Program-made: the position numbers and the translations under genes
The notes under the pieces: generated by a model
Told to the model about the DNA's origin: nothing
Databases searched by the model: none
What the model saw: only the letters and a program-made list of their open reading frames with translations
Assembly (NCBI GenBank): GCA_945910645.1
Contig: CAMDZB010000003.1
Location: 1 to 64,000 of the forward strand
Reading direction: 5' to 3'
Origin: an uncultured Spirochaetaceae bacterium
GTDB lineage: Bacteria > Spirochaetota > Spirochaetia > Sphaerochaetales > Sphaerochaetaceae
Length of the DNA: 64,000 nt
Shown: piece by piece, positions 1-64,000 of the stretch
Layout: each line of letters begins with the position of its first letter
Position numbering within the stretch: the first letter of the stretch is position 1

Positions 1-143
1 CATATTTTTCATATCCAACTCTGTCAGATGACCGCATTAGCTGTCATCGTCTTGTCTTTGTTGCTATCTAAAGACGCAACAGAATAAAAACATATAGCAA
101 TTGAGAAGTTATGTCAATACTTTTTTTAAAAAAAATTCTGAAT

Positions 144-758
144 TTATTTTTTTAATGATTTTTGATAGAGATTGTGCGTTTTAATATATCCCCTTACACT
201 CTCTGTCACTTCATCTCCAATTCCGTCCCTTACGTCGGTTGATGATGCATCAAAAAGCGGGTTTGAGTACTGAGTGATTTCATAGCCGTTTTGAATTAAA
301 CTTGATAGCTTCTTACTGTAATTGTTTGATGAATCCCTTGAGAGGAGGATGAAGTGTACGTTGTCGCGTATGTACTTTTGATTGTGCCAGGCGTCTAAGT
401 TTTGTATTAAATCAGAGCCGATTATGAATCGCACGCGTCCTACAATATTGTAATGCTCTTTAACGTAGCGAATTGTTTCTGATGTATAACTCACTGTACC
501 TTTTGAAAGCTCGTATGTGTTTACCTCTATTCTATTAATATATGATGTATCTTTAAAAAAGTCGTTTATGGATAGATGAATCATGTTGAGGCGATCAGTG
601 CTACTAGCGCCTTCATTTTCCGCTTTGAACGGGGATATGAATGCAGGGATGACTATGACCTTCTCTATATCCACATGATCTAAAACGTACTTGATTATAT
701 TTAAGTGCCCCTTATGAATCGGGTTGAATGATCCGCCAAAAAGTGCAAAGTCTTCCAT
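144..758 (-). CDS. nadD: Nicotinate-nucleotide adenylyltransferase
   Basis: N-terminal FGGSFNPIHKGHL nucleotidyltransferase motif; SSTDVRDGI near C-terminus. Confidence 0.92.
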   Translation of the reverse strand: MEDFALFGGSFNPIHKGHLNIIKYVLDHVDIEKVIVIPAFISPFKAENEGASSTDRLNMIHLSINDFFKDTSYINRIEVNTYELSKGTVSYTSETIRYVKEHYNIVGRVRFIIGSDLIQNLDAWHNQKYIRDNVHFILLSRDSSNNYSKKLSSLIQNGYEITQYSNPLFDASSTDVRDGIGDEVTESVRGYIKTHNLYQKSLKK

Positions 759-1834
759 TATGGCTCATCTCTGAATACAACGCCTTCTCTATGATTTAGA
801 GATTGGAACTTATCCTTTTCTCGTTTCTCAATGGCCTCTCTGCTCATCTCCTCTGAGTTGTTCCTGAGGGTAAGGAGAGCCTCTTCAACGCTTTTTAGCA
901 TATCTTTATTGAATACAGAGAGCGGATAGACCTTTTCGTTTTTTAGCCTTTTTTTAAGCTTCTTGTATACATCGTCTGTGCCGTCAATGTCAAGTTTTGT
1001 TGCAATTACAATTCTGTTCTTCTCGGCAAGTTTATGAGAATAAGCGTTGAGCTCAGAAAGTAGTATATCGAATGCAGAAAGCGCATTCTCGTCACTTACG
1101 TCGATGAGGAAGGCAAGGCTATGAGTTCTTTCGATGTGCTTGAGGAACTTGATACCCATTCCGCGTCCCTCACTTGATCCTTCAAGAAGTCCAGGGATGT
1201 CAGCAATTAGAACATCCTCCCCGTGTAGGCGTAGCATGCCAAGATGCGGAATCTTTGTGGTGAACGGATATGGTGCAACCTCGCTCGTTGCGTTTGTGAT
1301 TGCATTGATCAGCGATGACTTTCCTGCGTTTGGAAAGCCCACAAGACCTACATCTGCAATGAGCTTGAGTTCAACCCCAACTCGCATCTCCTGTCCCTCC
1401 TCGCCATCCTGAGCAAAGCGTGGAGTTTGAAAGCGCGATGTTTTAAAATGTGCGTTTCCCTTGCCTCCTCGTCCGCCTTTTAGAAGAGTGTACTCCTTGA
1501 GTCCCGTGAGATCCTTGATGATCTTGCCTGTGGATGCATTTTTGAGGATTGTGCCGTTTGGAACGTTGATGTAGATGTTTTCGCCATCCTTGCCTGTGCA
1601 GTTGCAGCTTGAGCCGTTCTGTCCGTTCTGCGCCTTGTATGAACGGGTTTTCTTAAGGTGAGATAGCGTACGTAAGTTGTCTTTGATAACAAAAATGACA
1701 TCGCCACCCTTTCCGCCGTCGCCTCCATCGGGACCTCCCTTTGGAACAAACTTCTCACGGTGAAAGGATACGGCTCCGTGTCCTCCAGAGCCTGATGCGA
1801 TGTCAATGTATGTTTCGTCTGAAAAGCCAATCAT
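758..1834 (-). CDS. obg: GTPase Obg/CgtA
   Basis: Gly-rich Obg fold (GSGGHGAVSFHREKFVPKGGPDGGDGGKGG), G1 GFPNAGKSSL, DIPGLLEG. Confidence 0.96.
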   Translation of the reverse strand: MIGFSDETYIDIASGSGGHGAVSFHREKFVPKGGPDGGDGGKGGDVIFVIKDNLRTLSHLKKTRSYKAQNGQNGSSCNCTGKDGENIYINVPNGTILKNASTGKIIKDLTGLKEYTLLKGGRGGKGNAHFKTSRFQTPRFAQDGEEGQEMRVGVELKLIADVGLVGFPNAGKSSLINAITNATSEVAPYPFTTKIPHLGMLRLHGEDVLIADIPGLLEGSSEGRGMGIKFLKHIERTHSLAFLIDVSDENALSAFDILLSELNAYSHKLAEKNRIVIATKLDIDGTDDVYKKLKKRLKNEKVYPLSVFNKDMLKSVEEALLTLRNNSEEMSREAIEKREKDKFQSLNHREGVVFRDEP

Positions 1835-2088
1835 TAATTGTTAGCTTCAACTCCACAATATGAACGATTGTTTCTCTTGTAGAATACAACCTTGCCTGGA
1901 ATCTCTGCATAGATTGTATAATCTCTTCCAAGTCCACAGCCCTTTCCTGGGTGTAGTCTTGTGCCATGCTGACGAACTATAATCTCGCCTGCGTTTACAT
2001 TTTCGCCTGCAAAGCGTTTAACGCCAAGGCGCTGTGCATTAGAATCACGTCCGTTACGGGAACTTCCGCCACCTTTTTTATGTGCCAT
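1834..2088 (-). CDS. rpmA: 50S ribosomal protein L27
   Basis: [29 protein letters not shown]. Confidence 0.97.
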
Positions 2089-2099
2089 TTCCTTCCTCC

Positions 2100-2414
2100 T
2101 TATGCGTTAATCTTGTCTACTTTGATTACAGAATACTTCTCTCTATGACCCTGAGTTCTTCTGTAGCCCTTACGACGATGATACTTATAAACTTTGATTT
2201 TGTCTCCAAGAATCTGTTCGCTTACAAGAGTTGCATCAACACTTGCGCCCTGAACATATGGAGTTCCAAACTTAGCCACAGAACCGTCTACGATAGCAAG
2301 GACTGTTGGATAATTGAGCTTGTCCCCTTCCTTTGCGTGTGTCTTATCAACTGTTACTGTGTCACCTTCTTGAACCTTGTACTGTTTTCCAAGGATTTCA
2401 ACCAATGCGTACAT
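2100..2414 (-). CDS. rplU: 50S ribosomal protein L21
   Basis: [18 protein letters not shown]...[17 protein letters not shown]; adjacent to rpmA. Confidence 0.97.
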
Positions 2415-2526
2415 AGTTTTCTCCTAATTCGGTTTGATTTTACTCATATATATTAGAATTAAAGCGCCCTAATATTCAAAGTGATGATGGGTAAAAAGAT
2501 AAAAATAAATCGGATTTTGATTCTGA

Positions 2527-2550
2527 TTTACCTAACGACCATTAGGTAAA
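2527..2550. promoter_or_regulatory. 9-bp perfect inverted repeat (TTTACCTAA-N6-TTAGGTAAA) between divergent rplU and tmk
   Basis: Read directly; lies in the divergent intergenic region. Confidence 0.45.
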
Positions 2551-2616
2551 CAGTGTTGATAATTTCTGTTCTTTTCAATTGTAATTTGAGCATTTGGGAT
2601 ATTATAATCAATTGGT

Positions 2617-3225
2617 ATGAGTGATATTTTGAAAAATTTTATTGTCTTTGAAGGGCTTGATGGCGCTGGAACTACAACACAGTGTAAACTCCTTTACGAA
2701 AACCTTAAAAAACTCGGAAAAGATGTAATTCTTGATGCAGAGCCTACACCATCCCCAATTGGCAAACTCATAAGAAGCGAGTATCTCTCTAAAAAAAACT
2801 CCACAACGCCCTGGGCACTTGCGCTTTTATACGCTGCAGACCGTGAAAACCACGTAAACAACAGCAAAACTGGCCTAAAAGCGCTTATTGATAATGGAAA
2901 AACGATAATTGCTGACAGGTACTTCTATTCATCCTTGGCTTATCAGGGTGTGAACCTACCTGATGAAAAACTGAGACTAATAAACGATTTTGAAGACCCT
3001 GAGGTAGTCATCTATATAGACACACCAGTTGATGAATGCCTAAGAAGAATAGACAAACGTGGAGAGAAAAAAGAGCTCTTTGAAAAGAAGGACTATCTTG
3101 AGAAGACAAGACAGGGTTTTGAGAGAGCATTTAAACACATTTCAAAGAATGTTAAATTCTTGAGAATCGATGGCAATCTCGATGCTAAAACCATTTCGGA
3201 TATGATTCTCAAATTCGTGTTATAA
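2617..3225 (+). CDS. tmk: Thymidylate kinase
   Basis: FIVFEGLDGAGTTTQ P-loop, DRYFYSSLAYQG. Confidence 0.95.
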   Translation: MSDILKNFIVFEGLDGAGTTTQCKLLYENLKKLGKDVILDAEPTPSPIGKLIRSEYLSKKNSTTPWALALLYAADRENHVNNSKTGLKALIDNGKTIIADRYFYSSLAYQGVNLPDEKLRLINDFEDPEVVIYIDTPVDECLRRIDKRGEKKELFEKKDYLEKTRQGFERAFKHISKNVKFLRIDGNLDAKTISDMILKFVL

Positions 3226-3261
3226 TACTATTATAATTCTTTATTTGCTCTGGAGGAAAAT

Positions 3262-4485
3262 GTGAAAAAAAAGTTTAACTTTGTTGCACTTTTTCTACTT
3301 GTAGTTCTGCTATTTTCATCGTGTCAGAGCGTGGTTAGTGGGACTCATGGGGAGGAATATAGCGCAATCACCTATTTAAGCGAATACTTTGGCGCAGGAT
3401 ATCAAGACAATACAATTCCTGTGACTATATCGTCCTTTAAGGATGAGCTTCAGAAGGTTAATCCAAACTATGACAGAAGCGGAAACAACATGATTGATGC
3501 AGCCCTTATTGCTGCAGGATACAAGGAGCTTCCCGGCACATACGACAAAAACAAGATTGCAGAGCGCACCACATGGTACTACATTCCAAACAAACTTAAG
3601 GGCGTGAGCGATGCATCCTATTACGCATTCCTTGATGCAAACCTTGGAACTGCAGAGATGCTAAAGAGAGGTGAAATCAATGCAAACGTTGCAAACGAGA
3701 TTATACTTCGTGTTGCAAACGCATTAGGATCAGGGCGCCGCTACGTGGGCTTTATAAGCGACAGCGACATTGCGGACAAGCTTAGAAGCACATATGATGG
3801 ATTTATCCTATTCGACGATGATGTGCTTGCAAACATCGGCTATTCCCTCATCAGAGAAGGTAAGAGCACAGGATACAACCTCAAAACCGACGCCTATGCA
3901 TCAAGGTTCCTCTCTGAATATTCGCTTACATACAGCCACGATAACATTGAACATGCCCTTCAGCTGATAGCACTGCTCAACAGCGAAAAGATCGATGCTC
4001 GCGTTGCGCTTGAGCCAAAAATATCCATCTATCAGTACCTCTTGGATTGGGGGCCGATCCCTGAGCCATCACGCCACTACAGAGTGGTTGAAAGCGATGG
4101 AATGTATCTTGTAAATGCTATTGAATTTGACCTTGTGCTTGAGTTCTCAAAGAAGGATGATAAGGAGCGTTTCAACTCAATTATCCTTAAAAACGCAAAG
4201 AAGAATGACACAAATCCTGAACTAATTGGACTTATCAAAGGATCATGGTGGCAGCCGCTCTACACAAGCAAAACAAAGATGAGAACTGGTGAGTTCTACT
4301 CAATCGTGAATAACCAGCTCTTCCATAACGGATATTCAATCAATCCATTCACCACAACGGATAAGACGATTGACTATACTCAGTATATGGAGAAGTATCC
4401 AAACGAGGTGCTTACAGCAGTACCACAAAACTTAACTGTGAACAAGGCGTTCTACAACTACCTTACAGGCAGTGATTATCAATAA
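3262..4485 (+). CDS. Predicted lipoprotein of unknown function
   Basis: Signal peptide with lipobox-like LLFSSCQS; no family recognised. Confidence 0.7.
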   Translation: MKKKFNFVALFLLVVLLFSSCQSVVSGTHGEEYSAITYLSEYFGAGYQDNTIPVTISSFKDELQKVNPNYDRSGNNMIDAALIAAGYKELPGTYDKNKIAERTTWYYIPNKLKGVSDASYYAFLDANLGTAEMLKRGEINANVANEIILRVANALGSGRRYVGFISDSDIADKLRSTYDGFILFDDDVLANIGYSLIREGKSTGYNLKTDAYASRFLSEYSLTYSHDNIEHALQLIALLNSEKIDARVALEPKISIYQYLLDWGPIPEPSRHYRVVESDGMYLVNAIEFDLVLEFSKKDDKERFNSIILKNAKKNDTNPELIGLIKGSWWQPLYTSKTKMRTGEFYSIVNNQLFHNGYSINPFTTTDKTIDYTQYMEKYPNEVLTAVPQNLTVNKAFYNYLTGSDYQ

Positions 4486-5492
4486 AATGATTTTACAACC
4501 TCAAGAAGGGCATCCTTTGCTCTTTTTGAGGTTTCTTTTAATACAATTTCACCTTTTTTGAATATAACAACATTATCTTTGCTTCCGCTGATTCCAACAT
4601 CAGCACTCGAGGCCTCACCTATTCCGTTCAACGGGCATCCCATGATGGCAATAGTAATTGGCTTTTTATGATTATATGCAATTCTATAAAGATCATCCTG
4701 AACCTCAGGAAGAAATTCACCTGTAAGGAAGGTTGCTCGGGAACACGACGGGCAGACTATTAAGTTCAAGTATGGCTCTCTTAACCCCATCACTCTGAGT
4801 AGCTCAACACCAGCAATCACCTCGTTTATTTCATCTGCTGCCATTGAGTAGCGTATTGTGTCGCCTATTCCATCCTTAAGAAGCTCTGAGAGCACATAGG
4901 TTGAGCGTACAGCACTTTGAATGCTTCCACCTGCCTCTGTAAGCCCTATGTGGATGGGGAAATCAAAGCGTGATGAGAGGTCCCTATTTAGCGCGAGTGT
5001 AGACTCAGGATCTGATGCCTTAAGGCTTAGAACTATATTTGTAAAGTTCATCCTCTCTGTAATCTCGAGGGTCTTTTTTATAAGATTAATGGCACTCTCG
5101 CCCCTTGTGCTCCCCTCATTTGTCCCGATACGCATGATTGCACCTCTATCCTTAGCGCACTTTATGATCTCTTCTGCATCCTTACTTGTTATAAGGCTTG
5201 GATTGATACGGACAGCATCGATCCCTGAATCTAGGGCAAAAAGTGCATTTTTAATATCTGCTTTTATGTCTATCACAAGTGGAACGGGCGAGTTCTTTAT
5301 AAAGGCTTTTAGCTCATCTTTATCGTAGGTGCCATCTATTGAGAATCGTACAATATCGGCGCCATGATATTTGAGCTTCTCAAGGTATTCATTATCATAA
5401 GCGTAGAAAGGACGCTCGAGCATTGTTTGAACAAGGATTGGAGATCCACCCCCGAGGGTGATGTTATTTGACTTTACAAGACGCGTTTTCAA
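4479..5492 (-). CDS. ispG: 4-hydroxy-3-methylbut-2-en-1-yl diphosphate synthase
   Basis: CPSCSR and MGCPLNGIGEASSADVGISG motifs. Confidence 0.93.
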   Translation of the reverse strand: MKTRLVKSNNITLGGGSPILVQTMLERPFYAYDNEYLEKLKYHGADIVRFSIDGTYDKDELKAFIKNSPVPLVIDIKADIKNALFALDSGIDAVRINPSLITSKDAEEIIKCAKDRGAIMRIGTNEGSTRGESAINLIKKTLEITERMNFTNIVLSLKASDPESTLALNRDLSSRFDFPIHIGLTEAGGSIQSAVRSTYVLSELLKDGIGDTIRYSMAADEINEVIAGVELLRVMGLREPYLNLIVCPSCSRATFLTGEFLPEVQDDLYRIAYNHKKPITIAIMGCPLNGIGEASSADVGISGSKDNVVIFKKGEIVLKETSKRAKDALLEVVKSFY

Positions 5493-6514
5493 TGAAGGTA
5501 TCCCTTATAATCTTTGTTTCTGCTCTCTGCAGATACAGGGTCGCTGTATTTTCCATCTTTGTAATACTCAAGGCCAAGTGATGCAACCATAATAGCGTTG
5601 TCGCCACAGAGCTTTAGGGATGGAAGAACAACCTCAACCCCATCGTTTTGAAGCTCAAGAAGCTTTTCTCTAAGGTATGAGTTTGCAGCAACTCCGCCAC
5701 CTGCAGACACTCTCTTTATGCCCGTGAGCTTGATGGCCTCTTTAAGCTTATCTACAACGTAGTTTACAGCCCTGTATTGGAAAGATGCTGCAAGATTCTC
5801 CTTGCTTCTCTCTTTGTATCTGAAGTGTTCGCTCTGGTTGATTACGGCGCTCTTTAGGCCTGAAAAGCTCATGTCAAGATTTCGGCGTGGATTTTTAAGG
5901 CGTGGCTCTGGAAAACGAAATGCTGTGTTGTCTCCGCTCTTTGCAAGGTTGTCTATGATAACCCCGCCTGGGTATCCAAGGGAGTATGCCTTTGCAACCT
6001 TGTCGTATGCTTCCCCGAGGGCATCATCAACTGTGGCACCAAGAACCGTAATCTTATCATAGCTCTCTGCTATCACAATGAGCGTATGACCACCTGAAAC
6101 AAGAAGCGAAAGATATGGGTATTCAAGCGGATGTTCAACACTTGATGCATAGATATGGGCAAGGATGTGATCTATGCCAATGAGTGGAAGAGAGAGCGCA
6201 TATGAGAGGGAGCGGGCAAAGCTCACCCCCACAAGGAGGCTTCCAAGAAGCCCCGGCTTTTCTGTAACAGCGATTGCAGAAATATCGTATTTTGAGATGC
6301 CCGCATCTTTTACGGCACCATCAACAACAGGGAGAATGAGCTCTGTATGAAGACGTGATGCAAGCTCAGGCACAACACCATTGAACGCCTGGTGCTTACT
6401 TATCTGCGTTGCAACGATTGATGAGAGGATGTTTTTATTCTCATCAACCACAGAGGCTGCACATTCGTCGCATGAGGATTCAATTCCAAGGATATAAATT
6501 TTATCTTTCATCAT
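5489..6514 (-). CDS. tsaD: tRNA N6-adenosine threonylcarbamoyltransferase
   Basis: ILGIESSCDECAASVV, HILAHIYAS, SGGHT, AGGGVAANSYLR. Confidence 0.96.
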   Translation of the reverse strand: MMKDKIYILGIESSCDECAASVVDENKNILSSIVATQISKHQAFNGVVPELASRLHTELILPVVDGAVKDAGISKYDISAIAVTEKPGLLGSLLVGVSFARSLSYALSLPLIGIDHILAHIYASSVEHPLEYPYLSLLVSGGHTLIVIAESYDKITVLGATVDDALGEAYDKVAKAYSLGYPGGVIIDNLAKSGDNTAFRFPEPRLKNPRRNLDMSFSGLKSAVINQSEHFRYKERSKENLAASFQYRAVNYVVDKLKEAIKLTGIKRVSAGGGVAANSYLREKLLELQNDGVEVVLPSLKLCGDNAIMVASLGLEYYKDGKYSDPVSAESRNKDYKGYLH

Positions 6515-6707
6515 ACTGAAAAATCTCCATCTGAAGAGTTAACCACAGTGAATAATGATCCTGATTTACAGGAAGAACTCTTAGTGACATTTGCCCGCTC
6601 TGACAGGGTGTTCCTTTATAGTTGAAGCCTGTAAGTTTTGTACAATCCTTAAAGGCTTGATAACCTACGCCTGTTATTTTTAATGCTTTGTTATTGAAGT
6701 TTGTCAT
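6511..6707 (-). pseudogene. Frameshifted C-terminal remnant of a BspA-type leucine-rich-repeat protein
   Basis: Frame 0 reads ITGVGYQAFKDCTKLTGFNYKGT; a second frame continues LSERANVTKSSSCKSGSLFTVVNSSDGDFSV*, the usual BspA-LRR C-terminal pattern. Confidence 0.65.
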
Positions 6708-6927
6708 ACATTCATATCCAGTTTTTACGCATCAAGCTATGCTCATAGCTTGAGCGGGTGTATGTTATTATAATAATAATTGATTTACAGAGCAAGCTAA
6801 ACAGAGATGAGAAGATTCAAACATTATCGCCTTAGGATTTCAGAAGATAACCCACATATAACGTAAAGATAAGATACAAGGAGAAATTAAAGATGAAAAT
6901 CAAAGATTATATAACAGATGTTATTTA

Positions 6928-8205
6928 TTAGAAAAGAAAGAAGTTAGTACCAATATCACGCCTATACCATGCGCCTTGGAATATCTCCTGCATTTCATAA
7001 AGGGTAAGGTATGCTTTCTTATTCGCCCTCTCTATGCTTTCTGCTTCAACTACAAGCGTGAATGGGCGCCCTCCATTTGTGTAGAGCATGCCATTTTCCT
7101 CATCTACAGCACCAAAGTAGAGATAATCGTGCGATTTTGGCTCAAGGAGATAATCCTCAACCTCTTCAAGGTTCACTATCTCCTTTTTACACTCGCTCTC
7201 CTCGGGATAGCCTTTTGATGCAACAACCACACCAAGGGCGTACATGTTTGGTATTGATTCAAGCTCTTCAGGCTCGAGCGTGCCATCAAGCGCTTTTTTG
7301 AACTCCTTAACGGCATCCGATGTCGTGAGTGCGAGCATTCCTGTGGCAGAAGGATCTGAGAAGCGCGTTTTCATGTTCAAGAGATACACATCTCCTGATG
7401 ATGTGATTAAAAGATGGAACGTGAGGAAGCCTTTGTAGTTGATGTTGTCGTTTTTAAGGCCTCTCATCATCTTTTTTATCACTTCTTCGCCTACTCTATC
7501 ACGCGTGTAACGGCTGAGCGGCAACGGAGAGAGCGCACCCATTCCTGATGAAAAATATCCTGAGTCGTCATCCATGCTTTTATAGTAGTCCACAGCCATT
7601 GGAAAGAGGCGGTAGTGCTCTGAGTCTGAAAGGACTGTGGCTGTTACTGTAAGGCCATCTATGAACTCCTCAATTAGCACAGGAGTGGTTTTAAGGTATT
7701 CTGATGCAAACGAGTAGGCAAGCGTCCTTGATGCAGTATCAAGGCGGTTTTTACCCTTCCCAACCACCGGCTTTATCGAAATCATGCGGTTTTTATAAGT
7801 ATCAAGCGCGTTTTTAAGCTCCTCGTCCGTGGTTACAATCTGTGCCTTTTCAAGCGTCTTGATGCCGTATCTCTTTGCCCTTTCCCTTAGCGTTTGGAGG
7901 TTTTCAAAGGCAAATGCCTCTCTCCCTGGTCCCAAAAGCTTTACACCAAGCTTCTGAAGCTCCTCAGTTACGCCTTCTTCAATCAGCTTTGCCGTGGATG
8001 TTATAATTAAATCGATTTTTTCACTCTTTACGATATTTACAACAGCATCAACATCTGATACATCGCTTCGTTTTATCACAGTTGCAAGTCCATTCATGCC
8101 TGGGTTGCCTGGATATGCGTAGATCTTTACCTCTTCTTTGCTTTGCGAGATCCACCTTACGAGTGCGTGTTCTTTTGCTACACTTCCGAGAACTAGAATT
8201 TTCAT
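6928..8205 (-). CDS. PurD-like ATP-grasp protein (divergent GARS family)
   Basis: N-term KILVLGSVAKEHALVRW, AYPGNPGM, C-term RPFTLVVEAESIERANKKAY...YRRDIG; canonical metal-binding motif diverged. Confidence 0.75.
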   Translation of the reverse strand: MKILVLGSVAKEHALVRWISQSKEEVKIYAYPGNPGMNGLATVIKRSDVSDVDAVVNIVKSEKIDLIITSTAKLIEEGVTEELQKLGVKLLGPGREAFAFENLQTLRERAKRYGIKTLEKAQIVTTDEELKNALDTYKNRMISIKPVVGKGKNRLDTASRTLAYSFASEYLKTTPVLIEEFIDGLTVTATVLSDSEHYRLFPMAVDYYKSMDDDSGYFSSGMGALSPLPLSRYTRDRVGEEVIKKMMRGLKNDNINYKGFLTFHLLITSSGDVYLLNMKTRFSDPSATGMLALTTSDAVKEFKKALDGTLEPEELESIPNMYALGVVVASKGYPEESECKKEIVNLEEVEDYLLEPKSHDYLYFGAVDEENGMLYTNGGRPFTLVVEAESIERANKKAYLTLYEMQEIFQGAWYRRDIGTNFFLF

Positions 8206-8210
8206 ATGTA

Positions 8211-8296
8211 TACCGGCGGTCGGAGTCGAACCGACACAAGGGTCACCCCTCGACAGATTTTGAGTCTGTTGTGTCTACCAATTTCACCACGCCGGC
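8211..8296 (-). tRNA. tRNA-Leu (CAA)
   Basis: Reverse complement GCCGGCGTGGTGAAATTGGTAGACAC...ACAGA CTCAAAA TCTGT...GTCGG TTCGACT CCGAC CGCCGGT A folds as a class II tRNA. Confidence 0.93.
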
Positions 8297-8480
8297 GAAT
8301 TACCTTTTATTGATGCGGTATTTTTATATTTTATACAAATATTGTTGTTTTATTCAACAATATTTTATAGCGCTTGCATCTTGAGCGAGCTTATTTTATA
8401 AGTACAGGTTCTCAAACCATACAAATTATTTATTTTGGATGCCATTCCATAAATTGCGGAAATATGCACGTGATGGCACC

Positions 8481-8825
8481 GCGAGTTTGAGCTTGTTACT
8501 GGATGGCACCGCGAGTTTGAGCTTGTTACTGGATGGTACCGCGAGTTTGAGATGCGCGCGCAAAGCCTAAGTCGCAGGTTCCTGATGCCGAAGCGATTTT
8601 ACTTTTTGTAAATGAGCAAGGCTCAGGGTTCTAAGACGACGGATTTGCCCGCAGATCAAACGAGCCCCAAACGAAGGACATACCTTGCTGATAGGCCAAG
8701 TGGGGCGGGTGCAGTCTGACAAAGTTAGGCGCCCGAGATCAAACGAGCCCAGCGAGTTTACTTTTTGTAAATGAGCAAGGCTCAGGGTTCTAAGACGACG
8801 TAGATCGCCCGCATATCAAACGAGC
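8481..8825. repeat. Modular intergenic repeat cluster A (GCGAGTTTGA...TCAAACGAGC units, preceded by 30-bp tandem units)
   Basis: 30-bp period units at 8481 and 8511 leading into a 125-bp unit 8541-8665 that is near-identical to 9677-9801. Confidence 0.9.
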
Positions 8826-9412
8826 GTTTTAACCCAGGTGTTGACAAGATCAGAGGTGTTACCAAAATCAGCTGAGGTAAGATGAAGATTGTCTTTAGCG
8901 TTTGCATAGGCCTTAAGAGCATTAAACGCATTATCGCCTGAGCTTGATGCACTTGTTGAGAATGTGTAAATAGTTTTACCATCGAACTTGTTGTAGTGAT
9001 CAAGAAGTGTTTGGATGATTCTTGGCGCTGCTCCGTTCCAGATTGGGTAACCGATGATGACTGTGTCGTAGCTGTTAGCATCGATTGCTGTGTATGTTGA
9101 TGATGCGATTAGAGGACGTGCAGAATCGTCTTTTTGTTCAGTCTGTAAGCGTGATGTTGAGACCTTGTTATCTAAATCAGTGCTTATGTATGGTGTTTCA
9201 GGCTCAATTTTAACAATTGGTGCTGAAAGTTCGGTTGCGATGGCATTTGCAACCTTTTCTGTGTTTCCTGAATATGAGAAATATATAACGATTGGTTTTA
9301 TTGCCTTATCGGATGATGCGGAAGCTGAGTCTTTTTTTCCTGATGAGCATGATACAAATAGTACTGTAGCGAGTACAACGAGTACTGTAATTACTTTTGT
9401 TGCTTTTTTCAT
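8816..9412 (-). CDS. Flavodoxin-family lipoprotein
   Basis: Lipobox LFVSCSSG; flavodoxin YFSYSGNTEKVANAIA and GYPIWNGAAPRII. Confidence 0.88.
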   Translation of the reverse strand: MKKATKVITVLVVLATVLFVSCSSGKKDSASASSDKAIKPIVIYFSYSGNTEKVANAIATELSAPIVKIEPETPYISTDLDNKVSTSRLQTEQKDDSARPLIASSTYTAIDANSYDTVIIGYPIWNGAAPRIIQTLLDHYNKFDGKTIYTFSTSASSSGDNAFNALKAYANAKDNLHLTSADFGNTSDLVNTWVKTLV

Positions 9413-9484
9413 TGTTTTCTCCTTGGCTGTTATTTTACATTCTTTTATCTAAAAATACTACTAATGTTCTCCTACGAGCCCCTA

Positions 9485-9930
9485 GCGAGTTTGAGATTGT
9501 TACTGGATGGCACTGCGAGTTTGAGACTGTTCCTGGATGGCACTGCGAGTTTGATATTCGGGATGCATAACGCGAAAGCAAACCCGCCCCAAACGAAGGA
9601 CATACCTTTGTGGTAGGACAAGCGCCGAAGCCGCCAGCCTGACGACGTAGATCGCTCAAGATCAAACGAGCCCCTAGCGAGTTTGAGATGCGCGCGCAAA
9701 GCCTAAGTCGCAGGTTCCTGATGCCGATGCGAGTTTACTTTTTGTAAATGAGCACGGCTCAGGGTTCTAAGACGACGGATTTGCCCGCAGATCAAACGAG
9801 CGTTAGCGAGTTTAATATTGAGATGAGCTACTAGGAAGCCAGGCAAGGCTAGCGCAGGACATACCTTGCTGGTAGGCCAAGCGCCGAAGCCGCCAGCCTG
9901 ACGACGTAGATCGCTCAAGATTAAACGAGC
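9485..9930. repeat. Modular intergenic repeat cluster B, same family as cluster A
   Basis: Units begin GCGAGTTT at 9485, 9515, 9545, 9677 and others; several end TCAAACGAGC or variant; 9598-9671 and 9857-9930 are near-identical 74-bp copies. Confidence 0.9.
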
Positions 9931-9933
9931 TTA

Positions 9934-10812
9934 CTAGAAGTCGAATTCGTCCTCTGAAGCAATAACATCCCCACCACCGCTCGACTCTGAATCACCGTTG
10001 TCATCATCGTCAGATGAGAGGATGTCCATGTCGTCTTCGACAATTTCGATGTCATCGCTGTCGTCGATTACGAGGTCATCGCGTTTGAGCGCTTCGATGT
10101 CGCTGTCGTCGCCTTCCTGATAGTATAGAACGCGGGAACAGTATGGGCAGAACTTGATTTCATCGCCTTTGCGTACTGTGTTTACAAACTGAACTGGAAG
10201 CTCCATGTGGCATCCCTGGCATACTCTGCCTTTTACGGCAACGCTACCGCCGTTCTTGCTCTTGACGATGCGCTCGAACTTGAAGAGCAATGTTGGGTCG
10301 ATACCCTCTGAGTACTTATCTTTCTTTACTTTAATCTGCTCTCTCTCTTTTGTGAGAGCTGCAATGTCTGAGTTGATCTTTTTGCGATCCTCATCAACGC
10401 TTTCCTCAAGAGCCTGGAGTGTTTCCTTACTCTCTTCTACGTTCTGCTCTTCTGCAACAACCTTGCGCTTTGTCTCTTCCTTGAGGTTGTAGTAGTGATT
10501 TTCGGTGTTTTTTGCCTCTTTTAGATCCTGCTGGTGCGTTTCAAACTCACGTTGGCTGAGGTTTGAGCTACTCTTCTTCTCAAGCTCTGCTCTTGCGTTT
10601 TTAGCCTCAACATAGTCCTCCTCAAGGGATACAACGCGCTGTTTTAGATCCTCAAGGCGCTGTAGGGACTTTGCATACTGTTCTCTTTTGAGAGAAAGCA
10701 TTTCCTCACTGTCTGCAAGCTCTTTTGGAAGTGCCTCAATTTTCTTTTCTATTTCGTAATACTGAACCAATACCTTCTGTAGCATTGTCAACTTTTTTAA
10801 AATATCTTTCAT
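9934..10812 (-). CDS. Coiled-coil protein with C-terminal C4 zinc ribbon
   Basis: Long coiled coil followed by CQGCHMELP...CPYCSRVLYY and an acidic tail. Confidence 0.85.
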   Translation of the reverse strand: MKDILKKLTMLQKVLVQYYEIEKKIEALPKELADSEEMLSLKREQYAKSLQRLEDLKQRVVSLEEDYVEAKNARAELEKKSSSNLSQREFETHQQDLKEAKNTENHYYNLKEETKRKVVAEEQNVEESKETLQALEESVDEDRKKINSDIAALTKEREQIKVKKDKYSEGIDPTLLFKFERIVKSKNGGSVAVKGRVCQGCHMELPVQFVNTVRKGDEIKFCPYCSRVLYYQEGDDSDIEALKRDDLVIDDSDDIEIVEDDMDILSSDDDDNGDSESSGGGDVIASEDEFDF

Positions 10813-10822
10813 GCTTTCTCCT

Positions 10823-13135
10823 TTACATGTTCATATAGTCTTGCAGTATCTGCAATTTTCTTCTCTCTTTTAGATGTGCCTTAGCCTTAGCCTCGATCTG
10901 ACGGATTCGCTCCCTTGTTACTCCAAAGAATTGACCGACTTCCTCAAGCGTTGACCTGTATCCATCATCAAGCCCGTATCTCATCCTAAGAACCTCCTGC
11001 TCCCTCTTAGTTAAGTCACTAAGCACGTAGCGTAGATCCTCCTGAAGAAGCTTGTGTTCCGTCTCCTTGGCAGGGTTTGCAGCAGCCTTATCCTCAATAA
11101 AGTCTGACTGCTGAGAATCGCCTTCCTCGCCAACTGGTGCCTCAAGCGAAATTGGGTCTTTGGATACGCTTCTGACGTTCTTGACCTTCTCACATGACCA
11201 TCCAAGGCTCTTGGCTATCTCTTCATCCGTTGCTTCTCTCTCTAAGGTCTGCATGAGAGAACGCTGCTCTCTGGACACTTTATTGATTTGTTCAATCATA
11301 TGGACAGGGATTCTGATCGTGCGTGCCTGATCGGATATTGCCCTTGTGATAGCCTGACGGATCCACCATGTGGCGTAGGTTGAAAACTTGTAGCCCTTGG
11401 TGTAGTCGAACTTCTCTACAGCTTTTACAAGACCAATGTTTCCCTCTTGAATCAAATCGAAAAAGTTTAGTCCTCTATTACGATATTTCTTTGCGATAGA
11501 AATTACAAGACGCAAATTGCTTTCAATGAGGTGTTTTTTGGCGATTTCCATGGTGTTTTCACCCTTGCGAAGTTCATCATCGCTAAAGAAAATATTGTCA
11601 GCTGTTTCCTCAAAATCATACTCGATTAGCTCGGATTGTTTATCGTTCTGCTGTACTATTGCAATGAGTGAACGGATTTCATCGGCTGTGAGTCCGAGGC
11701 GCTTTTCAACATCGTCCTTTTTGCCCTGAATCAGAAGGTCTCTGTTGAGCATTCTGAGTTCCTTTGAATATGTATCCTTATTAATAGAGCCTGTTGCCGA
11801 GATGATACCAAGCGACGAGAGTGCCTTCATGCGTTCGTCCTGGATCTTGATAAGCTGTTCACGCGCCTCGTGGAACTTGTTTCCAAACGCGATTGCATCC
11901 TCAACCTGTAGCTGCATTGTGGCGATGTGTTTGAGTAGTTTTGTCCTCTTTTTTCGGAGCTCCTCATCCTTAAGGATATCAACGCCCATGCTTCTCTTTT
12001 CCTCTTTAAGTTCGATGTACTTACGAATCTCGTTTGCAAGGGCACCCTTAAGCTCCTCAGAGTAGCTGTCGTAGTAACGCTTGTAGTCTGGGTTCTTCTC
12101 TTTGAGTGTTTCATCCTCCTCATCCTCGCCTTCGTCGGCGTAGAGTATGTCGATGATGTTTTTAAGGCAGGTTATGATGATTCCGCTTGATTTGATCACG
12201 TTTAGCGTGTCGGAGAGTCCCTTCTTCATTTCGCGTGAGAGCTCCTGTTCCTCCTCCTTATCGAGGAGTTTGAAGCGTCTAAGGTCGCTAAGATAAATCT
12301 TATGTGGGTCGTCTGAGTTTTTGAGTCCTGCCATGCCGTAGTCGTCGTCTTCCTTGGTAAGGTAGTCGTTGTAGTCGTCTCTGTAACCCTCATCATCATC
12401 GCTTGCGAACATGTCGTCTTCATCGTCATCGATTGCGAATTCGTCATCCTCGAGTGATTCATCATCAAGGCTCTCAAGTGGCACCTCATCGCTCTCAAGA
12501 TCCTCATCTTCAGGATACACCTCGACGCTGACTCCATTAGCTTCGAGGAACTTTGTGACCCTCTTTGTGATGTCTGGATACTCATCTGTATCATCAAATG
12601 TTATGAACTTTTTAAGCTCATCAGGAGTGATGGATGACGCATTGTTTTTCTCCTTCCATTTTAGAAGGGCCTCTGTGATCTCCTCAAAGCGTTTGTCCTC
12701 TTTACTTGATGACTTCTTTGCACCTTTTTCCTTTACAGCCTTTAGAGGTTTTTCTTCTTTTACCTCTTTGGCGCTCTTTGATGAAGTTTTGACATTTGGT
12801 GATGCTTTGGACGCGGCTTTTGACTCTTTTTGTTCAGCCTTTACGCTTTTAGGTTTAAGGGCTTTTGATGTCTCTTTTGTACTCGTTTTGGCACTTTTTG
12901 TAGCAGTTTTAGGCGTTTTACTACTCTCATCCTTAGTTTTTGATGTAGCGCCTTTGTTCCCTTTTTCAACAGGTGCCTTTGCAGCCTTCTTTACATCCTC
13001 TGTTTGCACTTTTGATGCCTTCACCTCTTTTGCATCCTTTGTGCTTTTTACAGCCTTTGCACCTTTTGCATCCTTTGTTGTTTTCGATGCTGTTGAGGTT
13101 TTTGATGCTGCCTTTTTCTCATCACTCTTTGCCAT
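10823..13135 (-). CDS. rpoD: RNA polymerase primary sigma factor with long Lys/Ala-rich N-terminal extension
   Basis: Regions 2-4: [58 protein letters not shown]...[23 protein letters not shown]. Confidence 0.96.
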
Positions 13136-13145
13136 TTTTTCTCCT

Positions 13146-15011
13146 TTATTTTTTCATCTTTTCATCAAGATTTTTTATTTCAATCTCTTTCAGTTGTTTT
13201 TCTCTAATTGTCTCTGCACCAACGCTCATTGTGGTGTCAGCCCCGAGTTCGATTCCCCTTTGCATAAGGCGGGTTTCCTTCTTCAATGCCTTACATAAAA
13301 GGCGCTCTGTGACCTCGATTATCTCACGGCGTTTCCTATCCTCAGGCCACTTCTGATATTCGACAATCTGTGCCTCTCCGCGGATCTTCGAAAGGTAGTC
13401 CTTCATCTCCTCATCCTCGATCCTCTCTAAAAATACATCGTCGTTATCAAGATAAGCTTCATCATCACTGCTTCCACCGTTTTTTACGTTCTCCATAAGG
13501 TATGAGAAGATAGTTGCAGCCTTTGGATTTGTAAAGCTGCTGTACTTGATTCGTCTGATCTCAGGCGAGAGGGAGAACGTGCGTCTTGAAAAAGCAAGAT
13601 GTTTCATAAGATCCGTCTCGTAGAATGGCTCATCTGTGCCCTTCCATAGCGATAAGGCGCTCATTTTCTCGTTTTCTGTTTCAAAACGTGACCGATACGC
13701 GTTTCTCTTCATCTCCTCATCCACTTTTCTGTTATACTCGTTGATTCCCGATGTTGTGCTGATTCCAAGCTTTGTGCATACCTTTTTGATCGCCTCAGCC
13801 TTGCCTATCTCAGAGTCGATTGCATCAAGTATTGGATGCATCTCCCTATATACGTTATTCTTTCCTCTGTCGGTGCTAAGATCGTTCTTGCTGCTGTAGT
13901 ACTTGATGGCGTAGTCAAGATAATCTATCTCCTTATCAAGAACCGCCTTAAGGGCATCCTTACCATCTTTTTGAAGCATCTCCGCGCTATCCTTTGCGCC
14001 TTGTGGTGGCATTTCAACAACGCTAGGCGTAAAGCCATGTGATAGGAGCATCGAGATTGCCTTAATTGTTGCAATCTTACCAGCCTCATCTGCATCAAAG
14101 AATGTTTTGATATGATCGTTGTAACGCCTGAGTTCAGTAATATGTTCGTTTGTAAATGAGGTTCCGCAGCTTGCAACTGCACTCCTTATTCCTGCGCTAT
14201 GTAGGGCAATCACATCGAAGTTACCCTCACAGATTACGGGAACCTCCTTGTTCTTCAACGCTGGAAGCGCCTGATAGAAGCCATAGAGTTCGTACTTTTT
14301 CTTGTATATAATCGACTCCCTGCTGTTCCTGTATTTCGGATTGTAATCATCAACATCAAGTGCGCGTCCTGAAAAGCCCACAACCTCACCTCGCTTGTTC
14401 ATGATTGGGAATGTGATTCGACCGCGCAAAAGCGACGATCCCTTTTCGCTGAATAATCCTGTGTCTCTAAACAGTGACTCGCTGTATCCCTTTGCCTTAC
14501 AGAAGTTTCTAACGTAGTTTGGATCGTTTGGTGACCATCCTATCGAAAATGACTCGATCACGTCATCGCCAAAACCTCGCTCGTGGATGTAATCAAGCGC
14601 TCTGACTGTTTCCCTGTTCTTGATAGTCCTTAAATTGCGTACAAATGCATCATTGAGCTCTTTGTGGAGCTTAAGCACTTCTTTTTCACGTGAGAGTTTA
14701 CGCCTTGCCTCTGGCGTCTCTCGGGCAATATCTACGCCAGCGATACGGGCAAGCTTCTCTAGAGCCTCAACGAACGTGAGGTTGTCCATCTTCATCACGA
14801 AGGTGAAGATATTGCCCGACGCCTTACAGCCAAAGCAGTAGTACAAGCCGTCTTCTACGTTTAACTTCATCGATGGATTTTTATCAGCATGAAACGGGCA
14901 GACAGCCCAATAATCCTTGCCTTTTTTGGTGACAGGTATATAGAGTTTTACAACATCTACGATTGAGAGGTGATTTTTGATTTGTTCGATGACGTCTTTT
15001 GATATTCTCAT
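13146..15011 (-). CDS. dnaG: DNA primase
   Basis: CHC2 zinc finger [14 protein letters not shown]...[30 protein letters not shown]. Confidence 0.96.
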
Positions 15012-15149
15012 AAAATACGCAGATTACGTAATATTATATAATAAATATAAGTATTAATTAAATCAAGTTTTTTTTATCGAATGTTTTTCGAGTATAGTTA
15101 TGCAATTTTCATAATACGCGTTCAGTTTATAATTCGGTTTGACATCTAA

Positions 15150-16229
15150 CTATATTATCACACCGCCTCCAAGAAGGATCCTTGATGAGTCGATTCTCTC
15201 CTTACTGTACATCACGGCTGACTGCCCCTTGGTGATTGCACTCTCCCCTTCAGCGAACTCGATTGATATTGTGCCGTTCTTGTTTTTTCTGGCAGTAGCA
15301 TCCTTTGCATCTGTGCTTGAGCGTACCTTTACCATGCAGGCAAATTCATCAGGTGTATCCTCAAGCATATTCACACTCTCGATGGTGAGCGTCTTTTCAA
15401 TTATTTCCTCCTTTGTTCCAACTACGATTGCATTATTATCCTTATCAATGCGCTTTACGTACACCGGTGTACCAACTGACACACCGAGCCCTGAGCGCTG
15501 GCCGATTGTATAATGGATGAGACCTTTGTGTCTCCCAACGACTCTGCCTCTGTATATTATGTCCCCCTCTCTGTCGATCTCATCCTCGATTCGTCTTTTC
15601 TGTACGTCTTTTGCATCGTAGCTCTTAAGGTACTCTATGTATTTACCTTCAGGGATGAAACAGATGTCCTGGCTGTCCTTCTTCTCAGCAACGTTTAGGT
15701 TCTCCTTACGTAGGATTTTTCTCACCTCCTCCTTTGACTCGAATGTGCCAAGTGGAAAGATGAGTCTCTTTAGGTACTCTTTTTTAAACGGATATAAAAA
15801 GTAACTCTGGTCTCGCCTCAAATCCTTAGCCTCAAGCAGGTGATACTTTCCGCCATCACTGATGATACGCGCGTAATGCCCTGTGGAGAGGTATGAACAG
15901 CCAAGCTCATCCGCTCGCTTTAAAAGCGCTCTACTCTTTATGTACTTGTTGCATTCAACGCAGGGGTTTGGAGTTTTAAGACTAAGATATGAATCCACAA
16001 GGTAGTCTGTGACTCTACATCTGAACTCTGAGCGTAAATCGAGCACCTCGTATTTTACTCCAAGACGTTTTGCAATAGACCTTGCGCTTTCAATATCTCC
16101 TTCCTGCCCCTTATCGCGTAGGAGCATTGTAAGTCCTATTACATCATAACCGCGCTCTTTTAAAAGGATGAGTGATGCGGATGAATCCACGCCGCCTGAT
16201 AGAGCTACAAGCACTTTCTCTTTTGCCAT
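15150..16229 (-). CDS. mnmA: tRNA-specific 2-thiouridylase
   Basis: LVALSGGVDSS, TPNPCVECNKYIK, STGHYARI; start taken at MAKEKVLVAL rather than the longest ORF. Confidence 0.95.
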   Translation of the reverse strand: MAKEKVLVALSGGVDSSASLILLKERGYDVIGLTMLLRDKGQEGDIESARSIAKRLGVKYEVLDLRSEFRCRVTDYLVDSYLSLKTPNPCVECNKYIKSRALLKRADELGCSYLSTGHYARIISDGGKYHLLEAKDLRRDQSYFLYPFKKEYLKRLIFPLGTFESKEEVRKILRKENLNVAEKKDSQDICFIPEGKYIEYLKSYDAKDVQKRRIEDEIDREGDIIYRGRVVGRHKGLIHYTIGQRSGLGVSVGTPVYVKRIDKDNNAIVVGTKEEIIEKTLTIESVNMLEDTPDEFACMVKVRSSTDAKDATARKNKNGTISIEFAEGESAITKGQSAVMYSKERIDSSRILLGGGVII

Positions 16230-16382
16230 AGAAATTATTATACGACAAAACCAAGTCAACAGTGCAGATTATCCGTAAAATTTCAATTTTTTGGACATTT
16301 TGTACAGAAATTTCCAAATTCTACGAATCGTAGAGTTAAATTTTACCCCCATAGATTGATACGAATAGCAAAATAGAGAGGA

Positions 16383-16393
16383 TTTTTTTTTTT
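16383..16393. repeat. 11-T homopolymer about 95 bp upstream of a surface lipoprotein gene
   Basis: Read directly: GGATTTTTTTTTTTGGATAATTG. Confidence 0.7.
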
Positions 16394-16488
16394 GGATAAT
16401 TGTTTTTATTTATTCTACTAGTCAAAAAAGTTAAATTATGTTTGAGAAAATTCGAGGCAAACGTTTTTTCTCGCAATTAGGAGATATT

Positions 16489-19400
16489 ATGAAACGTTTT
16501 TCAAAACACAACATTCTTGCAATATCGATAGTAATTACACTTTTAAGTGTAAATGCATGTAAAATCATTCCAGACACAAGCCTTGATTCAAACGTGGCTA
16601 AGGATGTAGTTTTCGAAACAAGACCAAAGACGGTTACAAACCTAGTTGTCCCAAACGTACAGACTAGTAAAAATGAGGATATAAAGCTATCTTGGGGCTA
16701 CGTGGATGACGCAGACGGTTACTTTGTGTATTACCAAAAGGCTAACGATTATGTTATGGGCAAAGACCCAAAGCTTAAAACTTTCTACAGCCCTGATGAT
16801 ACAATCTGTACTTTTTCCAATCATGAGCTTGAGAGCGCAGAGCGTTATGTATTCAAAGTAAGATCGTACAAGATCCTCAACGGTAAGGTGATTGAAGGCA
16901 AAGACTCTGAATATGTTGAGTGCGCAACGCTTCCAAACTTTGAAATAGAGACATCAAAGCAAAACAACAAGATCACGATCCACTTTGCAACATCAGAAAG
17001 AAGCTCAGTGCTTAGATCAGGCGAAGACATTTACAATCCTGAGTTTGTCCTTTACACATCGGACCCTTCACTCTTTAACTCAACAAGCGCTCTTCCAATG
17101 ACGTATGCATTATCATCAGAATCTGACCTTGTATACGTAACAACAACAACGGATTCAGAGGTCACAACGGATAACGAGGTACGCTCAAACTCAGCTCCTC
17201 GCTTCCAGTCAGAGATGAACGTATTAAAGAATAATCTCAACCAGGTTACCACAATGGAATCTGTACAGAATTCTGTGAAAGAAGTTGAGGTTATAAACCC
17301 ACCTGTATACAATCCAAGTAAGATTAAAGAAAGCGATCCTACTAAAGGAAAGAAAGGCGAAATTACACTTAAATTTGTCGCATCGCCTATCAACGAGGGT
17401 GTGGAAGACGCAGACGGCGTTGAGGGTGTAGAACAGTACTTTGACATCATAAGAACCAACATGGGTAGCGGTGAAAAGAAGACGATCACTAATCACAAGA
17501 CGTTCCCCGCTTCAATCAATGATGGAACAGTTGTACAAAACGACGAGTATTCCTACAGCATTATAGACAGGGATGTTGAGTCAAACAACGATTATACCTA
17601 TTCAATCACACCGTGGTACATGATCAAGAAAAGAACAGCAACAATGTGGTACGAAGGGCTTGAGAGCCACGAAACAGAAGTTACTTATCCCCGCTCAACG
17701 CCAACGAGCGTGAGTGCAGAACAGATTCTTCCTGAAAACAACGATGAACTTCCTGATCACTCAAAGAACAAGTTTGTAAACGATGATGGCAGTGTAACAT
17801 ACAAGGTGAGAGTATCATTTACCCTTCCACATACTGAGGAGGATACACGCTTTAACATTCACCGCCTTGCATTTGCTCCCCTTTCATCAACACCAACTGA
17901 CACAATCATCAAGGAGGATGCGACAGCTTTAGATAACAGCACAGAGGACAACATAACAATCACATCTGAGGATGATAAAGGCAAGTGGGAGTTCAGATAC
18001 TATGTGATTCCTCAGGATGAGGACAACAATGAAACAAGTGCATCTGACAAAACTATAATCTATGCTGATAACAAGATTGAGACCACTCCATCAATTAAAC
18101 ATGTTGAGTTTATTTCAAACCTCGTAGCCTCACCTACAAGTGAAAATGCAGGCAAAATCACACTAAAATGGGATGCAATAACAGATGAAGCTCTTAAGGC
18201 AATCAGCCAGGATATGTCGCTTTCAAACATCAAATATTCAGTAAAGAGAACAGCATCAACCCTTGATGGATATCAGACGATTGGAGACAACATTGAATCA
18301 TCAGAAACTACATTTGATGATATTAACCTTGGCGATGGAAGGAAGTATTTCTACATCGTAGATGCAGTTTACAGAGATGAAACCTCACTCTATAACGGCC
18401 AGAGCACACAGTTAAAGCTAGACAACATTGAGACTCTTTCAAACGTAAAGAGCCTCAATGCAACTGAGGGCGCATCAAAAGACTTTATTAAGATCACATA
18501 CGAGCCTGTTCTTGACGCATCATCATACGTACTTGAATATAGCGATGATGAGAACACATGGACAGAAGTTAGCGATGATGACCTTGAAGATTCAAGCTAC
18601 AGCGACGGTGTTCTTTACTTTAAAAAGGATAGAGGCACTGCCCTTGCAGGAAAAACATACTTCTTCCGCATCAAGAGCGTGGATGCAAACGGCATCAGCG
18701 TTGGTACATGGTGTAACATCAACAATAACGGCGAAAAGTCAAAGGGTAGCCTCTTTGGTTTATACGGCTTTACACTTACATCACCATCCTTGAGCGGCAA
18801 CGTGCTTCAAAACGACATCACAATCACATGGAGCGAGGTAAAAGGTGCAACAAAGTATGAGGTTGCGGTGTTTAAGAACTCAGATTACACTGGTAACATC
18901 TACTCAAAGAGCACAACTGATATAAGCTTTACCTTTAACTCAACATCTGTAAACGACAGCATGTTTATAGACGGCTACTCACTTTCAAGGGATTACTACT
19001 TCTCTGTAACTCCAGTGAACGCAAGCGAGAAGTTAAGCGATAATATCCTGACAAAAACAAGCGGTCACTGGCTTAACCCTCCAAGAAACATCAAGGCATC
19101 AAAGTCTACTCATAAGGACTTTATTGTGGTCTCATGGGATTCAGTTGAGGATGCAGACGGCTATAATGTATACAAAAGAGTGAAGGGATCAAAAGAGTGG
19201 ACTGACCTTGCATACATAAGCCAGAGCTCAGCTCCAATGTATGAGGATCTTGATGTTAAGATGTCAACAGAGTACGAGTACACAGTATCATCAACCGTAG
19301 AGACAACAAATATTAAAAGTGCGCAACAGACATACTTTGAAGACTCAGAGAGCTCAAAACTTAACACAGGATGCGTTCTCTCTCCTCCTTCAGAGATTGG

Positions 19401-20277
19401 AATTACAGATGAGTCAAACGGAATATTCTCAGTTAGATTCAAGCCAAGCCTTGCTGTGGATGGATATGAAATAGCAACAACGCTTGGAACATACACTATC
19501 ACTCAATCTGACATCGAAAACGCGAGCAGGAATGCAAACAGCTACAATAAAGGCGACATAAAAGTGACATACGGCGCTGATGGCACCATCAACAGAATCA
19601 CATATTACATTGAGCGCCCTGTTATTGTAAGTAGCCCTCTTGTCGAAGTGAGCATAGGTGCATTTAAGAATACAGAGAGCACAAAACGCTTTTCAACAAT
19701 CAGGAAATCTAAACACAAGGCAATCCTTACAAACATAGAAGTTGTTAACCTTGTGAACACCACGCTTACAAATCTTATCAAGGACTTTGACAAGAATATT
19801 GCAGATGGCGACTGGTGGGGCCATAATTTTGGTGATTCAGTCAACCCATCATATAAAGAGGGCGATAAAAATGGCGATTATTATATTCAGACTGAACAAT
19901 CTGAAGGCTTGGGTTGGAGTAAGAACGATGGATGCATTCAGCTAGGTTATACTTCTAAAAGCAACGATGATCCTTCTAAATACTACTATGATAAAAATAC
20001 TCTCGTAGGGCTCGCCACTACAACAAGCATCAATCTAACATCAAAAAATGGCGGTGCTGCAGGATACCTTGGATACGATCCACTCAACATCATCGGGAAC
20101 AATAACACAAGCTTTATAACAGCTATACTTCCATACGACATGGGAACTGCAACGATTCAGTATGACCACATTAAGGCTGACGGATCGAACGGGGGTAAGT
20201 ACATAGTGACATTCAACGGTAATAGATCAGAAGTTACACCTAGTCAGGTTCACGAAAGCGTTAGAGCATTCATCTAA
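16489..20277 (+). CDS. Large multi-FN3-like lipoprotein
   Basis: Signal peptide/lipobox SVNACKI; repeated 'KLSWGYVDDADGYFVYYQ', 'VVSWDSVEDADGYNVYKR' FN3-like cores; SD-like TAGGAG before ATG at 16489. Confidence 0.82.
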   Translation: MKRFSKHNILAISIVITLLSVNACKIIPDTSLDSNVAKDVVFETRPKTVTNLVVPNVQTSKNEDIKLSWGYVDDADGYFVYYQKANDYVMGKDPKLKTFYSPDDTICTFSNHELESAERYVFKVRSYKILNGKVIEGKDSEYVECATLPNFEIETSKQNNKITIHFATSERSSVLRSGEDIYNPEFVLYTSDPSLFNSTSALPMTYALSSESDLVYVTTTTDSEVTTDNEVRSNSAPRFQSEMNVLKNNLNQVTTMESVQNSVKEVEVINPPVYNPSKIKESDPTKGKKGEITLKFVASPINEGVEDADGVEGVEQYFDIIRTNMGSGEKKTITNHKTFPASINDGTVVQNDEYSYSIIDRDVESNNDYTYSITPWYMIKKRTATMWYEGLESHETEVTYPRSTPTSVSAEQILPENNDELPDHSKNKFVNDDGSVTYKVRVSFTLPHTEEDTRFNIHRLAFAPLSSTPTDTIIKEDATALDNSTEDNITITSEDDKGKWEFRYYVIPQDEDNNETSASDKTIIYADNKIETTPSIKHVEFISNLVASPTSENAGKITLKWDAITDEALKAISQDMSLSNIKYSVKRTASTLDGYQTIGDNIESSETTFDDINLGDGRKYFYIVDAVYRDETSLYNGQSTQLKLDNIETLSNVKSLNATEGASKDFIKITYEPVLDASSYVLEYSDDENTWTEVSDDDLEDSSYSDGVLYFKKDRGTALAGKTYFFRIKSVDANGISVGTWCNINNNGEKSKGSLFGLYGFTLTSPSLSGNVLQNDITITWSEVKGATKYEVAVFKNSDYTGNIYSKSTTDISFTFNSTSVNDSMFIDGYSLSRDYYFSVTPVNASEKLSDNILTKTSGHWLNPPRNIKASKSTHKDFIVVSWDSVEDADGYNVYKRVKGSKEWTDLAYISQSSAPMYEDLDVKMSTEYEYTVSSTVETTNIKSAQQTYFEDSESSKLNTGCVLSPPSEIGITDESNGIFSVRFKPSLAVDGYEIATTLGTYTITQSDIENASRNANSYNKGDIKVTYGADGTINRITYYIERPVIVSSPLVEVSIGAFKNTESTKRFSTIRKSKHKAILTNIEVVNLVNTTLTNLIKDFDKNIADGDWWGHNFGDSVNPSYKEGDKNGDYYIQTEQSEGLGWSKNDGCIQLGYTSKSNDDPSKYYYDKNTLVGLATTTSINLTSKNGGAAGYLGYDPLNIIGNNNTSFITAILPYDMGTATIQYDHIKADGSNGGKYIVTFNGNRSEVTPSQVHESVRAFI

Positions 20278-20309
20278 TGTAAGTACTCCTCTATAAAGAG
20301 AGTTTGAAT

Positions 20310-22688
20310 ATGAAGAGATTAGTAAAGTTGTTTTTAGTTTTAATATGTATCACCTCCTGTAATTTTGGTCTCTACAACCAAGGAGGTATAAACTACAACA
20401 CCTCATCCTCATCATCATCCTTATCATCTCAGGTTACACTTGATGAGAACAAACAGGTTGTTAATGTAATTGGCTCTGAGGGGCTCTACACTGACAAGGT
20501 GAGAATCTCGTGGGATAAGATGAAGGGTGCTGACATCTACATTGTGGAGAGGTACAATCTTAAATCGAGAATCAAGCCTGACAGAAATACGCTTATGAAC
20601 ATAAACGTAGGCTCTGAATACAAGGATAACTGGATGAATATTGGAGAAACCATAGACACCGCATTTATTGATGATGCAAACCTTGATAAGACCACGTATT
20701 ATGCATACAGGGTTACGGCAAAGTCACTCTCATCAAAAAAGACGTCAAAGGTGTCAAATCCTGTGCTTGCTGCGTTCCTCACTCCCCCAAATGATATGGA
20801 AGTATCAAAGGGTCAGTTTGAAGATAAGATTGAGGTTACCTTTACAGAAACACCTGGCGCTAACGCATACGAGCTCTATGTGAGTACTGATGGTACATTT
20901 CAGTCAAACTCACAGCCGATTGCTACAATTCCAAACTACTCAAGCCGTGAGATGGCAAAATACGAGTATAAGCTTAAGAAGGAAGATCCTAACCTTGGAA
21001 AGCAACTCTACTTTGCGTTAAAGTCCGTATCATCGGGCAATAATCCTGAAAAGACAGATTTTTCTGAATCGAAAACAGGCTTTACATACACGCCGGGAGC
21101 ACCTCAGCAGCCTGACGTTACGTCGAATAAAGGTGAGGATACAAAAACTATCAGGATCTCATTTAAAGAGTCTCAAAATAGCGATGGAGAAACCTCGTAT
21201 GTAATTCTCAGAAGCATCTCGGGAGGAGCAGAAACCGAAGTTGCAAAAGGCGATGAGGTACTTTTTGATGAAGGCGCTGGAGAGTATTACTATGAAGATA
21301 CAAATGTTGAGTCAAATTCCATGTACACATACAGCGTTTACGGCACAAATAGCTATGGGCCGGGGCAGGCAATGAGCATAAATGCATACCTCTTCTCTCC
21401 TGTTCAAAGCGTTACATTAACGCCAAATAGGAGCGATGATAACTTTGGTTACTCTCTTAATATTGTTCCACCTCTTGGATACAGCGATGAGATTACCTGG
21501 GAATATGAAATCACAAATACCTACAACGACAGTACTACATATTCAACAACTGTTATCCATAATGGTGAGCTTCCATTCTATCCTATGGAAAAGACAGAAC
21601 AGACGACAGGTGAAATCAGAACAGTTAGCGTTAAGGTTATACGTAAGAATACAGACATAAAGACTAAAGAAGTCAGAGCCGAAGTTAAGGGCGTTCCTGA
21701 AGTTCCAGTAAGCTTTACGGGCTCTAAAAACGTGTATGACTCAAGCGTTGGCGCAAACAAGGAGTGCCCTGGTGACTCTTGCGATGGATACAAATACGGT
21801 GATAAAAAGCAGTACTGCACATGCCTAGGCGTGTATCCTATAATCCTAAGATGGGCAGCGTCTAAGGATGCTGCGAACTACAGGATTGAGAAGTATTCAT
21901 CGAATGACTTCACTCCTTCCTCATTAATTGATGAAATTATTGTGAACGATGATGTAAGGTACAATGACAAGCGTATCTCAATCGGAAAGAAGTACAGCTA
22001 CCGCCTCTATGCAGAGGATGCACTTGGGCGCTCTAAAGGACACATGGAGGTTAAAGACTCATACGGTGCGATTACTGCACGCCAATTTGCATCAGAGTTC
22101 GAAAGGCACATTGCTAAGCCATGGGAGTTCCAGGATGAACACCCTGACTACAGAAACGGTGGTTCTAAGGGCAAGATCTGGAGCTTAATCAGACAGCAAG
22201 GTACAGGATCACTGGGAAGCGGAGAAGCAACAGATGATTTCCTTCACGGTAAGGTGTCGTATAACGCATCTCTCTCAGGAGTGTCAGGCAGCCTCAAATT
22301 CAGATACACAGAAGGCTTTGGCGAGAAGGAATACATCCACATCCCAACAAGGTATGAGATGGACAACATGAGACCTGCAGATACTCCTGCAGATACTGAA
22401 GATGCATCTACAGTAAAGCACACGTGGAGCACTCTTGAGACGCCTCAGGGATACAACTCCACTGTTGGAATGAGCGGAAGCGGTGACTATGTTCCACTTA
22501 ACAATCAGACGTTCTATATCTCAGGATGGTATGGCGATAACGAAATCAACATGGCAAACATCAACACTACAAACTACGCTCTCTCTGGCACAATGAAGGT
22601 TACAATGAGGTACAATACGCTTGATGGAAAGGTCATTAAGGTTGAGGACTCTACTATCCCTCCTCTCTCATATAAGGTGGTAAACTGA
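20310..22688 (+). CDS. FN3-like lipoprotein, apparent paralogue of preceding gene
   Basis: Lipobox ICITSCNF; FN3-like cores VRISWDKMKGADIYIVER, IILRWAASKDAANYRIEKY. Confidence 0.8.
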   Translation: MKRLVKLFLVLICITSCNFGLYNQGGINYNTSSSSSSLSSQVTLDENKQVVNVIGSEGLYTDKVRISWDKMKGADIYIVERYNLKSRIKPDRNTLMNINVGSEYKDNWMNIGETIDTAFIDDANLDKTTYYAYRVTAKSLSSKKTSKVSNPVLAAFLTPPNDMEVSKGQFEDKIEVTFTETPGANAYELYVSTDGTFQSNSQPIATIPNYSSREMAKYEYKLKKEDPNLGKQLYFALKSVSSGNNPEKTDFSESKTGFTYTPGAPQQPDVTSNKGEDTKTIRISFKESQNSDGETSYVILRSISGGAETEVAKGDEVLFDEGAGEYYYEDTNVESNSMYTYSVYGTNSYGPGQAMSINAYLFSPVQSVTLTPNRSDDNFGYSLNIVPPLGYSDEITWEYEITNTYNDSTTYSTTVIHNGELPFYPMEKTEQTTGEIRTVSVKVIRKNTDIKTKEVRAEVKGVPEVPVSFTGSKNVYDSSVGANKECPGDSCDGYKYGDKKQYCTCLGVYPIILRWAASKDAANYRIEKYSSNDFTPSSLIDEIIVNDDVRYNDKRISIGKKYSYRLYAEDALGRSKGHMEVKDSYGAITARQFASEFERHIAKPWEFQDEHPDYRNGGSKGKIWSLIRQQGTGSLGSGEATDDFLHGKVSYNASLSGVSGSLKFRYTEGFGEKEYIHIPTRYEMDNMRPADTPADTEDASTVKHTWSTLETPQGYNSTVGMSGSGDYVPLNNQTFYISGWYGDNEINMANINTTNYALSGTMKVTMRYNTLDGKVIKVEDSTIPPLSYKVVN

Positions 22689-23122
22689 TGAAGAAGCTTA
22701 TAAAAAATTTGATGATATTAACAACCCTGACTCTCTCTCTTATGCTTATCTCATGTGAGCTCACAACATCGATTCCTAACATCATAACAGGACGGTGGGT
22801 AAACACAGTGGATGGAATCACGATGCACCTATTCAACATCAAACCAGACGGCTCGTATAACCACACAAAGTACAACGAAAGCGAAATGGATACCGTGGTG
22901 TTTGAAGGCAAATACAGCGTAAAATACAACTCTTTTGAGATAGTATCAGCAACAGGAACGCTTGAAATTGACGGCAAACAAAGCACACCTTATGACATCG
23001 AGAATGAGACGTACCGCTTCTCATTCAGTGCAGATAGCTACAACGGCCCTCTAAACCTTAAACTTGTGGGTACAAAGGGCGATGTAATCGAGCTTACATA
23101 CATCCCTGGAGGTGCGATATGA
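22688..23122 (+). CDS. Small predicted lipoprotein
   Basis: Lipobox SLMLISCELTTS; start overlaps upstream stop (TGATG). Confidence 0.75.
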   Translation: MKKLIKNLMILTTLTLSLMLISCELTTSIPNIITGRWVNTVDGITMHLFNIKPDGSYNHTKYNESEMDTVVFEGKYSVKYNSFEIVSATGTLEIDGKQSTPYDIENETYRFSFSADSYNGPLNLKLVGTKGDVIELTYIPGGAI

Positions 23123-24279
23123 GAAAATATCTTTCAATACTTTTTTCACTTCTTCTCCTTCCACTCTCTGTGTTTGCTAACAGAGTTGTGGATTATATTG
23201 TCGTTCCTTGCATTCCATATGTTTATGAGGATGTCGTTACGGTTGATGACTCTACTGTTGATGAGAGTATTGCTACGGTTGAAGACTTTACTGTTAGTGA
23301 GGATGTCGTTGCAGTTGATGACTTGACTGTTTCTGAGGATGTAGCTAAAGTTGATGACTTTACTGTTAGTGAGAACGTTGCTACAGTTGACGACTTTTCT
23401 GTTTCTGAAGATGTAGCTACAGTCGATGACTTTACTGTTAGTGAGAACGTTGCTACAGTTGACGCCTTTACTGTTAGTGAAGATGTAATTACAATTGATG
23501 ACTTTACTGTTAGTGAGAATGTATGTGCGATTGAAGACTTTACTGTTAGTGAGGATATCACTACGGTTGATGACTTTACTGTTAGTGAGAATGTTGTTGC
23601 AGTTGAAGACTTGACTGTTAGCGAGGATGTAGCTACAGTTGAAGACTTTAATGTTAGTGAGAAAGTAGTTGCAGTTGAAGACTTTAATGTTAGTGAGGAC
23701 GTTGTTAAGGTTGATGACTCTACTGTTGATGAGAATGTTGTTAGTAACACAGATGCTACAAACATTACAACTACACCTGATGCTACAACAGACGACGACA
23801 GTTACAAATTCTTTGTGGATGGATACTTTGCACCCCTAGCGAGGATTGCTCGTAAAAATACATTCGCAGTTGGAGGAAGGGCAAGCGTTGACTTTCATTT
23901 TGTTAAGGAATTTTCGCTTGGCTACTACATCCACGGTGAGTACTACCTCTCGCCTCTTGGATCAAGAACTGGACGCCTTGTAGGGCTTGAAACTGAGCTT
24001 GAGACGGGGCTTAACATCACCTTCCCTATCTTTGAGCGTGGTAACTTTAAGTTTAAGCTTGGAACGGATGTAGGCTATTACATGCAGTATCTTCAGTACG
24101 AGAGCATGATTTCGACAAAGACTCACCTTTCATACAACGGCCTTATGTTACGCCCAACGTTCACAATACAGTTTACGCATCTCTGGGGCATGCCTATAGG
24201 TCTCTCGTTCTACTACCAGGTTACAGCGATTATTCCATACAACGACTACAACGGCTTTGGAATGTACATACAGCTCTGA
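23119..24279 (+). CDS. Secreted/outer-membrane-like protein with 12-aa tandem repeats
   Basis: Signal peptide, 14 x 12-aa T/AV[DE]DFTVSE[DN]V repeats, aromatic beta-strand-rich C-terminus. Confidence 0.78.
   Translation: MRKYLSILFSLLLLPLSVFANRVVDYIVVPCIPYVYEDVVTVDDSTVDESIATVEDFTVSEDVVAVDDLTVSEDVAKVDDFTVSENVATVDDFSVSEDVATVDDFTVSENVATVDAFTVSEDVITIDDFTVSENVCAIEDFTVSEDITTVDDFTVSENVVAVEDLTVSEDVATVEDFNVSEKVVAVEDFNVSEDVVKVDDSTVDENVVSNTDATNITTTPDATTDDDSYKFFVDGYFAPLARIARKNTFAVGGRASVDFHFVKEFSLGYYIHGEYYLSPLGSRTGRLVGLETELETGLNITFPIFERGNFKFKLGTDVGYYMQYLQYESMISTKTHLSYNGLMLRPTFTIQFTHLWGMPIGLSFYYQVTAIIPYNDYNGFGMYIQL
23239..23742 (+). repeat. 14 tandem 36-bp coding repeats (12 aa each)
   Basis: Counted from translation TVDDSTVDESIA ... 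KVDDSTVDENVV. Confidence 0.93.
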
Positions 24280-24318
24280 TTTCATCACAAAGTGCTGCCA
24301 TTATATGATATAATATGT

Positions 24319-25197
24319 ATGATGGAAATAGTATTTTTTGATCAGCTTAATGAGCGTGAGGATGCGCTAAATCTTAAGGACTTCATAGACGTTCGCTTTA
24401 GAAGCGACAGCAGTGACGCACTTGAGAGGCGCATTAATCGTATCGCCGGGGAGGATAACATCAGTGCAGTCGTTAGGAATGATAATAAGACTGTTGCAGC
24501 CTTCATTGGCAGCACAAACACATGGAGCGGACTTAAAACTATATTTTCAAACGGCATTTTAATTAGTAAATCCATAGATGAGAAGGAATGGAACAAGTAC
24601 CTCAATCCCCTACTTGATAAATGCATTAAAAACGCAAAAGAGCTTGAGTATAAAAAATTCCTTATAGAAACTGATGAAAACAATACGTATTTAAAATCGC
24701 TTCTCTCAGGCCTTAATGAAATCCATAGGCGCGTACTATTGAACTACTCTGTATCGAAGGCTGACCTTCTTGAAAACACAAAGGGCGCAATAAAAAAAAT
24801 AGAACGTCACGACTTTAAGATCACAAAGGGTGATGTGAACAACCTAAAGCCATACATCGGCTTTATGGATACTCGCCCAGGCTGGCTCTCGTCAAACGCA
24901 TCAATGAACGATAAGGCTGGCGATGTGCTCATCACTGTGCGTACATCATTTGATACTATCAGCGCGATTGCTGTATTCAATCCAGAGACTGGCATTATCT
25001 CACGAATTGCAACAAGTCCGCTCTCACGCCTACACGGTTTTGCATCAGCCCTTCTTGAGTACATTGCTGAGCACTCAAAAACTGATAAACTCATTATCGT
25101 TGATATAAACAGGAAGAATGTCGATGCTGATGAATTCTTGAAAAAGCGTGGTTTTGCACCCTCCACAGTTAAGGATGAGGTTGCATTCGAGCTCTAA
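24319..25197 (+). CDS. GNAT-family acetyltransferase-like protein
   Basis: C-terminal half ISRIATSPLSRLHGFASALLEYI...FLKKRGFAP. Confidence 0.6.
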   Translation: MMEIVFFDQLNEREDALNLKDFIDVRFRSDSSDALERRINRIAGEDNISAVVRNDNKTVAAFIGSTNTWSGLKTIFSNGILISKSIDEKEWNKYLNPLLDKCIKNAKELEYKKFLIETDENNTYLKSLLSGLNEIHRRVLLNYSVSKADLLENTKGAIKKIERHDFKITKGDVNNLKPYIGFMDTRPGWLSSNASMNDKAGDVLITVRTSFDTISAIAVFNPETGIISRIATSPLSRLHGFASALLEYIAEHSKTDKLIIVDINRKNVDADEFLKKRGFAPSTVKDEVAFEL

Positions 25198-25230
25198 CCA
25201 GGTTTAATAATCTAATTATTACCAACATTC

Positions 25231-26079
25231 TTAGCGATTCTGTAATTTCTGTACAATTTGTTCAAAAACGCTTTCTGATGATGATGCCGATGAGATCACA
25301 TAGATGCTGCTGTATTTATAGAAATGTTCGCTAACATCGTCTGATGACTCAACTATGAAGGCATCCTTGCCCTTATCTTTTGCTATCCTTGTAAGCTCGT
25401 TTGCATTTGATGAGTGATTTGATCCTACCACGATTAACGCATCGACATCATCTATGTGGTTAATAACATCCCTCTGGCGGTTAAGGCAATCCTTACAGAT
25501 TTCACTCTTTACATCAACGCTATCAAAGTGTTCATTTAGCGTTTCTATGAATTCAAGTGCTATTTTTCTTGGGAAGGTAGTCTGAGTGTGTACAACGACG
25601 GATTGTGCATCCTTATGATTTTTTATAAATGCATCAAGGTCTCCCTTGCTTTGGATAATGTTAAGTTTTTCATCGCTTATATTGTTAATAAGCGTTACAA
25701 CCTCGCTATGGGTTATGTTCTTTACGAATAGTACTACACACGCGCCGTCTTTTACGTCTTTACTAATATCGCTCTTACGTTTACTAACAACGGGGCATGT
25801 TCCATCAATTACATCTTTAAAATTTTTGTTGAATAAATTTATAGCGTCATCCGTAGCGCCATGTGCTGCAATCAGAAGAGATGATTTACTATCCCCTCGT
25901 GTAATTTCACCGATGATCTTAACGCCCCTGTCTTCGCAGCTTTTTTGCACGAGCGTATTATGTACAATCTCACCTGTTAAAAAAACGGGGCTTCCACCCA
26001 TCAAAGCCTCATCGAGAAGCTTTAATGAGCGTTTAACCCCATTACAAAATCCAGAATGTTTGGATGTTATAACCTGCAT
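25231..26079 (-). CDS. ispH: 4-hydroxy-3-methylbut-2-enyl diphosphate reductase
   Basis: HSGFCNGVKRSLKLLDEAL, VIDGTCPVV, VVGSNHSSNANEL. Confidence 0.93.
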   Translation of the reverse strand: MQVITSKHSGFCNGVKRSLKLLDEALMGGSPVFLTGEIVHNTLVQKSCEDRGVKIIGEITRGDSKSSLLIAAHGATDDAINLFNKNFKDVIDGTCPVVSKRKSDISKDVKDGACVVLFVKNITHSEVVTLINNISDEKLNIIQSKGDLDAFIKNHKDAQSVVVHTQTTFPRKIALEFIETLNEHFDSVDVKSEICKDCLNRQRDVINHIDDVDALIVVGSNHSSNANELTRIAKDKGKDAFIVESSDDVSEHFYKYSSIYVISSASSSESVFEQIVQKLQNR

Positions 26080-28781
26080 TAATTGTTCTTAGTCTTAAGC
26101 TTGATCTTCATAGGATCGAACTGTGGATTCTTGATCTTAGAGAACAATCTTAGGATGTTTGGTGATACGAAGTTTGCAGAGTATAGTCCAATTAGGATGC
26201 CTACGATCAAGCATACTGCAAACATTCTGATTTCAGATGATACAGCGATTGCCACAGGTAACACTGCAACGATTGTTGTAAATGATGAGAACAGTGTTCT
26301 CTTTAAACTCTGAGTTACTGAACGCTCAACTATCTCATTGAAATCACCCTTGCCGTTTGAGAGCTGAATGTTCTCTCTCACCCTGTCAAAGATAACGATT
26401 GTATTGTTAATCGAGTAACCGATGATCGTAAGAATTGCAGCAATGGTTACTGATGAAATCTCAATGCGTGTAAACGACACGAATGCGAGTAAGATCGCCA
26501 CGTCGTGTAGGAGTGCAAGCACTGACGAGATTGCGTATGAGAGTCTAAATCTAATCCAGATGTAGATAAGCATGAATATAAGTGCAACTGCGATTCCGAT
26601 CAAGCTGCCTCTAATGAGGGATGATGAGAACTTAGCACCGATGAAGTTCTCTGCAATTACGCTGACCTTACCCTCACCGAACTTTTCAGAAAGGGCTTTG
26701 AGCATATTTTCAGATACGGTCTCTCTTGCGCTCTGATCGTCTGCTGATGTCTTTATGATGAATACGCCGTTGTTGCTATCGCCTCTGTTCTGAACAGAGT
26801 ATGATGAGTCGAGTGCGCCTCTTACCTCATCGATTCTGACCGCATCTCTTCCACTCTGGTCGATTTCAACTGTAGCCATGTATCCTGACTCAAAGTCGAT
26901 ACCGAGGTTGAATCCCCCCTTGACGCCGAAGAATACAGCACCAACGATGAAGAACACGCTTGAAATCACGATTACAGCATATCCCATCTTTCTTACAGGA
27001 ACTACCTTCTTTCCTTCCCATGCGCTAGTCTGAAGTGCCTCTTCTGAGAGCATATGAATACGTCCGATATGGATGCGGCCGTGTTTGCGACTCGTGACAA
27101 ATAGGTCGATAAGCATATGCATCACAAATAGCATAGTGAATAGTGAACATACGATACCTACAGCAAGTGTATTTGCAAATCCCTTAACCTGAGCAGATCC
27201 GAGGAACGAAAGCACTATTGCTGCGATCATTGTTGTGATGTTTGCATCAAGAAGCGTCCATGTAGCTCTTGAGAATGCTGTGTTGATTGCATTCTTTGTA
27301 TCCTTACCAGTCTGGAGCTCTTCCTTGATTCGCTCGAATATGATGATTGCAGAGTCAACCGACATTCCAAGCGTTAAGATCAAACCTGCTATGGATGTAA
27401 GCGTGAGCGTAAAGCCAAGCGCTGATAGTACTGCGATAATCAAGTAAACGTCCAATACGAGCATAAATGATGCAAGGAGTCCTGGAAGTCTGTAGTAGAT
27501 AATTAGGAACAATATGATGATACAAAGACCGATTGATAGTGCGATGAGAGCCATGCGTATAGCATCTTCACCAAGTGATGCACCAACCCTTTCCTCTGAC
27601 GCTATAGATAGCTCAATTGGGAACGATGTTGTCTGGAGTACCACCTTAAGGTCTTCAGCTTCCTTCTCTGAGAAACCTGTAACCTGAACGTTTGTAGAAA
27701 GTGCCTGCTGAATAGTTGCGATGCTCTTGATCTTTCCATCCATTACTACAGCAAGTGGGCCTTTAACGTTCTTTGATGTAAGCTCATAGAACAAGTCACC
27801 GCCCTGACTGTTGAGGTGGAATGCAACCACAGGCTGATTTGAATACTGATCCTTCTGAACTTCAACAGATGTGATGTAAGATGCATCCATAGTCTCGGCA
27901 TCATCGATTACAGCACATGGATAGTCTTCTCTTAACACCTCAAGTCCATATTCATCATTGACATAGTAAGGAGCTGCTGTGAAGCCTTCCTTGATGAACG
28001 ATGGCTGTATGAACTTACCGTTTTCGTCGAACAGCTCTGAGTAGTGTTCGTCCTTCCATCTTAGCAATTCCTCAGTCTGCTCCTGGTTCACTATGGCAAA
28101 CTTGAGACTTCCCTGACCTCTGATGAATCCCTGAACTCTCTCAGGGTCTACGTTTCCCGGCACCTCAACAAGGATCTGGTCGTTACCCTGACGTCTGATT
28201 TCAGCCTCACTCACGCCGTACTGGTCAATGCGTGTGCGTAGGATTTCGATGTCCTGGTCGATTGCGCTTGAGGTCTCATCACCGGATGGTGTGTGTTCAA
28301 GGCGTCGCTCGAGGCTGTCTATATCGCCCTCAAGCAACACTGACATACCACCGCGGAGGTCAAGACCGAGCTTTAATGCCTTTGCACTTGTGCTTTTAAG
28401 GTTGAGGTAGTAGGTTCTGTAGTAATCCTCAAATGCTCTTACTGCGCTCTCCTCGCTCTCAAATGCACCAAGGATTGCCTCTGAAGTCCACTTTGATGGA
28501 AGAACGTCTTTGCCTGCACTCTTGTATGCATCCTTTGCCTTTGATACCTGCATTGGGAAAGAATCGGATAGATCCTCATCCGTTCCGATCTTTGCCTTGA
28601 TAGCGCTGATATCCTTAAGGGCTGCACTATGAAGCTTATCCCTCAATACAGAGAGGCTTGATGATGATGTTGTTCTATCCTCTTCTGTTGTTAGTGTATA
28701 CCACTTTAATGTTGGGAATAAAAGCCATGCGCATAGTGCAATAGCTAGGATTGTAATCAATATTCGTTCAATCTTATTCAT
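26079..28781 (-). CDS. secDF: SecD-SecF fusion protein translocase subunit
   Basis: SecD LGLDLRGGMSVLLEGD and LTLTSIAGLILTLGMSVDSAIIIFERIKEEL; SecF FNLGIDFESGYMATVEI and TIIGYSINNTIVIFDRVREN in one ORF. Confidence 0.96.
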   Translation of the reverse strand: MNKIERILITILAIALCAWLLFPTLKWYTLTTEEDRTTSSSSLSVLRDKLHSAALKDISAIKAKIGTDEDLSDSFPMQVSKAKDAYKSAGKDVLPSKWTSEAILGAFESEESAVRAFEDYYRTYYLNLKSTSAKALKLGLDLRGGMSVLLEGDIDSLERRLEHTPSGDETSSAIDQDIEILRTRIDQYGVSEAEIRRQGNDQILVEVPGNVDPERVQGFIRGQGSLKFAIVNQEQTEELLRWKDEHYSELFDENGKFIQPSFIKEGFTAAPYYVNDEYGLEVLREDYPCAVIDDAETMDASYITSVEVQKDQYSNQPVVAFHLNSQGGDLFYELTSKNVKGPLAVVMDGKIKSIATIQQALSTNVQVTGFSEKEAEDLKVVLQTTSFPIELSIASEERVGASLGEDAIRMALIALSIGLCIIILFLIIYYRLPGLLASFMLVLDVYLIIAVLSALGFTLTLTSIAGLILTLGMSVDSAIIIFERIKEELQTGKDTKNAINTAFSRATWTLLDANITTMIAAIVLSFLGSAQVKGFANTLAVGIVCSLFTMLFVMHMLIDLFVTSRKHGRIHIGRIHMLSEEALQTSAWEGKKVVPVRKMGYAVIVISSVFFIVGAVFFGVKGGFNLGIDFESGYMATVEIDQSGRDAVRIDEVRGALDSSYSVQNRGDSNNGVFIIKTSADDQSARETVSENMLKALSEKFGEGKVSVIAENFIGAKFSSSLIRGSLIGIAVALIFMLIYIWIRFRLSYAISSVLALLHDVAILLAFVSFTRIEISSVTIAAILTIIGYSINNTIVIFDRVRENIQLSNGKGDFNEIVERSVTQSLKRTLFSSFTTIVAVLPVAIAVSSEIRMFAVCLIVGILIGLYSANFVSPNILRLFSKIKNPQFDPMKIKLKTKNN

Positions 28782-29301
28782 TGCCTTTCTTCTCGTTTTC
28801 TTCTGGTTTTACTTCCGTTTTTACTTCTGTTGCGCTTTCAGTATTATCTTCTTTTTTCTCTTCGTGCTTTTCATCGTGCACCTCTTCGCCCTTTCGGTGT
28901 GGCTTTACTGAGATGTTCACATCGTCTTTGTTAACACTCTTTGCGTTCTTTGATGATTGAGCGGAAGGTTTTGCGTTTAAGACTTCAGCAATTGCGCCTT
29001 TTGCAAATTCAATGCGTGCATCAGAGTCAACCTTGATTATAACTGATGTCTCTTTAACAGCAACTACAGTGCCTCTGATTCCACCTATTGTCTCAACTTT
29101 ATCACCTTTTTTGATACTTGATAGCATGTTTTTCTTCTGCTTATCTTTCTTTCTCTGTGGGATAATCATCAAGAGGATTAATGCTGCAAAGACTAGAATC
29201 ATTGGGAGGAAATTACCCAAAAGACTGCCGCTTGATGATGATGTTTGTGTTGTTGACTGTACAGCACCGCCACCCATTAATGAAATAAAATAACTTAACA
29301 T
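28774..29301 (-). CDS. yajC: Preprotein translocase subunit YajC
   Basis: Single TM then MIIPQRKKDKQKKNMLSSIKKGDKVETIGGIRGTV; acidic/Lys tail. Confidence 0.93.
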   Translation of the reverse strand: MLSYFISLMGGGAVQSTTQTSSSSGSLLGNFLPMILVFAALILLMIIPQRKKDKQKKNMLSSIKKGDKVETIGGIRGTVVAVKETSVIIKVDSDARIEFAKGAIAEVLNAKPSAQSSKNAKSVNKDDVNISVKPHRKGEEVHDEKHEEKKEDNTESATEVKTEVKPEENEKKGNE

Positions 29302-29310
29302 AATATCTCC

Positions 29311-30507
29311 TTACTTTTGTTGACTTTTTAATAATCCGACTTCTTTAAACACATCGTGGATGATGTCTGCAGCCTCGTCAATAAGCGCCTCTGTGATGTT
29401 TGCCATAAGGCTCACTCTGATTAGGCAGTCATCAGGATCTACAGCCGGTGGGAATACGCAATTGACGAATACTCCTCTTTCGTAGAGCATCTTATTAACT
29501 GTTGCCGTTGTGATGGCATCCTTTGATGGAAGTGGAATGATTGGTGTCTGACTCTCTTTGACAATTAAGTCTCTATCCTTAAACGCCTTTCTGCAGTAAT
29601 CGCCAAGGCTCATGACCCTTTCGGGAAGTTCAGGATGTGACTTTAACACTCTGAGTGCAGCGAGTGCCGCTGCAGTTGCTGATGGAGTTGCACTTGCTGT
29701 GAAGATAAACGGACGTGAGTTATGCCTGATGTAGTTGATCACCCTCTCGCTTGCGGCAACGTATCCGCCAAGGGACGCAAGTGACTTTGAAAATGTACCC
29801 ATGAAGATGTCAACATCGTTCTGTAGGTTGAAGTGCCATGCAGCACCGCGCCCTCCCTTTCCTGTTACACCGAGGGAATGAGCATCATCAACCATAGTTC
29901 TTGCGTTGTACTTCTTTGCCAGACGTACAATCTCAGGAAGATTAGCATAGTCGCCTCCCATAGAGAACACGCCGTCTACAACGATGAGCTTTCCTGCATC
30001 CTCCGGTATTTTTTTAAGGATGTTCTCAAGATCTTCCATGTCGTTATGCTTGTATCTCTTCATCTCGGCAAACGAAAGTTGACAGCCTGCGTATATCGAA
30101 GCATGATCATCCTTGTCGAGAATCAAGTAGTCGTGACGACCTGCGATTGTTGAGAGTATCGCAAGGTTTGAACCATATCCTGTGGAGAACGAAAGCGCCT
30201 CCTCTTTGCCTACAAACTCTGCGATTTCCTTTTCTAATATTAGATGTTCATCGAGCGTTCCGTTTAGAAAGCGTGAACCTGAACAGCCTGAACCATATTT
30301 ATCTATAGCTTCTTTTGCAGCACTGATAACCTCAGGATGTGTGGTAAGTCCGAGGTAGTTATTGCTGCCGAGCATTATGCGTCTTTTGCCTTCCATTACT
30401 ACCTCAGGCGCCTGACGGGATTCAAGAGTGTGGAAATATGGGTAAATTCCCTTCGCTTTAAACTCGTCTGCCTGAGTATAGTCTAGGCATTTTTGAAATA
30501 AATCCAT
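29311..30507 (-). CDS. Alpha-oxoamine synthase (serine palmitoyltransferase / KBL / BioF-like)
   Basis: GSNNYLGLTTHPEV, YGSGCSGSRFLNGTLDEH, DDAHSLGVTGKGGRG, TFSKSLASLGGY. Confidence 0.85.
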   Translation of the reverse strand: MDLFQKCLDYTQADEFKAKGIYPYFHTLESRQAPEVVMEGKRRIMLGSNNYLGLTTHPEVISAAKEAIDKYGSGCSGSRFLNGTLDEHLILEKEIAEFVGKEEALSFSTGYGSNLAILSTIAGRHDYLILDKDDHASIYAGCQLSFAEMKRYKHNDMEDLENILKKIPEDAGKLIVVDGVFSMGGDYANLPEIVRLAKKYNARTMVDDAHSLGVTGKGGRGAAWHFNLQNDVDIFMGTFSKSLASLGGYVAASERVINYIRHNSRPFIFTASATPSATAAALAALRVLKSHPELPERVMSLGDYCRKAFKDRDLIVKESQTPIIPLPSKDAITTATVNKMLYERGVFVNCVFPPAVDPDDCLIRVSLMANITEALIDEAADIIHDVFKEVGLLKSQQK

Positions 30508-30550
30508 TTTTATATTTTATATTGTTTTTTGTCTTTATTTCAATATAACC

Positions 30551-33500
30551 CTACAGAGATTTAACAAGGCGTAGTCCACCTTCTCCAAAAGTAAATTGTG
30601 TTGTATAAGGTTGAGACAATGATCCACCAATATTATAAGCGCTAAGAGCATTGATGTTATTCCATGATCCACCAACATGATATCGCGAGGTACTATTGCT
30701 GATAACATCATCAATACACTCAAACACATTTCCAGTCACATCATAAAGTCCAAGGAGGTTTGGCTTTGCTCCGTTTGGCCTTATAGCCAGGTCGCCATAT
30801 GCATCGCACCAATATTTTCCAACAGCCTGTGAGCCATAATCTACAGTGTTTTGATGCATTTGCGGATATATAGCATAATCTCGTGCTGTATCGCTGATTG
30901 TTGATGGCGTTGAGGTTGGGTCTCCACTGACTCCATCGTAGCGCTGAGCATAGAAACCCTGAGGAAGGGTTACGCCATTGCCCTCAAAAGCATTAAACCC
31001 TCTTGGAAGTGGGAATGGGGAGACTGATGCAAAGTATTGATATTCTACACGGGTTGGAAGCCTAAAGCCTGTTGCTCCAGGAACATGCTTAATAGTTCTC
31101 ATTACATCTTCATCATACACTTTAACCGGTTCGCCACTTAAGGTGCCATCAGCAGTATATGCAAACGTAAGATTTCCGCCCTTTGTTGTGTTATACCACT
31201 CCGTCACAGCGTTAGAGAAGATAACAGCATCAATCCATGCTATGCTTGCAGGATCAACAGAACTTTTTCTATTTCCTCTGTTTTCACCTTCATTTAAATA
31301 TCCAAGATATTCGTTCAAGTCATTATCACGGTTGATGAATCTAAACTCATACCCATTATCCATTGCCCACGCGGTTATAACTTTGAAGAATCCTCCAGTC
31401 ACTGTGATATCAGCAACAGCAAAGTCACCTTCTATATCCGCAGTTTGTGAAGGTTTTTCAGTATTAGATGAATTTCCTTCTGCTGTCGAAAGTGGCCACT
31501 TGATGCCACCCTTGAGCGCAATAAAACTCATAGTTTGGTCAATTGTCCCGTCAGGACAGTGTTCCGTTCTCCATCCACTATAAGCCTTGTTCTGCTCAGC
31601 TCTTGTGATTGTAATATCAAGCGCGCTGTTGTAGTAGTCTGTTGAATTGTAGTAGAACTCAAGTGGTGAGAGTGCAAGGTCAACAGTGTCCGTTCCATCT
31701 CCTCCCTTAAGGTCACTGTATGGAATCTCAATTGAGACTGTGCCTAAGTTAGAGATGCTTGGCGTTCCTGATATTCTGAGTCTGATTTCGCTCTTGTCTT
31801 TGACAGAATCCACAATTGCATATGTGAATGAATCGCGTCCAAGTAGGTCTTCAAGAGGTGCAAACCACTTTTTCACGTCATTTGATGTGAGGTCGTCTCT
31901 AAATACAACCTTTGGTGTGATGGATTTGCCTGTGCTGTCTACGCTGTCGAGTGTAATCTTAACATTGATGCTTCCACTCTCGCCTCCGAGTCTATTTCCC
32001 ACTCTTGCGCCAATTGGATAATACCTTGTGCCTGAGTAGATTGTGGTAACATCTCCATTTGCCTTGTCCTTTTCAATAAGCGTGCTGACTGCAGTTCCTG
32101 CGTTCTTGTAGTAGAGAGTTGTTTCGTTTAACATCCACTCGTTATCATCTAGCCTGTTGTTTTGAATGTCATCCTTTGCGATGTTCAACCTGACGCTTTC
32201 AACAACGTTCTTTGTGGATACGATCTTGCCTCTTAGGCGTACTGTGATGTAATCGTCTCCTCTGTCTACTATAGATACTGTTGGTTTTCCGTCTGTGTTC
32301 TTTAGGAAGTTTGGTGAGTTAAGCAGGTCTTCAAACCAGATGTTGAGTTTTTCTTCTGTTATATCAGAAACAAAGTTAGATATGGTCTCTGATGATACAT
32401 ACTTTTCAAGATCTGATGTTGGATTATTATTGTCATCACGTATGTTCACGTATGGAACAACGCTGAGCCTAATGAGCTGACCGTCGCCGTTGTTAAGGCT
32501 GACATGTTCTGTTGCCTCAATTGGCTGATTTTTTGAACCTATACCTTCAATTTCAACTCTATACTTGATCTTCTCCCAGAACGCATTGATTACAACTTTA
32601 AGCTCTCTTTGCGTATCATCTTCTAAGTTCTGTAGATATTTGTCTTCTGGTGTGAACTTTGTCACAGGGTTCTCACCAATCACATACATTGTATTGACAT
32701 CTTCATCGCCATTGTTAAGCTGAGCCTTCCATCCAAGGAGCCTATACCCTTTTGCTGAGACTGAAGGAAGATTGACGGTTGTTGCATTGCTTGACCAAAT
32801 GGCCTTGGCTGTACCATCAGCCTTGATGCTATATGGTTGACCATCATACTCTGATATAAATGTAGTCTTAAGATCTCCGTTTGCATCTATGATGATTGTT
32901 CCAGGATCTTGCTCCTCTTCCCCTTCTACCTTATCTTTTGTATAAAGGAAGCCACCAAACTGGAATGAGCTTACACTTGGAGTCACTGAAATCTCAGGAC
33001 CAAGCCCGTCGTTTTCAACGTATCCTCTGTTGAATGTGACCCTCAATTCCTTTTTAATCGGTGTGATATGATTCATTGCTATTGCTTGTTTACCTTCAGG
33101 ATCTAATGACCATATTCCACCTACAGTATAATATAGAGCGTTATATGGCAATGAATTTTTCAAGCCTGTGTAATTATCACCATCAAGATTAATTTTGTAT
33201 GTGTTTGGCTTCCATGATGCAACGAGTGTTACATTGCTTTTGGGGTAATATTGGTTAAATAGCGCGTCAATTTTTGTTCTCTCAGCTACACCTATGAGCG
33301 TTTGCCCTTCCATCCATCCTAGGAATTCATAGCCATCCCTCTTAAGATATGGAAGCTTAATCGTATTATTTTCTCTGTCTATATACCACACAGCAATAGC
33401 AGCACTATCCTTCTCTATAGCTGCCTTTGTATTCATTAAAGCATTGCCAAATTCATCAAGAATAACTGTTCTGTCCTTATCGTCTGCTACTGCGTTAAAG

Positions 33501-34978
33501 TTCTTACCTGTTCCGCGATAGTTAATTTTAATTGGATCAGCCATGTCGTATGATTCAACGCCATCGTAGTACCCACGGAAGGTGTAAGCAAAGGTAGCTG
33601 TGTCGTTCTGAGGTGTAGTCTCACCTTCGATTTCAACATATTCTGCGCCTGCAACCCCGCCTTTTGGATATGAAAATGTTACTGTGTATTCCTTTTTAGG
33701 AACGGCAATTGATGTGAGTGTGCTGCCATCTGCTCTCATCCATGGCGAGCCTGTCTCATCTGATGCACTGAAGTTTGTGTCGTAGTAGATATACGTTGAT
33801 TCGCCTGCTGTGTCTGTGGCTCCATTGTTGTTCAGCGTCAATGCATGTTTATCAATAAGCTTTTGCCATTTTGCAGCAAGAGTTACATCCCCTTCAAGGT
33901 CCTTTCTCTTTCCGTTTTCATCAGGAGGATATGTGCCATTAATCACAGTTTCTGTTGTATCTCCAACCTCATACCATCCCAGGAATGCAAAGCCGAATGC
34001 TTCTGGAGTTTTGAGTGAGATAGGTGCGCTTTGGGCTGTCCACATTGCGCTGACTGTTAGATCCTTTGAGAGCGTTGCGCCCTGCTTGATCTTGCCGTCA
34101 GATTCAACATAGCCGTCGTATCTGTTGAAGTTGTAGACGTACTTGTCGTCCTTTGGTGGATTTACAACCGATATATCGCTGAGTTTCTTTGGATTTGTGT
34201 CGTATTTGATTGTGTATTCTCTCTTTGGAGGTGTGATGTGTGTTAACTGTTCATCCTTTTCCTTTGTGTTGTACCACTTGTTGTCCTTTACGCTGTAGTA
34301 GATCTCAGTATCGCCTTCTGTTGTGCCCTTGTTTGAATCAAGCGTGAGCGTGTATACGTGATTGTCATCCCATCTTGCGTAGAGCGTTGTTTCTACGCTC
34401 GTTGGCTTGAATTTCCTGTAGTTCGGATCTGCTGCGTTGGATGCATAGATAATGGTTGAGGTTGGATCTGTAGACCAACCTAAGAATTCCATATCTTTAT
34501 CGGTTGTTTCTAAGATGTACTTAGGGTCTGATAGATCAATTGAATCTATATCGGTGCCTTTAATAGTCATATTGCTCCAGGTTGCACTCACCTTCGTGTT
34601 TTTTAAAATCCTTGCCTGATTATCTATGTAACCAGAATTATCAATGATATCACCGTAGCCATCGAATTTGTGACTAAAGGTAACATCTAAAGGCGTATTA
34701 CCATAAGTGGTTACAAACTTAACCTTGTACTCTTTTTTTGGTACTGGGACGTCTTGAATGTAGTCGTAACCTGTAGGCTCGCTATACCAAAGTCCATCTG
34801 TTGCGTTGAAGTAAATCTCTTTTACATCCTGAGTGGTTGCACCACTTCCATCTAGCGTTAGGGAATACATTATGCCACTTGCGTTGCTACAAGCTGAGAA
34901 CGAAAGCAGGATTACTACGAATAAAATTGAAAATATCAATGTGAATTTTTGTTTGTTATTCTTGAAAAATTTTAGCAT
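30551..34978 (-). CDS. Giant lipoprotein with InlB B-type (Listeria-Bacteroides) repeats and C-terminal FGE-sulfatase/C-type-lectin-like domain
   Basis: Lipobox SFSACSNA; repeats such as GYEFLGWMEGQ...NVTLVASWKP; C-term GFRLPTRVEYQYFA...GLYDVTGNVFECIDD...YHVGGSWNN...GLRLVKSL. Confidence 0.83.
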   Translation of the reverse strand: MLKFFKNNKQKFTLIFSILFVVILLSFSACSNASGIMYSLTLDGSGATTQDVKEIYFNATDGLWYSEPTGYDYIQDVPVPKKEYKVKFVTTYGNTPLDVTFSHKFDGYGDIIDNSGYIDNQARILKNTKVSATWSNMTIKGTDIDSIDLSDPKYILETTDKDMEFLGWSTDPTSTIIYASNAADPNYRKFKPTSVETTLYARWDDNHVYTLTLDSNKGTTEGDTEIYYSVKDNKWYNTKEKDEQLTHITPPKREYTIKYDTNPKKLSDISVVNPPKDDKYVYNFNRYDGYVESDGKIKQGATLSKDLTVSAMWTAQSAPISLKTPEAFGFAFLGWYEVGDTTETVINGTYPPDENGKRKDLEGDVTLAAKWQKLIDKHALTLNNNGATDTAGESTYIYYDTNFSASDETGSPWMRADGSTLTSIAVPKKEYTVTFSYPKGGVAGAEYVEIEGETTPQNDTATFAYTFRGYYDGVESYDMADPIKINYRGTGKNFNAVADDKDRTVILDEFGNALMNTKAAIEKDSAAIAVWYIDRENNTIKLPYLKRDGYEFLGWMEGQTLIGVAERTKIDALFNQYYPKSNVTLVASWKPNTYKINLDGDNYTGLKNSLPYNALYYTVGGIWSLDPEGKQAIAMNHITPIKKELRVTFNRGYVENDGLGPEISVTPSVSSFQFGGFLYTKDKVEGEEEQDPGTIIIDANGDLKTTFISEYDGQPYSIKADGTAKAIWSSNATTVNLPSVSAKGYRLLGWKAQLNNGDEDVNTMYVIGENPVTKFTPEDKYLQNLEDDTQRELKVVINAFWEKIKYRVEIEGIGSKNQPIEATEHVSLNNGDGQLIRLSVVPYVNIRDDNNNPTSDLEKYVSSETISNFVSDITEEKLNIWFEDLLNSPNFLKNTDGKPTVSIVDRGDDYITVRLRGKIVSTKNVVESVRLNIAKDDIQNNRLDDNEWMLNETTLYYKNAGTAVSTLIEKDKANGDVTTIYSGTRYYPIGARVGNRLGGESGSINVKITLDSVDSTGKSITPKVVFRDDLTSNDVKKWFAPLEDLLGRDSFTYAIVDSVKDKSEIRLRISGTPSISNLGTVSIEIPYSDLKGGDGTDTVDLALSPLEFYYNSTDYYNSALDITITRAEQNKAYSGWRTEHCPDGTIDQTMSFIALKGGIKWPLSTAEGNSSNTEKPSQTADIEGDFAVADITVTGGFFKVITAWAMDNGYEFRFINRDNDLNEYLGYLNEGENRGNRKSSVDPASIAWIDAVIFSNAVTEWYNTTKGGNLTFAYTADGTLSGEPVKVYDEDVMRTIKHVPGATGFRLPTRVEYQYFASVSPFPLPRGFNAFEGNGVTLPQGFYAQRYDGVSGDPTSTPSTISDTARDYAIYPQMHQNTVDYGSQAVGKYWCDAYGDLAIRPNGAKPNLLGLYDVTGNVFECIDDVISNSTSRYHVGGSWNNINALSAYNIGGSLSQPYTTQFTFGEGGLRLVKSL

Positions 34979-35034
34979 AGCATACCCCTAAATTTTTATT
35001 ATATATATAATAATGCCAAAAATCAAACACCACG

Positions 35035-35829
35035 TTATTCTGAAATTGTCAAGCGCTCTATGGATACGCATTTACCTGTGACCTTATCAATTTCCACCTT
35101 TACGCCCATCATAACGGCATCTGTATCAGACGGTGTGATTTTTATTGGAAGGCATTCACGTGACTTTCTGATCGAGAGCTCAATATCCCCTCCAATCACC
35201 GAGTGCTTTGCTCCGCACATGCCAACGTCTGTGATATATCCAGTGCCATCGAGTATCTTCTCATCCATGGTCTGAACGTGTGTGTGAGTGCCGCAAATTG
35301 CGCTCACCTTACCGCGTGAATACATAAAAAGCGCTTCTTTTTCATCCGTATTTTCGCCGTGTACATCGATAAAGATGATAGGCGTAACCTTTGATACGTT
35401 CTTTATGATTCTGTCTATTGCCTTAAATGGCGAGTCTACAGCGCCCATAATACCTGAGTGGGTGTGAATGTTACCAACGCCAACCTTTACAGAACCAAGG
35501 TCGTATATTCCATACCCAACTCCAGGCGTTCCTGTCTGGAAGTTCTCAGGGCGTAGAAGAGTTGAGGTTGTCTCCAACGTCTTTATGATCTCCTCCCTCT
35601 CAAGGCCATGATTACCAAGGGTTACAACGTCAGCCCCTGATGCCTTAAGATCTGCAAAGGTCTTATCGTCTATGCCATAGCCATCTGCTGAATTTTCACC
35701 GTTAACTATCACCATATCGGCGTGGTAATCCTGTCTGATCTTTGAAAGAGAAAAGCGGAGGGCTCGCATTCCTGCCCCTCCGCATACGTCTCCGAAAAAT
35801 AGAATTGTTAGAGTTTGATTATCCTGCAT
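35035..35829 (-). CDS. ymdB: YmdB-family metallophosphoesterase
   Basis: FFGDVCGGAGMRAL, VNGENSADGYGID, VTLGNHGLER, CGTHTHVQTMDEKIL. Confidence 0.9.
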   Translation of the reverse strand: MQDNQTLTILFFGDVCGGAGMRALRFSLSKIRQDYHADMVIVNGENSADGYGIDDKTFADLKASGADVVTLGNHGLEREEIIKTLETTSTLLRPENFQTGTPGVGYGIYDLGSVKVGVGNIHTHSGIMGAVDSPFKAIDRIIKNVSKVTPIIFIDVHGENTDEKEALFMYSRGKVSAICGTHTHVQTMDEKILDGTGYITDVGMCGAKHSVIGGDIELSIRKSRECLPIKITPSDTDAVMMGVKVEIDKVTGKCVSIERLTISE

Positions 35830-37360
35830 ACTCTACAAAACGTCTCTCCCTTGTGAGTGTAACTTTAATCTTTCCAGGATACTTGAGCTCAGCCTTGATT
35901 CTGTCTGTAATGCGCTTTGCCAAGTCGTGTGCCTCTTCGTCTGTGACCTTTTCAGGGCTCACTATAACCCTGAGTTCACGGCCTGCCTGGATGGCAAATG
36001 CCTTTTCAACTCCGTCTATGCTGAGTGCGATGTTTTCAAGGTTCTCAAGGCGGTTGATGTAGTTCTCTTCACTGTCGTTACGTGCACCGGTTCTTGAAGC
36101 TGAAATTTTATCTGCAATCTTTACGATTAGCGCTTCAATGGTCTTTGCAGGCACTTCATCGTGGTGTGATGCAATTGCGTTTACAACTTCGTCGCATTCG
36201 CCAAGGTCATGCGCCAACCTAGCTCCATACTCTGCATGCCCTTTCTCGCTCTCATTAGCTGCGCCCTTTCCGATATCGTGAAGAAGTGCTGCCCTCTTTG
36301 CAATCTCTGCGTTTGCTCCGAGTTCTGATGCAATCATACCTGCAAGATATGCGCATTCCTTACTATGAAGCAGTACGTTCTGCGAGTAGCTGTAGCGGAA
36401 GTGTAGACGCCCGAGTGCACGGATGAGCCCTGCACTCATTGAGCTGAAGCCAAGCTCCATTGCAACTTCCTCGCCCTTTTCAAGCTGTATCTTCTTAACT
36501 TCCTTTGTTACCTTGTTTACCACATCCTCGATTCTTGCAGGGTGGATTCGTCCATCGCTTACGAGAGTCTCTAGCGTGCGTTTTGCAATTTCACGGCGTA
36601 CAGGATCAAAACAGCTTACTACCACTGCATCAGGCGTATCATCGATCACGATGTCTGCGCCAGTTAGCGTTTCTATTGAGCGGATGTTTCTACCCTCACG
36701 GCCTATGATGCGCCCCTTCATCTCATCGGATGGAAGAGATACAGTTGATACTGCTCTGATTCCCGATGCTGTCTCTGACGCTAAGCGCTGCATGCTCTCA
36801 AGGATGATGTCGCGCGCTTTACGATCAGCCTCGAGTGTGGCTTCATACTCAATCTTCTTGACGTAGGTGTAAGCGTCTTTTTTAGCCTCGTCTTCGATTA
36901 GAGCGATGAGTTCTTCCTTCGCCTGCTCCTTTGTGCAGCCTGCAACGCGCTCCTTCTCTCTGTCTAACTCTACTTTTTGCGAATCAACTTCTGATAGTTT
37001 AACGTTTAGCGAATTCTCTTTGTCGCTTAGGGTTTGCTTATATATTTCAAGATCGGCGTTTTTCTTTTCTAAGTTTTCTTCTTTAGCCTGAAGGCGCTTC
37101 TCGATATTTTGTAATTCTAGACGAGAACTTCTTACCTCTCTATCTAGTTCGAGACGTTCCTTCTGTATCTCTTCACGACCAGAAATAATAATTTCGTTCT
37201 TCTTTATTTCTGCGTCACGAACAGCTTCTTTACTTATTCTAACAGCCTTCTGCTCTGCACTTGTAAGCTTCATTTTGCCATATGTGTAGCGCAAAAGATA
37301 TCCAATCAAACTTCCTATAAGCAAACAAACGAGTCCTGCTATCCATACAATGGCGTCCAT
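35819..37360 (-). CDS. rny: Ribonuclease Y
   Basis: N-terminal TM + coiled coil, KH domain GRIIGREGRNIRSIETLTGADIVID, HD domain LLHDIGKG. Confidence 0.96.
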   Translation of the reverse strand: MDAIVWIAGLVCLLIGSLIGYLLRYTYGKMKLTSAEQKAVRISKEAVRDAEIKKNEIIISGREEIQKERLELDREVRSSRLELQNIEKRLQAKEENLEKKNADLEIYKQTLSDKENSLNVKLSEVDSQKVELDREKERVAGCTKEQAKEELIALIEDEAKKDAYTYVKKIEYEATLEADRKARDIILESMQRLASETASGIRAVSTVSLPSDEMKGRIIGREGRNIRSIETLTGADIVIDDTPDAVVVSCFDPVRREIAKRTLETLVSDGRIHPARIEDVVNKVTKEVKKIQLEKGEEVAMELGFSSMSAGLIRALGRLHFRYSYSQNVLLHSKECAYLAGMIASELGANAEIAKRAALLHDIGKGAANESEKGHAEYGARLAHDLGECDEVVNAIASHHDEVPAKTIEALIVKIADKISASRTGARNDSEENYINRLENLENIALSIDGVEKAFAIQAGRELRVIVSPEKVTDEEAHDLAKRITDRIKAELKYPGKIKVTLTRERRFVEYAG

Positions 37361-37436
37361 ATTGACCTCCGTTTGTTCGTTTTTATTTTATGTAAGTATA
37401 CTGTAATTTTTGCTATAAATCAATGTAATTTTTATA

Positions 37437-38075
37437 CTAAGATGTCGACTTTTTGTTTTTAATCTCCGATGCTGTAAAGGCGATCAGCATCCCAATTACT
37501 CCAACAACTACAGCGCTATCTGAAATGTTAAATGTCGGCCAGTATTCCATGCCTAAAAATCCGTAGAGCTTTACGGATATAAAGTCCACAACGCCATCAG
37601 GGCGGATAAACCTGTCGATTAGCGTTCCACATCCGCCTCCAAGGATGAGCGAGAGGAAGTACACTTCAGGTCTATTGAACTTGAACTTTTCACGTCCCCC
37701 AACAACAGCATACGCCACAACTATCATCAAAAGAATCGGCACGATGAATATAATAAGGGCGCGCAAAAAGCCATTCAACTCTGACCCTACAGAGAAGCCT
37801 GCACCTAGGTTCCTCACGTGGATGAATGTGAGAAAGTCGCCTAGCACTTTTACGCTGTTTTTAGAGTTCGGATACGTCCAAATTGGTATGTTTTTGATCA
37901 CTAGAAGCTTTGTAATCTGATCTACAATTATAACTGCTATGCTCAAAATTAGAGGCTTATAATCGATACGGTTAATCTTTAAATCCTTCGCTTTCATCTT
38001 ATTGTCCTGTTGTTTTCGTTGTTCCTCTATTTTTTTTTCATCTATCCTTGTATTACATTCCTGTTGGTATATCAA
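37437..38075 (-). CDS. lspA: Lipoprotein signal peptidase II; start may be internal (MKAKDLKINRIDY)
   Basis: IIVDQITKLLVI, GGCGTLIDRF, GVVDFI, FNISDSAVVVG. Confidence 0.92.
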   Translation of the reverse strand: MIYQQECNTRIDEKKIEEQRKQQDNKMKAKDLKINRIDYKPLILSIAVIIVDQITKLLVIKNIPIWTYPNSKNSVKVLGDFLTFIHVRNLGAGFSVGSELNGFLRALIIFIVPILLMIVVAYAVVGGREKFKFNRPEVYFLSLILGGGCGTLIDRFIRPDGVVDFISVKLYGFLGMEYWPTFNISDSAVVVGVIGMLIAFTASEIKNKKSTS

Positions 38076-38820
38076 GAAATGTACAGGTAAGATCCTTTCC
38101 TTGAAGGAACTTCATTATGCTCTTAACTCCATACGTCTCTGTAAGGTAATGTCCGCCTGAGATCATGCTCATAGCGCGCTCCTTACATATATGATAGAGT
38201 ATGTGCTGATGTTCACCTGTGATGTAAACATCGGCATTTTCATCCATCGCAGCATCAAGATCCTCCTCTTCTGCCGCCCCACCTGAGATGATACCAACTC
38301 TGTTGATGCCTGAGGTTTTTCCAAACGGCAGTACGAGTAGGTCATTGTCCTTATTAAATCCAAGTGATGCTACAATATCATCTATAGACATTTGTTTAGG
38401 TGTGTCCCCCACAACGCCGATTAGGGAACCTCTGAACTCACCGAACATCTTTCTATTCCTAAGTCCAAGCGCATTTGCAAGCTCTGCATTATTACCATAC
38501 AAAGGATGGGCATCAAGTGGCAAGTGGGCAGCGTAAAGCGCAATGTCGTTCTTAATGAGCGTCTGAATCCTATTAAAATGCGTCCCCTTGATAGCAAGCG
38601 GATGCCCCCAGAAGAGTCCGTGGTGTACAAAAAGCATATCAGCTCCCCACTCCTTTGCCTTAGTGATGCTCTCCAATGATGCGTCTACGGCCACTGCTAC
38701 CCTGTTGATGCAGCTCTTACAGGTGTCAACTTGAACGCCGTTAAGCGAAATGTCTGATTTCTTAAAGTCCTCGAGCAATAGCGTTTTATCTAAAAGTTCA
38801 TAAAGCTCTTGTTTTTTCAT
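38053..38820 (-). CDS. Nif3/YqfO-like dinuclear metal centre protein
   Basis: DMLFVHHGLFWG, YAAHLPLDAHPLYGNNAELA, GEHQHILYHICKERAMSMISGGHYLTE. Confidence 0.9.
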   Translation of the reverse strand: MKKQELYELLDKTLLLEDFKKSDISLNGVQVDTCKSCINRVAVAVDASLESITKAKEWGADMLFVHHGLFWGHPLAIKGTHFNRIQTLIKNDIALYAAHLPLDAHPLYGNNAELANALGLRNRKMFGEFRGSLIGVVGDTPKQMSIDDIVASLGFNKDNDLLVLPFGKTSGINRVGIISGGAAEEEDLDAAMDENADVYITGEHQHILYHICKERAMSMISGGHYLTETYGVKSIMKFLQGKDLTCTFLDIPTGM

Positions 38821-41186
38821 ATCTTTACCACCTTATCTGTAGTTACTGGGAATACGGATTCCCGTCCTGAGTCGAATCTGATGTCCATAAGATACCTTTC
38901 TTTTAATGGGCGGATGTTGATTACAACACCCTCACCTACGTCGTCTTTTCTAACTCTGTCGCCCTTCTTGAACGGCAGTGTTTTGAGAACCTCCTCGGAC
39001 ACTTCCTTTTTTATGAGGATTGGCGCCTTTTTAAAGCCGTTATTCTCAAGTTCCGATGCCCTTTTAAGGCGCGAGAGTACATCGCTCTTATCTTCCCTAT
39101 GACTGGCGTTTGATTTGAACGACGACTTGAGGTAGGACGGAATGAGGTCGCTGTCGTTCATTCTTGAGCGGGATGAATTATTCGAGTAACCCTTGTAGCT
39201 GTTCGAGTAGCCGTTTGAGTAGCTGTTCGAGTAACCTCTGTAGCCTGAGTCATCGTATGATGAGTACCTTGAGAAGGTGCGCTCATCGTGAAGGTCGTAA
39301 TACTCCCTATCCATGTCTTTTATGAATACAGACGGGGTTGTAGGCTCAGGGTGACCGAACTTGAAGCGTAGAGCGGAGCTTGTGATGTAAAGGGTATGGC
39401 GCGCCCTTGTGATCGCAACGTACATGAGTCGTCTCTCCTCCTCAACGTCATCTGACATCCCCGATGGAAAGAGCCCTTGCTCAACGCCTGTGATGAACAC
39501 TCTGTCGTATTCAAGCCCTTTAACGCCATGGATTGATGAGAGCGCCACTCCCTCTGTTGCCTTTGTGTCCTGCTGGGATACAAGCGCCATCTGTTCAAGA
39601 AGGTCTATAACGCCCTTTTCACCACTTGAATAGTATCCCATCTGCTCAACAAGGTTATCAAGAGCCATTTTATGTGAATCGTTTACGTTGTTCTCCTTCT
39701 CATCTTCAAGCGTATAAAAGGCGTAGAGTTTTGAATCTGTAAGGAGCTTGTGAATAGCCTCGATGTTGTTGCCCTTCTTTAATATCTCATGTGATTCCTT
39801 AAGCGCTCTGACAAGATCATCCCTTTCGGCACTCGCCTTTGCTGAGAGCTTTTGGAACGATAATGCTTCAAGGACATTGCCGTTAAACGACTTTTCTGCA
39901 CTCTCAAGAATGCTTTGAAGGGTCTTTTCGCCAATGCCTCGTGATGGGCGCTCCATAACGCGTAGAAATGCAACGCTGTCCTTTGGATTGATCATGAAGG
40001 ACATGAGAGCAACAGCATCCTTAATATCACGTCTTTCGTAGAACGAGTTACCCCTGATCACGTAGTATGGGATGTTGTTCTCTATGAAGATCTTTTCAAA
40101 TTCCACGCTCTGTGAGTTCGTGCGGTAAAGTACGGCTGTTGATGAAAAATCCCTGTCTTTTAGTATGGTTTTTGCAACAAATGCGGCCTCTCGTCGTCCA
40201 TCGTCAAAGTAGTATACGCCTGGGCGCCCTCCCTTATCGTTTCCTGTCCAGAGGCGCTTTTCGTGTCGCGATTTGTTCTTTGAAATCACAGATGAGGCAA
40301 GTCCGATTATGTTTCCCGATGAGCGGTAGTTTTCCTCAAGTTTTACAACCTTGGAGCCCTTAAAGTACTCTTGGAATCGAAGGATGTGTTCAACCTCAGA
40401 GCCCCTGAAGCCGTAGATGCTCTGATCATCATCCCCTACAACGCAGATTATATTGTTATCGCCAATTAGGCACTTGAGAAGCGCAAACTGTGATGCATTC
40501 GTGTCCTGATATTCATCGACGAATATGTGTGTAAATCGTCTTTGTATATCCTTCCTCACAGCTACGTTTGTTGAAAGTAGCGCTGTTGGTAACAAGATAA
40601 GCTCAGGAAGGTCTACGTTACCGCTCTCCCTTAGTGCCGCATCGTATGTCTTGAAGTACTCGTGGACATCCGTATGCGAGTCGAAGTAATTCATGTAGGT
40701 TTTGACGTTGTAGCCTCGCTCTTTTGCAGCAAAGATGTTCTCTACAATCGGCTTTAAGTCTTTGATCTTCTCATCGGGGTACTTTGTGTGAAGAAGGCTC
40801 TTTGCATCCTCAGCGTCGTATATTACAAAGTTTGGATTGATATGAGCCTCATTTGACCATTCGCGTAGGATCATTGCGCCAAAGGAATGGAACGTCTTGA
40901 TCACCACTTTCTTTGCTCTCTCCTCACCGATGTATCTCTTGAGGCGTTCACGCATCTCTTCTGCAGCCTTATTTGTAAAAGTCACCGCAAGGATGTTGTA
41001 TGGCCTGATGCCTAGCACTTCTATGTCGTATACGATCTTTGAAATAATAGTTCGCGTCTTTCCGCTTCCTGCACCTGCAAGGATCAATAGCGGTGCATCG
41101 TTGATCAATACGGCTTCGCGCTGTTTGTCGTTAAGCGAGAGTGCATCAAGTATCTCGTCTTTGTTGAGCTTGTTATCTTCCTCCAC
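38817..41186 (-). CDS. UvrD/PcrA-type DNA helicase
   Basis: APLLILAGAGSGKTRTI, DEYQDTNASQF, GDDDQSIYGFRGSE, EEERRLMYVAITRA; Gly/Tyr/Ser/Asn low-complexity linker near C-terminus. Confidence 0.95.
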   Translation of the reverse strand: MEEDNKLNKDEILDALSLNDKQREAVLINDAPLLILAGAGSGKTRTIISKIVYDIEVLGIRPYNILAVTFTNKAAEEMRERLKRYIGEERAKKVVIKTFHSFGAMILREWSNEAHINPNFVIYDAEDAKSLLHTKYPDEKIKDLKPIVENIFAAKERGYNVKTYMNYFDSHTDVHEYFKTYDAALRESGNVDLPELILLPTALLSTNVAVRKDIQRRFTHIFVDEYQDTNASQFALLKCLIGDNNIICVVGDDDQSIYGFRGSEVEHILRFQEYFKGSKVVKLEENYRSSGNIIGLASSVISKNKSRHEKRLWTGNDKGGRPGVYYFDDGRREAAFVAKTILKDRDFSSTAVLYRTNSQSVEFEKIFIENNIPYYVIRGNSFYERRDIKDAVALMSFMINPKDSVAFLRVMERPSRGIGEKTLQSILESAEKSFNGNVLEALSFQKLSAKASAERDDLVRALKESHEILKKGNNIEAIHKLLTDSKLYAFYTLEDEKENNVNDSHKMALDNLVEQMGYYSSGEKGVIDLLEQMALVSQQDTKATEGVALSSIHGVKGLEYDRVFITGVEQGLFPSGMSDDVEEERRLMYVAITRARHTLYITSSALRFKFGHPEPTTPSVFIKDMDREYYDLHDERTFSRYSSYDDSGYRGYSNSYSNGYSNSYKGYSNNSSRSRMNDSDLIPSYLKSSFKSNASHREDKSDVLSRLKRASELENNGFKKAPILIKKEVSEEVLKTLPFKKGDRVRKDDVGEGVVINIRPLKERYLMDIRFDSGRESVFPVTTDKVVKI

Positions 41187-41916
41187 GCTGCACCTTTGCC
41201 GAATAGAGCATAATTCCTGTAGCTACAGAGACATTTAGCGAGTCGATGTGTCCATTTGTTGGAATTGTAACGATAAAATCCGAGTTTTCCTTCACAAGCT
41301 TATGAAGCCCCTCGCCTTCTCTTCCCATTACGATTGCTGTTCGTTTTTCAAAGCGTACTGTGTTGAGGCTTTCGCCCTCTATGTCAGCCGCGTACACCCA
41401 GAAGCCGTGCTTTTTAAGTAGGGCGATAGCTGTGTTGATATTCTCGCCTTCTGCAACCTTAACATAGGATGCGGCTCCTGATGAGATACGCATTACAGTC
41501 TCGTTCACTGACGCAGTGCGTGATGGAGGGAGCACAACGATTGATGTTTCAAACTGATCTGCACTCCTAAGTATTGCGCCTAAATTGTGTGGATCTGTAA
41601 TTCCATCGAGTAAGAGTACGGTATAAACACCTTCATCATCGTCTTTTATGCTCTCGAGGAACTCACGTAGAGATACGTTCTTGTTCTGGCGTGCACCAAA
41701 TGATGAACTTACCACGCTGAGCACAGCACCCCTATGGTCTGTACTCATTTCATCAAGTGCCTCTCTCATCACCTTCTTTACTATGATTCCTGGTGTACTC
41801 TTTGCCTTTCTGATTAAATCTTCGCTGTTTTTTGCATTCTGAACTACAAAAAGAACTGAACCCTTTGGTGCGTTTTCCAACGCCTCCTCAATTGCGTGTG
41901 TACCTGTTATATACAT
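41173..41916 (-). CDS. rlmB: 23S rRNA 2'-O-methyltransferase, SpoU/TrmH family
   Basis: LDGITDPHNLGAILRSADQF, IVMGREGEGLHKL, IPTNGHIDSLNVSVATGIMLY. Confidence 0.93.
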   Translation of the reverse strand: MYITGTHAIEEALENAPKGSVLFVVQNAKNSEDLIRKAKSTPGIIVKKVMREALDEMSTDHRGAVLSVVSSSFGARQNKNVSLREFLESIKDDDEGVYTVLLLDGITDPHNLGAILRSADQFETSIVVLPPSRTASVNETVMRISSGAASYVKVAEGENINTAIALLKKHGFWVYAADIEGESLNTVRFEKRTAIVMGREGEGLHKLVKENSDFIVTIPTNGHIDSLNVSVATGIMLYSAKVQRGGR

Positions 41917-41959
41917 CCCTTTAACTTTTCCTTATTCTGATCATTACTTATTCTGATAG

Positions 41960-42595
41960 TTACTTTGACGGTTTGTTTTTCGAAAAATATGATATTGGAA
42001 GCGCGTAAACAATTCCAGCACCATCCCCCTTCATACATTCCATATTCTCAATTCCATCAACTACTTTTTTTTCAACTTGAGATGAGACGATTATCAACAG
42101 TATTTCCTTCTCCTTCACAAGCTTATGTCCAAAGAAAACCTCATCCTCTTCTCTTGCTGTTCCCTTACCCTGAAGGATAGTGCCACCCTCAGCTCCAAGG
42201 CTTCTTGCCTTCTCCATTATTTCAAGGGCAAATCCTTTGTTGCATATCACCTGGACAAACGAAAGATCATCCATCAAAATTTCCTCCTTATTTAGCACCT
42301 CAGACACAGCCTCCCTATCAAGAGGCACAAGCGCACTCTGAAAGTACACCTTCTTTTTTATCTCTTCCTCATGTTCCATATACTCTTCTAGCATCTTCTT
42401 ATCGACAAGATTGATTAAAACAGCTCTTTCAGGGCCCTCAAATCCTACAAGGCGCCAGAGCATGCTTGTGGCCGCTCCGTTTCCGAATGTGAACGTGCCG
42501 CCTGAAAAGCCCAGCTTCTTATACTCATCCATTAGGGTATTTGAGCGTTTCTTTTCGAGAAAAGAGTATAACATTGCAACGTAATTTTTACCCAT
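41960..42595 (-). CDS. Tandem PII-like regulatory protein
   Basis: Second half ARSLGAEGGTILQGKGT...EILLIIV...KVVDGI...GAGIVYALPI matches the GlnB-like fold; first half has the same layout (GFSGGTFTFGNGA). Confidence 0.75.
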   Translation of the reverse strand: MGKNYVAMLYSFLEKKRSNTLMDEYKKLGFSGGTFTFGNGAATSMLWRLVGFEGPERAVLINLVDKKMLEEYMEHEEEIKKKVYFQSALVPLDREAVSEVLNKEEILMDDLSFVQVICNKGFALEIMEKARSLGAEGGTILQGKGTAREEDEVFFGHKLVKEKEILLIIVSSQVEKKVVDGIENMECMKGDGAGIVYALPISYFSKNKPSK

Positions 42596-44060
42596 TGCTT
42601 TTTTCCTTTGCCACTCTGCCTTTTACCTTATATGAATATATTATACCCAATACTTCGCAAATGAGGATAGGAAAAGTTACCACCCCTCCTACCACGCCAA
42701 AGCCTGAAAGCGATGTTGCGTTTGGTGAGAGATCTGCAATCGTTAACACAAACGGAAGTAGTACAACGCCAGACATCACACCAGCACCTGCCGATCCTGC
42801 ATCAAATGCGATCCCTACAAAGAGCTTATCTGTGAAGAACATCAGAATCAGTATGAGGGCGTACATTGCAAGGAAGAACCAGCGCGTTGAGAACTGAACA
42901 TACATTTTAGTTATAAATACGCCCATGGTTAGTGCAAGTCCGAGCCCTATCGCAAGCACGATTAGAATGTGCGAAATTCTACCGTTAAGCTCCTTCTCTA
43001 TCCCCTTTGCAAGCACAGTAACCGAGGGCTCAAGGAACGCAGAGAGGAAGCCGAATATTACCCCAACTGCCACTGTTAGAACAGGACCTTTATTGTAAAG
43101 GCTTTTCGCAACGCTCTCCACAAACGGTACGAATACAACCGTTGCTGATGAAAATATGAGCGCCACCCCCACTAACACAAAGAGGAAACCGAACATCCTT
43201 GAGCGAAGCATATAGCCCCTATGCGATAGCATACAAACCTCTGTGATGATGTATAGAATCATGAACGGCAATATGGCTTTAAGCACGCTGAACATACTAC
43301 TGAGGTACTCACGGGCAATCGAAGCTGACGTTACAGACGGCGCACTTACTGATGATGAAAGCGGTGTGAATACAAGATAGATTGACACTGCAAGTAGCAC
43401 ACCTATGCTTGCAATTCCTGAAAAGCCAAACTTATCCTCAGTCTTGACTCCCTCAAGCTGATCTGAAAAGCTTGATCCTAATACGGTAATGAGCGGAACT
43501 GTGATTAGCCCCGTTGCTGCTGCAGAGCTATCGAGCGCTACTCCAAGCGACGCTTCTGATAAAAATGCGCTGATGATAAAGAACAAGACATACATCAACA
43601 GTATTGTAAAGCGCATAGGGAGTTTTAAAAACAGCCTCACCACGCCAGAGAGCAAAAACAGTGAACACGAAAGCGACACTATTATGAGCAAAACCGTCTC
43701 TGATGATGAGCTTACCGTCTCTACAAACTGACGGGCAAACACCCTAACGCTTGGCTCTGAAAATGTTATTACAAATCCAAGTACAAAGACGTACAGAAAC
43801 AAAAATGCCTTTGAATGCTTTGTGATGAGATTTTCCGTCAACGATGGAAGTGGATCCTCAAGACCTGCTTTTAGGCCTGGAAAGAATATAGTCATCCCTA
43901 TGACCATGATTATTGTTGCGAGCGTCAGAGTGAGGCACTCTCTAAAATTGGTCTCTCCGAAAATGACGTTTAGTAATAGAAGTACAATATAAAAAGGAAC
44001 TACAGAAAAGATCGCATTTTTAAAATGTTTGAACAGTTCCATAGTCCCTCTCTTTATCAT
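42588..44060 (-). CDS. DUF1538-family multi-pass membrane protein
   Basis: Duplicated hydrophobic halves with LGFVITFSEPSVRVFARQ and FGFLSAFLEPSVTVLAKGIE; overlaps the PII-like gene. Confidence 0.75.
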   Translation of the reverse strand: MIKRGTMELFKHFKNAIFSVVPFYIVLLLLNVIFGETNFRECLTLTLATIIMVIGMTIFFPGLKAGLEDPLPSLTENLITKHSKAFLFLYVFVLGFVITFSEPSVRVFARQFVETVSSSSETVLLIIVSLSCSLFLLSGVVRLFLKLPMRFTILLMYVLFFIISAFLSEASLGVALDSSAAATGLITVPLITVLGSSFSDQLEGVKTEDKFGFSGIASIGVLLAVSIYLVFTPLSSSVSAPSVTSASIAREYLSSMFSVLKAILPFMILYIITEVCMLSHRGYMLRSRMFGFLFVLVGVALIFSSATVVFVPFVESVAKSLYNKGPVLTVAVGVIFGFLSAFLEPSVTVLAKGIEKELNGRISHILIVLAIGLGLALTMGVFITKMYVQFSTRWFFLAMYALILILMFFTDKLFVGIAFDAGSAGAGVMSGVVLLPFVLTIADLSPNATSLSGFGVVGGVVTFPILICEVLGIIYSYKVKGRVAKEKSNG

Positions 44061-44090
44061 TTAATCCACTGTCTGTGGATGATAATTTTA

Positions 44091-44180
44091 TTACTTATGT
44101 TTATGTCTGTTTAAGCGTAGCTTCTTCTTTCGCTTATGAGTAGCAATCTTGTGCTTCTTTCGTTTTCTACCGCAGGGCAC
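44091..44180 (-). CDS. 29-aa AURKAIP1/COX24 (DUF1713)-like basic protein, GTG start; absent from the ORF track
   Basis: MPCGRKRKKHKIATHKRKKKLRLNRHKHK*; strong SD AAAGGAGG upstream. Confidence 0.85.
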   Translation of the reverse strand: MPCGRKRKKHKIATHKRKKKLRLNRHKHK

Positions 44181-44341
44181 TTTAGCAATCCTCCTTTAGA
44201 TAAATCTAGTTGTGATTTAAGTAGTTTAAAGTCGCTTATAATTATCGCAAAACACCGAATTTATTTCAATACCTACACGCTTATAAAATTTGACTTTAGA
44301 AATATTTTGCACTCTAATTAAGTGAAAAGGGAGTGTAAATC

Positions 44342-44464
44342 ATGCTTAGCGCTGCAGTTATAACAATATCGGATAAAGGATCAAGGGGTGAGTTGACCAT
44401 ATCGAACTTTCTTTGCCATAAATATTTCTCTCCAAAACAATCAGTCACTCTTCCACAGTCCTGA
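44342..44464 (+). pseudogene. Truncated molybdopterin adenylyltransferase (MogA/MoaB-like) 5' end
   Basis: MLSAAVITISDKGSRGE matches the family N-terminus, then an unrelated tail LTISNFLCHKYF...* at the edge of the R-M cassette; SD-like AGGGAG upstream. Confidence 0.7.
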
Positions 44465-44506
44465 AAGACTGTTCCAGACAAAATGACCGAAAAAGAGAAT
44501 TCCCTA

Positions 44507-47173
44507 TTAAAGTTCTTTCACTATCGCTAAAAAATCATCCTTTGTATAACTTCCTTCAACAATTCTGTTTTTATACACCATGAAATACTTAAAATTGTTT
44601 CCCGCCTTTGATTCCCATAAACGACCAAGTTCAATTTTATCGGAAGCATCAAGATGGTCTCCTTTTGTTTCCAAGAGGATTATATTGCCGTTTTTTGTTT
44701 TTATAATGAAATCTGGATAATGATTAATAAAACCATTTATACAGAAATCTTTCTTTTCTCTGTTTCTTGTCCACCATTCAACATTGTCCATATTTGCAAC
44801 GGCATTGATAACTTCTAATTCAAATCCGTTTATTTGGTCTTCTTTGTTATAAAGTGACTTATCAATAGCAGGACAAGTTTTAAGAATTGGTTTCTCTAAT
44901 GGCAGTTTCCATTCACCCAAAGTCTTAATTTTATTTGTAGACAATTCAATTATAAAATTGTTTTTTACATATTCTTTTGAAAGCTGATTGATTTTATTTT
45001 TTATAGCCTGAGAATATGAATAATCATTGGAAGCGAGGTCTTCAAATTGAGCATCAGTAAAATCTTCAATAACTCTGTCGATATACTTCTTTATTTCTGC
45101 ATCCGCAATTGGATACATATTTCCGATGTTTTCAAACAATGTGCTTGCAAAGGCTTCTTTCATGGCAGGTCTTTGTTTTGGATCAGAAAGAAGTCTTAAA
45201 AGATGGTCTCTCTGACGGCCATCAACCTGAGAAAATGTTGGAGTATTATCTCTATTTGTTTTACTTAAATCGACTTTATAAATATTAGTTTTACTAAGTG
45301 TAAAATCAATATTTGTATCAGCCTTACCTAATTTAAATTCTTCAAGAAGAGTATTTTTATCAAATAAGACAACCTTTTCACTTCCACCAAAAAGGTCTCC
45401 CACATTCTCAATTGTGCCGAATTGTGGAAGTATCACAGATGAAGCTGAATCTTTAAATACATCATTTATTCTTGCTTTCATAACTTGATTCTCCATTTCA
45501 GTAGGAATATAAATATTTCCTTGTTGTTGATTTTCATCTAATTTTGAAGCTTCTTCGGAAAAGTTTTTGTCTTCCTCTGTTGCCCTTTCCATAATGCTAG
45601 AAACATTATCTGAAATACTTTGCATTTCAGGTGACACTGATTGACTATCTATATTTCCCTGATTAGATGTATCTGAAATAACAGAAACTCCAGATGGATT
45701 AGATTCCTCAATAATAAAATCAAAATCATCCCTTTTATCTGTTAGATCCAATTCTGGCTGAACTGATTTTGGAGTTGGGATTGAAGGTTGAACAAAGTCT
45801 GTTGGATTTGCAACTCTATAATCTTTATCAGTAAAGCCAGCCGCATTCAAACCTTTAACAATCTGATTCATCGTGTTTAAGAAATCATTTGAAGAAGTCA
45901 AAACATAACTTAAATTAAGTTCCGAAACAGAATGTCTTCTTGTGTAAGGCAATCGTAAAACACGACCTAAAATCTGTTCAACATCTACTGTAGAAGTCCT
46001 ATCAGCCAGACTTGCGAGAATATAAGCGAAAGGACAATCCCATCCTTCTTTTAATGCGTTTACAGTAATGATAAAACGAACTTTACATTCAGAATCAGCT
46101 AAATTGATTCCATCAAGTTCATTTTTATCTGATGTCTTAATTTTTATCTGCTCTTCTGGAATTCCTTTTTTAAGGAGAATTTGCTTTATCTTATCATAAG
46201 TGGTATTTTCTTCACCTTTTTTTGGTTGAGCCTGGAACAAAACTATAGGCCGAATATACGAATCTGTTCCCGCTTTGTAAGAAGCATCCGCCTTAACTTC
46301 TAACTGTTTCTGCAAATATATAGCCGTGTTGATTACGCTATGTTTATCATTCTGATTAGAAACGATAACGGGAAGCTTAATCATATTTGCTTTTTTTAAT
46401 TCAATTGCAGGAACAAAAGAAAGAATGTTACTGTTTTTTCTTGGTGTAGCAGTTAAGTCTAAAACAAGAGAAGGATTTAAATCATTAAGCATCTTTACTG
46501 AAAGCTCAGAAGTTGCATTGTGACTTTCATCAACAATTACTACGGGATTTAAAGATTGAAGTATTCTCATTACAGAAATTTCTTCATCCTCTAACTGTTT
46601 ATCAATCATTGATGAAAGTTTCTGCAAACTACCATTATCCTGATAAACTTTTCTACCTTCTTTATTTGTAGCCCTAAAACTGTCAAAACTCATTACAAAG
46701 ATGCTCAAGTTTTGACTTACAGATTCTATTGAAATTCCTGCACCATTTAGAAGTTCCATTTTATTATAAACTTCAACCTTGCCTGAAAAATCAATATCTA
46801 TTTTCTGTCTATAAGGGTGATCTGTATTTTTTAAATTATTTAATGTCTGCTTCAAAATTGCATCCGAAGGAACAAGCCATACTACAGATCTTTTCTTTTC
46901 CTTTCCAAAGTGATCAAAAATAACCTTGAGAGAAGAACAAGCTATAAATGTTTTACCACCTGCAGTCGGCACTTTCATACAAACATGAGGGCATCCCTTT
47001 ACAGAATTATCATACGGTTCTATTGCTTCACCCAATGTAGGAGTCAATGGTGTTCTGTCATGGCATTCCCAGAATTCTGTATATGAATCTTTAATATTCT
47101 TTTTTTCTTGAAGAATGTCTAAAAACCTAGAAAGGTCTTGTAAAACAACTGACTGATAAGATTTTAATTCCAT
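44507..47173 (-). CDS. Type III restriction enzyme Res subunit
   Basis: VPTAGGKTFIA Walker A, VIVDESHNA, ILGRVLRLP, C-terminal YPDFIIKTKNGNIILLETKG nuclease motif. Confidence 0.93.
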   Translation of the reverse strand: MELKSYQSVVLQDLSRFLDILQEKKNIKDSYTEFWECHDRTPLTPTLGEAIEPYDNSVKGCPHVCMKVPTAGGKTFIACSSLKVIFDHFGKEKKRSVVWLVPSDAILKQTLNNLKNTDHPYRQKIDIDFSGKVEVYNKMELLNGAGISIESVSQNLSIFVMSFDSFRATNKEGRKVYQDNGSLQKLSSMIDKQLEDEEISVMRILQSLNPVVIVDESHNATSELSVKMLNDLNPSLVLDLTATPRKNSNILSFVPAIELKKANMIKLPVIVSNQNDKHSVINTAIYLQKQLEVKADASYKAGTDSYIRPIVLFQAQPKKGEENTTYDKIKQILLKKGIPEEQIKIKTSDKNELDGINLADSECKVRFIITVNALKEGWDCPFAYILASLADRTSTVDVEQILGRVLRLPYTRRHSVSELNLSYVLTSSNDFLNTMNQIVKGLNAAGFTDKDYRVANPTDFVQPSIPTPKSVQPELDLTDKRDDFDFIIEESNPSGVSVISDTSNQGNIDSQSVSPEMQSISDNVSSIMERATEEDKNFSEEASKLDENQQQGNIYIPTEMENQVMKARINDVFKDSASSVILPQFGTIENVGDLFGGSEKVVLFDKNTLLEEFKLGKADTNIDFTLSKTNIYKVDLSKTNRDNTPTFSQVDGRQRDHLLRLLSDPKQRPAMKEAFASTLFENIGNMYPIADAEIKKYIDRVIEDFTDAQFEDLASNDYSYSQAIKNKINQLSKEYVKNNFIIELSTNKIKTLGEWKLPLEKPILKTCPAIDKSLYNKEDQINGFELEVINAVANMDNVEWWTRNREKKDFCINGFINHYPDFIIKTKNGNIILLETKGDHLDASDKIELGRLWESKAGNNFKYFMVYKNRIVEGSYTKDDFLAIVKEL

Positions 47174-47185
47174 AACTTCCCTGCC

Positions 47186-48895
47186 CTAAAACTTCTGTAT
47201 TTCTCTTGGAATCTTTTTAAAAATAATATTATGTTCTTTTAAGAATGAATCTGGAAGACGACAAACATCAGCATAAATAATATATTGTTCTGCTTTGGTT
47301 TTCATTGTGCTTAAAAAATCATAGTTCAAGCAAGTTTCTTCATTCTTCTTGTAATAAAACCAATATCCCACTTCATGATTTTTTCCTAGGAAATATTCGT
47401 TATCGGATTTTTGACTTCCAAACAATTTTGAGTGAGTTTCTGTAAACCAGATATATTCACGAATATTTGAAACATCTACTTTTTCATTTAAAAGACCATC
47501 TACAAGCAAAGGCTCTCCAAGTTCATAGAAATTAAAATCGCCCGAAAGGCCCTCGACCTTATTTTTTTCTTTACCATAACCCTTTATTACTCGTTTTACT
47601 CTTTCTGCAGTAATTGATTCAGCATAATCATTTAACTCAATAAGAATAAATTTCCTATTCCCTCTATCCAACTTATTTAAATTAAGGAGAGCATGAGCTG
47701 TTGTACCAGAACCCGCAAAACTATCAAGTACAACCATATTCTTATCATTAAAAAGGGTCAGAATAAGATTTATTAAGCCAACATTCTTCGGATTTTCAAA
47801 TGGTATCTTTACTGTTCCAAATATGTCTTTCAATTCTTGACCTGCAGATGTTGTTTTTACATCTAACTTATAATTGACTTCTCTATCATTCACAACGGCC
47901 AAATATTCTCGATTTGATACAATACTTTTTATTCGGATTGATGTATTAAAATTTTTTTCATATATTTTTTGATTTTTAAAAACAAGAGCTTTATTATTAA
48001 ATAGTTCTAGTAATTTTTTTGAAGTATATGTATTTTCAACAAAATTATCCTCATAAAAGGAAATAAATCTTTCAAAACCTTTGTTGATTAAATCTTGGTT
48101 TATCGCATCTATTTTATTTTCTTTTTTTATTTTTAAAGATTGAGTTTCTTTATTATAATAAACAGAATAATGTTTATCTGTTGAAAAATCAGTAATTATT
48201 TCGTTAAAATCATTTTCACCAACTAGAACTCTTTTCCCACTATTATGAACATATCTACCAGTTTCTTCATCAATAACTAAATCTTTACGGTTTTTGGGAA
48301 TATTTTCTTCAAAATATAAATTTTCTTTTTCTTTAGCATATATCAATAAATATTCACTACTAACTGATATAAAATTCGAGTTTTTTCTACCTTTCGGATT
48401 ATTCTCTACAGAGAGATTCCCTATAAAATTTTCAGACCCAAAGATTTCATCACAAATCAATTTTAAATTTGTATGCTCATTATCATCAATGCTTATAAAA
48501 ATAGCACCATCTTCACTCAAAAGCTTCTGCAAAAGCTTTAGTCTTGGGTACATCATGCAAAGCCATTTGTCATGTCTTGTTAAATCTTCACCTTCCTGAC
48601 CTACAACTTCGCCAAGCCATTTTTTTATACGAGGATCATTTACATTATCATTATAAACCCACTTTTCTTTTCCGGTATTGTACGGAGGATCAATGTAAAT
48701 GCACTTTATTTTTCCTTCATATTCAGGGAGAAGAGCTTTTAAAGCTTCAAGATTATCCCCATGAATAATTTTATTTTCAGAATCCTGAGCTTTACCATCA
48801 GCCGAAAAAGTATACTGTTTATTTAAGACCTTAAAAGGAACATCAAGATGATGATTAACAACTTTCTTTTTTCCAATCCAATCAAGTGTAGGCAT
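47186..48895 (-). CDS. Type III adenine-specific DNA methyltransferase Mod subunit
   Basis: IYIDPPYNTGKEKWVYNDN, DGAIFISIDDNE, VVLDSFAGSGTTAHALL. Confidence 0.94.
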   Translation of the reverse strand: MPTLDWIGKKKVVNHHLDVPFKVLNKQYTFSADGKAQDSENKIIHGDNLEALKALLPEYEGKIKCIYIDPPYNTGKEKWVYNDNVNDPRIKKWLGEVVGQEGEDLTRHDKWLCMMYPRLKLLQKLLSEDGAIFISIDDNEHTNLKLICDEIFGSENFIGNLSVENNPKGRKNSNFISVSSEYLLIYAKEKENLYFEENIPKNRKDLVIDEETGRYVHNSGKRVLVGENDFNEIITDFSTDKHYSVYYNKETQSLKIKKENKIDAINQDLINKGFERFISFYEDNFVENTYTSKKLLELFNNKALVFKNQKIYEKNFNTSIRIKSIVSNREYLAVVNDREVNYKLDVKTTSAGQELKDIFGTVKIPFENPKNVGLINLILTLFNDKNMVVLDSFAGSGTTAHALLNLNKLDRGNRKFILIELNDYAESITAERVKRVIKGYGKEKNKVEGLSGDFNFYELGEPLLVDGLLNEKVDVSNIREYIWFTETHSKLFGSQKSDNEYFLGKNHEVGYWFYYKKNEETCLNYDFLSTMKTKAEQYIIYADVCRLPDSFLKEHNIIFKKIPREIQKF

Positions 48896-49341
48896 AGTAC
48901 TTCTTTATCACCTTTTATAAAATTTCATTCAATTATACCATAAATTTTCGTTTTTTTTCTATTAACTACATCCCTCAACCTATCGGCATAAAACTAACTG
49001 CCACTTACTTAAAGTAAAGAGTTTAAGTAAAATCTGTTCCCCCATGTAGTCAGACAAGTCCAAAACAGACCAAAATCACTTGAAATTTCGGGAATGTGCG
49101 GTTAGAATTTGACTAATTGGTGGAAAACACTCCACTTTTACCTATCTAAATCTATACAAATCTAAATTCTTGTCTTTTTTAAATCCAACCAATTGATATA
49201 CTTCCTAATGGTTTCTTCACTATTTAAGCATTGTTATGCTTTAACTTTTTCACATTTACATTATAGTATATCTAAATAGTATATCTAATTAGATTTTGCA
49301 TATCTTAACTATTGCTAACATATCGTGCTTTCATCCACCCA

Positions 49342-49434
49342 TTAAAATGATTGGTTTTCTCGCACGAGGTTCATAACCTTTTTAAGGGAGGTGTATTTCC
49401 TCATGAGATTGTCGGCGTGTTTGTTACTTTCCAT
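49342..49434 (-). CDS. 30-aa ORF translationally coupled (TGATG) to upstream gene; possible truncated gene
   Basis: MESNKHADNLMRKYTSLKKVMNLVRENQSF*; start overlaps the stop of the 49434-50822 ORF. Confidence 0.4.
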   Translation of the reverse strand: MESNKHADNLMRKYTSLKKVMNLVRENQSF

Positions 49435-50822
49435 CAATACAACGAGTACTTTGATGCGATAAAGTAATCAACCATCGTTCCAAATACAACGCCTAGAGAG
49501 GCATAGATAAGGCTTGTAGACATCGTGTTGAGACTAGACCACATTGCGGGCTTCTCTGATGCATTTTTGAACGCTTTTGTGCCAATATCAATGGCAAAAA
49601 GGCCTAAAGTCACAGTAAGCGCTGTGTAGAACTTACGCATCTCTGACTCTCCAAAGCTGCGATCAATACTCCATTCGGGACGAAGAGTAATCTTATAGTT
49701 CATGTTGTCTTCACCATCCGTTATGGAGTTTGAAAGCGGAACGTATCCTAAGGCCGATACGCTGTAGTTAAACGGCGTCTCGAACTTATCAAAGTGGCGT
49801 GGAAGAAGGAATTCCTTGTCGTCTATACTGATAACTGCGTTTCTAACCTCCGGCGTGGTGATGAATAGATTCTTGTATTCATGCCTGTAGAGCTCATATT
49901 TGATCGTGTTGATCTTGCCCTCTTCAAAGTTCATAGTAAACTCGGATGTTACACGCCCTGGCGATGATATGTTCACCTTGTGCTCGCCCTTGAGTACAAC
50001 GCCGTTTTCGCCAACAATTTCGTCGTCTATCTTTACAGACACGGCGTAGTCCTTAGGCTCAAGCGAGTAGAGGGCAAAGCTTTTTGAACTAATGTGCTCA
50101 GCAAGTTGAATCACCCATTTATCAGTCTCGTCGTTTGCCGTGGAAATCGGCACGATTTTATCAAAAATTGTGTAGTACTTGTCCTCGATGCGATTATATA
50201 CCTTTAGGCGCAGTCTTATTAGGGTTGATGAGAGCACAAGCGATGATGGGATCACAAGTATGTCAAAGTCGTTTTCGTTTGCAATAATACGCGCAACAAG
50301 ATGATTCTCTTCAAACAGCGCTTTTACGTCGAATTTTGTGCTTGTATAGCGCGCGTAATCTACAGGGATCCTATCCTTGAATACAAATTCGGAGAAGTAC
50401 GCTTCACGAGGTGCAACAAGGTATTCCCTCACGCCTTTTTCATTCTTTTTAGGAAAGTACTCCAAAACATCCTCATAAACCTTTAGGGCATCTTTATACG
50501 CTCTCTCCTTTTCATAAACGGATGCGGCATTAGTGCCACTTGATGATGAGCCGAGAAGAGTTATATATTCATTATACGCCTTAATCATATTGCGCCGTGG
50601 AAGCAGGGCATTGATGTATGCTCTCTCATCGTCTGTTTCAATAAAGAACGTGGTGCAGTACTTTTTTAAATCCTCAACAAGGATTGGCGACATATCAATA
50701 ATTGAGTTGTATGTGTTCTGTACAACCCCCACGTGGATGGCATCATCCCTCATGACATCGGCTGCAAAGGCACGTGAAACCATGAGAATCAATAATATAA
50801 CAAGTGTTATATAACGCTTCAC
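49434..50822 (-). CDS. Secreted/membrane hypothetical protein, possibly PEGA-like beta domains
   Basis: Signal peptide; KGEHKVNISSPGRVTSEFTMNFEEG and YRHEYKNLFITTPE beta-repeats; C-terminal TM segments. Confidence 0.55.
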   Translation of the reverse strand: MKRYITLVILLILMVSRAFAADVMRDDAIHVGVVQNTYNSIIDMSPILVEDLKKYCTTFFIETDDERAYINALLPRRNMIKAYNEYITLLGSSSSGTNAASVYEKERAYKDALKVYEDVLEYFPKKNEKGVREYLVAPREAYFSEFVFKDRIPVDYARYTSTKFDVKALFEENHLVARIIANENDFDILVIPSSLVLSSTLIRLRLKVYNRIEDKYYTIFDKIVPISTANDETDKWVIQLAEHISSKSFALYSLEPKDYAVSVKIDDEIVGENGVVLKGEHKVNISSPGRVTSEFTMNFEEGKINTIKYELYRHEYKNLFITTPEVRNAVISIDDKEFLLPRHFDKFETPFNYSVSALGYVPLSNSITDGEDNMNYKITLRPEWSIDRSFGESEMRKFYTALTVTLGLFAIDIGTKAFKNASEKPAMWSSLNTMSTSLIYASLGVVFGTMVDYFIASKYSLY

Positions 50823-51917
50823 TGTTCCTTACTAAACCTTAGGTATGCCTCGATAAAGTCGTCTATGTCTCCATCCATCACAGCGTTGATATTGCCCTTT
50901 TCACAGAGGGTTCTGTGATCCTTAACCATTGTGTATGGCTGGAATACGTAGGTTCTAATCTGGCTTCCCCATTCTATGTCTTTTTTCTGAATTGCATCCT
51001 TTTCACGTTCCGCCTTAGCCTTTTCGTTGTAGTATTCCCAAAGGCGTGAGCGTAGCATCTTGAATGCAACCTCTTTATTCATAATCTGTGACCTTTCGTT
51101 CTGACACTGTACGACGATTCCAGTCTCGTAGTGGGTTATTCTGACAGCTGAGTCTGTTTTATTAACGTGCTGTCCTCCTGCACCTCCTGCTCTATATGTG
51201 TCGAGTCTGTAATCCTCAGGTTTAAGGTCAATCTCGATGTTGTCATCAACCTGCGGAGATGCATAAACTGATGCAAATGAGGTATGACGACGCGCGTTTG
51301 AGTCAAACGGACTTATGCGTATCAATCGGTGCACTCCAGCCTCAGCCTTGAGGTACCCGAATGCATATGATCCTTCAACAAGCATTGTGACGCTCTTCAC
51401 GCCTCCCATATCCTCCTGAAGGTCGAGTATGGTTGTTTTAAAGTTGTGGCGTTCTGTCCATCTTAGATACATCCTTAAGAGCATGCTAGTCCAGTCGCAG
51501 GCTTCGGTGCCACCTGCGCCACTATGGATGGAGAGGTAACAGTCGTTCTCATCGTTCTTATCGCTAAGAAGCGCCTTGATACGGAGTTTTTCATACTCCT
51601 CTCCTATATTGTCAATACTCGTCTGTATCTCATTTTGAATGTCAGCATCCTCTTCGCTCTTGTAGATGTCGATGAGTTCACTAACGCCGTTTATCTCCTC
51701 AAGCAGCTTCTTCCACGGCAATACTTTATCTTTGAGTTTTGCGATGTCTGAAAATAGCTTTGTGGCTTTTGTAGAATCGTTCCAAATGTTAGAATCTTCT
51801 GATTGTTTTTCTTTGTCTTTGAGTTCTTTTTCTACGCTTTCTAAGTCAAAGACGCCTCCAAACAGCAAAGGCTTCTTCTTTTACGTCTTCAAACTTTTTT
51901 AGATTCTCTATTGTCAT
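50819..51917 (-). CDS. prfB: Peptide chain release factor 2 with +1 programmed frameshift
   Basis: ORF0 MTIENLKKFEDVKEEAFAVWRRL then GGAGG-CGT-CTT-TGA-C; downstream RAGGAGGQHVNKTDSAVRITH; join(51917..51849, 51847..50819). Confidence 0.95.
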
Positions 51918-53631
51918 TTTTTCCCTCTTGTCCTTTATCGTATCTTAAAGTGATTATTAAATCAAAGCCCTCATCCTTTTTGAGCTTCAAATCGTATTTT
52001 GGAGTAAACGATATGTATCCATCCTTTCTCTCAAGCATGTTCTCTTTAAATAAAAGTGGCTTTGAAAATAGAATCGTGAGTGTATCTGAGCTGTTCTCAA
52101 TCTTAAACTTAACGCTCTGAACCTCAACATCGTTTCTCTTTTCATCACACGTCACTCCGCTAAATAGAAAAGATGGCATGTAAGTGTAGGCAAAGTTCTT
52201 CTTATTCGTATTTTTAAGGCTTATATTCATTACAACTGATGATGATTTTACGTGTAGTTCCTTTGTAATCTCTCCGTAGTTAAAGAGCGAGGATGACCTT
52301 GTATCCATTGTGGTTTTCTTATCAAGTTCCTCGTTTTTATACTCGGCGTATTCCACTGTATCAACGCCTTCCTTAATAAATCCGTCTTTGAACGCATAGC
52401 CGTTCTCGAGTGGATTGTGACCTGTTGCCATGATTCCAAGTTCGTATAGCGTACACTTGTTTTCAAGGGCAAAGAATGACTTGGAAATGATCACGTTTAT
52501 AAGGCGATTATGAAGGTTGTACTCTCGCTTAATAAGCGGAGTTGTTGAGAATAGCTGTACAATCTCGTAGAAGTCTCTACGGCGCTTCTGAAGGTATTCG
52601 TTACATCTGTACTTCTCAAATACAATGGCTGCGCTTGAGAGTGAACACATCAGTCCTTCAAGGTAGTTGCGGTCTGCAATTGCCTTCTTTTTGTTGTTAT
52701 CAAGAATGATGTCTGAAATGTACTCAACGCGCGATGTAAACGAGAGATTGTCATCCCTTAAAATATCACCCTGTAAGTTTAAGTTCGGTGAGAGATCAGA
52801 ATAGCACCCCTGAGGCATAAAGTACCTCTCAAGAGGCTTAATCTCCTCGCTTTTATTCAAATCATCCGTATTATCAGCATCAGTGACTTCCCGATCTTCT
52901 GACGGTGTTTTTGCATCGTTTTGAAGGTTTTTTAGAGCGTACATGAGCTTTTCAACAAATACAAACGATCCGTCTTTAAGAGCAAAATCATCAAGGTTGA
53001 TACCAACAAGCACCTCATCATTACACTTTAGAATATGGGCTTTGATGCTATCAAGTGCGGTACTCTCTGAAAGCGTTCCATCAAGATATCCGCTGGTAAA
53101 GCCGTCGATCGTCTCATCTGCGTGGTGGATCCTAAGGCTCTTCTGCATGTGATGGATTTCAAATGTGGATTTTGGAAAGTTCTTTATGTTCTTAACAGGC
53201 TGAAAGTACACATCGCTAAACCCTGAGTTGTAGAGCGCTGTAAACATCCCCTCAGACCAAATTGATGCGTACGGGAAGAACTCAGTAGGACGGCGAGTGT
53301 ATGAACGCCTGAGTAGCGTTGTCATCTTTTCGATGTCCTCTGCGATTATCTTCTGCGGAAAGAATACAGGGTCGATGTTATGGTATGTTCCTGTGAGCAT
53401 TGTGATGAGCTTCTGCTTTACAAGCGATGTGATGAACACATTGAGTTCAGGGTACATCTCCTCAAGGTATCTGATCTCTTCAACCGTTAAAAATAGGTGC
53501 GTCTTGTTAAAGCTCTTATCCTGGTAGATTATCTTCATGATGGGTTTTAAGACGTTAACAAGCGCCTTATCCATCCTTGAATCATCTGTTTTTGATGAGA
53601 CGCACTGACTGTAAAGCAAAATATCAATCAT
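51889..53631 (-). CDS. GH57-like glycoside hydrolase/glucanotransferase-related protein
   Basis: LFLTVEEIRYLEEMYPELNVFITSLVKQKLITMLTGTYHNIDPVFFPQKI...FFPYASIWSEGMFTALYNSGF. Confidence 0.6.
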   Translation of the reverse strand: MIDILLYSQCVSSKTDDSRMDKALVNVLKPIMKIIYQDKSFNKTHLFLTVEEIRYLEEMYPELNVFITSLVKQKLITMLTGTYHNIDPVFFPQKIIAEDIEKMTTLLRRSYTRRPTEFFPYASIWSEGMFTALYNSGFSDVYFQPVKNIKNFPKSTFEIHHMQKSLRIHHADETIDGFTSGYLDGTLSESTALDSIKAHILKCNDEVLVGINLDDFALKDGSFVFVEKLMYALKNLQNDAKTPSEDREVTDADNTDDLNKSEEIKPLERYFMPQGCYSDLSPNLNLQGDILRDDNLSFTSRVEYISDIILDNNKKKAIADRNYLEGLMCSLSSAAIVFEKYRCNEYLQKRRRDFYEIVQLFSTTPLIKREYNLHNRLINVIISKSFFALENKCTLYELGIMATGHNPLENGYAFKDGFIKEGVDTVEYAEYKNEELDKKTTMDTRSSSLFNYGEITKELHVKSSSVVMNISLKNTNKKNFAYTYMPSFLFSGVTCDEKRNDVEVQSVKFKIENSSDTLTILFSKPLLFKENMLERKDGYISFTPKYDLKLKKDEGFDLIITLRYDKGQEGKNDNRESKKV

Positions 53632-54239
53632 TGTTTTATTATACTAAGCAATTCATCCACAAGCAATGAGGAAAGGCCTGCATTTCTTGCGCCATCTATG
53701 TCTTTCCTTACGCTGTCGCCAACGTATAGGCAGTCACTGGCTTTGAGGTTCGTGTGTGCCAAGAGGTAATCAAAAGCGCGCTTGTCTGGCTTTAAAAAGC
53801 CACAGTCCTCTGATGAGAGTTTAAGTTCAAAATAAACTCCGAGATTCAGTTCATCAAGCTTTGTCTCAACGGGAAAGTCTGAAAGCACTCCGAGCATCAC
53901 TCCCTTACTTTTGAGGTCTAAAAGCAACTCTTTAAGTCCATCAAAGGGCGGAAGTTTTCGATTCTTTCTGATGTCTTTGTATATCGGATCAAAATAATTC
54001 TTATCCTTATTTACAGTTCTGGCTTGGATCTCTAGAAACTCATCACGAGTAATAATGTTTTTTTCAGATTTAAGCTGCTCACCCCTTACTCGCTTTCGTG
54101 CCTTGAAGAAGTTTATGGTTCTAAACGGATGGCGTAGGTAGAGCTTACGAAACTGCTTGTTTAAGTGCTTTATTGGGTATAAAGTGCCGTCAATGTCGAA
54201 GAACACCGCTTTAAAAGCGTACAAGTCTGCTTTTTCCAT
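53628..54239 (-). CDS. HAD-superfamily hydrolase
   Basis: VFFDIDGTLYP, GVLSDFP, YVGDSVRKDIDGARNAG. Confidence 0.9.
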   Translation of the reverse strand: MEKADLYAFKAVFFDIDGTLYPIKHLNKQFRKLYLRHPFRTINFFKARKRVRGEQLKSEKNIITRDEFLEIQARTVNKDKNYFDPIYKDIRKNRKLPPFDGLKELLLDLKSKGVMLGVLSDFPVETKLDELNLGVYFELKLSSEDCGFLKPDKRAFDYLLAHTNLKASDCLYVGDSVRKDIDGARNAGLSSLLVDELLSIIKQ

Positions 54240-55577
54240 TTAATCGCCTTTTCTCGATTTGAGTGTGATTTTAATTGGGATGTGCGCCATGCCAAGCTCT
54301 GCTCTAATCTTGTTTTTAATGTATGAGATGTAGTTCTCAGGGAACTTTTCGCTTCTATTTACAAAGAGTACGAACTCTACAGGGGATGCGCTTGCCTGAG
54401 TGCCATAGAGTACTTTAAATGCGCCCTTTGTGGAGCGTGGCGGGGTGTATGAGTCCACCCAACGGCGAAGGGCTGTATTGAAGTCTGACGTGCCGATTCG
54501 CTTTGAGTTTTCTTTGTTCACCATCACGATTTTTTTGATAAGCTCGTCGATTCCCTTGTTCTCCTTGGCGCTGATTGTTACAAGTGGTGCAAAGGATAGC
54601 ACTGGGAACAAGAAGCGCAGGCGTTCAACGTATGCCTCTTCCTGCCCGTTTACTGTGAATAAGTCGCGCTTGTTTATCACGAGTATGATCGGTTTTTGCC
54701 TCTCTACAACAAGATCTGCTATCTTTTTATCCTGATCGCTCACATCCTCCTCAGATGAAATTAAAAGGAGTACAACGTCGCTCTCCTCAATCGATCTGAT
54801 TGCCCTGTTTACGCTGTAGTACTCAACGTCTTCTGTAACCTTACCTTTGCGTCTGATTCCTGCAGTGTCGATGAGCGAAAGGTTAAATCCAAAGCGTGAT
54901 GTTGAGCCTGTAACCGTGTCTCTTGTGGTTCCTGGGATGGGGCTAACTAGAGAAACGTCTTTTTTAAGAAGTGCGTTTGTGAGGGTACTTTTGCCTGCGT
55001 TTGGCTTTCCCATTATGGAGATTGTGATGTTTGTATCATCTTTCTCTATATCCTGAGTTTCATCCTCGCCCTCTACAAAAGACGTGTGTATGAGTGAGAG
55101 TATGTGCTCTTTGAGATCATCAATGCCTCTGTCGTGGTTTGCAGATATTCCAACGATACGCTCAAAGCCGTATGAGTAGAAGTTCCAAAGTTGGTTGTCA
55201 TCTTCATCGCTATCAAGCTTGTTGATCACCATTATTGTCTTATCACGATACGCTCGGAGATCTGAAATCACTTCCTCATCCTCTGCATTGACGTGTTTTG
55301 CATCAAGAAGCAGTAAAATCACGTCTGCCGATTTTATTACGCTTTTACTCCTCTCTTTTACAAGCTTATCTATGCTATCGTCATGCTCTGCCTTAATTCC
55401 GCCTGTATCTACAAGAGTGACCTCATAGCCGTTAATAGAGCAGTCTTTTTCAATTATGTCTCTGGTTACGCCTCTTAGTGGCGATGTAATTGAACGCCTT
55501 GAATGCGTCAGCCTGTTAAATAGAGTGCTTTTACCTACGTTTGGAGATCCTACTAGTGCAACAATTGGTTTCTTCAT
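54240..55577 (-). CDS. der: Ribosome-associated GTPase Der/EngA
   Basis: Two G domains: GSPNVGKSTLFNRL and GKPNAGKSTLTNALL; KH-like C-terminus. Confidence 0.96.
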   Translation of the reverse strand: MKKPIVALVGSPNVGKSTLFNRLTHSRRSITSPLRGVTRDIIEKDCSINGYEVTLVDTGGIKAEHDDSIDKLVKERSKSVIKSADVILLLLDAKHVNAEDEEVISDLRAYRDKTIMVINKLDSDEDDNQLWNFYSYGFERIVGISANHDRGIDDLKEHILSLIHTSFVEGEDETQDIEKDDTNITISIMGKPNAGKSTLTNALLKKDVSLVSPIPGTTRDTVTGSTSRFGFNLSLIDTAGIRRKGKVTEDVEYYSVNRAIRSIEESDVVLLLISSEEDVSDQDKKIADLVVERQKPIILVINKRDLFTVNGQEEAYVERLRFLFPVLSFAPLVTISAKENKGIDELIKKIVMVNKENSKRIGTSDFNTALRRWVDSYTPPRSTKGAFKVLYGTQASASPVEFVLFVNRSEKFPENYISYIKNKIRAELGMAHIPIKITLKSRKGD

Positions 55578-55623
55578 TCTTATATTGTAGCATTTTGAGA
55601 AAATAAAATATATAATTGTAGTT

Positions 55624-56133
55624 GTGAAAAAAGAACAGTCCTCAACATTCTTGAGTGTTTATCTAATATTTTTTCTAGCCTTAACGCTATTTACACTCAC
55701 CCTTGTTGGAGGCGATAAAATCAAAGCTAATATACAAAACTCCTCTGCATCAGAAGTCCACTCAGCCTTTATGCGAGGCGACATTGTGGAGACTGACATT
55801 GCTCTGTTTGACAGAAGCGGCGCTATAGTCAACGTGAGGGCAAAAACGGAGGATATGGGGCTCTCCAAGGCTCATAATGCACTAAAAGCGCTGTTTGAGA
55901 TCAAGGGCAACGTAGAGGCATTTAAGAACGCCATTCCTGACTCATGGAGATTCGAAGGCATTACAATCGAAGAGGACACAGCTGTAATCCGCCTAAGTTC
56001 AAACGTTAAAAACGAGAAGACAAAGCCATACTTCAAAAACGCAATGCTACAGGTATCAAGCACAGTAAAATCACACTATCCTGAAATAACCAAAATAATC
56101 ATTGTGTCAGGGGATGACTTCTTTACGATTTAA
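55624..56133 (+). CDS. Hypothetical secreted protein upstream of K+ transport pair, weakly GerMN-like
   Basis: N-terminal TM; WRFEGITIEEDTAVIRLSS. Confidence 0.45.
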   Translation: MKKEQSSTFLSVYLIFFLALTLFTLTLVGGDKIKANIQNSSASEVHSAFMRGDIVETDIALFDRSGAIVNVRAKTEDMGLSKAHNALKALFEIKGNVEAFKNAIPDSWRFEGITIEEDTAVIRLSSNVKNEKTKPYFKNAMLQVSSTVKSHYPEITKIIIVSGDDFFTI

Positions 56134-56136
56134 AGA

Positions 56137-57432
56137 ATGAAGGTCAAACATATATCACCAAACACTATTATAGTTCTCAATTTTGCATCGGTAATAATCG
56201 TGGGCGGTATTCTTTTGTTCCTGCCGATTTCGATAAAGGGTCAGGGTCATATCAGCTTTGTCGATGCGCTTTACATCTCCACAAGTGCAATCTGCGTGAC
56301 GGGGCTTTCGCCTCTTTCGCTTTCAACCACGTTCACCCCGTTTGGTAAGATTGTAATTGCACTCCTTATGCAGATTGGCGGCCTTGGGATCACGGTTATA
56401 AGTACGCTTTTTATCATTGCAATTGGTAAAAAGGTGGACATTAGGAACAGAAACATTGTGCGTGAGACGCTAAACTTTGAGTCTGGCAAAGGCGTGGTTC
56501 ACTTTGTAAAAGACGTGTTTATCACCACAATCACATTCGAAGTAGCTGGTGCTATTATCTTTTTCTTTATCTTTATGAAAGACTTTGGCGCACTTGAGTC
56601 GATTGGGCTTTCTCTGTTCCATTCAATTTCTGCGTTCAACAATGCAGGATTTGATATACTATACACAAATTCAAGCCTTGTAATGTATCAGAACAACGTT
56701 CTTTTTAACCTCATTACAGCACTTCTTATCATCTTTGGTGGAATTGGCTTTCTTGTAATCAGGGAGATTGTCTATAAAAAATGGCACTTCAAAAGATATT
56801 CTATGCATACAAAAGTCGCACTCAGCATAAGTGCAGCCCTGATTATTATCGGGATGATTGCAATTAAGTGTCAGGAGAACATCTCGTGGCTTGGAGCGTT
56901 CTTCCTCTCAGTCTCATCTCGTACCGCAGGTTTTTATACCTACTCTATTCGCTCCTTTGTGATATCAACAAATCTTGTACTCTGCTTTCTTATGTTCATT
57001 GGCGCCTCCCCTGGATCCACAGGTGGCGGTATCAAGACAACAACACTATTTGTACTCTTTGCAGGAGTTAAGGAGTTCATCACAGGGAAAAAGAGCCAGA
57101 CCTTCCACTTCAGCCTTCCTAAGAACGTGTTTAAAAAGGCATGCGTGATCTTGATCCTCTCGCTAACCGTGGTATTCGCAGGCACATTCCTAATGCTTAT
57201 TTTTGATAGGGATTTAACTTTGATTGAGGCACTGTTTGAGATTACAAGCGCATTTGCAACTGTTGGTCTTACGCTTGATGTTACACCGCTTTTATCAAAT
57301 GGTAGTAAAATATTATGTATGATGATGATGTTTATAGGGCGACTTGGTCCTCTTACCATCACATCGCTTGGCGCACATTCGGGGATCAGTGAAGACGTAT
57401 ACTACCCTGAGGGCAACATTTCTATAGGATAA
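56137..57432 (+). CDS. Trk/Ktr-type K+ uptake membrane subunit
   Basis: STSAICVTGLSPL, SAFNNAGFDI, SRTAGFYT, SAFATVGLTLD: four pore-like segments. Confidence 0.92.
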   Translation: MKVKHISPNTIIVLNFASVIIVGGILLFLPISIKGQGHISFVDALYISTSAICVTGLSPLSLSTTFTPFGKIVIALLMQIGGLGITVISTLFIIAIGKKVDIRNRNIVRETLNFESGKGVVHFVKDVFITTITFEVAGAIIFFFIFMKDFGALESIGLSLFHSISAFNNAGFDILYTNSSLVMYQNNVLFNLITALLIIFGGIGFLVIREIVYKKWHFKRYSMHTKVALSISAALIIIGMIAIKCQENISWLGAFFLSVSSRTAGFYTYSIRSFVISTNLVLCFLMFIGASPGSTGGGIKTTTLFVLFAGVKEFITGKKSQTFHFSLPKNVFKKACVILILSLTVVFAGTFLMLIFDRDLTLIEALFEITSAFATVGLTLDVTPLLSNGSKILCMMMMFIGRLGPLTITSLGAHSGISEDVYYPEGNISIG

Positions 57433-57444
57433 GGAGAGAAATTC

Positions 57445-58098
57445 ATGAAACAGACATACGGCATTGTAGGAATTGGAAAATTTGGAGGAGCTCTTGCACT
57501 TGAACTCTTACAGGATGGCGCTGAGGTGCTTGTGATAGACAGAGACGACCAGAAGATTAAGGAGATGCGTGAGTACACTCAGAACGCCTTTGTAGTGAAG
57601 AAGCTTGACAAGAAAACCCTAAGCGAAACTGGAATACAAAACTGTGATGCGGCTATAGTCTGCATTGGGAGTCAGATGGATACATCAATCCTCACAACCC
57701 TTAACCTTGTAAGCCTTGGAATCAAAAAAGTCATTGCAAAGGCTACAAGCGCAGAGCATGGTGAAATCCTTGAAAAGCTAGGCGCCGAGGTGGTTTATCC
57801 TGATAAAGACATGGCAAACCGACTTGCTCACCGCCTTGAGGCATCCAGAATGCTCGATTTTGTATCCCTCTCTGAGAAGGTGAACATATCAAAGCTTGTA
57901 TGCCCAATGTTGTTTGTGGGAAAGAGCGTTCAGGAGATCAACCTCAGACGCGAATACGGCGTTAACATCATCGCAATCGAATCTGGAAAGGCACTTCACG
58001 AGATAGTGCTGCCTGAGTACGTGTTCAAAAACGGGGATATCCTATTCCTCTCAGGGAGCATGGAGGCTCTCAACAGGATCGGCAGAACCTCCAAGTAA
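57445..58098 (+). CDS. Trk/Ktr K+ uptake RCK regulatory subunit
   Basis: GIVGIGKFGGALALELLQDGAEVLVIDRD Rossmann motif plus TrkA-C domain. Confidence 0.93.
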   Translation: MKQTYGIVGIGKFGGALALELLQDGAEVLVIDRDDQKIKEMREYTQNAFVVKKLDKKTLSETGIQNCDAAIVCIGSQMDTSILTTLNLVSLGIKKVIAKATSAEHGEILEKLGAEVVYPDKDMANRLAHRLEASRMLDFVSLSEKVNISKLVCPMLFVGKSVQEINLRREYGVNIIAIESGKALHEIVLPEYVFKNGDILFLSGSMEALNRIGRTSK

Positions 58099-58184
58099 TC
58101 ATTAGATTTTTCGTTTTAAACAATATCGTCTAAAGTGACTAAACTTTTAATCTCAACATCAACAACTATCTAAACTCTTTGTAT

Positions 58185-59915
58185 TTACGCTTCTACGCTT
58201 ATAAATTTAAACGTTGTGACGTCGAAGAGCCCCATGTCGGTGAGTTTTATCTCAGGGATAACCGGAAGCGACATGAAGCACAGTGTCATCACAGGTTCAA
58301 CATCGCCCTTAATACCAAGTTCATCATATGCCTTGGCGTGGATCTCAGTGAGCTTTTTATCAACCCATTCGCCATCCTTATCGCTCATGAGCCCTGCAAT
58401 AGGCAGAGGCATGCTCTCGATCACCCTGCCGTCTTTGACAAGTACAATGCCTCCCTTTAGTTTCTCAAGCTCTTTTACGGCAGTCTCCATCTCATCATCG
58501 TTAACGCCTGCAACTATGATGTTGTGTGAATCGTGAGCAACAGAGACCGCCACAGCGCCCCTCTTGAGTCCATAGCCTTTTAGGAACGCGGATGCCACGT
58601 TTCCTGTCATTTGGTGGCGCTCTACAACCGCAACCTTCACAATGTCTTTCGTCGGATCGAATATGAATTCGCCATTTGCATCAAGCTTCACAGTAGCTGT
58701 ATTTTTCTTTGTTACAACTCCGCCTGGCTTGATTTCGATTACGTTCACGTGGTTCGATTTAAGATGCATCTTGAACTTGTCCTTGGAGAAATCCTTAAGG
58801 TGTACGCTGCTTGCAACTGGGGTTATGCTCTCCTTCTTGTATTCAAGTAGGTACTTGCCGTGTTCTGCCGTAAGCTTTCCGTGCATCCATACTCTGTCTA
58901 CTTTGAAGTCTTTAAGATCATCAAGAAGTACGATGTTCGCGATGTATCCTGGAGCGATTGCACCCCTATCATACAGGCGGAAGCACTCTGCAGCGTTAAG
59001 AGTTGCCATCCTAATTGCTGTGATTGGATCAAGTCCTTCCTCTACGCAGATTTTAAGATGATTGTCAAGGTGCCCGAGTTCAAGGATTGTCTTAGGCTGT
59101 CTATCATCAGAGCATAGTAGGCATCGTCTGCTGTTCTCAGGTGTTACGCCTTTTAGTAGGTTACGAAGGTCGTGGCAGGCAGAGCCTTGGCGTAGTAGGA
59201 CGTACATGCCGAGTGTGAGGCGTTCGTTCATGTCGTTTACCGTGGCGCACTCATGGTCGCCTTGGATTCGTACAGATGCGTAGGCTTTAAGGTCGTAGCC
59301 TGAGAGTCCTGGCGAGTGGCCATCGATCAGCTTTCCTTCCTTCTTTGCCACAAGAAGCTTGTTCATAACCTCTTCATCCTCGTTTATTACGCCCACAAAA
59401 TTCATGAATTCACCGAGCCCCAGTATGTTTTCACGCGTGATTGGCTCCTTCATCGCTTCCGAGTCGATTACAGCCCCTGAGTGTTCAAATGGCGTTGCAG
59501 GAACGCAGGATGGAAGCATAAACTTGATGTCTAAAGCAGTGTTCTCGGAGGCCTTCATCATGTAGTCAAGGCCAGTTATTCCACATACGTTTACTATCTC
59601 GTGAGGGTCTGCGATGATGGTTGTGCCTCCATGTGGTACAAGTAGACGCCCAAGCTCCTCAGGGCTCACGTATGATGATTCAATGTGAATGTGCGAGTCG
59701 ATAAAGCCAGGGGATGCGTATTTACCCTTTGCATCTACCTCCTCCTTGCCGCTATATGTTCCGATTCCTGCAATTTGATCATCTGATATTGCGATGTCTC
59801 CCTCGATGATCTTACCGCCGAATACGTCGATTACCTTTGCGTTTTTTATTACAACGTCGGCTTTTTCTGCACCCTTTGCTACTCTGATTAATTTTTTAAG
59901 CTTTTCCTTTGTCAC
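58185..59915 (-). CDS. ade: Adenine deaminase
   Basis: ASPGFIDSHIHIESS, GTTIIADPHEI, VAVVERHQMTGNVA, SVAHDSHNIIVAG. Confidence 0.95.
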   Translation of the reverse strand: MTKEKLKKLIRVAKGAEKADVVIKNAKVIDVFGGKIIEGDIAISDDQIAGIGTYSGKEEVDAKGKYASPGFIDSHIHIESSYVSPEELGRLLVPHGGTTIIADPHEIVNVCGITGLDYMMKASENTALDIKFMLPSCVPATPFEHSGAVIDSEAMKEPITRENILGLGEFMNFVGVINEDEEVMNKLLVAKKEGKLIDGHSPGLSGYDLKAYASVRIQGDHECATVNDMNERLTLGMYVLLRQGSACHDLRNLLKGVTPENSRRCLLCSDDRQPKTILELGHLDNHLKICVEEGLDPITAIRMATLNAAECFRLYDRGAIAPGYIANIVLLDDLKDFKVDRVWMHGKLTAEHGKYLLEYKKESITPVASSVHLKDFSKDKFKMHLKSNHVNVIEIKPGGVVTKKNTATVKLDANGEFIFDPTKDIVKVAVVERHQMTGNVASAFLKGYGLKRGAVAVSVAHDSHNIIVAGVNDDEMETAVKELEKLKGGIVLVKDGRVIESMPLPIAGLMSDKDGEWVDKKLTEIHAKAYDELGIKGDVEPVMTLCFMSLPVIPEIKLTDMGLFDVTTFKFISVEA

Positions 59916-60096
59916 TTGTTTTGCCTCACTTTGCCTTGTGGATTTGTCTTATCTTCTAATTCAATTATAAGTCATTTATTTTGATTTTGGAGCAAAATTG
60001 ATGTGTAATATTATCAGCGTTCACTTCTTGACGATGAGGGATTGAATCTTATATAATTAGCCTGTTAATTGCATGACAGGTATGTCTGTTGTATTT

Positions 60097-60181
60097 GGAT
60101 GGATGGCCGAGCGGTCGAAGGCGGCGGTCTTGAAAACCGTTGTGGGGCAACTCACCGGGGGTTCGAATCCCTCTCCATCCG
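60097..60181 (+). tRNA. tRNA-Ser (TGA)
   Basis: GGATGGA...GCGGT CTTGAAA ACCGT...GTTCGAATCC...TCCATCC G with class II variable arm. Confidence 0.94.
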
Positions 60182-60293
60182 TTAAAATTGGGGCGATTGC
60201 GTTGTCGCGAGGATTCCAGCGATATTAATATTAGCTATAATCCATGCTTCTAGTTCTCACTCCCAATTTTGATAGTACATCTACAGTGTATTA

Positions 60294-60381
60294 GGAGAGA
60301 TGCAAGAGTGGCCGAATTGGGCTCCCTGCTAAGGAGTTAACCTCCAAAAGGGGTTCGGGGGTTCGAATCCCCCTCTCTCCG
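60294..60381 (+). tRNA. tRNA-Ser (GCT)
   Basis: GGAGAGA...GCTCC CTGCTAA GGAGT...GTTCGAATCC...TCTCTCC G with class II variable arm. Confidence 0.94.
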
Positions 60382-60518
60382 TTTTTATTTTGTTTTTCAA
60401 TTGTCTTTTTGCCTAAGCATAACCTTTAAGTGCGAATTTTTGTTGGTAATTACAGCAGTTAAAATTTTGAAAATATACTATAATAGGAAATAATCATTAT
60501 CACACAGAGAGGCTGTAA

Positions 60519-61541
60519 ATGTTTACAAGTATTGAATTATTTGCAGGCGCAGGCGGTTTAGCTCTTGGATTGGAAGAAGCAGGATTTACACATATTGGTC
60601 TTGTAGAATTCGACAAAAGCGCAGCAAATACCCTAATTTTAAATCGACCAAAATGGAATGTTATTTGTGAGGATATTGCAATTACTTCAAAAAAAAATCT
60701 AGAAAAAGAATTCAATATAAAGAAAGGACAATTAGACCTACTGTCAGGCGGTGCTCCATGTCAATCTTTTAGCTACGCTGGAAAGCGTCTTGGTTTAAAG
60801 GATGTTAGAGGCACAATGTTCTATCATTATGCAACGTTTCTTGAAAAATTACAGCCAAAAATGTTTTTATTTGAAAATGTACGTGGACTACTTACTCATG
60901 ATGGTGGAAAGACATACAAAACAATTCTTGATATTTTTCTTCAACAGGGATATCTCATAAAATACAAAGTAGTTAACGCCTGGGATTATGGAGTACCACA
61001 GAAGCGCGAAAGACTCATAACTATAGGCATAAGAAACGACCTAAAAAACAAATGTAAATTTTCATTTCCAAAAAAACATGAATACAAACCTGTCATTAGA
61101 GATATAAAATTAGATTCAAATCCATCAAACGAAGACTGTGCTCAATACTCTACTTATAAGTCATCCGTGTTTGCCTTAGTTCCTCCTGGAGGATACTGGA
61201 GAAATATTGATCCTGCTGTTGCCAAAGAATACATGAAGACGTGCTGGGAAATGGGTGGAGGCAGAACTGGAATTCTAAGGCGTATCGGATTAGATGAGCC
61301 CTCTCTAACGGTTTTAACAAGTCCTGGAATGAAACAAACAGATAGATGCCACCCTTTAGAGGTTCGTCCTTTTTCATATAGAGAAAATGCACGCATTCAA
61401 ACTTTTCCTGATACGTGGGAATTTTGTGGAACACTAGCGGAAAAATACAAGCAAGTTGGAAATGCTGTTCCTGTTAACCTTGCAAAAGAGATAGGTTTAG
61501 AAATAAATAAGACTTTAAGAGAGATAAACAATGAACAATAA
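60519..61541 (+). CDS. Type II C5-cytosine DNA methyltransferase
   Basis: ELFAGAGGLALGLEEAGF, SGGAPCQSFSYAGKRLG, FENVRGLLTHDGG, QVGNAVPV. Confidence 0.96.
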   Translation: MFTSIELFAGAGGLALGLEEAGFTHIGLVEFDKSAANTLILNRPKWNVICEDIAITSKKNLEKEFNIKKGQLDLLSGGAPCQSFSYAGKRLGLKDVRGTMFYHYATFLEKLQPKMFLFENVRGLLTHDGGKTYKTILDIFLQQGYLIKYKVVNAWDYGVPQKRERLITIGIRNDLKNKCKFSFPKKHEYKPVIRDIKLDSNPSNEDCAQYSTYKSSVFALVPPGGYWRNIDPAVAKEYMKTCWEMGGGRTGILRRIGLDEPSLTVLTSPGMKQTDRCHPLEVRPFSYRENARIQTFPDTWEFCGTLAEKYKQVGNAVPVNLAKEIGLEINKTLREINNEQ

Positions 61542-62292
61542 TTACTATATACCTTTTATCAAACAGGAAGAATTTGAAAATCACGTTGCGCAAACTATTA
61601 AGACTTACAATGAAACTTTAAAATCGATAGATTTAGCAAAATTCAATAGTAACATCATTGATCCTATAAAACTTACATTCGACAAAGCACTATTCAAAAA
61701 ATCCATTGAAGATGTTATCGCACTTGAAATACACAGACAAAGAGATAAATCCAACACAAATGCCATTGGCTATTTTCATCAATTTATGTTTAAGTATATC
61801 GCTAATTGCGAGGTTCCTATACATGGATTTGATGTTATTTTTACTCAAGAAAACGGATCAAAAATATACGTAGAGATGAAGAACAAACATAATACCATGA
61901 ACTCTTCATCATCTCAAAAAACGTATATAGGTATGCAAAATCAACTTTTAAAGTGTCCTGATGATATGTGTTTTCTTGTAGAAACCATAGCAAAACATTC
62001 TCAAAATATTGTTTGGAGATGTTCGGTTAATGGGGAATCGATTGTGCATGAGAGAATTAGACGCGTTTCAATAGATAAATTCTATGAAATTGTTACTGGT
62101 GTTAAAAATGCATTTTATCTGATCTGCAAGCAATTACCTATAACAATTGAAAAACTTATAGAGAACGATGTTGTTAATACTGTTGAACATGACACTGTGA
62201 TTGATGAATTAAAAGCTAAAAATCCTGACTTACTCAAGGCATTATATCTACTCGCATTTGAAACGTACAACGGGTTTGATATAATGTTCTGA
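61531..62292 (+). CDS. Type II restriction endonuclease, Eco47II/Sau96I-like
   Basis: Overlaps the C5-MTase; HGFDVIFTQENGSKIYVEMKNKHNTMNSSSSQKTY nuclease-type motif. Confidence 0.8.
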   Translation: MNNNYYIPFIKQEEFENHVAQTIKTYNETLKSIDLAKFNSNIIDPIKLTFDKALFKKSIEDVIALEIHRQRDKSNTNAIGYFHQFMFKYIANCEVPIHGFDVIFTQENGSKIYVEMKNKHNTMNSSSSQKTYIGMQNQLLKCPDDMCFLVETIAKHSQNIVWRCSVNGESIVHERIRRVSIDKFYEIVTGVKNAFYLICKQLPITIEKLIENDVVNTVEHDTVIDELKAKNPDLLKALYLLAFETYNGFDIMF

Positions 62293-62337
62293 CAAGATAA
62301 AAATGGTTACGCCTACAGTTACAGATGCCTCTTATCT

Positions 62338-62835
62338 CTAGTGACTTCCGCCTCTCCAGAACCCCTTATGAACCTCTGCGGCAGCTGCTTCTAGTTCAGG
62401 AAATGGACCAATTACTGTAATATCCTTCTGACCACGCGCAAAGACGTCTCTACACGGGAGATCAAAGGTGGGATTCTGTTCGTCTGAACCTGTAAGCTCA
62501 AGTAGGCGTTTCTCTGTCATAGCGTATACTACCGTTCCAATATTCGCCCAGTAGATTGCACCCGAACACATAGCACATGGCTCTGCTGTAGTATAAAGCG
62601 TACAATTATATAAAAAGTCCTTTGAGTACAGGGTTGACGCCTTCTCTACAAGCTGCGTCTCTGCATGCCCCGTGCACTTATGAGTCCCAATCTCTACATT
62701 CTCCTGTTCAAGAAGTATATTGCCATCCTTATCCACAAGGAGCGCTCCAAACGGCGTGTTGCCGTGAGCGCGTGAATTTTTGGATATCTCAATCGCCCTC
62801 TTCAAATAATATATATGATCGTGTTTATTGCTCAT
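62338..62835 (-). CDS. Nucleoside/guanine deaminase (CMP/dCMP deaminase fold)
   Basis: GHAETQLVEKA...AEPCAMCSGAIYWANI. Confidence 0.92.
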   Translation of the reverse strand: MSNKHDHIYYLKRAIEISKNSRAHGNTPFGALLVDKDGNILLEQENVEIGTHKCTGHAETQLVEKASTLYSKDFLYNCTLYTTAEPCAMCSGAIYWANIGTVVYAMTEKRLLELTGSDEQNPTFDLPCRDVFARGQKDITVIGPFPELEAAAAEVHKGFWRGGSH

Positions 62836-62961
62836 ACCTCAATTATAGCATCCTTTGTTAGAGGTCTTATCATATTTTCAAAAAATTTAGAGTCAATAAA
62901 AAAAATATGATATAATATACCTATAATGTTAGAAAAATCTAGCAAAAAACAAGGAGATTAT

Positions 62962-64000
62962 ATGAAACGTTTCACATCAATTATGTTGGTCGTTTTGATG
63001 GCGTTTGCTCTAGTTTTCGTCTCTTGTAGTAAAGGCGAGAGTTCATCAAGTAAAGGCGAGAGCTCATCAAGCGCAAAATCAGCAAGTAAGGCAACCAAGA
63101 TTGGATTTGTAGTTATAAATGACGAATCTGACCAGGGTTACACATGGAACTTTATGAATGGTATGGACAATGCTATTTCAAAGTTAAAGGCTGAAGGATA
63201 CAACGTTGAACTCGTTGTAAAGAGAAACACAACAGAGTCTTCTCTTGCATATGATAACAACATGGAGCTTGCAGGCGAAGGTTGTGAAATCATATTCAAC
63301 AACAGCTACGGATTTGAACCATACATGCTTCAGGCTGCAGCAGAGCTCGGCGACGGCATCCACTTTGTCGGTATGACAAACTGTGGTGGTCAGAGTGTTG
63401 CTAACAAAGAGAACCCATATCTTCACAACGCATTTGCAGCTATCTACGAAGGCCGCTACCTTGCTGGTATCGCTGCTGGTATGAAACTCAACCAGATGAT
63501 CAACGAAGGTGAAATCAGACCAAATCAGGCTGTTATCGGTTATGTTGGTGCATATTCATTTGCAGAAGTTATCTCCGGTATGTCAGGATACTTCCTCGGT
63601 GCAAAGAGCGTATGCCCATCAGTTAAGATGATTGTTCAGTTTGTAGGAACTTGGGGCGATGCTACTCTTGAAGAAGCTGCTGCTAAGGCTCTTATCGACA
63701 AAGGCGCTGTGATGATTTCTCAGCACTCAGATACAACATCTCCAGCTCTTGCTGCTCAGAAAGCTGGCATATTCCACACAGGATACAACACAGACATGAC
63801 AAAAGCTGCTCCAGAGGCTTCTCTCCTTTCATGCCGCATTGACTGGTCAAGATACTTCTATACAGCTATTAAAGATTACATTGACACAGGCGCATTTGCA
63901 AAAGACTGGACAGGTACAGTTGCAGACGGCGACGTTGTTATCACAGAACTTAACGCAAAGATTGCTGCTCCTGGCACAAAAGAAGCTCTTGATAAGGCAC
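62962..64000 (+). CDS. BMP/PnrA-family substrate-binding lipoprotein, partial at window end; absent from the ORF track
   Basis: SD AAGGAG, ATG at 62962, lipobox LVFVSC, IGFVVINDESDQGYTWNFMNGMD, YEGRYLAGIAAGM; open to 64000. Confidence 0.92.
   Translation, partial: MKRFTSIMLVVLMAFALVFVSCSKGESSSSKGESSSSAKSASKATKIGFVVINDESDQGYTWNFMNGMDNAISKLKAEGYNVELVVKRNTTESSLAYDNNMELAGEGCEIIFNNSYGFEPYMLQAAAELGDGIHFVGMTNCGGQSVANKENPYLHNAFAAIYEGRYLAGIAAGMKLNQMINEGEIRPNQAVIGYVGAYSFAEVISGMSGYFLGAKSVCPSVKMIVQFVGTWGDATLEEAAAKALIDKGAVMISQHSDTTSPALAAQKAGIFHTGYNTDMTKAAPEASLLSCRIDWSRYFYTAIKDYIDTGAFAKDWTGTVADGDVVITELNAKIAAPGTKEALDKA

Follow-up and report, generated by a model that had tools for sequence, protein, structure and literature searches.

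Rod-forming mosaic repeats at gene 3′ ends in two related Sphaerochaetaceae genomes, a probable non-autonomous family

Two repeat clusters on either side of a flavodoxin gene, for which an earlier sequence-only reading of this DNA had suggested recombination or non-autonomous mobility, belong to a dispersed, mosaic and probably non-autonomous repeat family with copies throughout the genome. We read the family as lineage-specific and MITE/ERIC-like, with a folded strand that is probably under selection (probability about 0.55); on this reading the units would have moved, and their fold would be what is recognised. The units are dispersed, fixed in length and co-varying, dock on gene ends in one orientation, have a sister family in a congener, and occupy gene ends whose orthologs in the other species are unoccupied. 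The folding of the whole unit as one co-varying rod, the one-orientation docking on stop codons and the parallel family in the sister species had all escaped the sequence-only reading.

The stretch analysed (the window, 64,000 nucleotides) comes from contig C3 of a 33-contig, 95.7% complete, 1.15-Mb assembly (G000) that is not closed. Genes are simple ORF calls, and each genome was read in part, through searches and selected stretches. The two clusters lie at 8481-8825 and 9485-9930 and are made up as follows.

8481-8510, forward strand: first copy of the 30-bp unit U30 (GCGAGTTTGAGCTTGTTACTGGATGGCACC), a repeat family with a spacing of 30
8511-8540, forward strand: second copy of U30
8541-8665, forward strand: full-length unit of type A, a 125-nt rod (covariance model 109.6 bits; fold z -4.3)
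8666-8748, forward strand: type B 3′ fragment without about 34-42 nt of the 5′ end (the alignment to B covers 8657-8748)
8752-8825, forward strand: type A 3′ fragment (positions 53-125), its last 10 bp holding the stop codon of the flavodoxin gene
8816-9412, reverse strand: flavodoxin-fold lipoprotein gene (Flavodoxin_4), its last codons CTC GTT TGA (Leu-Val-stop) lying in the repeat end 8816-8825
9485-9514, forward strand: copy 1 of U30 in the second cluster
9515-9544, forward strand: copy 2 of U30 in the second cluster
9545-9671, forward strand: full-length chimera with a type B 5′ part and a type C 3′ part, its rod broken (z -1.0)
9677-9801, forward strand: full-length unit of type A, a 125-nt rod (z -6.4)
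9806-9930, forward strand: full-length unit of type C, a 125-nt rod with a GTTTAA/TTAAAC outer stem
9934-10812, reverse strand: zinc-ribbon protein gene (Zn_ribbon_9; below the cut-off for NCBIfam CdsZ), its stop codon 3 bp from the repeat end

Measurement bears out the cluster coordinates, module lengths and difference counts of the sequence-only reading. The segments 8541-8665 and 9677-9801, each of 125 bp, differ at 3 positions (98% identity); 9598-9671 and 9857-9930, each of 74 bp, differ at 4 and belong to a longer 78-bp pair with 94% identity. The 74-bp stretch loses its standing as a separate module, however, being the 3′ part of a 125-127-bp unit and common to the C-type unit (9806-9930) and the B/C chimera (9545-9671). 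The unit ends form the imperfect inverted pair that had been described, GCGAGTTTGA/TCAAACGAGC, with two fixed mismatches. All exact matches to these ends in the window (7 and 5, respectively) fall inside the two clusters; with one mismatch allowed, GCGAGTTTGA has 13 matches in the window against 4.7 expected, a number reached by 0 of 100 shuffles.

The modules are more than a local duplication. About 29 full-length units (124-128 bp), grouped into 21 clusters, are spread over at least 12 contigs of the 1.15-Mb genome, which also holds fragments and the tandem 30-bp unit. Trained on 27 full units, a covariance model gives 39 matches, 29 of which are full-length and above 65 bits; counting the window's two, the 125-bp module by itself has 9 copies over its whole length at 86-100% identity, and many partial copies besides. 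Genome counts exceed those of the reversed pattern both for ATCAAACGAGC (22 versus 0) and for GCGAGTTTGA (31 versus 5). The locus lies inside neither an annotated IS nor a structural RNA: the Rfam matches are the neighbouring tRNA and two weak ones that fall short of the gathering score, all outside the units, and the genes scanned beside clusters are housekeeping and other cellular genes with no IS among them. Exact core patterns have 0 matches in viral contigs. At least 113 stretches from unrelated taxa match the degenerate ends; that pattern is too loose, and these chance matches were not used. Another palindromic repeat, GAAATCACTGTGTCCA...TGGACACTGATTTCA, is 128 bp long and lies beside or inside rod clusters in copies that are 98-100% identical (L098 3133-3260, 3350-3477 and 3600-3727; L084 4015-4142).

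Full units fall into interior types labelled A, P, B, E, F and C, all of which align end to end, and their length stays at 124-128 in 27 units despite the different interiors. A cluster typically begins with one or two copies of U30, which has its first 10-13 nt in common with full units, and continues with full units and then 3′ fragments, the units running head-to-tail in a single orientation within each own-genome cluster. Many 3′ fragments start just ahead of the apical loop, at about position 35-53, and about 15 fragments retain the 3′ part while about 5 retain the 5′ part alone (U30 excluded). Copying of the units by a reverse transcriptase would account for such 3′-intact, 5′-truncated fragments. 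We regard this as very improbable, given that three congeneric genomes have no match to RVT_1 (the control was positive in 3 of 14 genomes) and that breakpoints fall at short stretches where unit ends resemble internal sequence (GCGAGTTT/GCGATTTT and CAAACGAGCCCC/CAAACCCGCCCC), which fits recombination. Rfam likewise gives no group II intron match at the locus.

The GCGAG...CGAGC strand of each unit, the chimera 9545-9671 excepted, folds into one end-to-end rod. Among 27 units, 92.7% of cells hold standard pairs, compared with 71.3 ± 1.3% after shuffling and 21-42% when the partners are slid. RNAalifold predicts 25 pairs, 16 of them with double compensatory changes, and the covariation score is 0.556 against 0.212 for shuffled alignments and at most 0.121 with partners slid by 1-3 columns. 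The outer stem exists in matched versions (GTTTGA/TCAAAC, GTTGAA/TTCAAC and GTTTAA/TTAAAC) whose outermost pair is G-C or A-T. Near the base, a tandem GA/GA mismatch (CGAG facing CGAG) hardly changes while the stem inside it co-varies; purine-rich internal loops interrupt the rod in several places, and its apical loop is UUUNU. Individual window units fold with z from -3.6 to -6.4; the B/C chimera, at z -1.0, no longer forms the rod. The minimum-energy rods are sensitive to the choice of folding model. The structured strand is stabler than its complement in 23 of 27 own units and in 10 of 13 units of the sister species. Counted within types, since the all-type count is blurred by between-type alignment, the non-Watson-Crick cells comprise 12 G-T and 4 A-C. 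The strand preference is modest to moderate.

Compensatory pairing could also have arisen with no selection on the fold. Long quasi-palindromes are corrected by intrastrand template switching, and neutral palindromes that spread by recombination and replication slippage could have kept their arms complementary in this way, a scenario with which the chimeras and the breakpoints near the hairpin tip agree. Template switching should nevertheless erase mismatches, yet every type keeps the tandem GA and several internal loops at the same places, as the sister species does in part, and unit length holds at 123-128. This is a serious rival to the mobile-repeat reading, and we consider it improbable.

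The family is confined to two species among the genomes searched. Across 139 genomes of the taxonomic family, the own genome included, the covariance model matches one other genome, that of the congener G001. There the arms are AATCCTTGAA/TTCAAGGATT, with 41 matches to AATCCTTGAA against 0 in the control, and the rods measure 123 nt, or 127 nt when counted from an outer AATCC...GGATT pair (range 123-127 nt). The apical domain is recognisably common to both species (CAAGCGAAGATTGTACTTTGTGTACTATCAAG in G001 and CAAACGAAGGACATACCTTTGTGGTAGGCCAAG in the own genome), with the same UUUGU apical loop in G001. A joint model gives 8 good matches in each of the two genomes, reaching 101 bits in G001; under strict filters, the other 393 of the 395 class genomes sampled have no match to it. 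The G001 family is homologous to the own family, with largely diverged sequence. A third congener, G002, was rejected as a carrier: it has 32 matches to AATCCTTGAA, but the 10 loci inspected show no rods. Separately, the two species have two proteins at 98-99% identity (L279 1-1116 versus L095 4980-6365; L286 734-1483 versus L305 1940-2830), compared with about 55-85% for most compared orthologs, which points to recent gene exchange.

Copies are placed one-sidedly with respect to gene ends. In 16 of 21 own clusters the structured strand points its 3′ end at a stop codon, from a distance of 12 bp or less in 10, whereas a stop lies opposite its 5′ end in 8 of 19 and as close as 12 bp only once, these docking and orientation statistics having been computed after the pattern was seen. 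In 8 of 13 G001 clusters, the distance from an end to a stop codon is at most 13 bp. Docking could partly reflect selection against other insertions; purifying selection alone, however, would keep both unit ends equally off coding sequence and so does not predict one-sidedness.

Orthologous gene ends differ in occupancy. The own MATE gene ends in ...NYKRLV-stop, with LV-stop supplied by the unit, while the sister gene ends in ...SYKKIKKMHSYKPA-stop (...KMHSYKPA-stop). Conversely, the sister rnhB ends in ...FINP-stop, with NP-stop supplied by the unit, and its own-genome counterpart in ...FKID-stop. A sister unit sits exactly at the TAA of a lipoprotein gene whose own ortholog has none, and the zinc-ribbon gene at 9934 has an own unit 3 bp behind its stop and a sister ortholog with no unit. 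Judged from these alignments, species-specific insertions appear to replace the last codons or to sit exactly at the stop, and the occupied and unoccupied ends indicate that units arrived separately in the two species. The orthologous flanks, at about 65% amino-acid identity, are too diverged for base-by-base reconstruction of empty sites.

The same position at gene ends would suit a host RNA element in which units act in transcripts as terminators, 3′-end stabilisers or processing sites, the fold being preserved for that role and any mobility being past or incidental. The strong RNA-type co-variation is in keeping with this, and effects on co-transcribed mRNA are reported for ERIC, NEMIS and Ype/Efa repeats (PMC2229807, PMC1590033). 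One diverged copy, 61.5 bits (G000 C15:24913-25039; L236/L305), lies 1-3 bp behind a stop and has gained an extended T-run after the stem in the gene-sense strand; terminator-like in this respect, it has possibly been taken over as a transcription terminator. Against such a role, most clusters have the better-folding strand, the one with the invariant GA/GA motif, running antisense to the gene beside them. Units are carried by only about 20 genes in roughly 1,000, and where orthologs are comparable the two species have no sites in common. A terminator scan of the clusters is near chance, with 4 found and 2.0 expected. Host RNA function is a serious rival as well, and we hold it to be unlikely. 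Several other own clusters start directly after a terminator T-run.

On the favoured reading, a MITE/ERIC-like family with a selected fold, a full unit of about 125 bp would fold end to end on its GCGAG...CGAGC strand into one rod. Spreading in a single orientation, units would have come to lie at gene 3′ ends, where the folding strand meets the neighbour's stop codon with its own 3′ end and sometimes supplies it. The machinery that copies or inserts them may recognise the folded single strand, as DNA or as RNA; only units that keep the fold would then multiply while the sequence drifts, and recombination inside clusters would yield chimeras and 5′-truncated fragments. Recognition of a folded strand would explain the conserved fold and length under sequence drift, the one-sided docking and the recombinants without the fold. 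Fold, length and docking together point to such recognition, and the two genomes define where the enzyme can be sought. The movement of MITE-like palindromes in bacteria, ERIC among them, has yet to be explained, and a 2007 review found mobilisation by transposases to be without experimental support (PMC2229807). A compensatory fold in two species, a fixed length and one-sided docking with occupied and unoccupied ends make the question of mobility testable.

The search for a mobilising factor agrees with the earlier statement that no transposase is nearby, there being none among the 36 window proteins scanned. Comparison of the flanks of 27 own and 13 sister units gives matches of 0-3 nt and no consistent target-site duplication, with clustering blurring the unit ends; TA precedes 9 of 27 units and follows 1 of 27. 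A third tyrosine recombinase, present in both species and not seen in G002, was rejected as mobiliser: it adjoins an invertible methyltransferase promoter and is better explained as the invertase of that switch. A bolder proposal, which we think rather unlikely, is a novel mobile system in which a folded single-stranded rod of a fixed length of about 125 nt (DNA or RNA) would insert in one orientation at gene ends with no target duplication, through an enzyme other than an integron integrase, a RAYT or a known reverse transcriptase.

In an integron-like system, the units would be folded recombination sites of attC type that close gene cassettes at their 3′ ends. Vibrio attC repeats are similar to them in length. 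Units sit at stop codons, the order gene-unit-gene-unit occurs in the window and at two other loci, and, as in attC, the fold of one strand is conserved above its sequence. The attC boxes read RYYYAAC...GTTRRRY, whereas the unit ends are GTTTGA...TCAAAC on both strands, the opposite arrangement. The own genome has no integron integrase (TIGR02249) above the cut-off, only Xer/phage-type recombinases below it. Cassettes in which gene and unit move together were also rejected, since the resident orthologs rnhB, MATE and zinc ribbon acquire units in place. A further likeness to attC is that the folded strand is antisense to the gene; only the bottom strand of attC is reported to recombine (PMC2727003). 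The missing integrase and the box test largely refute this reading, which we consider extremely unlikely.

The label MITE/REP/BIME-like given by the sequence-only reading holds in part. MITE size, terminal inverted ends and dispersal stand, with neither TA nor any other target-site duplication, while the REP/BIME part finds no support. The units are palindromic, extragenic and mosaic, as REP/BIME repeats moved by a RAYT (Y1 transposase) would be. REPs are several times shorter than these units, however, and form short palindromes in alternating orientation; here the units are about 125 bp and head-to-tail, in one orientation per own-genome cluster. Y1_Tnp has no match in the own genome or its two congeners (control positive in 6 of 14 genomes), and we give a RAYT-driven origin almost no credence.

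Like MITEs of the DDE-transposase type, the units are short, non-coding, dispersed copies with terminal inverted repeats; unlike such MITEs, they have no target-site duplication. Bacterial MITEs measure 100-200 bp and form long, stable stem loops, and the majority carry TA ends and duplications (PMC2229807). Correia/NEMIS and RUP, also non-autonomous hairpins of 100-200 bp with terminal inverted ends (PMC2229807), have TA ends and target duplications and, for RUP, a proposed IS630 partner; none of these was identified here. The 127-bp enterobacterial repeats ERIC (IRU, RU-1) are close in size and in forming one long imperfect hairpin; they too are intergenic with some 3′-end insertions, and some of those alter the last codons or the stop codon (PMC2759123). 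The present units differ in having no TA ends or TA target duplication, in their mosaic clusters and in their strong orientation to stop codons. We know of no sequence similarity between ERIC and these units. The YPAL/Ype and Efa repeats of Yersinia and Enterococcus are likewise stem-loops, and Ype and Efa lie preferentially near gene 3′ ends (PMC1590033); going by their descriptions, the two-species co-varying rod and the one-sided docking set the present family apart. The BOX elements of Streptococcus pneumoniae are modular, with a repeated short inner unit, whereas here the 30-bp unit lies upstream of complete rods and has only its first 10-13 nt in common with them. With no TA features and no named family matched, the repeats belong to no named family; the best reading is a MITE/ERIC-like family that differs from the named ones by oriented stop-codon docking, mosaic units and no target-site duplication.

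Four further observations concern the surroundings of the repeats and the methyltransferase genes. A tyrosine recombinase gene, a 146-bp segment and the start of a type III DNA methyltransferase-like gene (DPPYNTG motif) follow one another at L314 (G000:C11:30000-40539) 3919-5420 and L313 (G001:C63) 417-562. The segment has inverted ends of about 20 bp and a promoter-like TATAAT, is inverted in one species relative to the other, and is probably a phase-variable promoter; the 2.1-kb block around it has 96% identity between the two species, against about 65% protein identity for their orthologs. Within the window, adjacent genes with ResIII and N6_N4-methylase domains (44507-48895) are consistent with a type III restriction-modification pair. 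One rod cluster (L102, G000:C17, 13-236) stops 18 bp short of a 5S rRNA gene (255-370) at a contig end and may therefore sit inside an rRNA operon. Finally, polytopic membrane proteins look over-represented among unit-bearing genes: at least 4 TM-like stretches occur in 7 of 16 genes at the 3′ ends of own clusters and in 22 of 197 background ORFs, a difference noticed afterwards.
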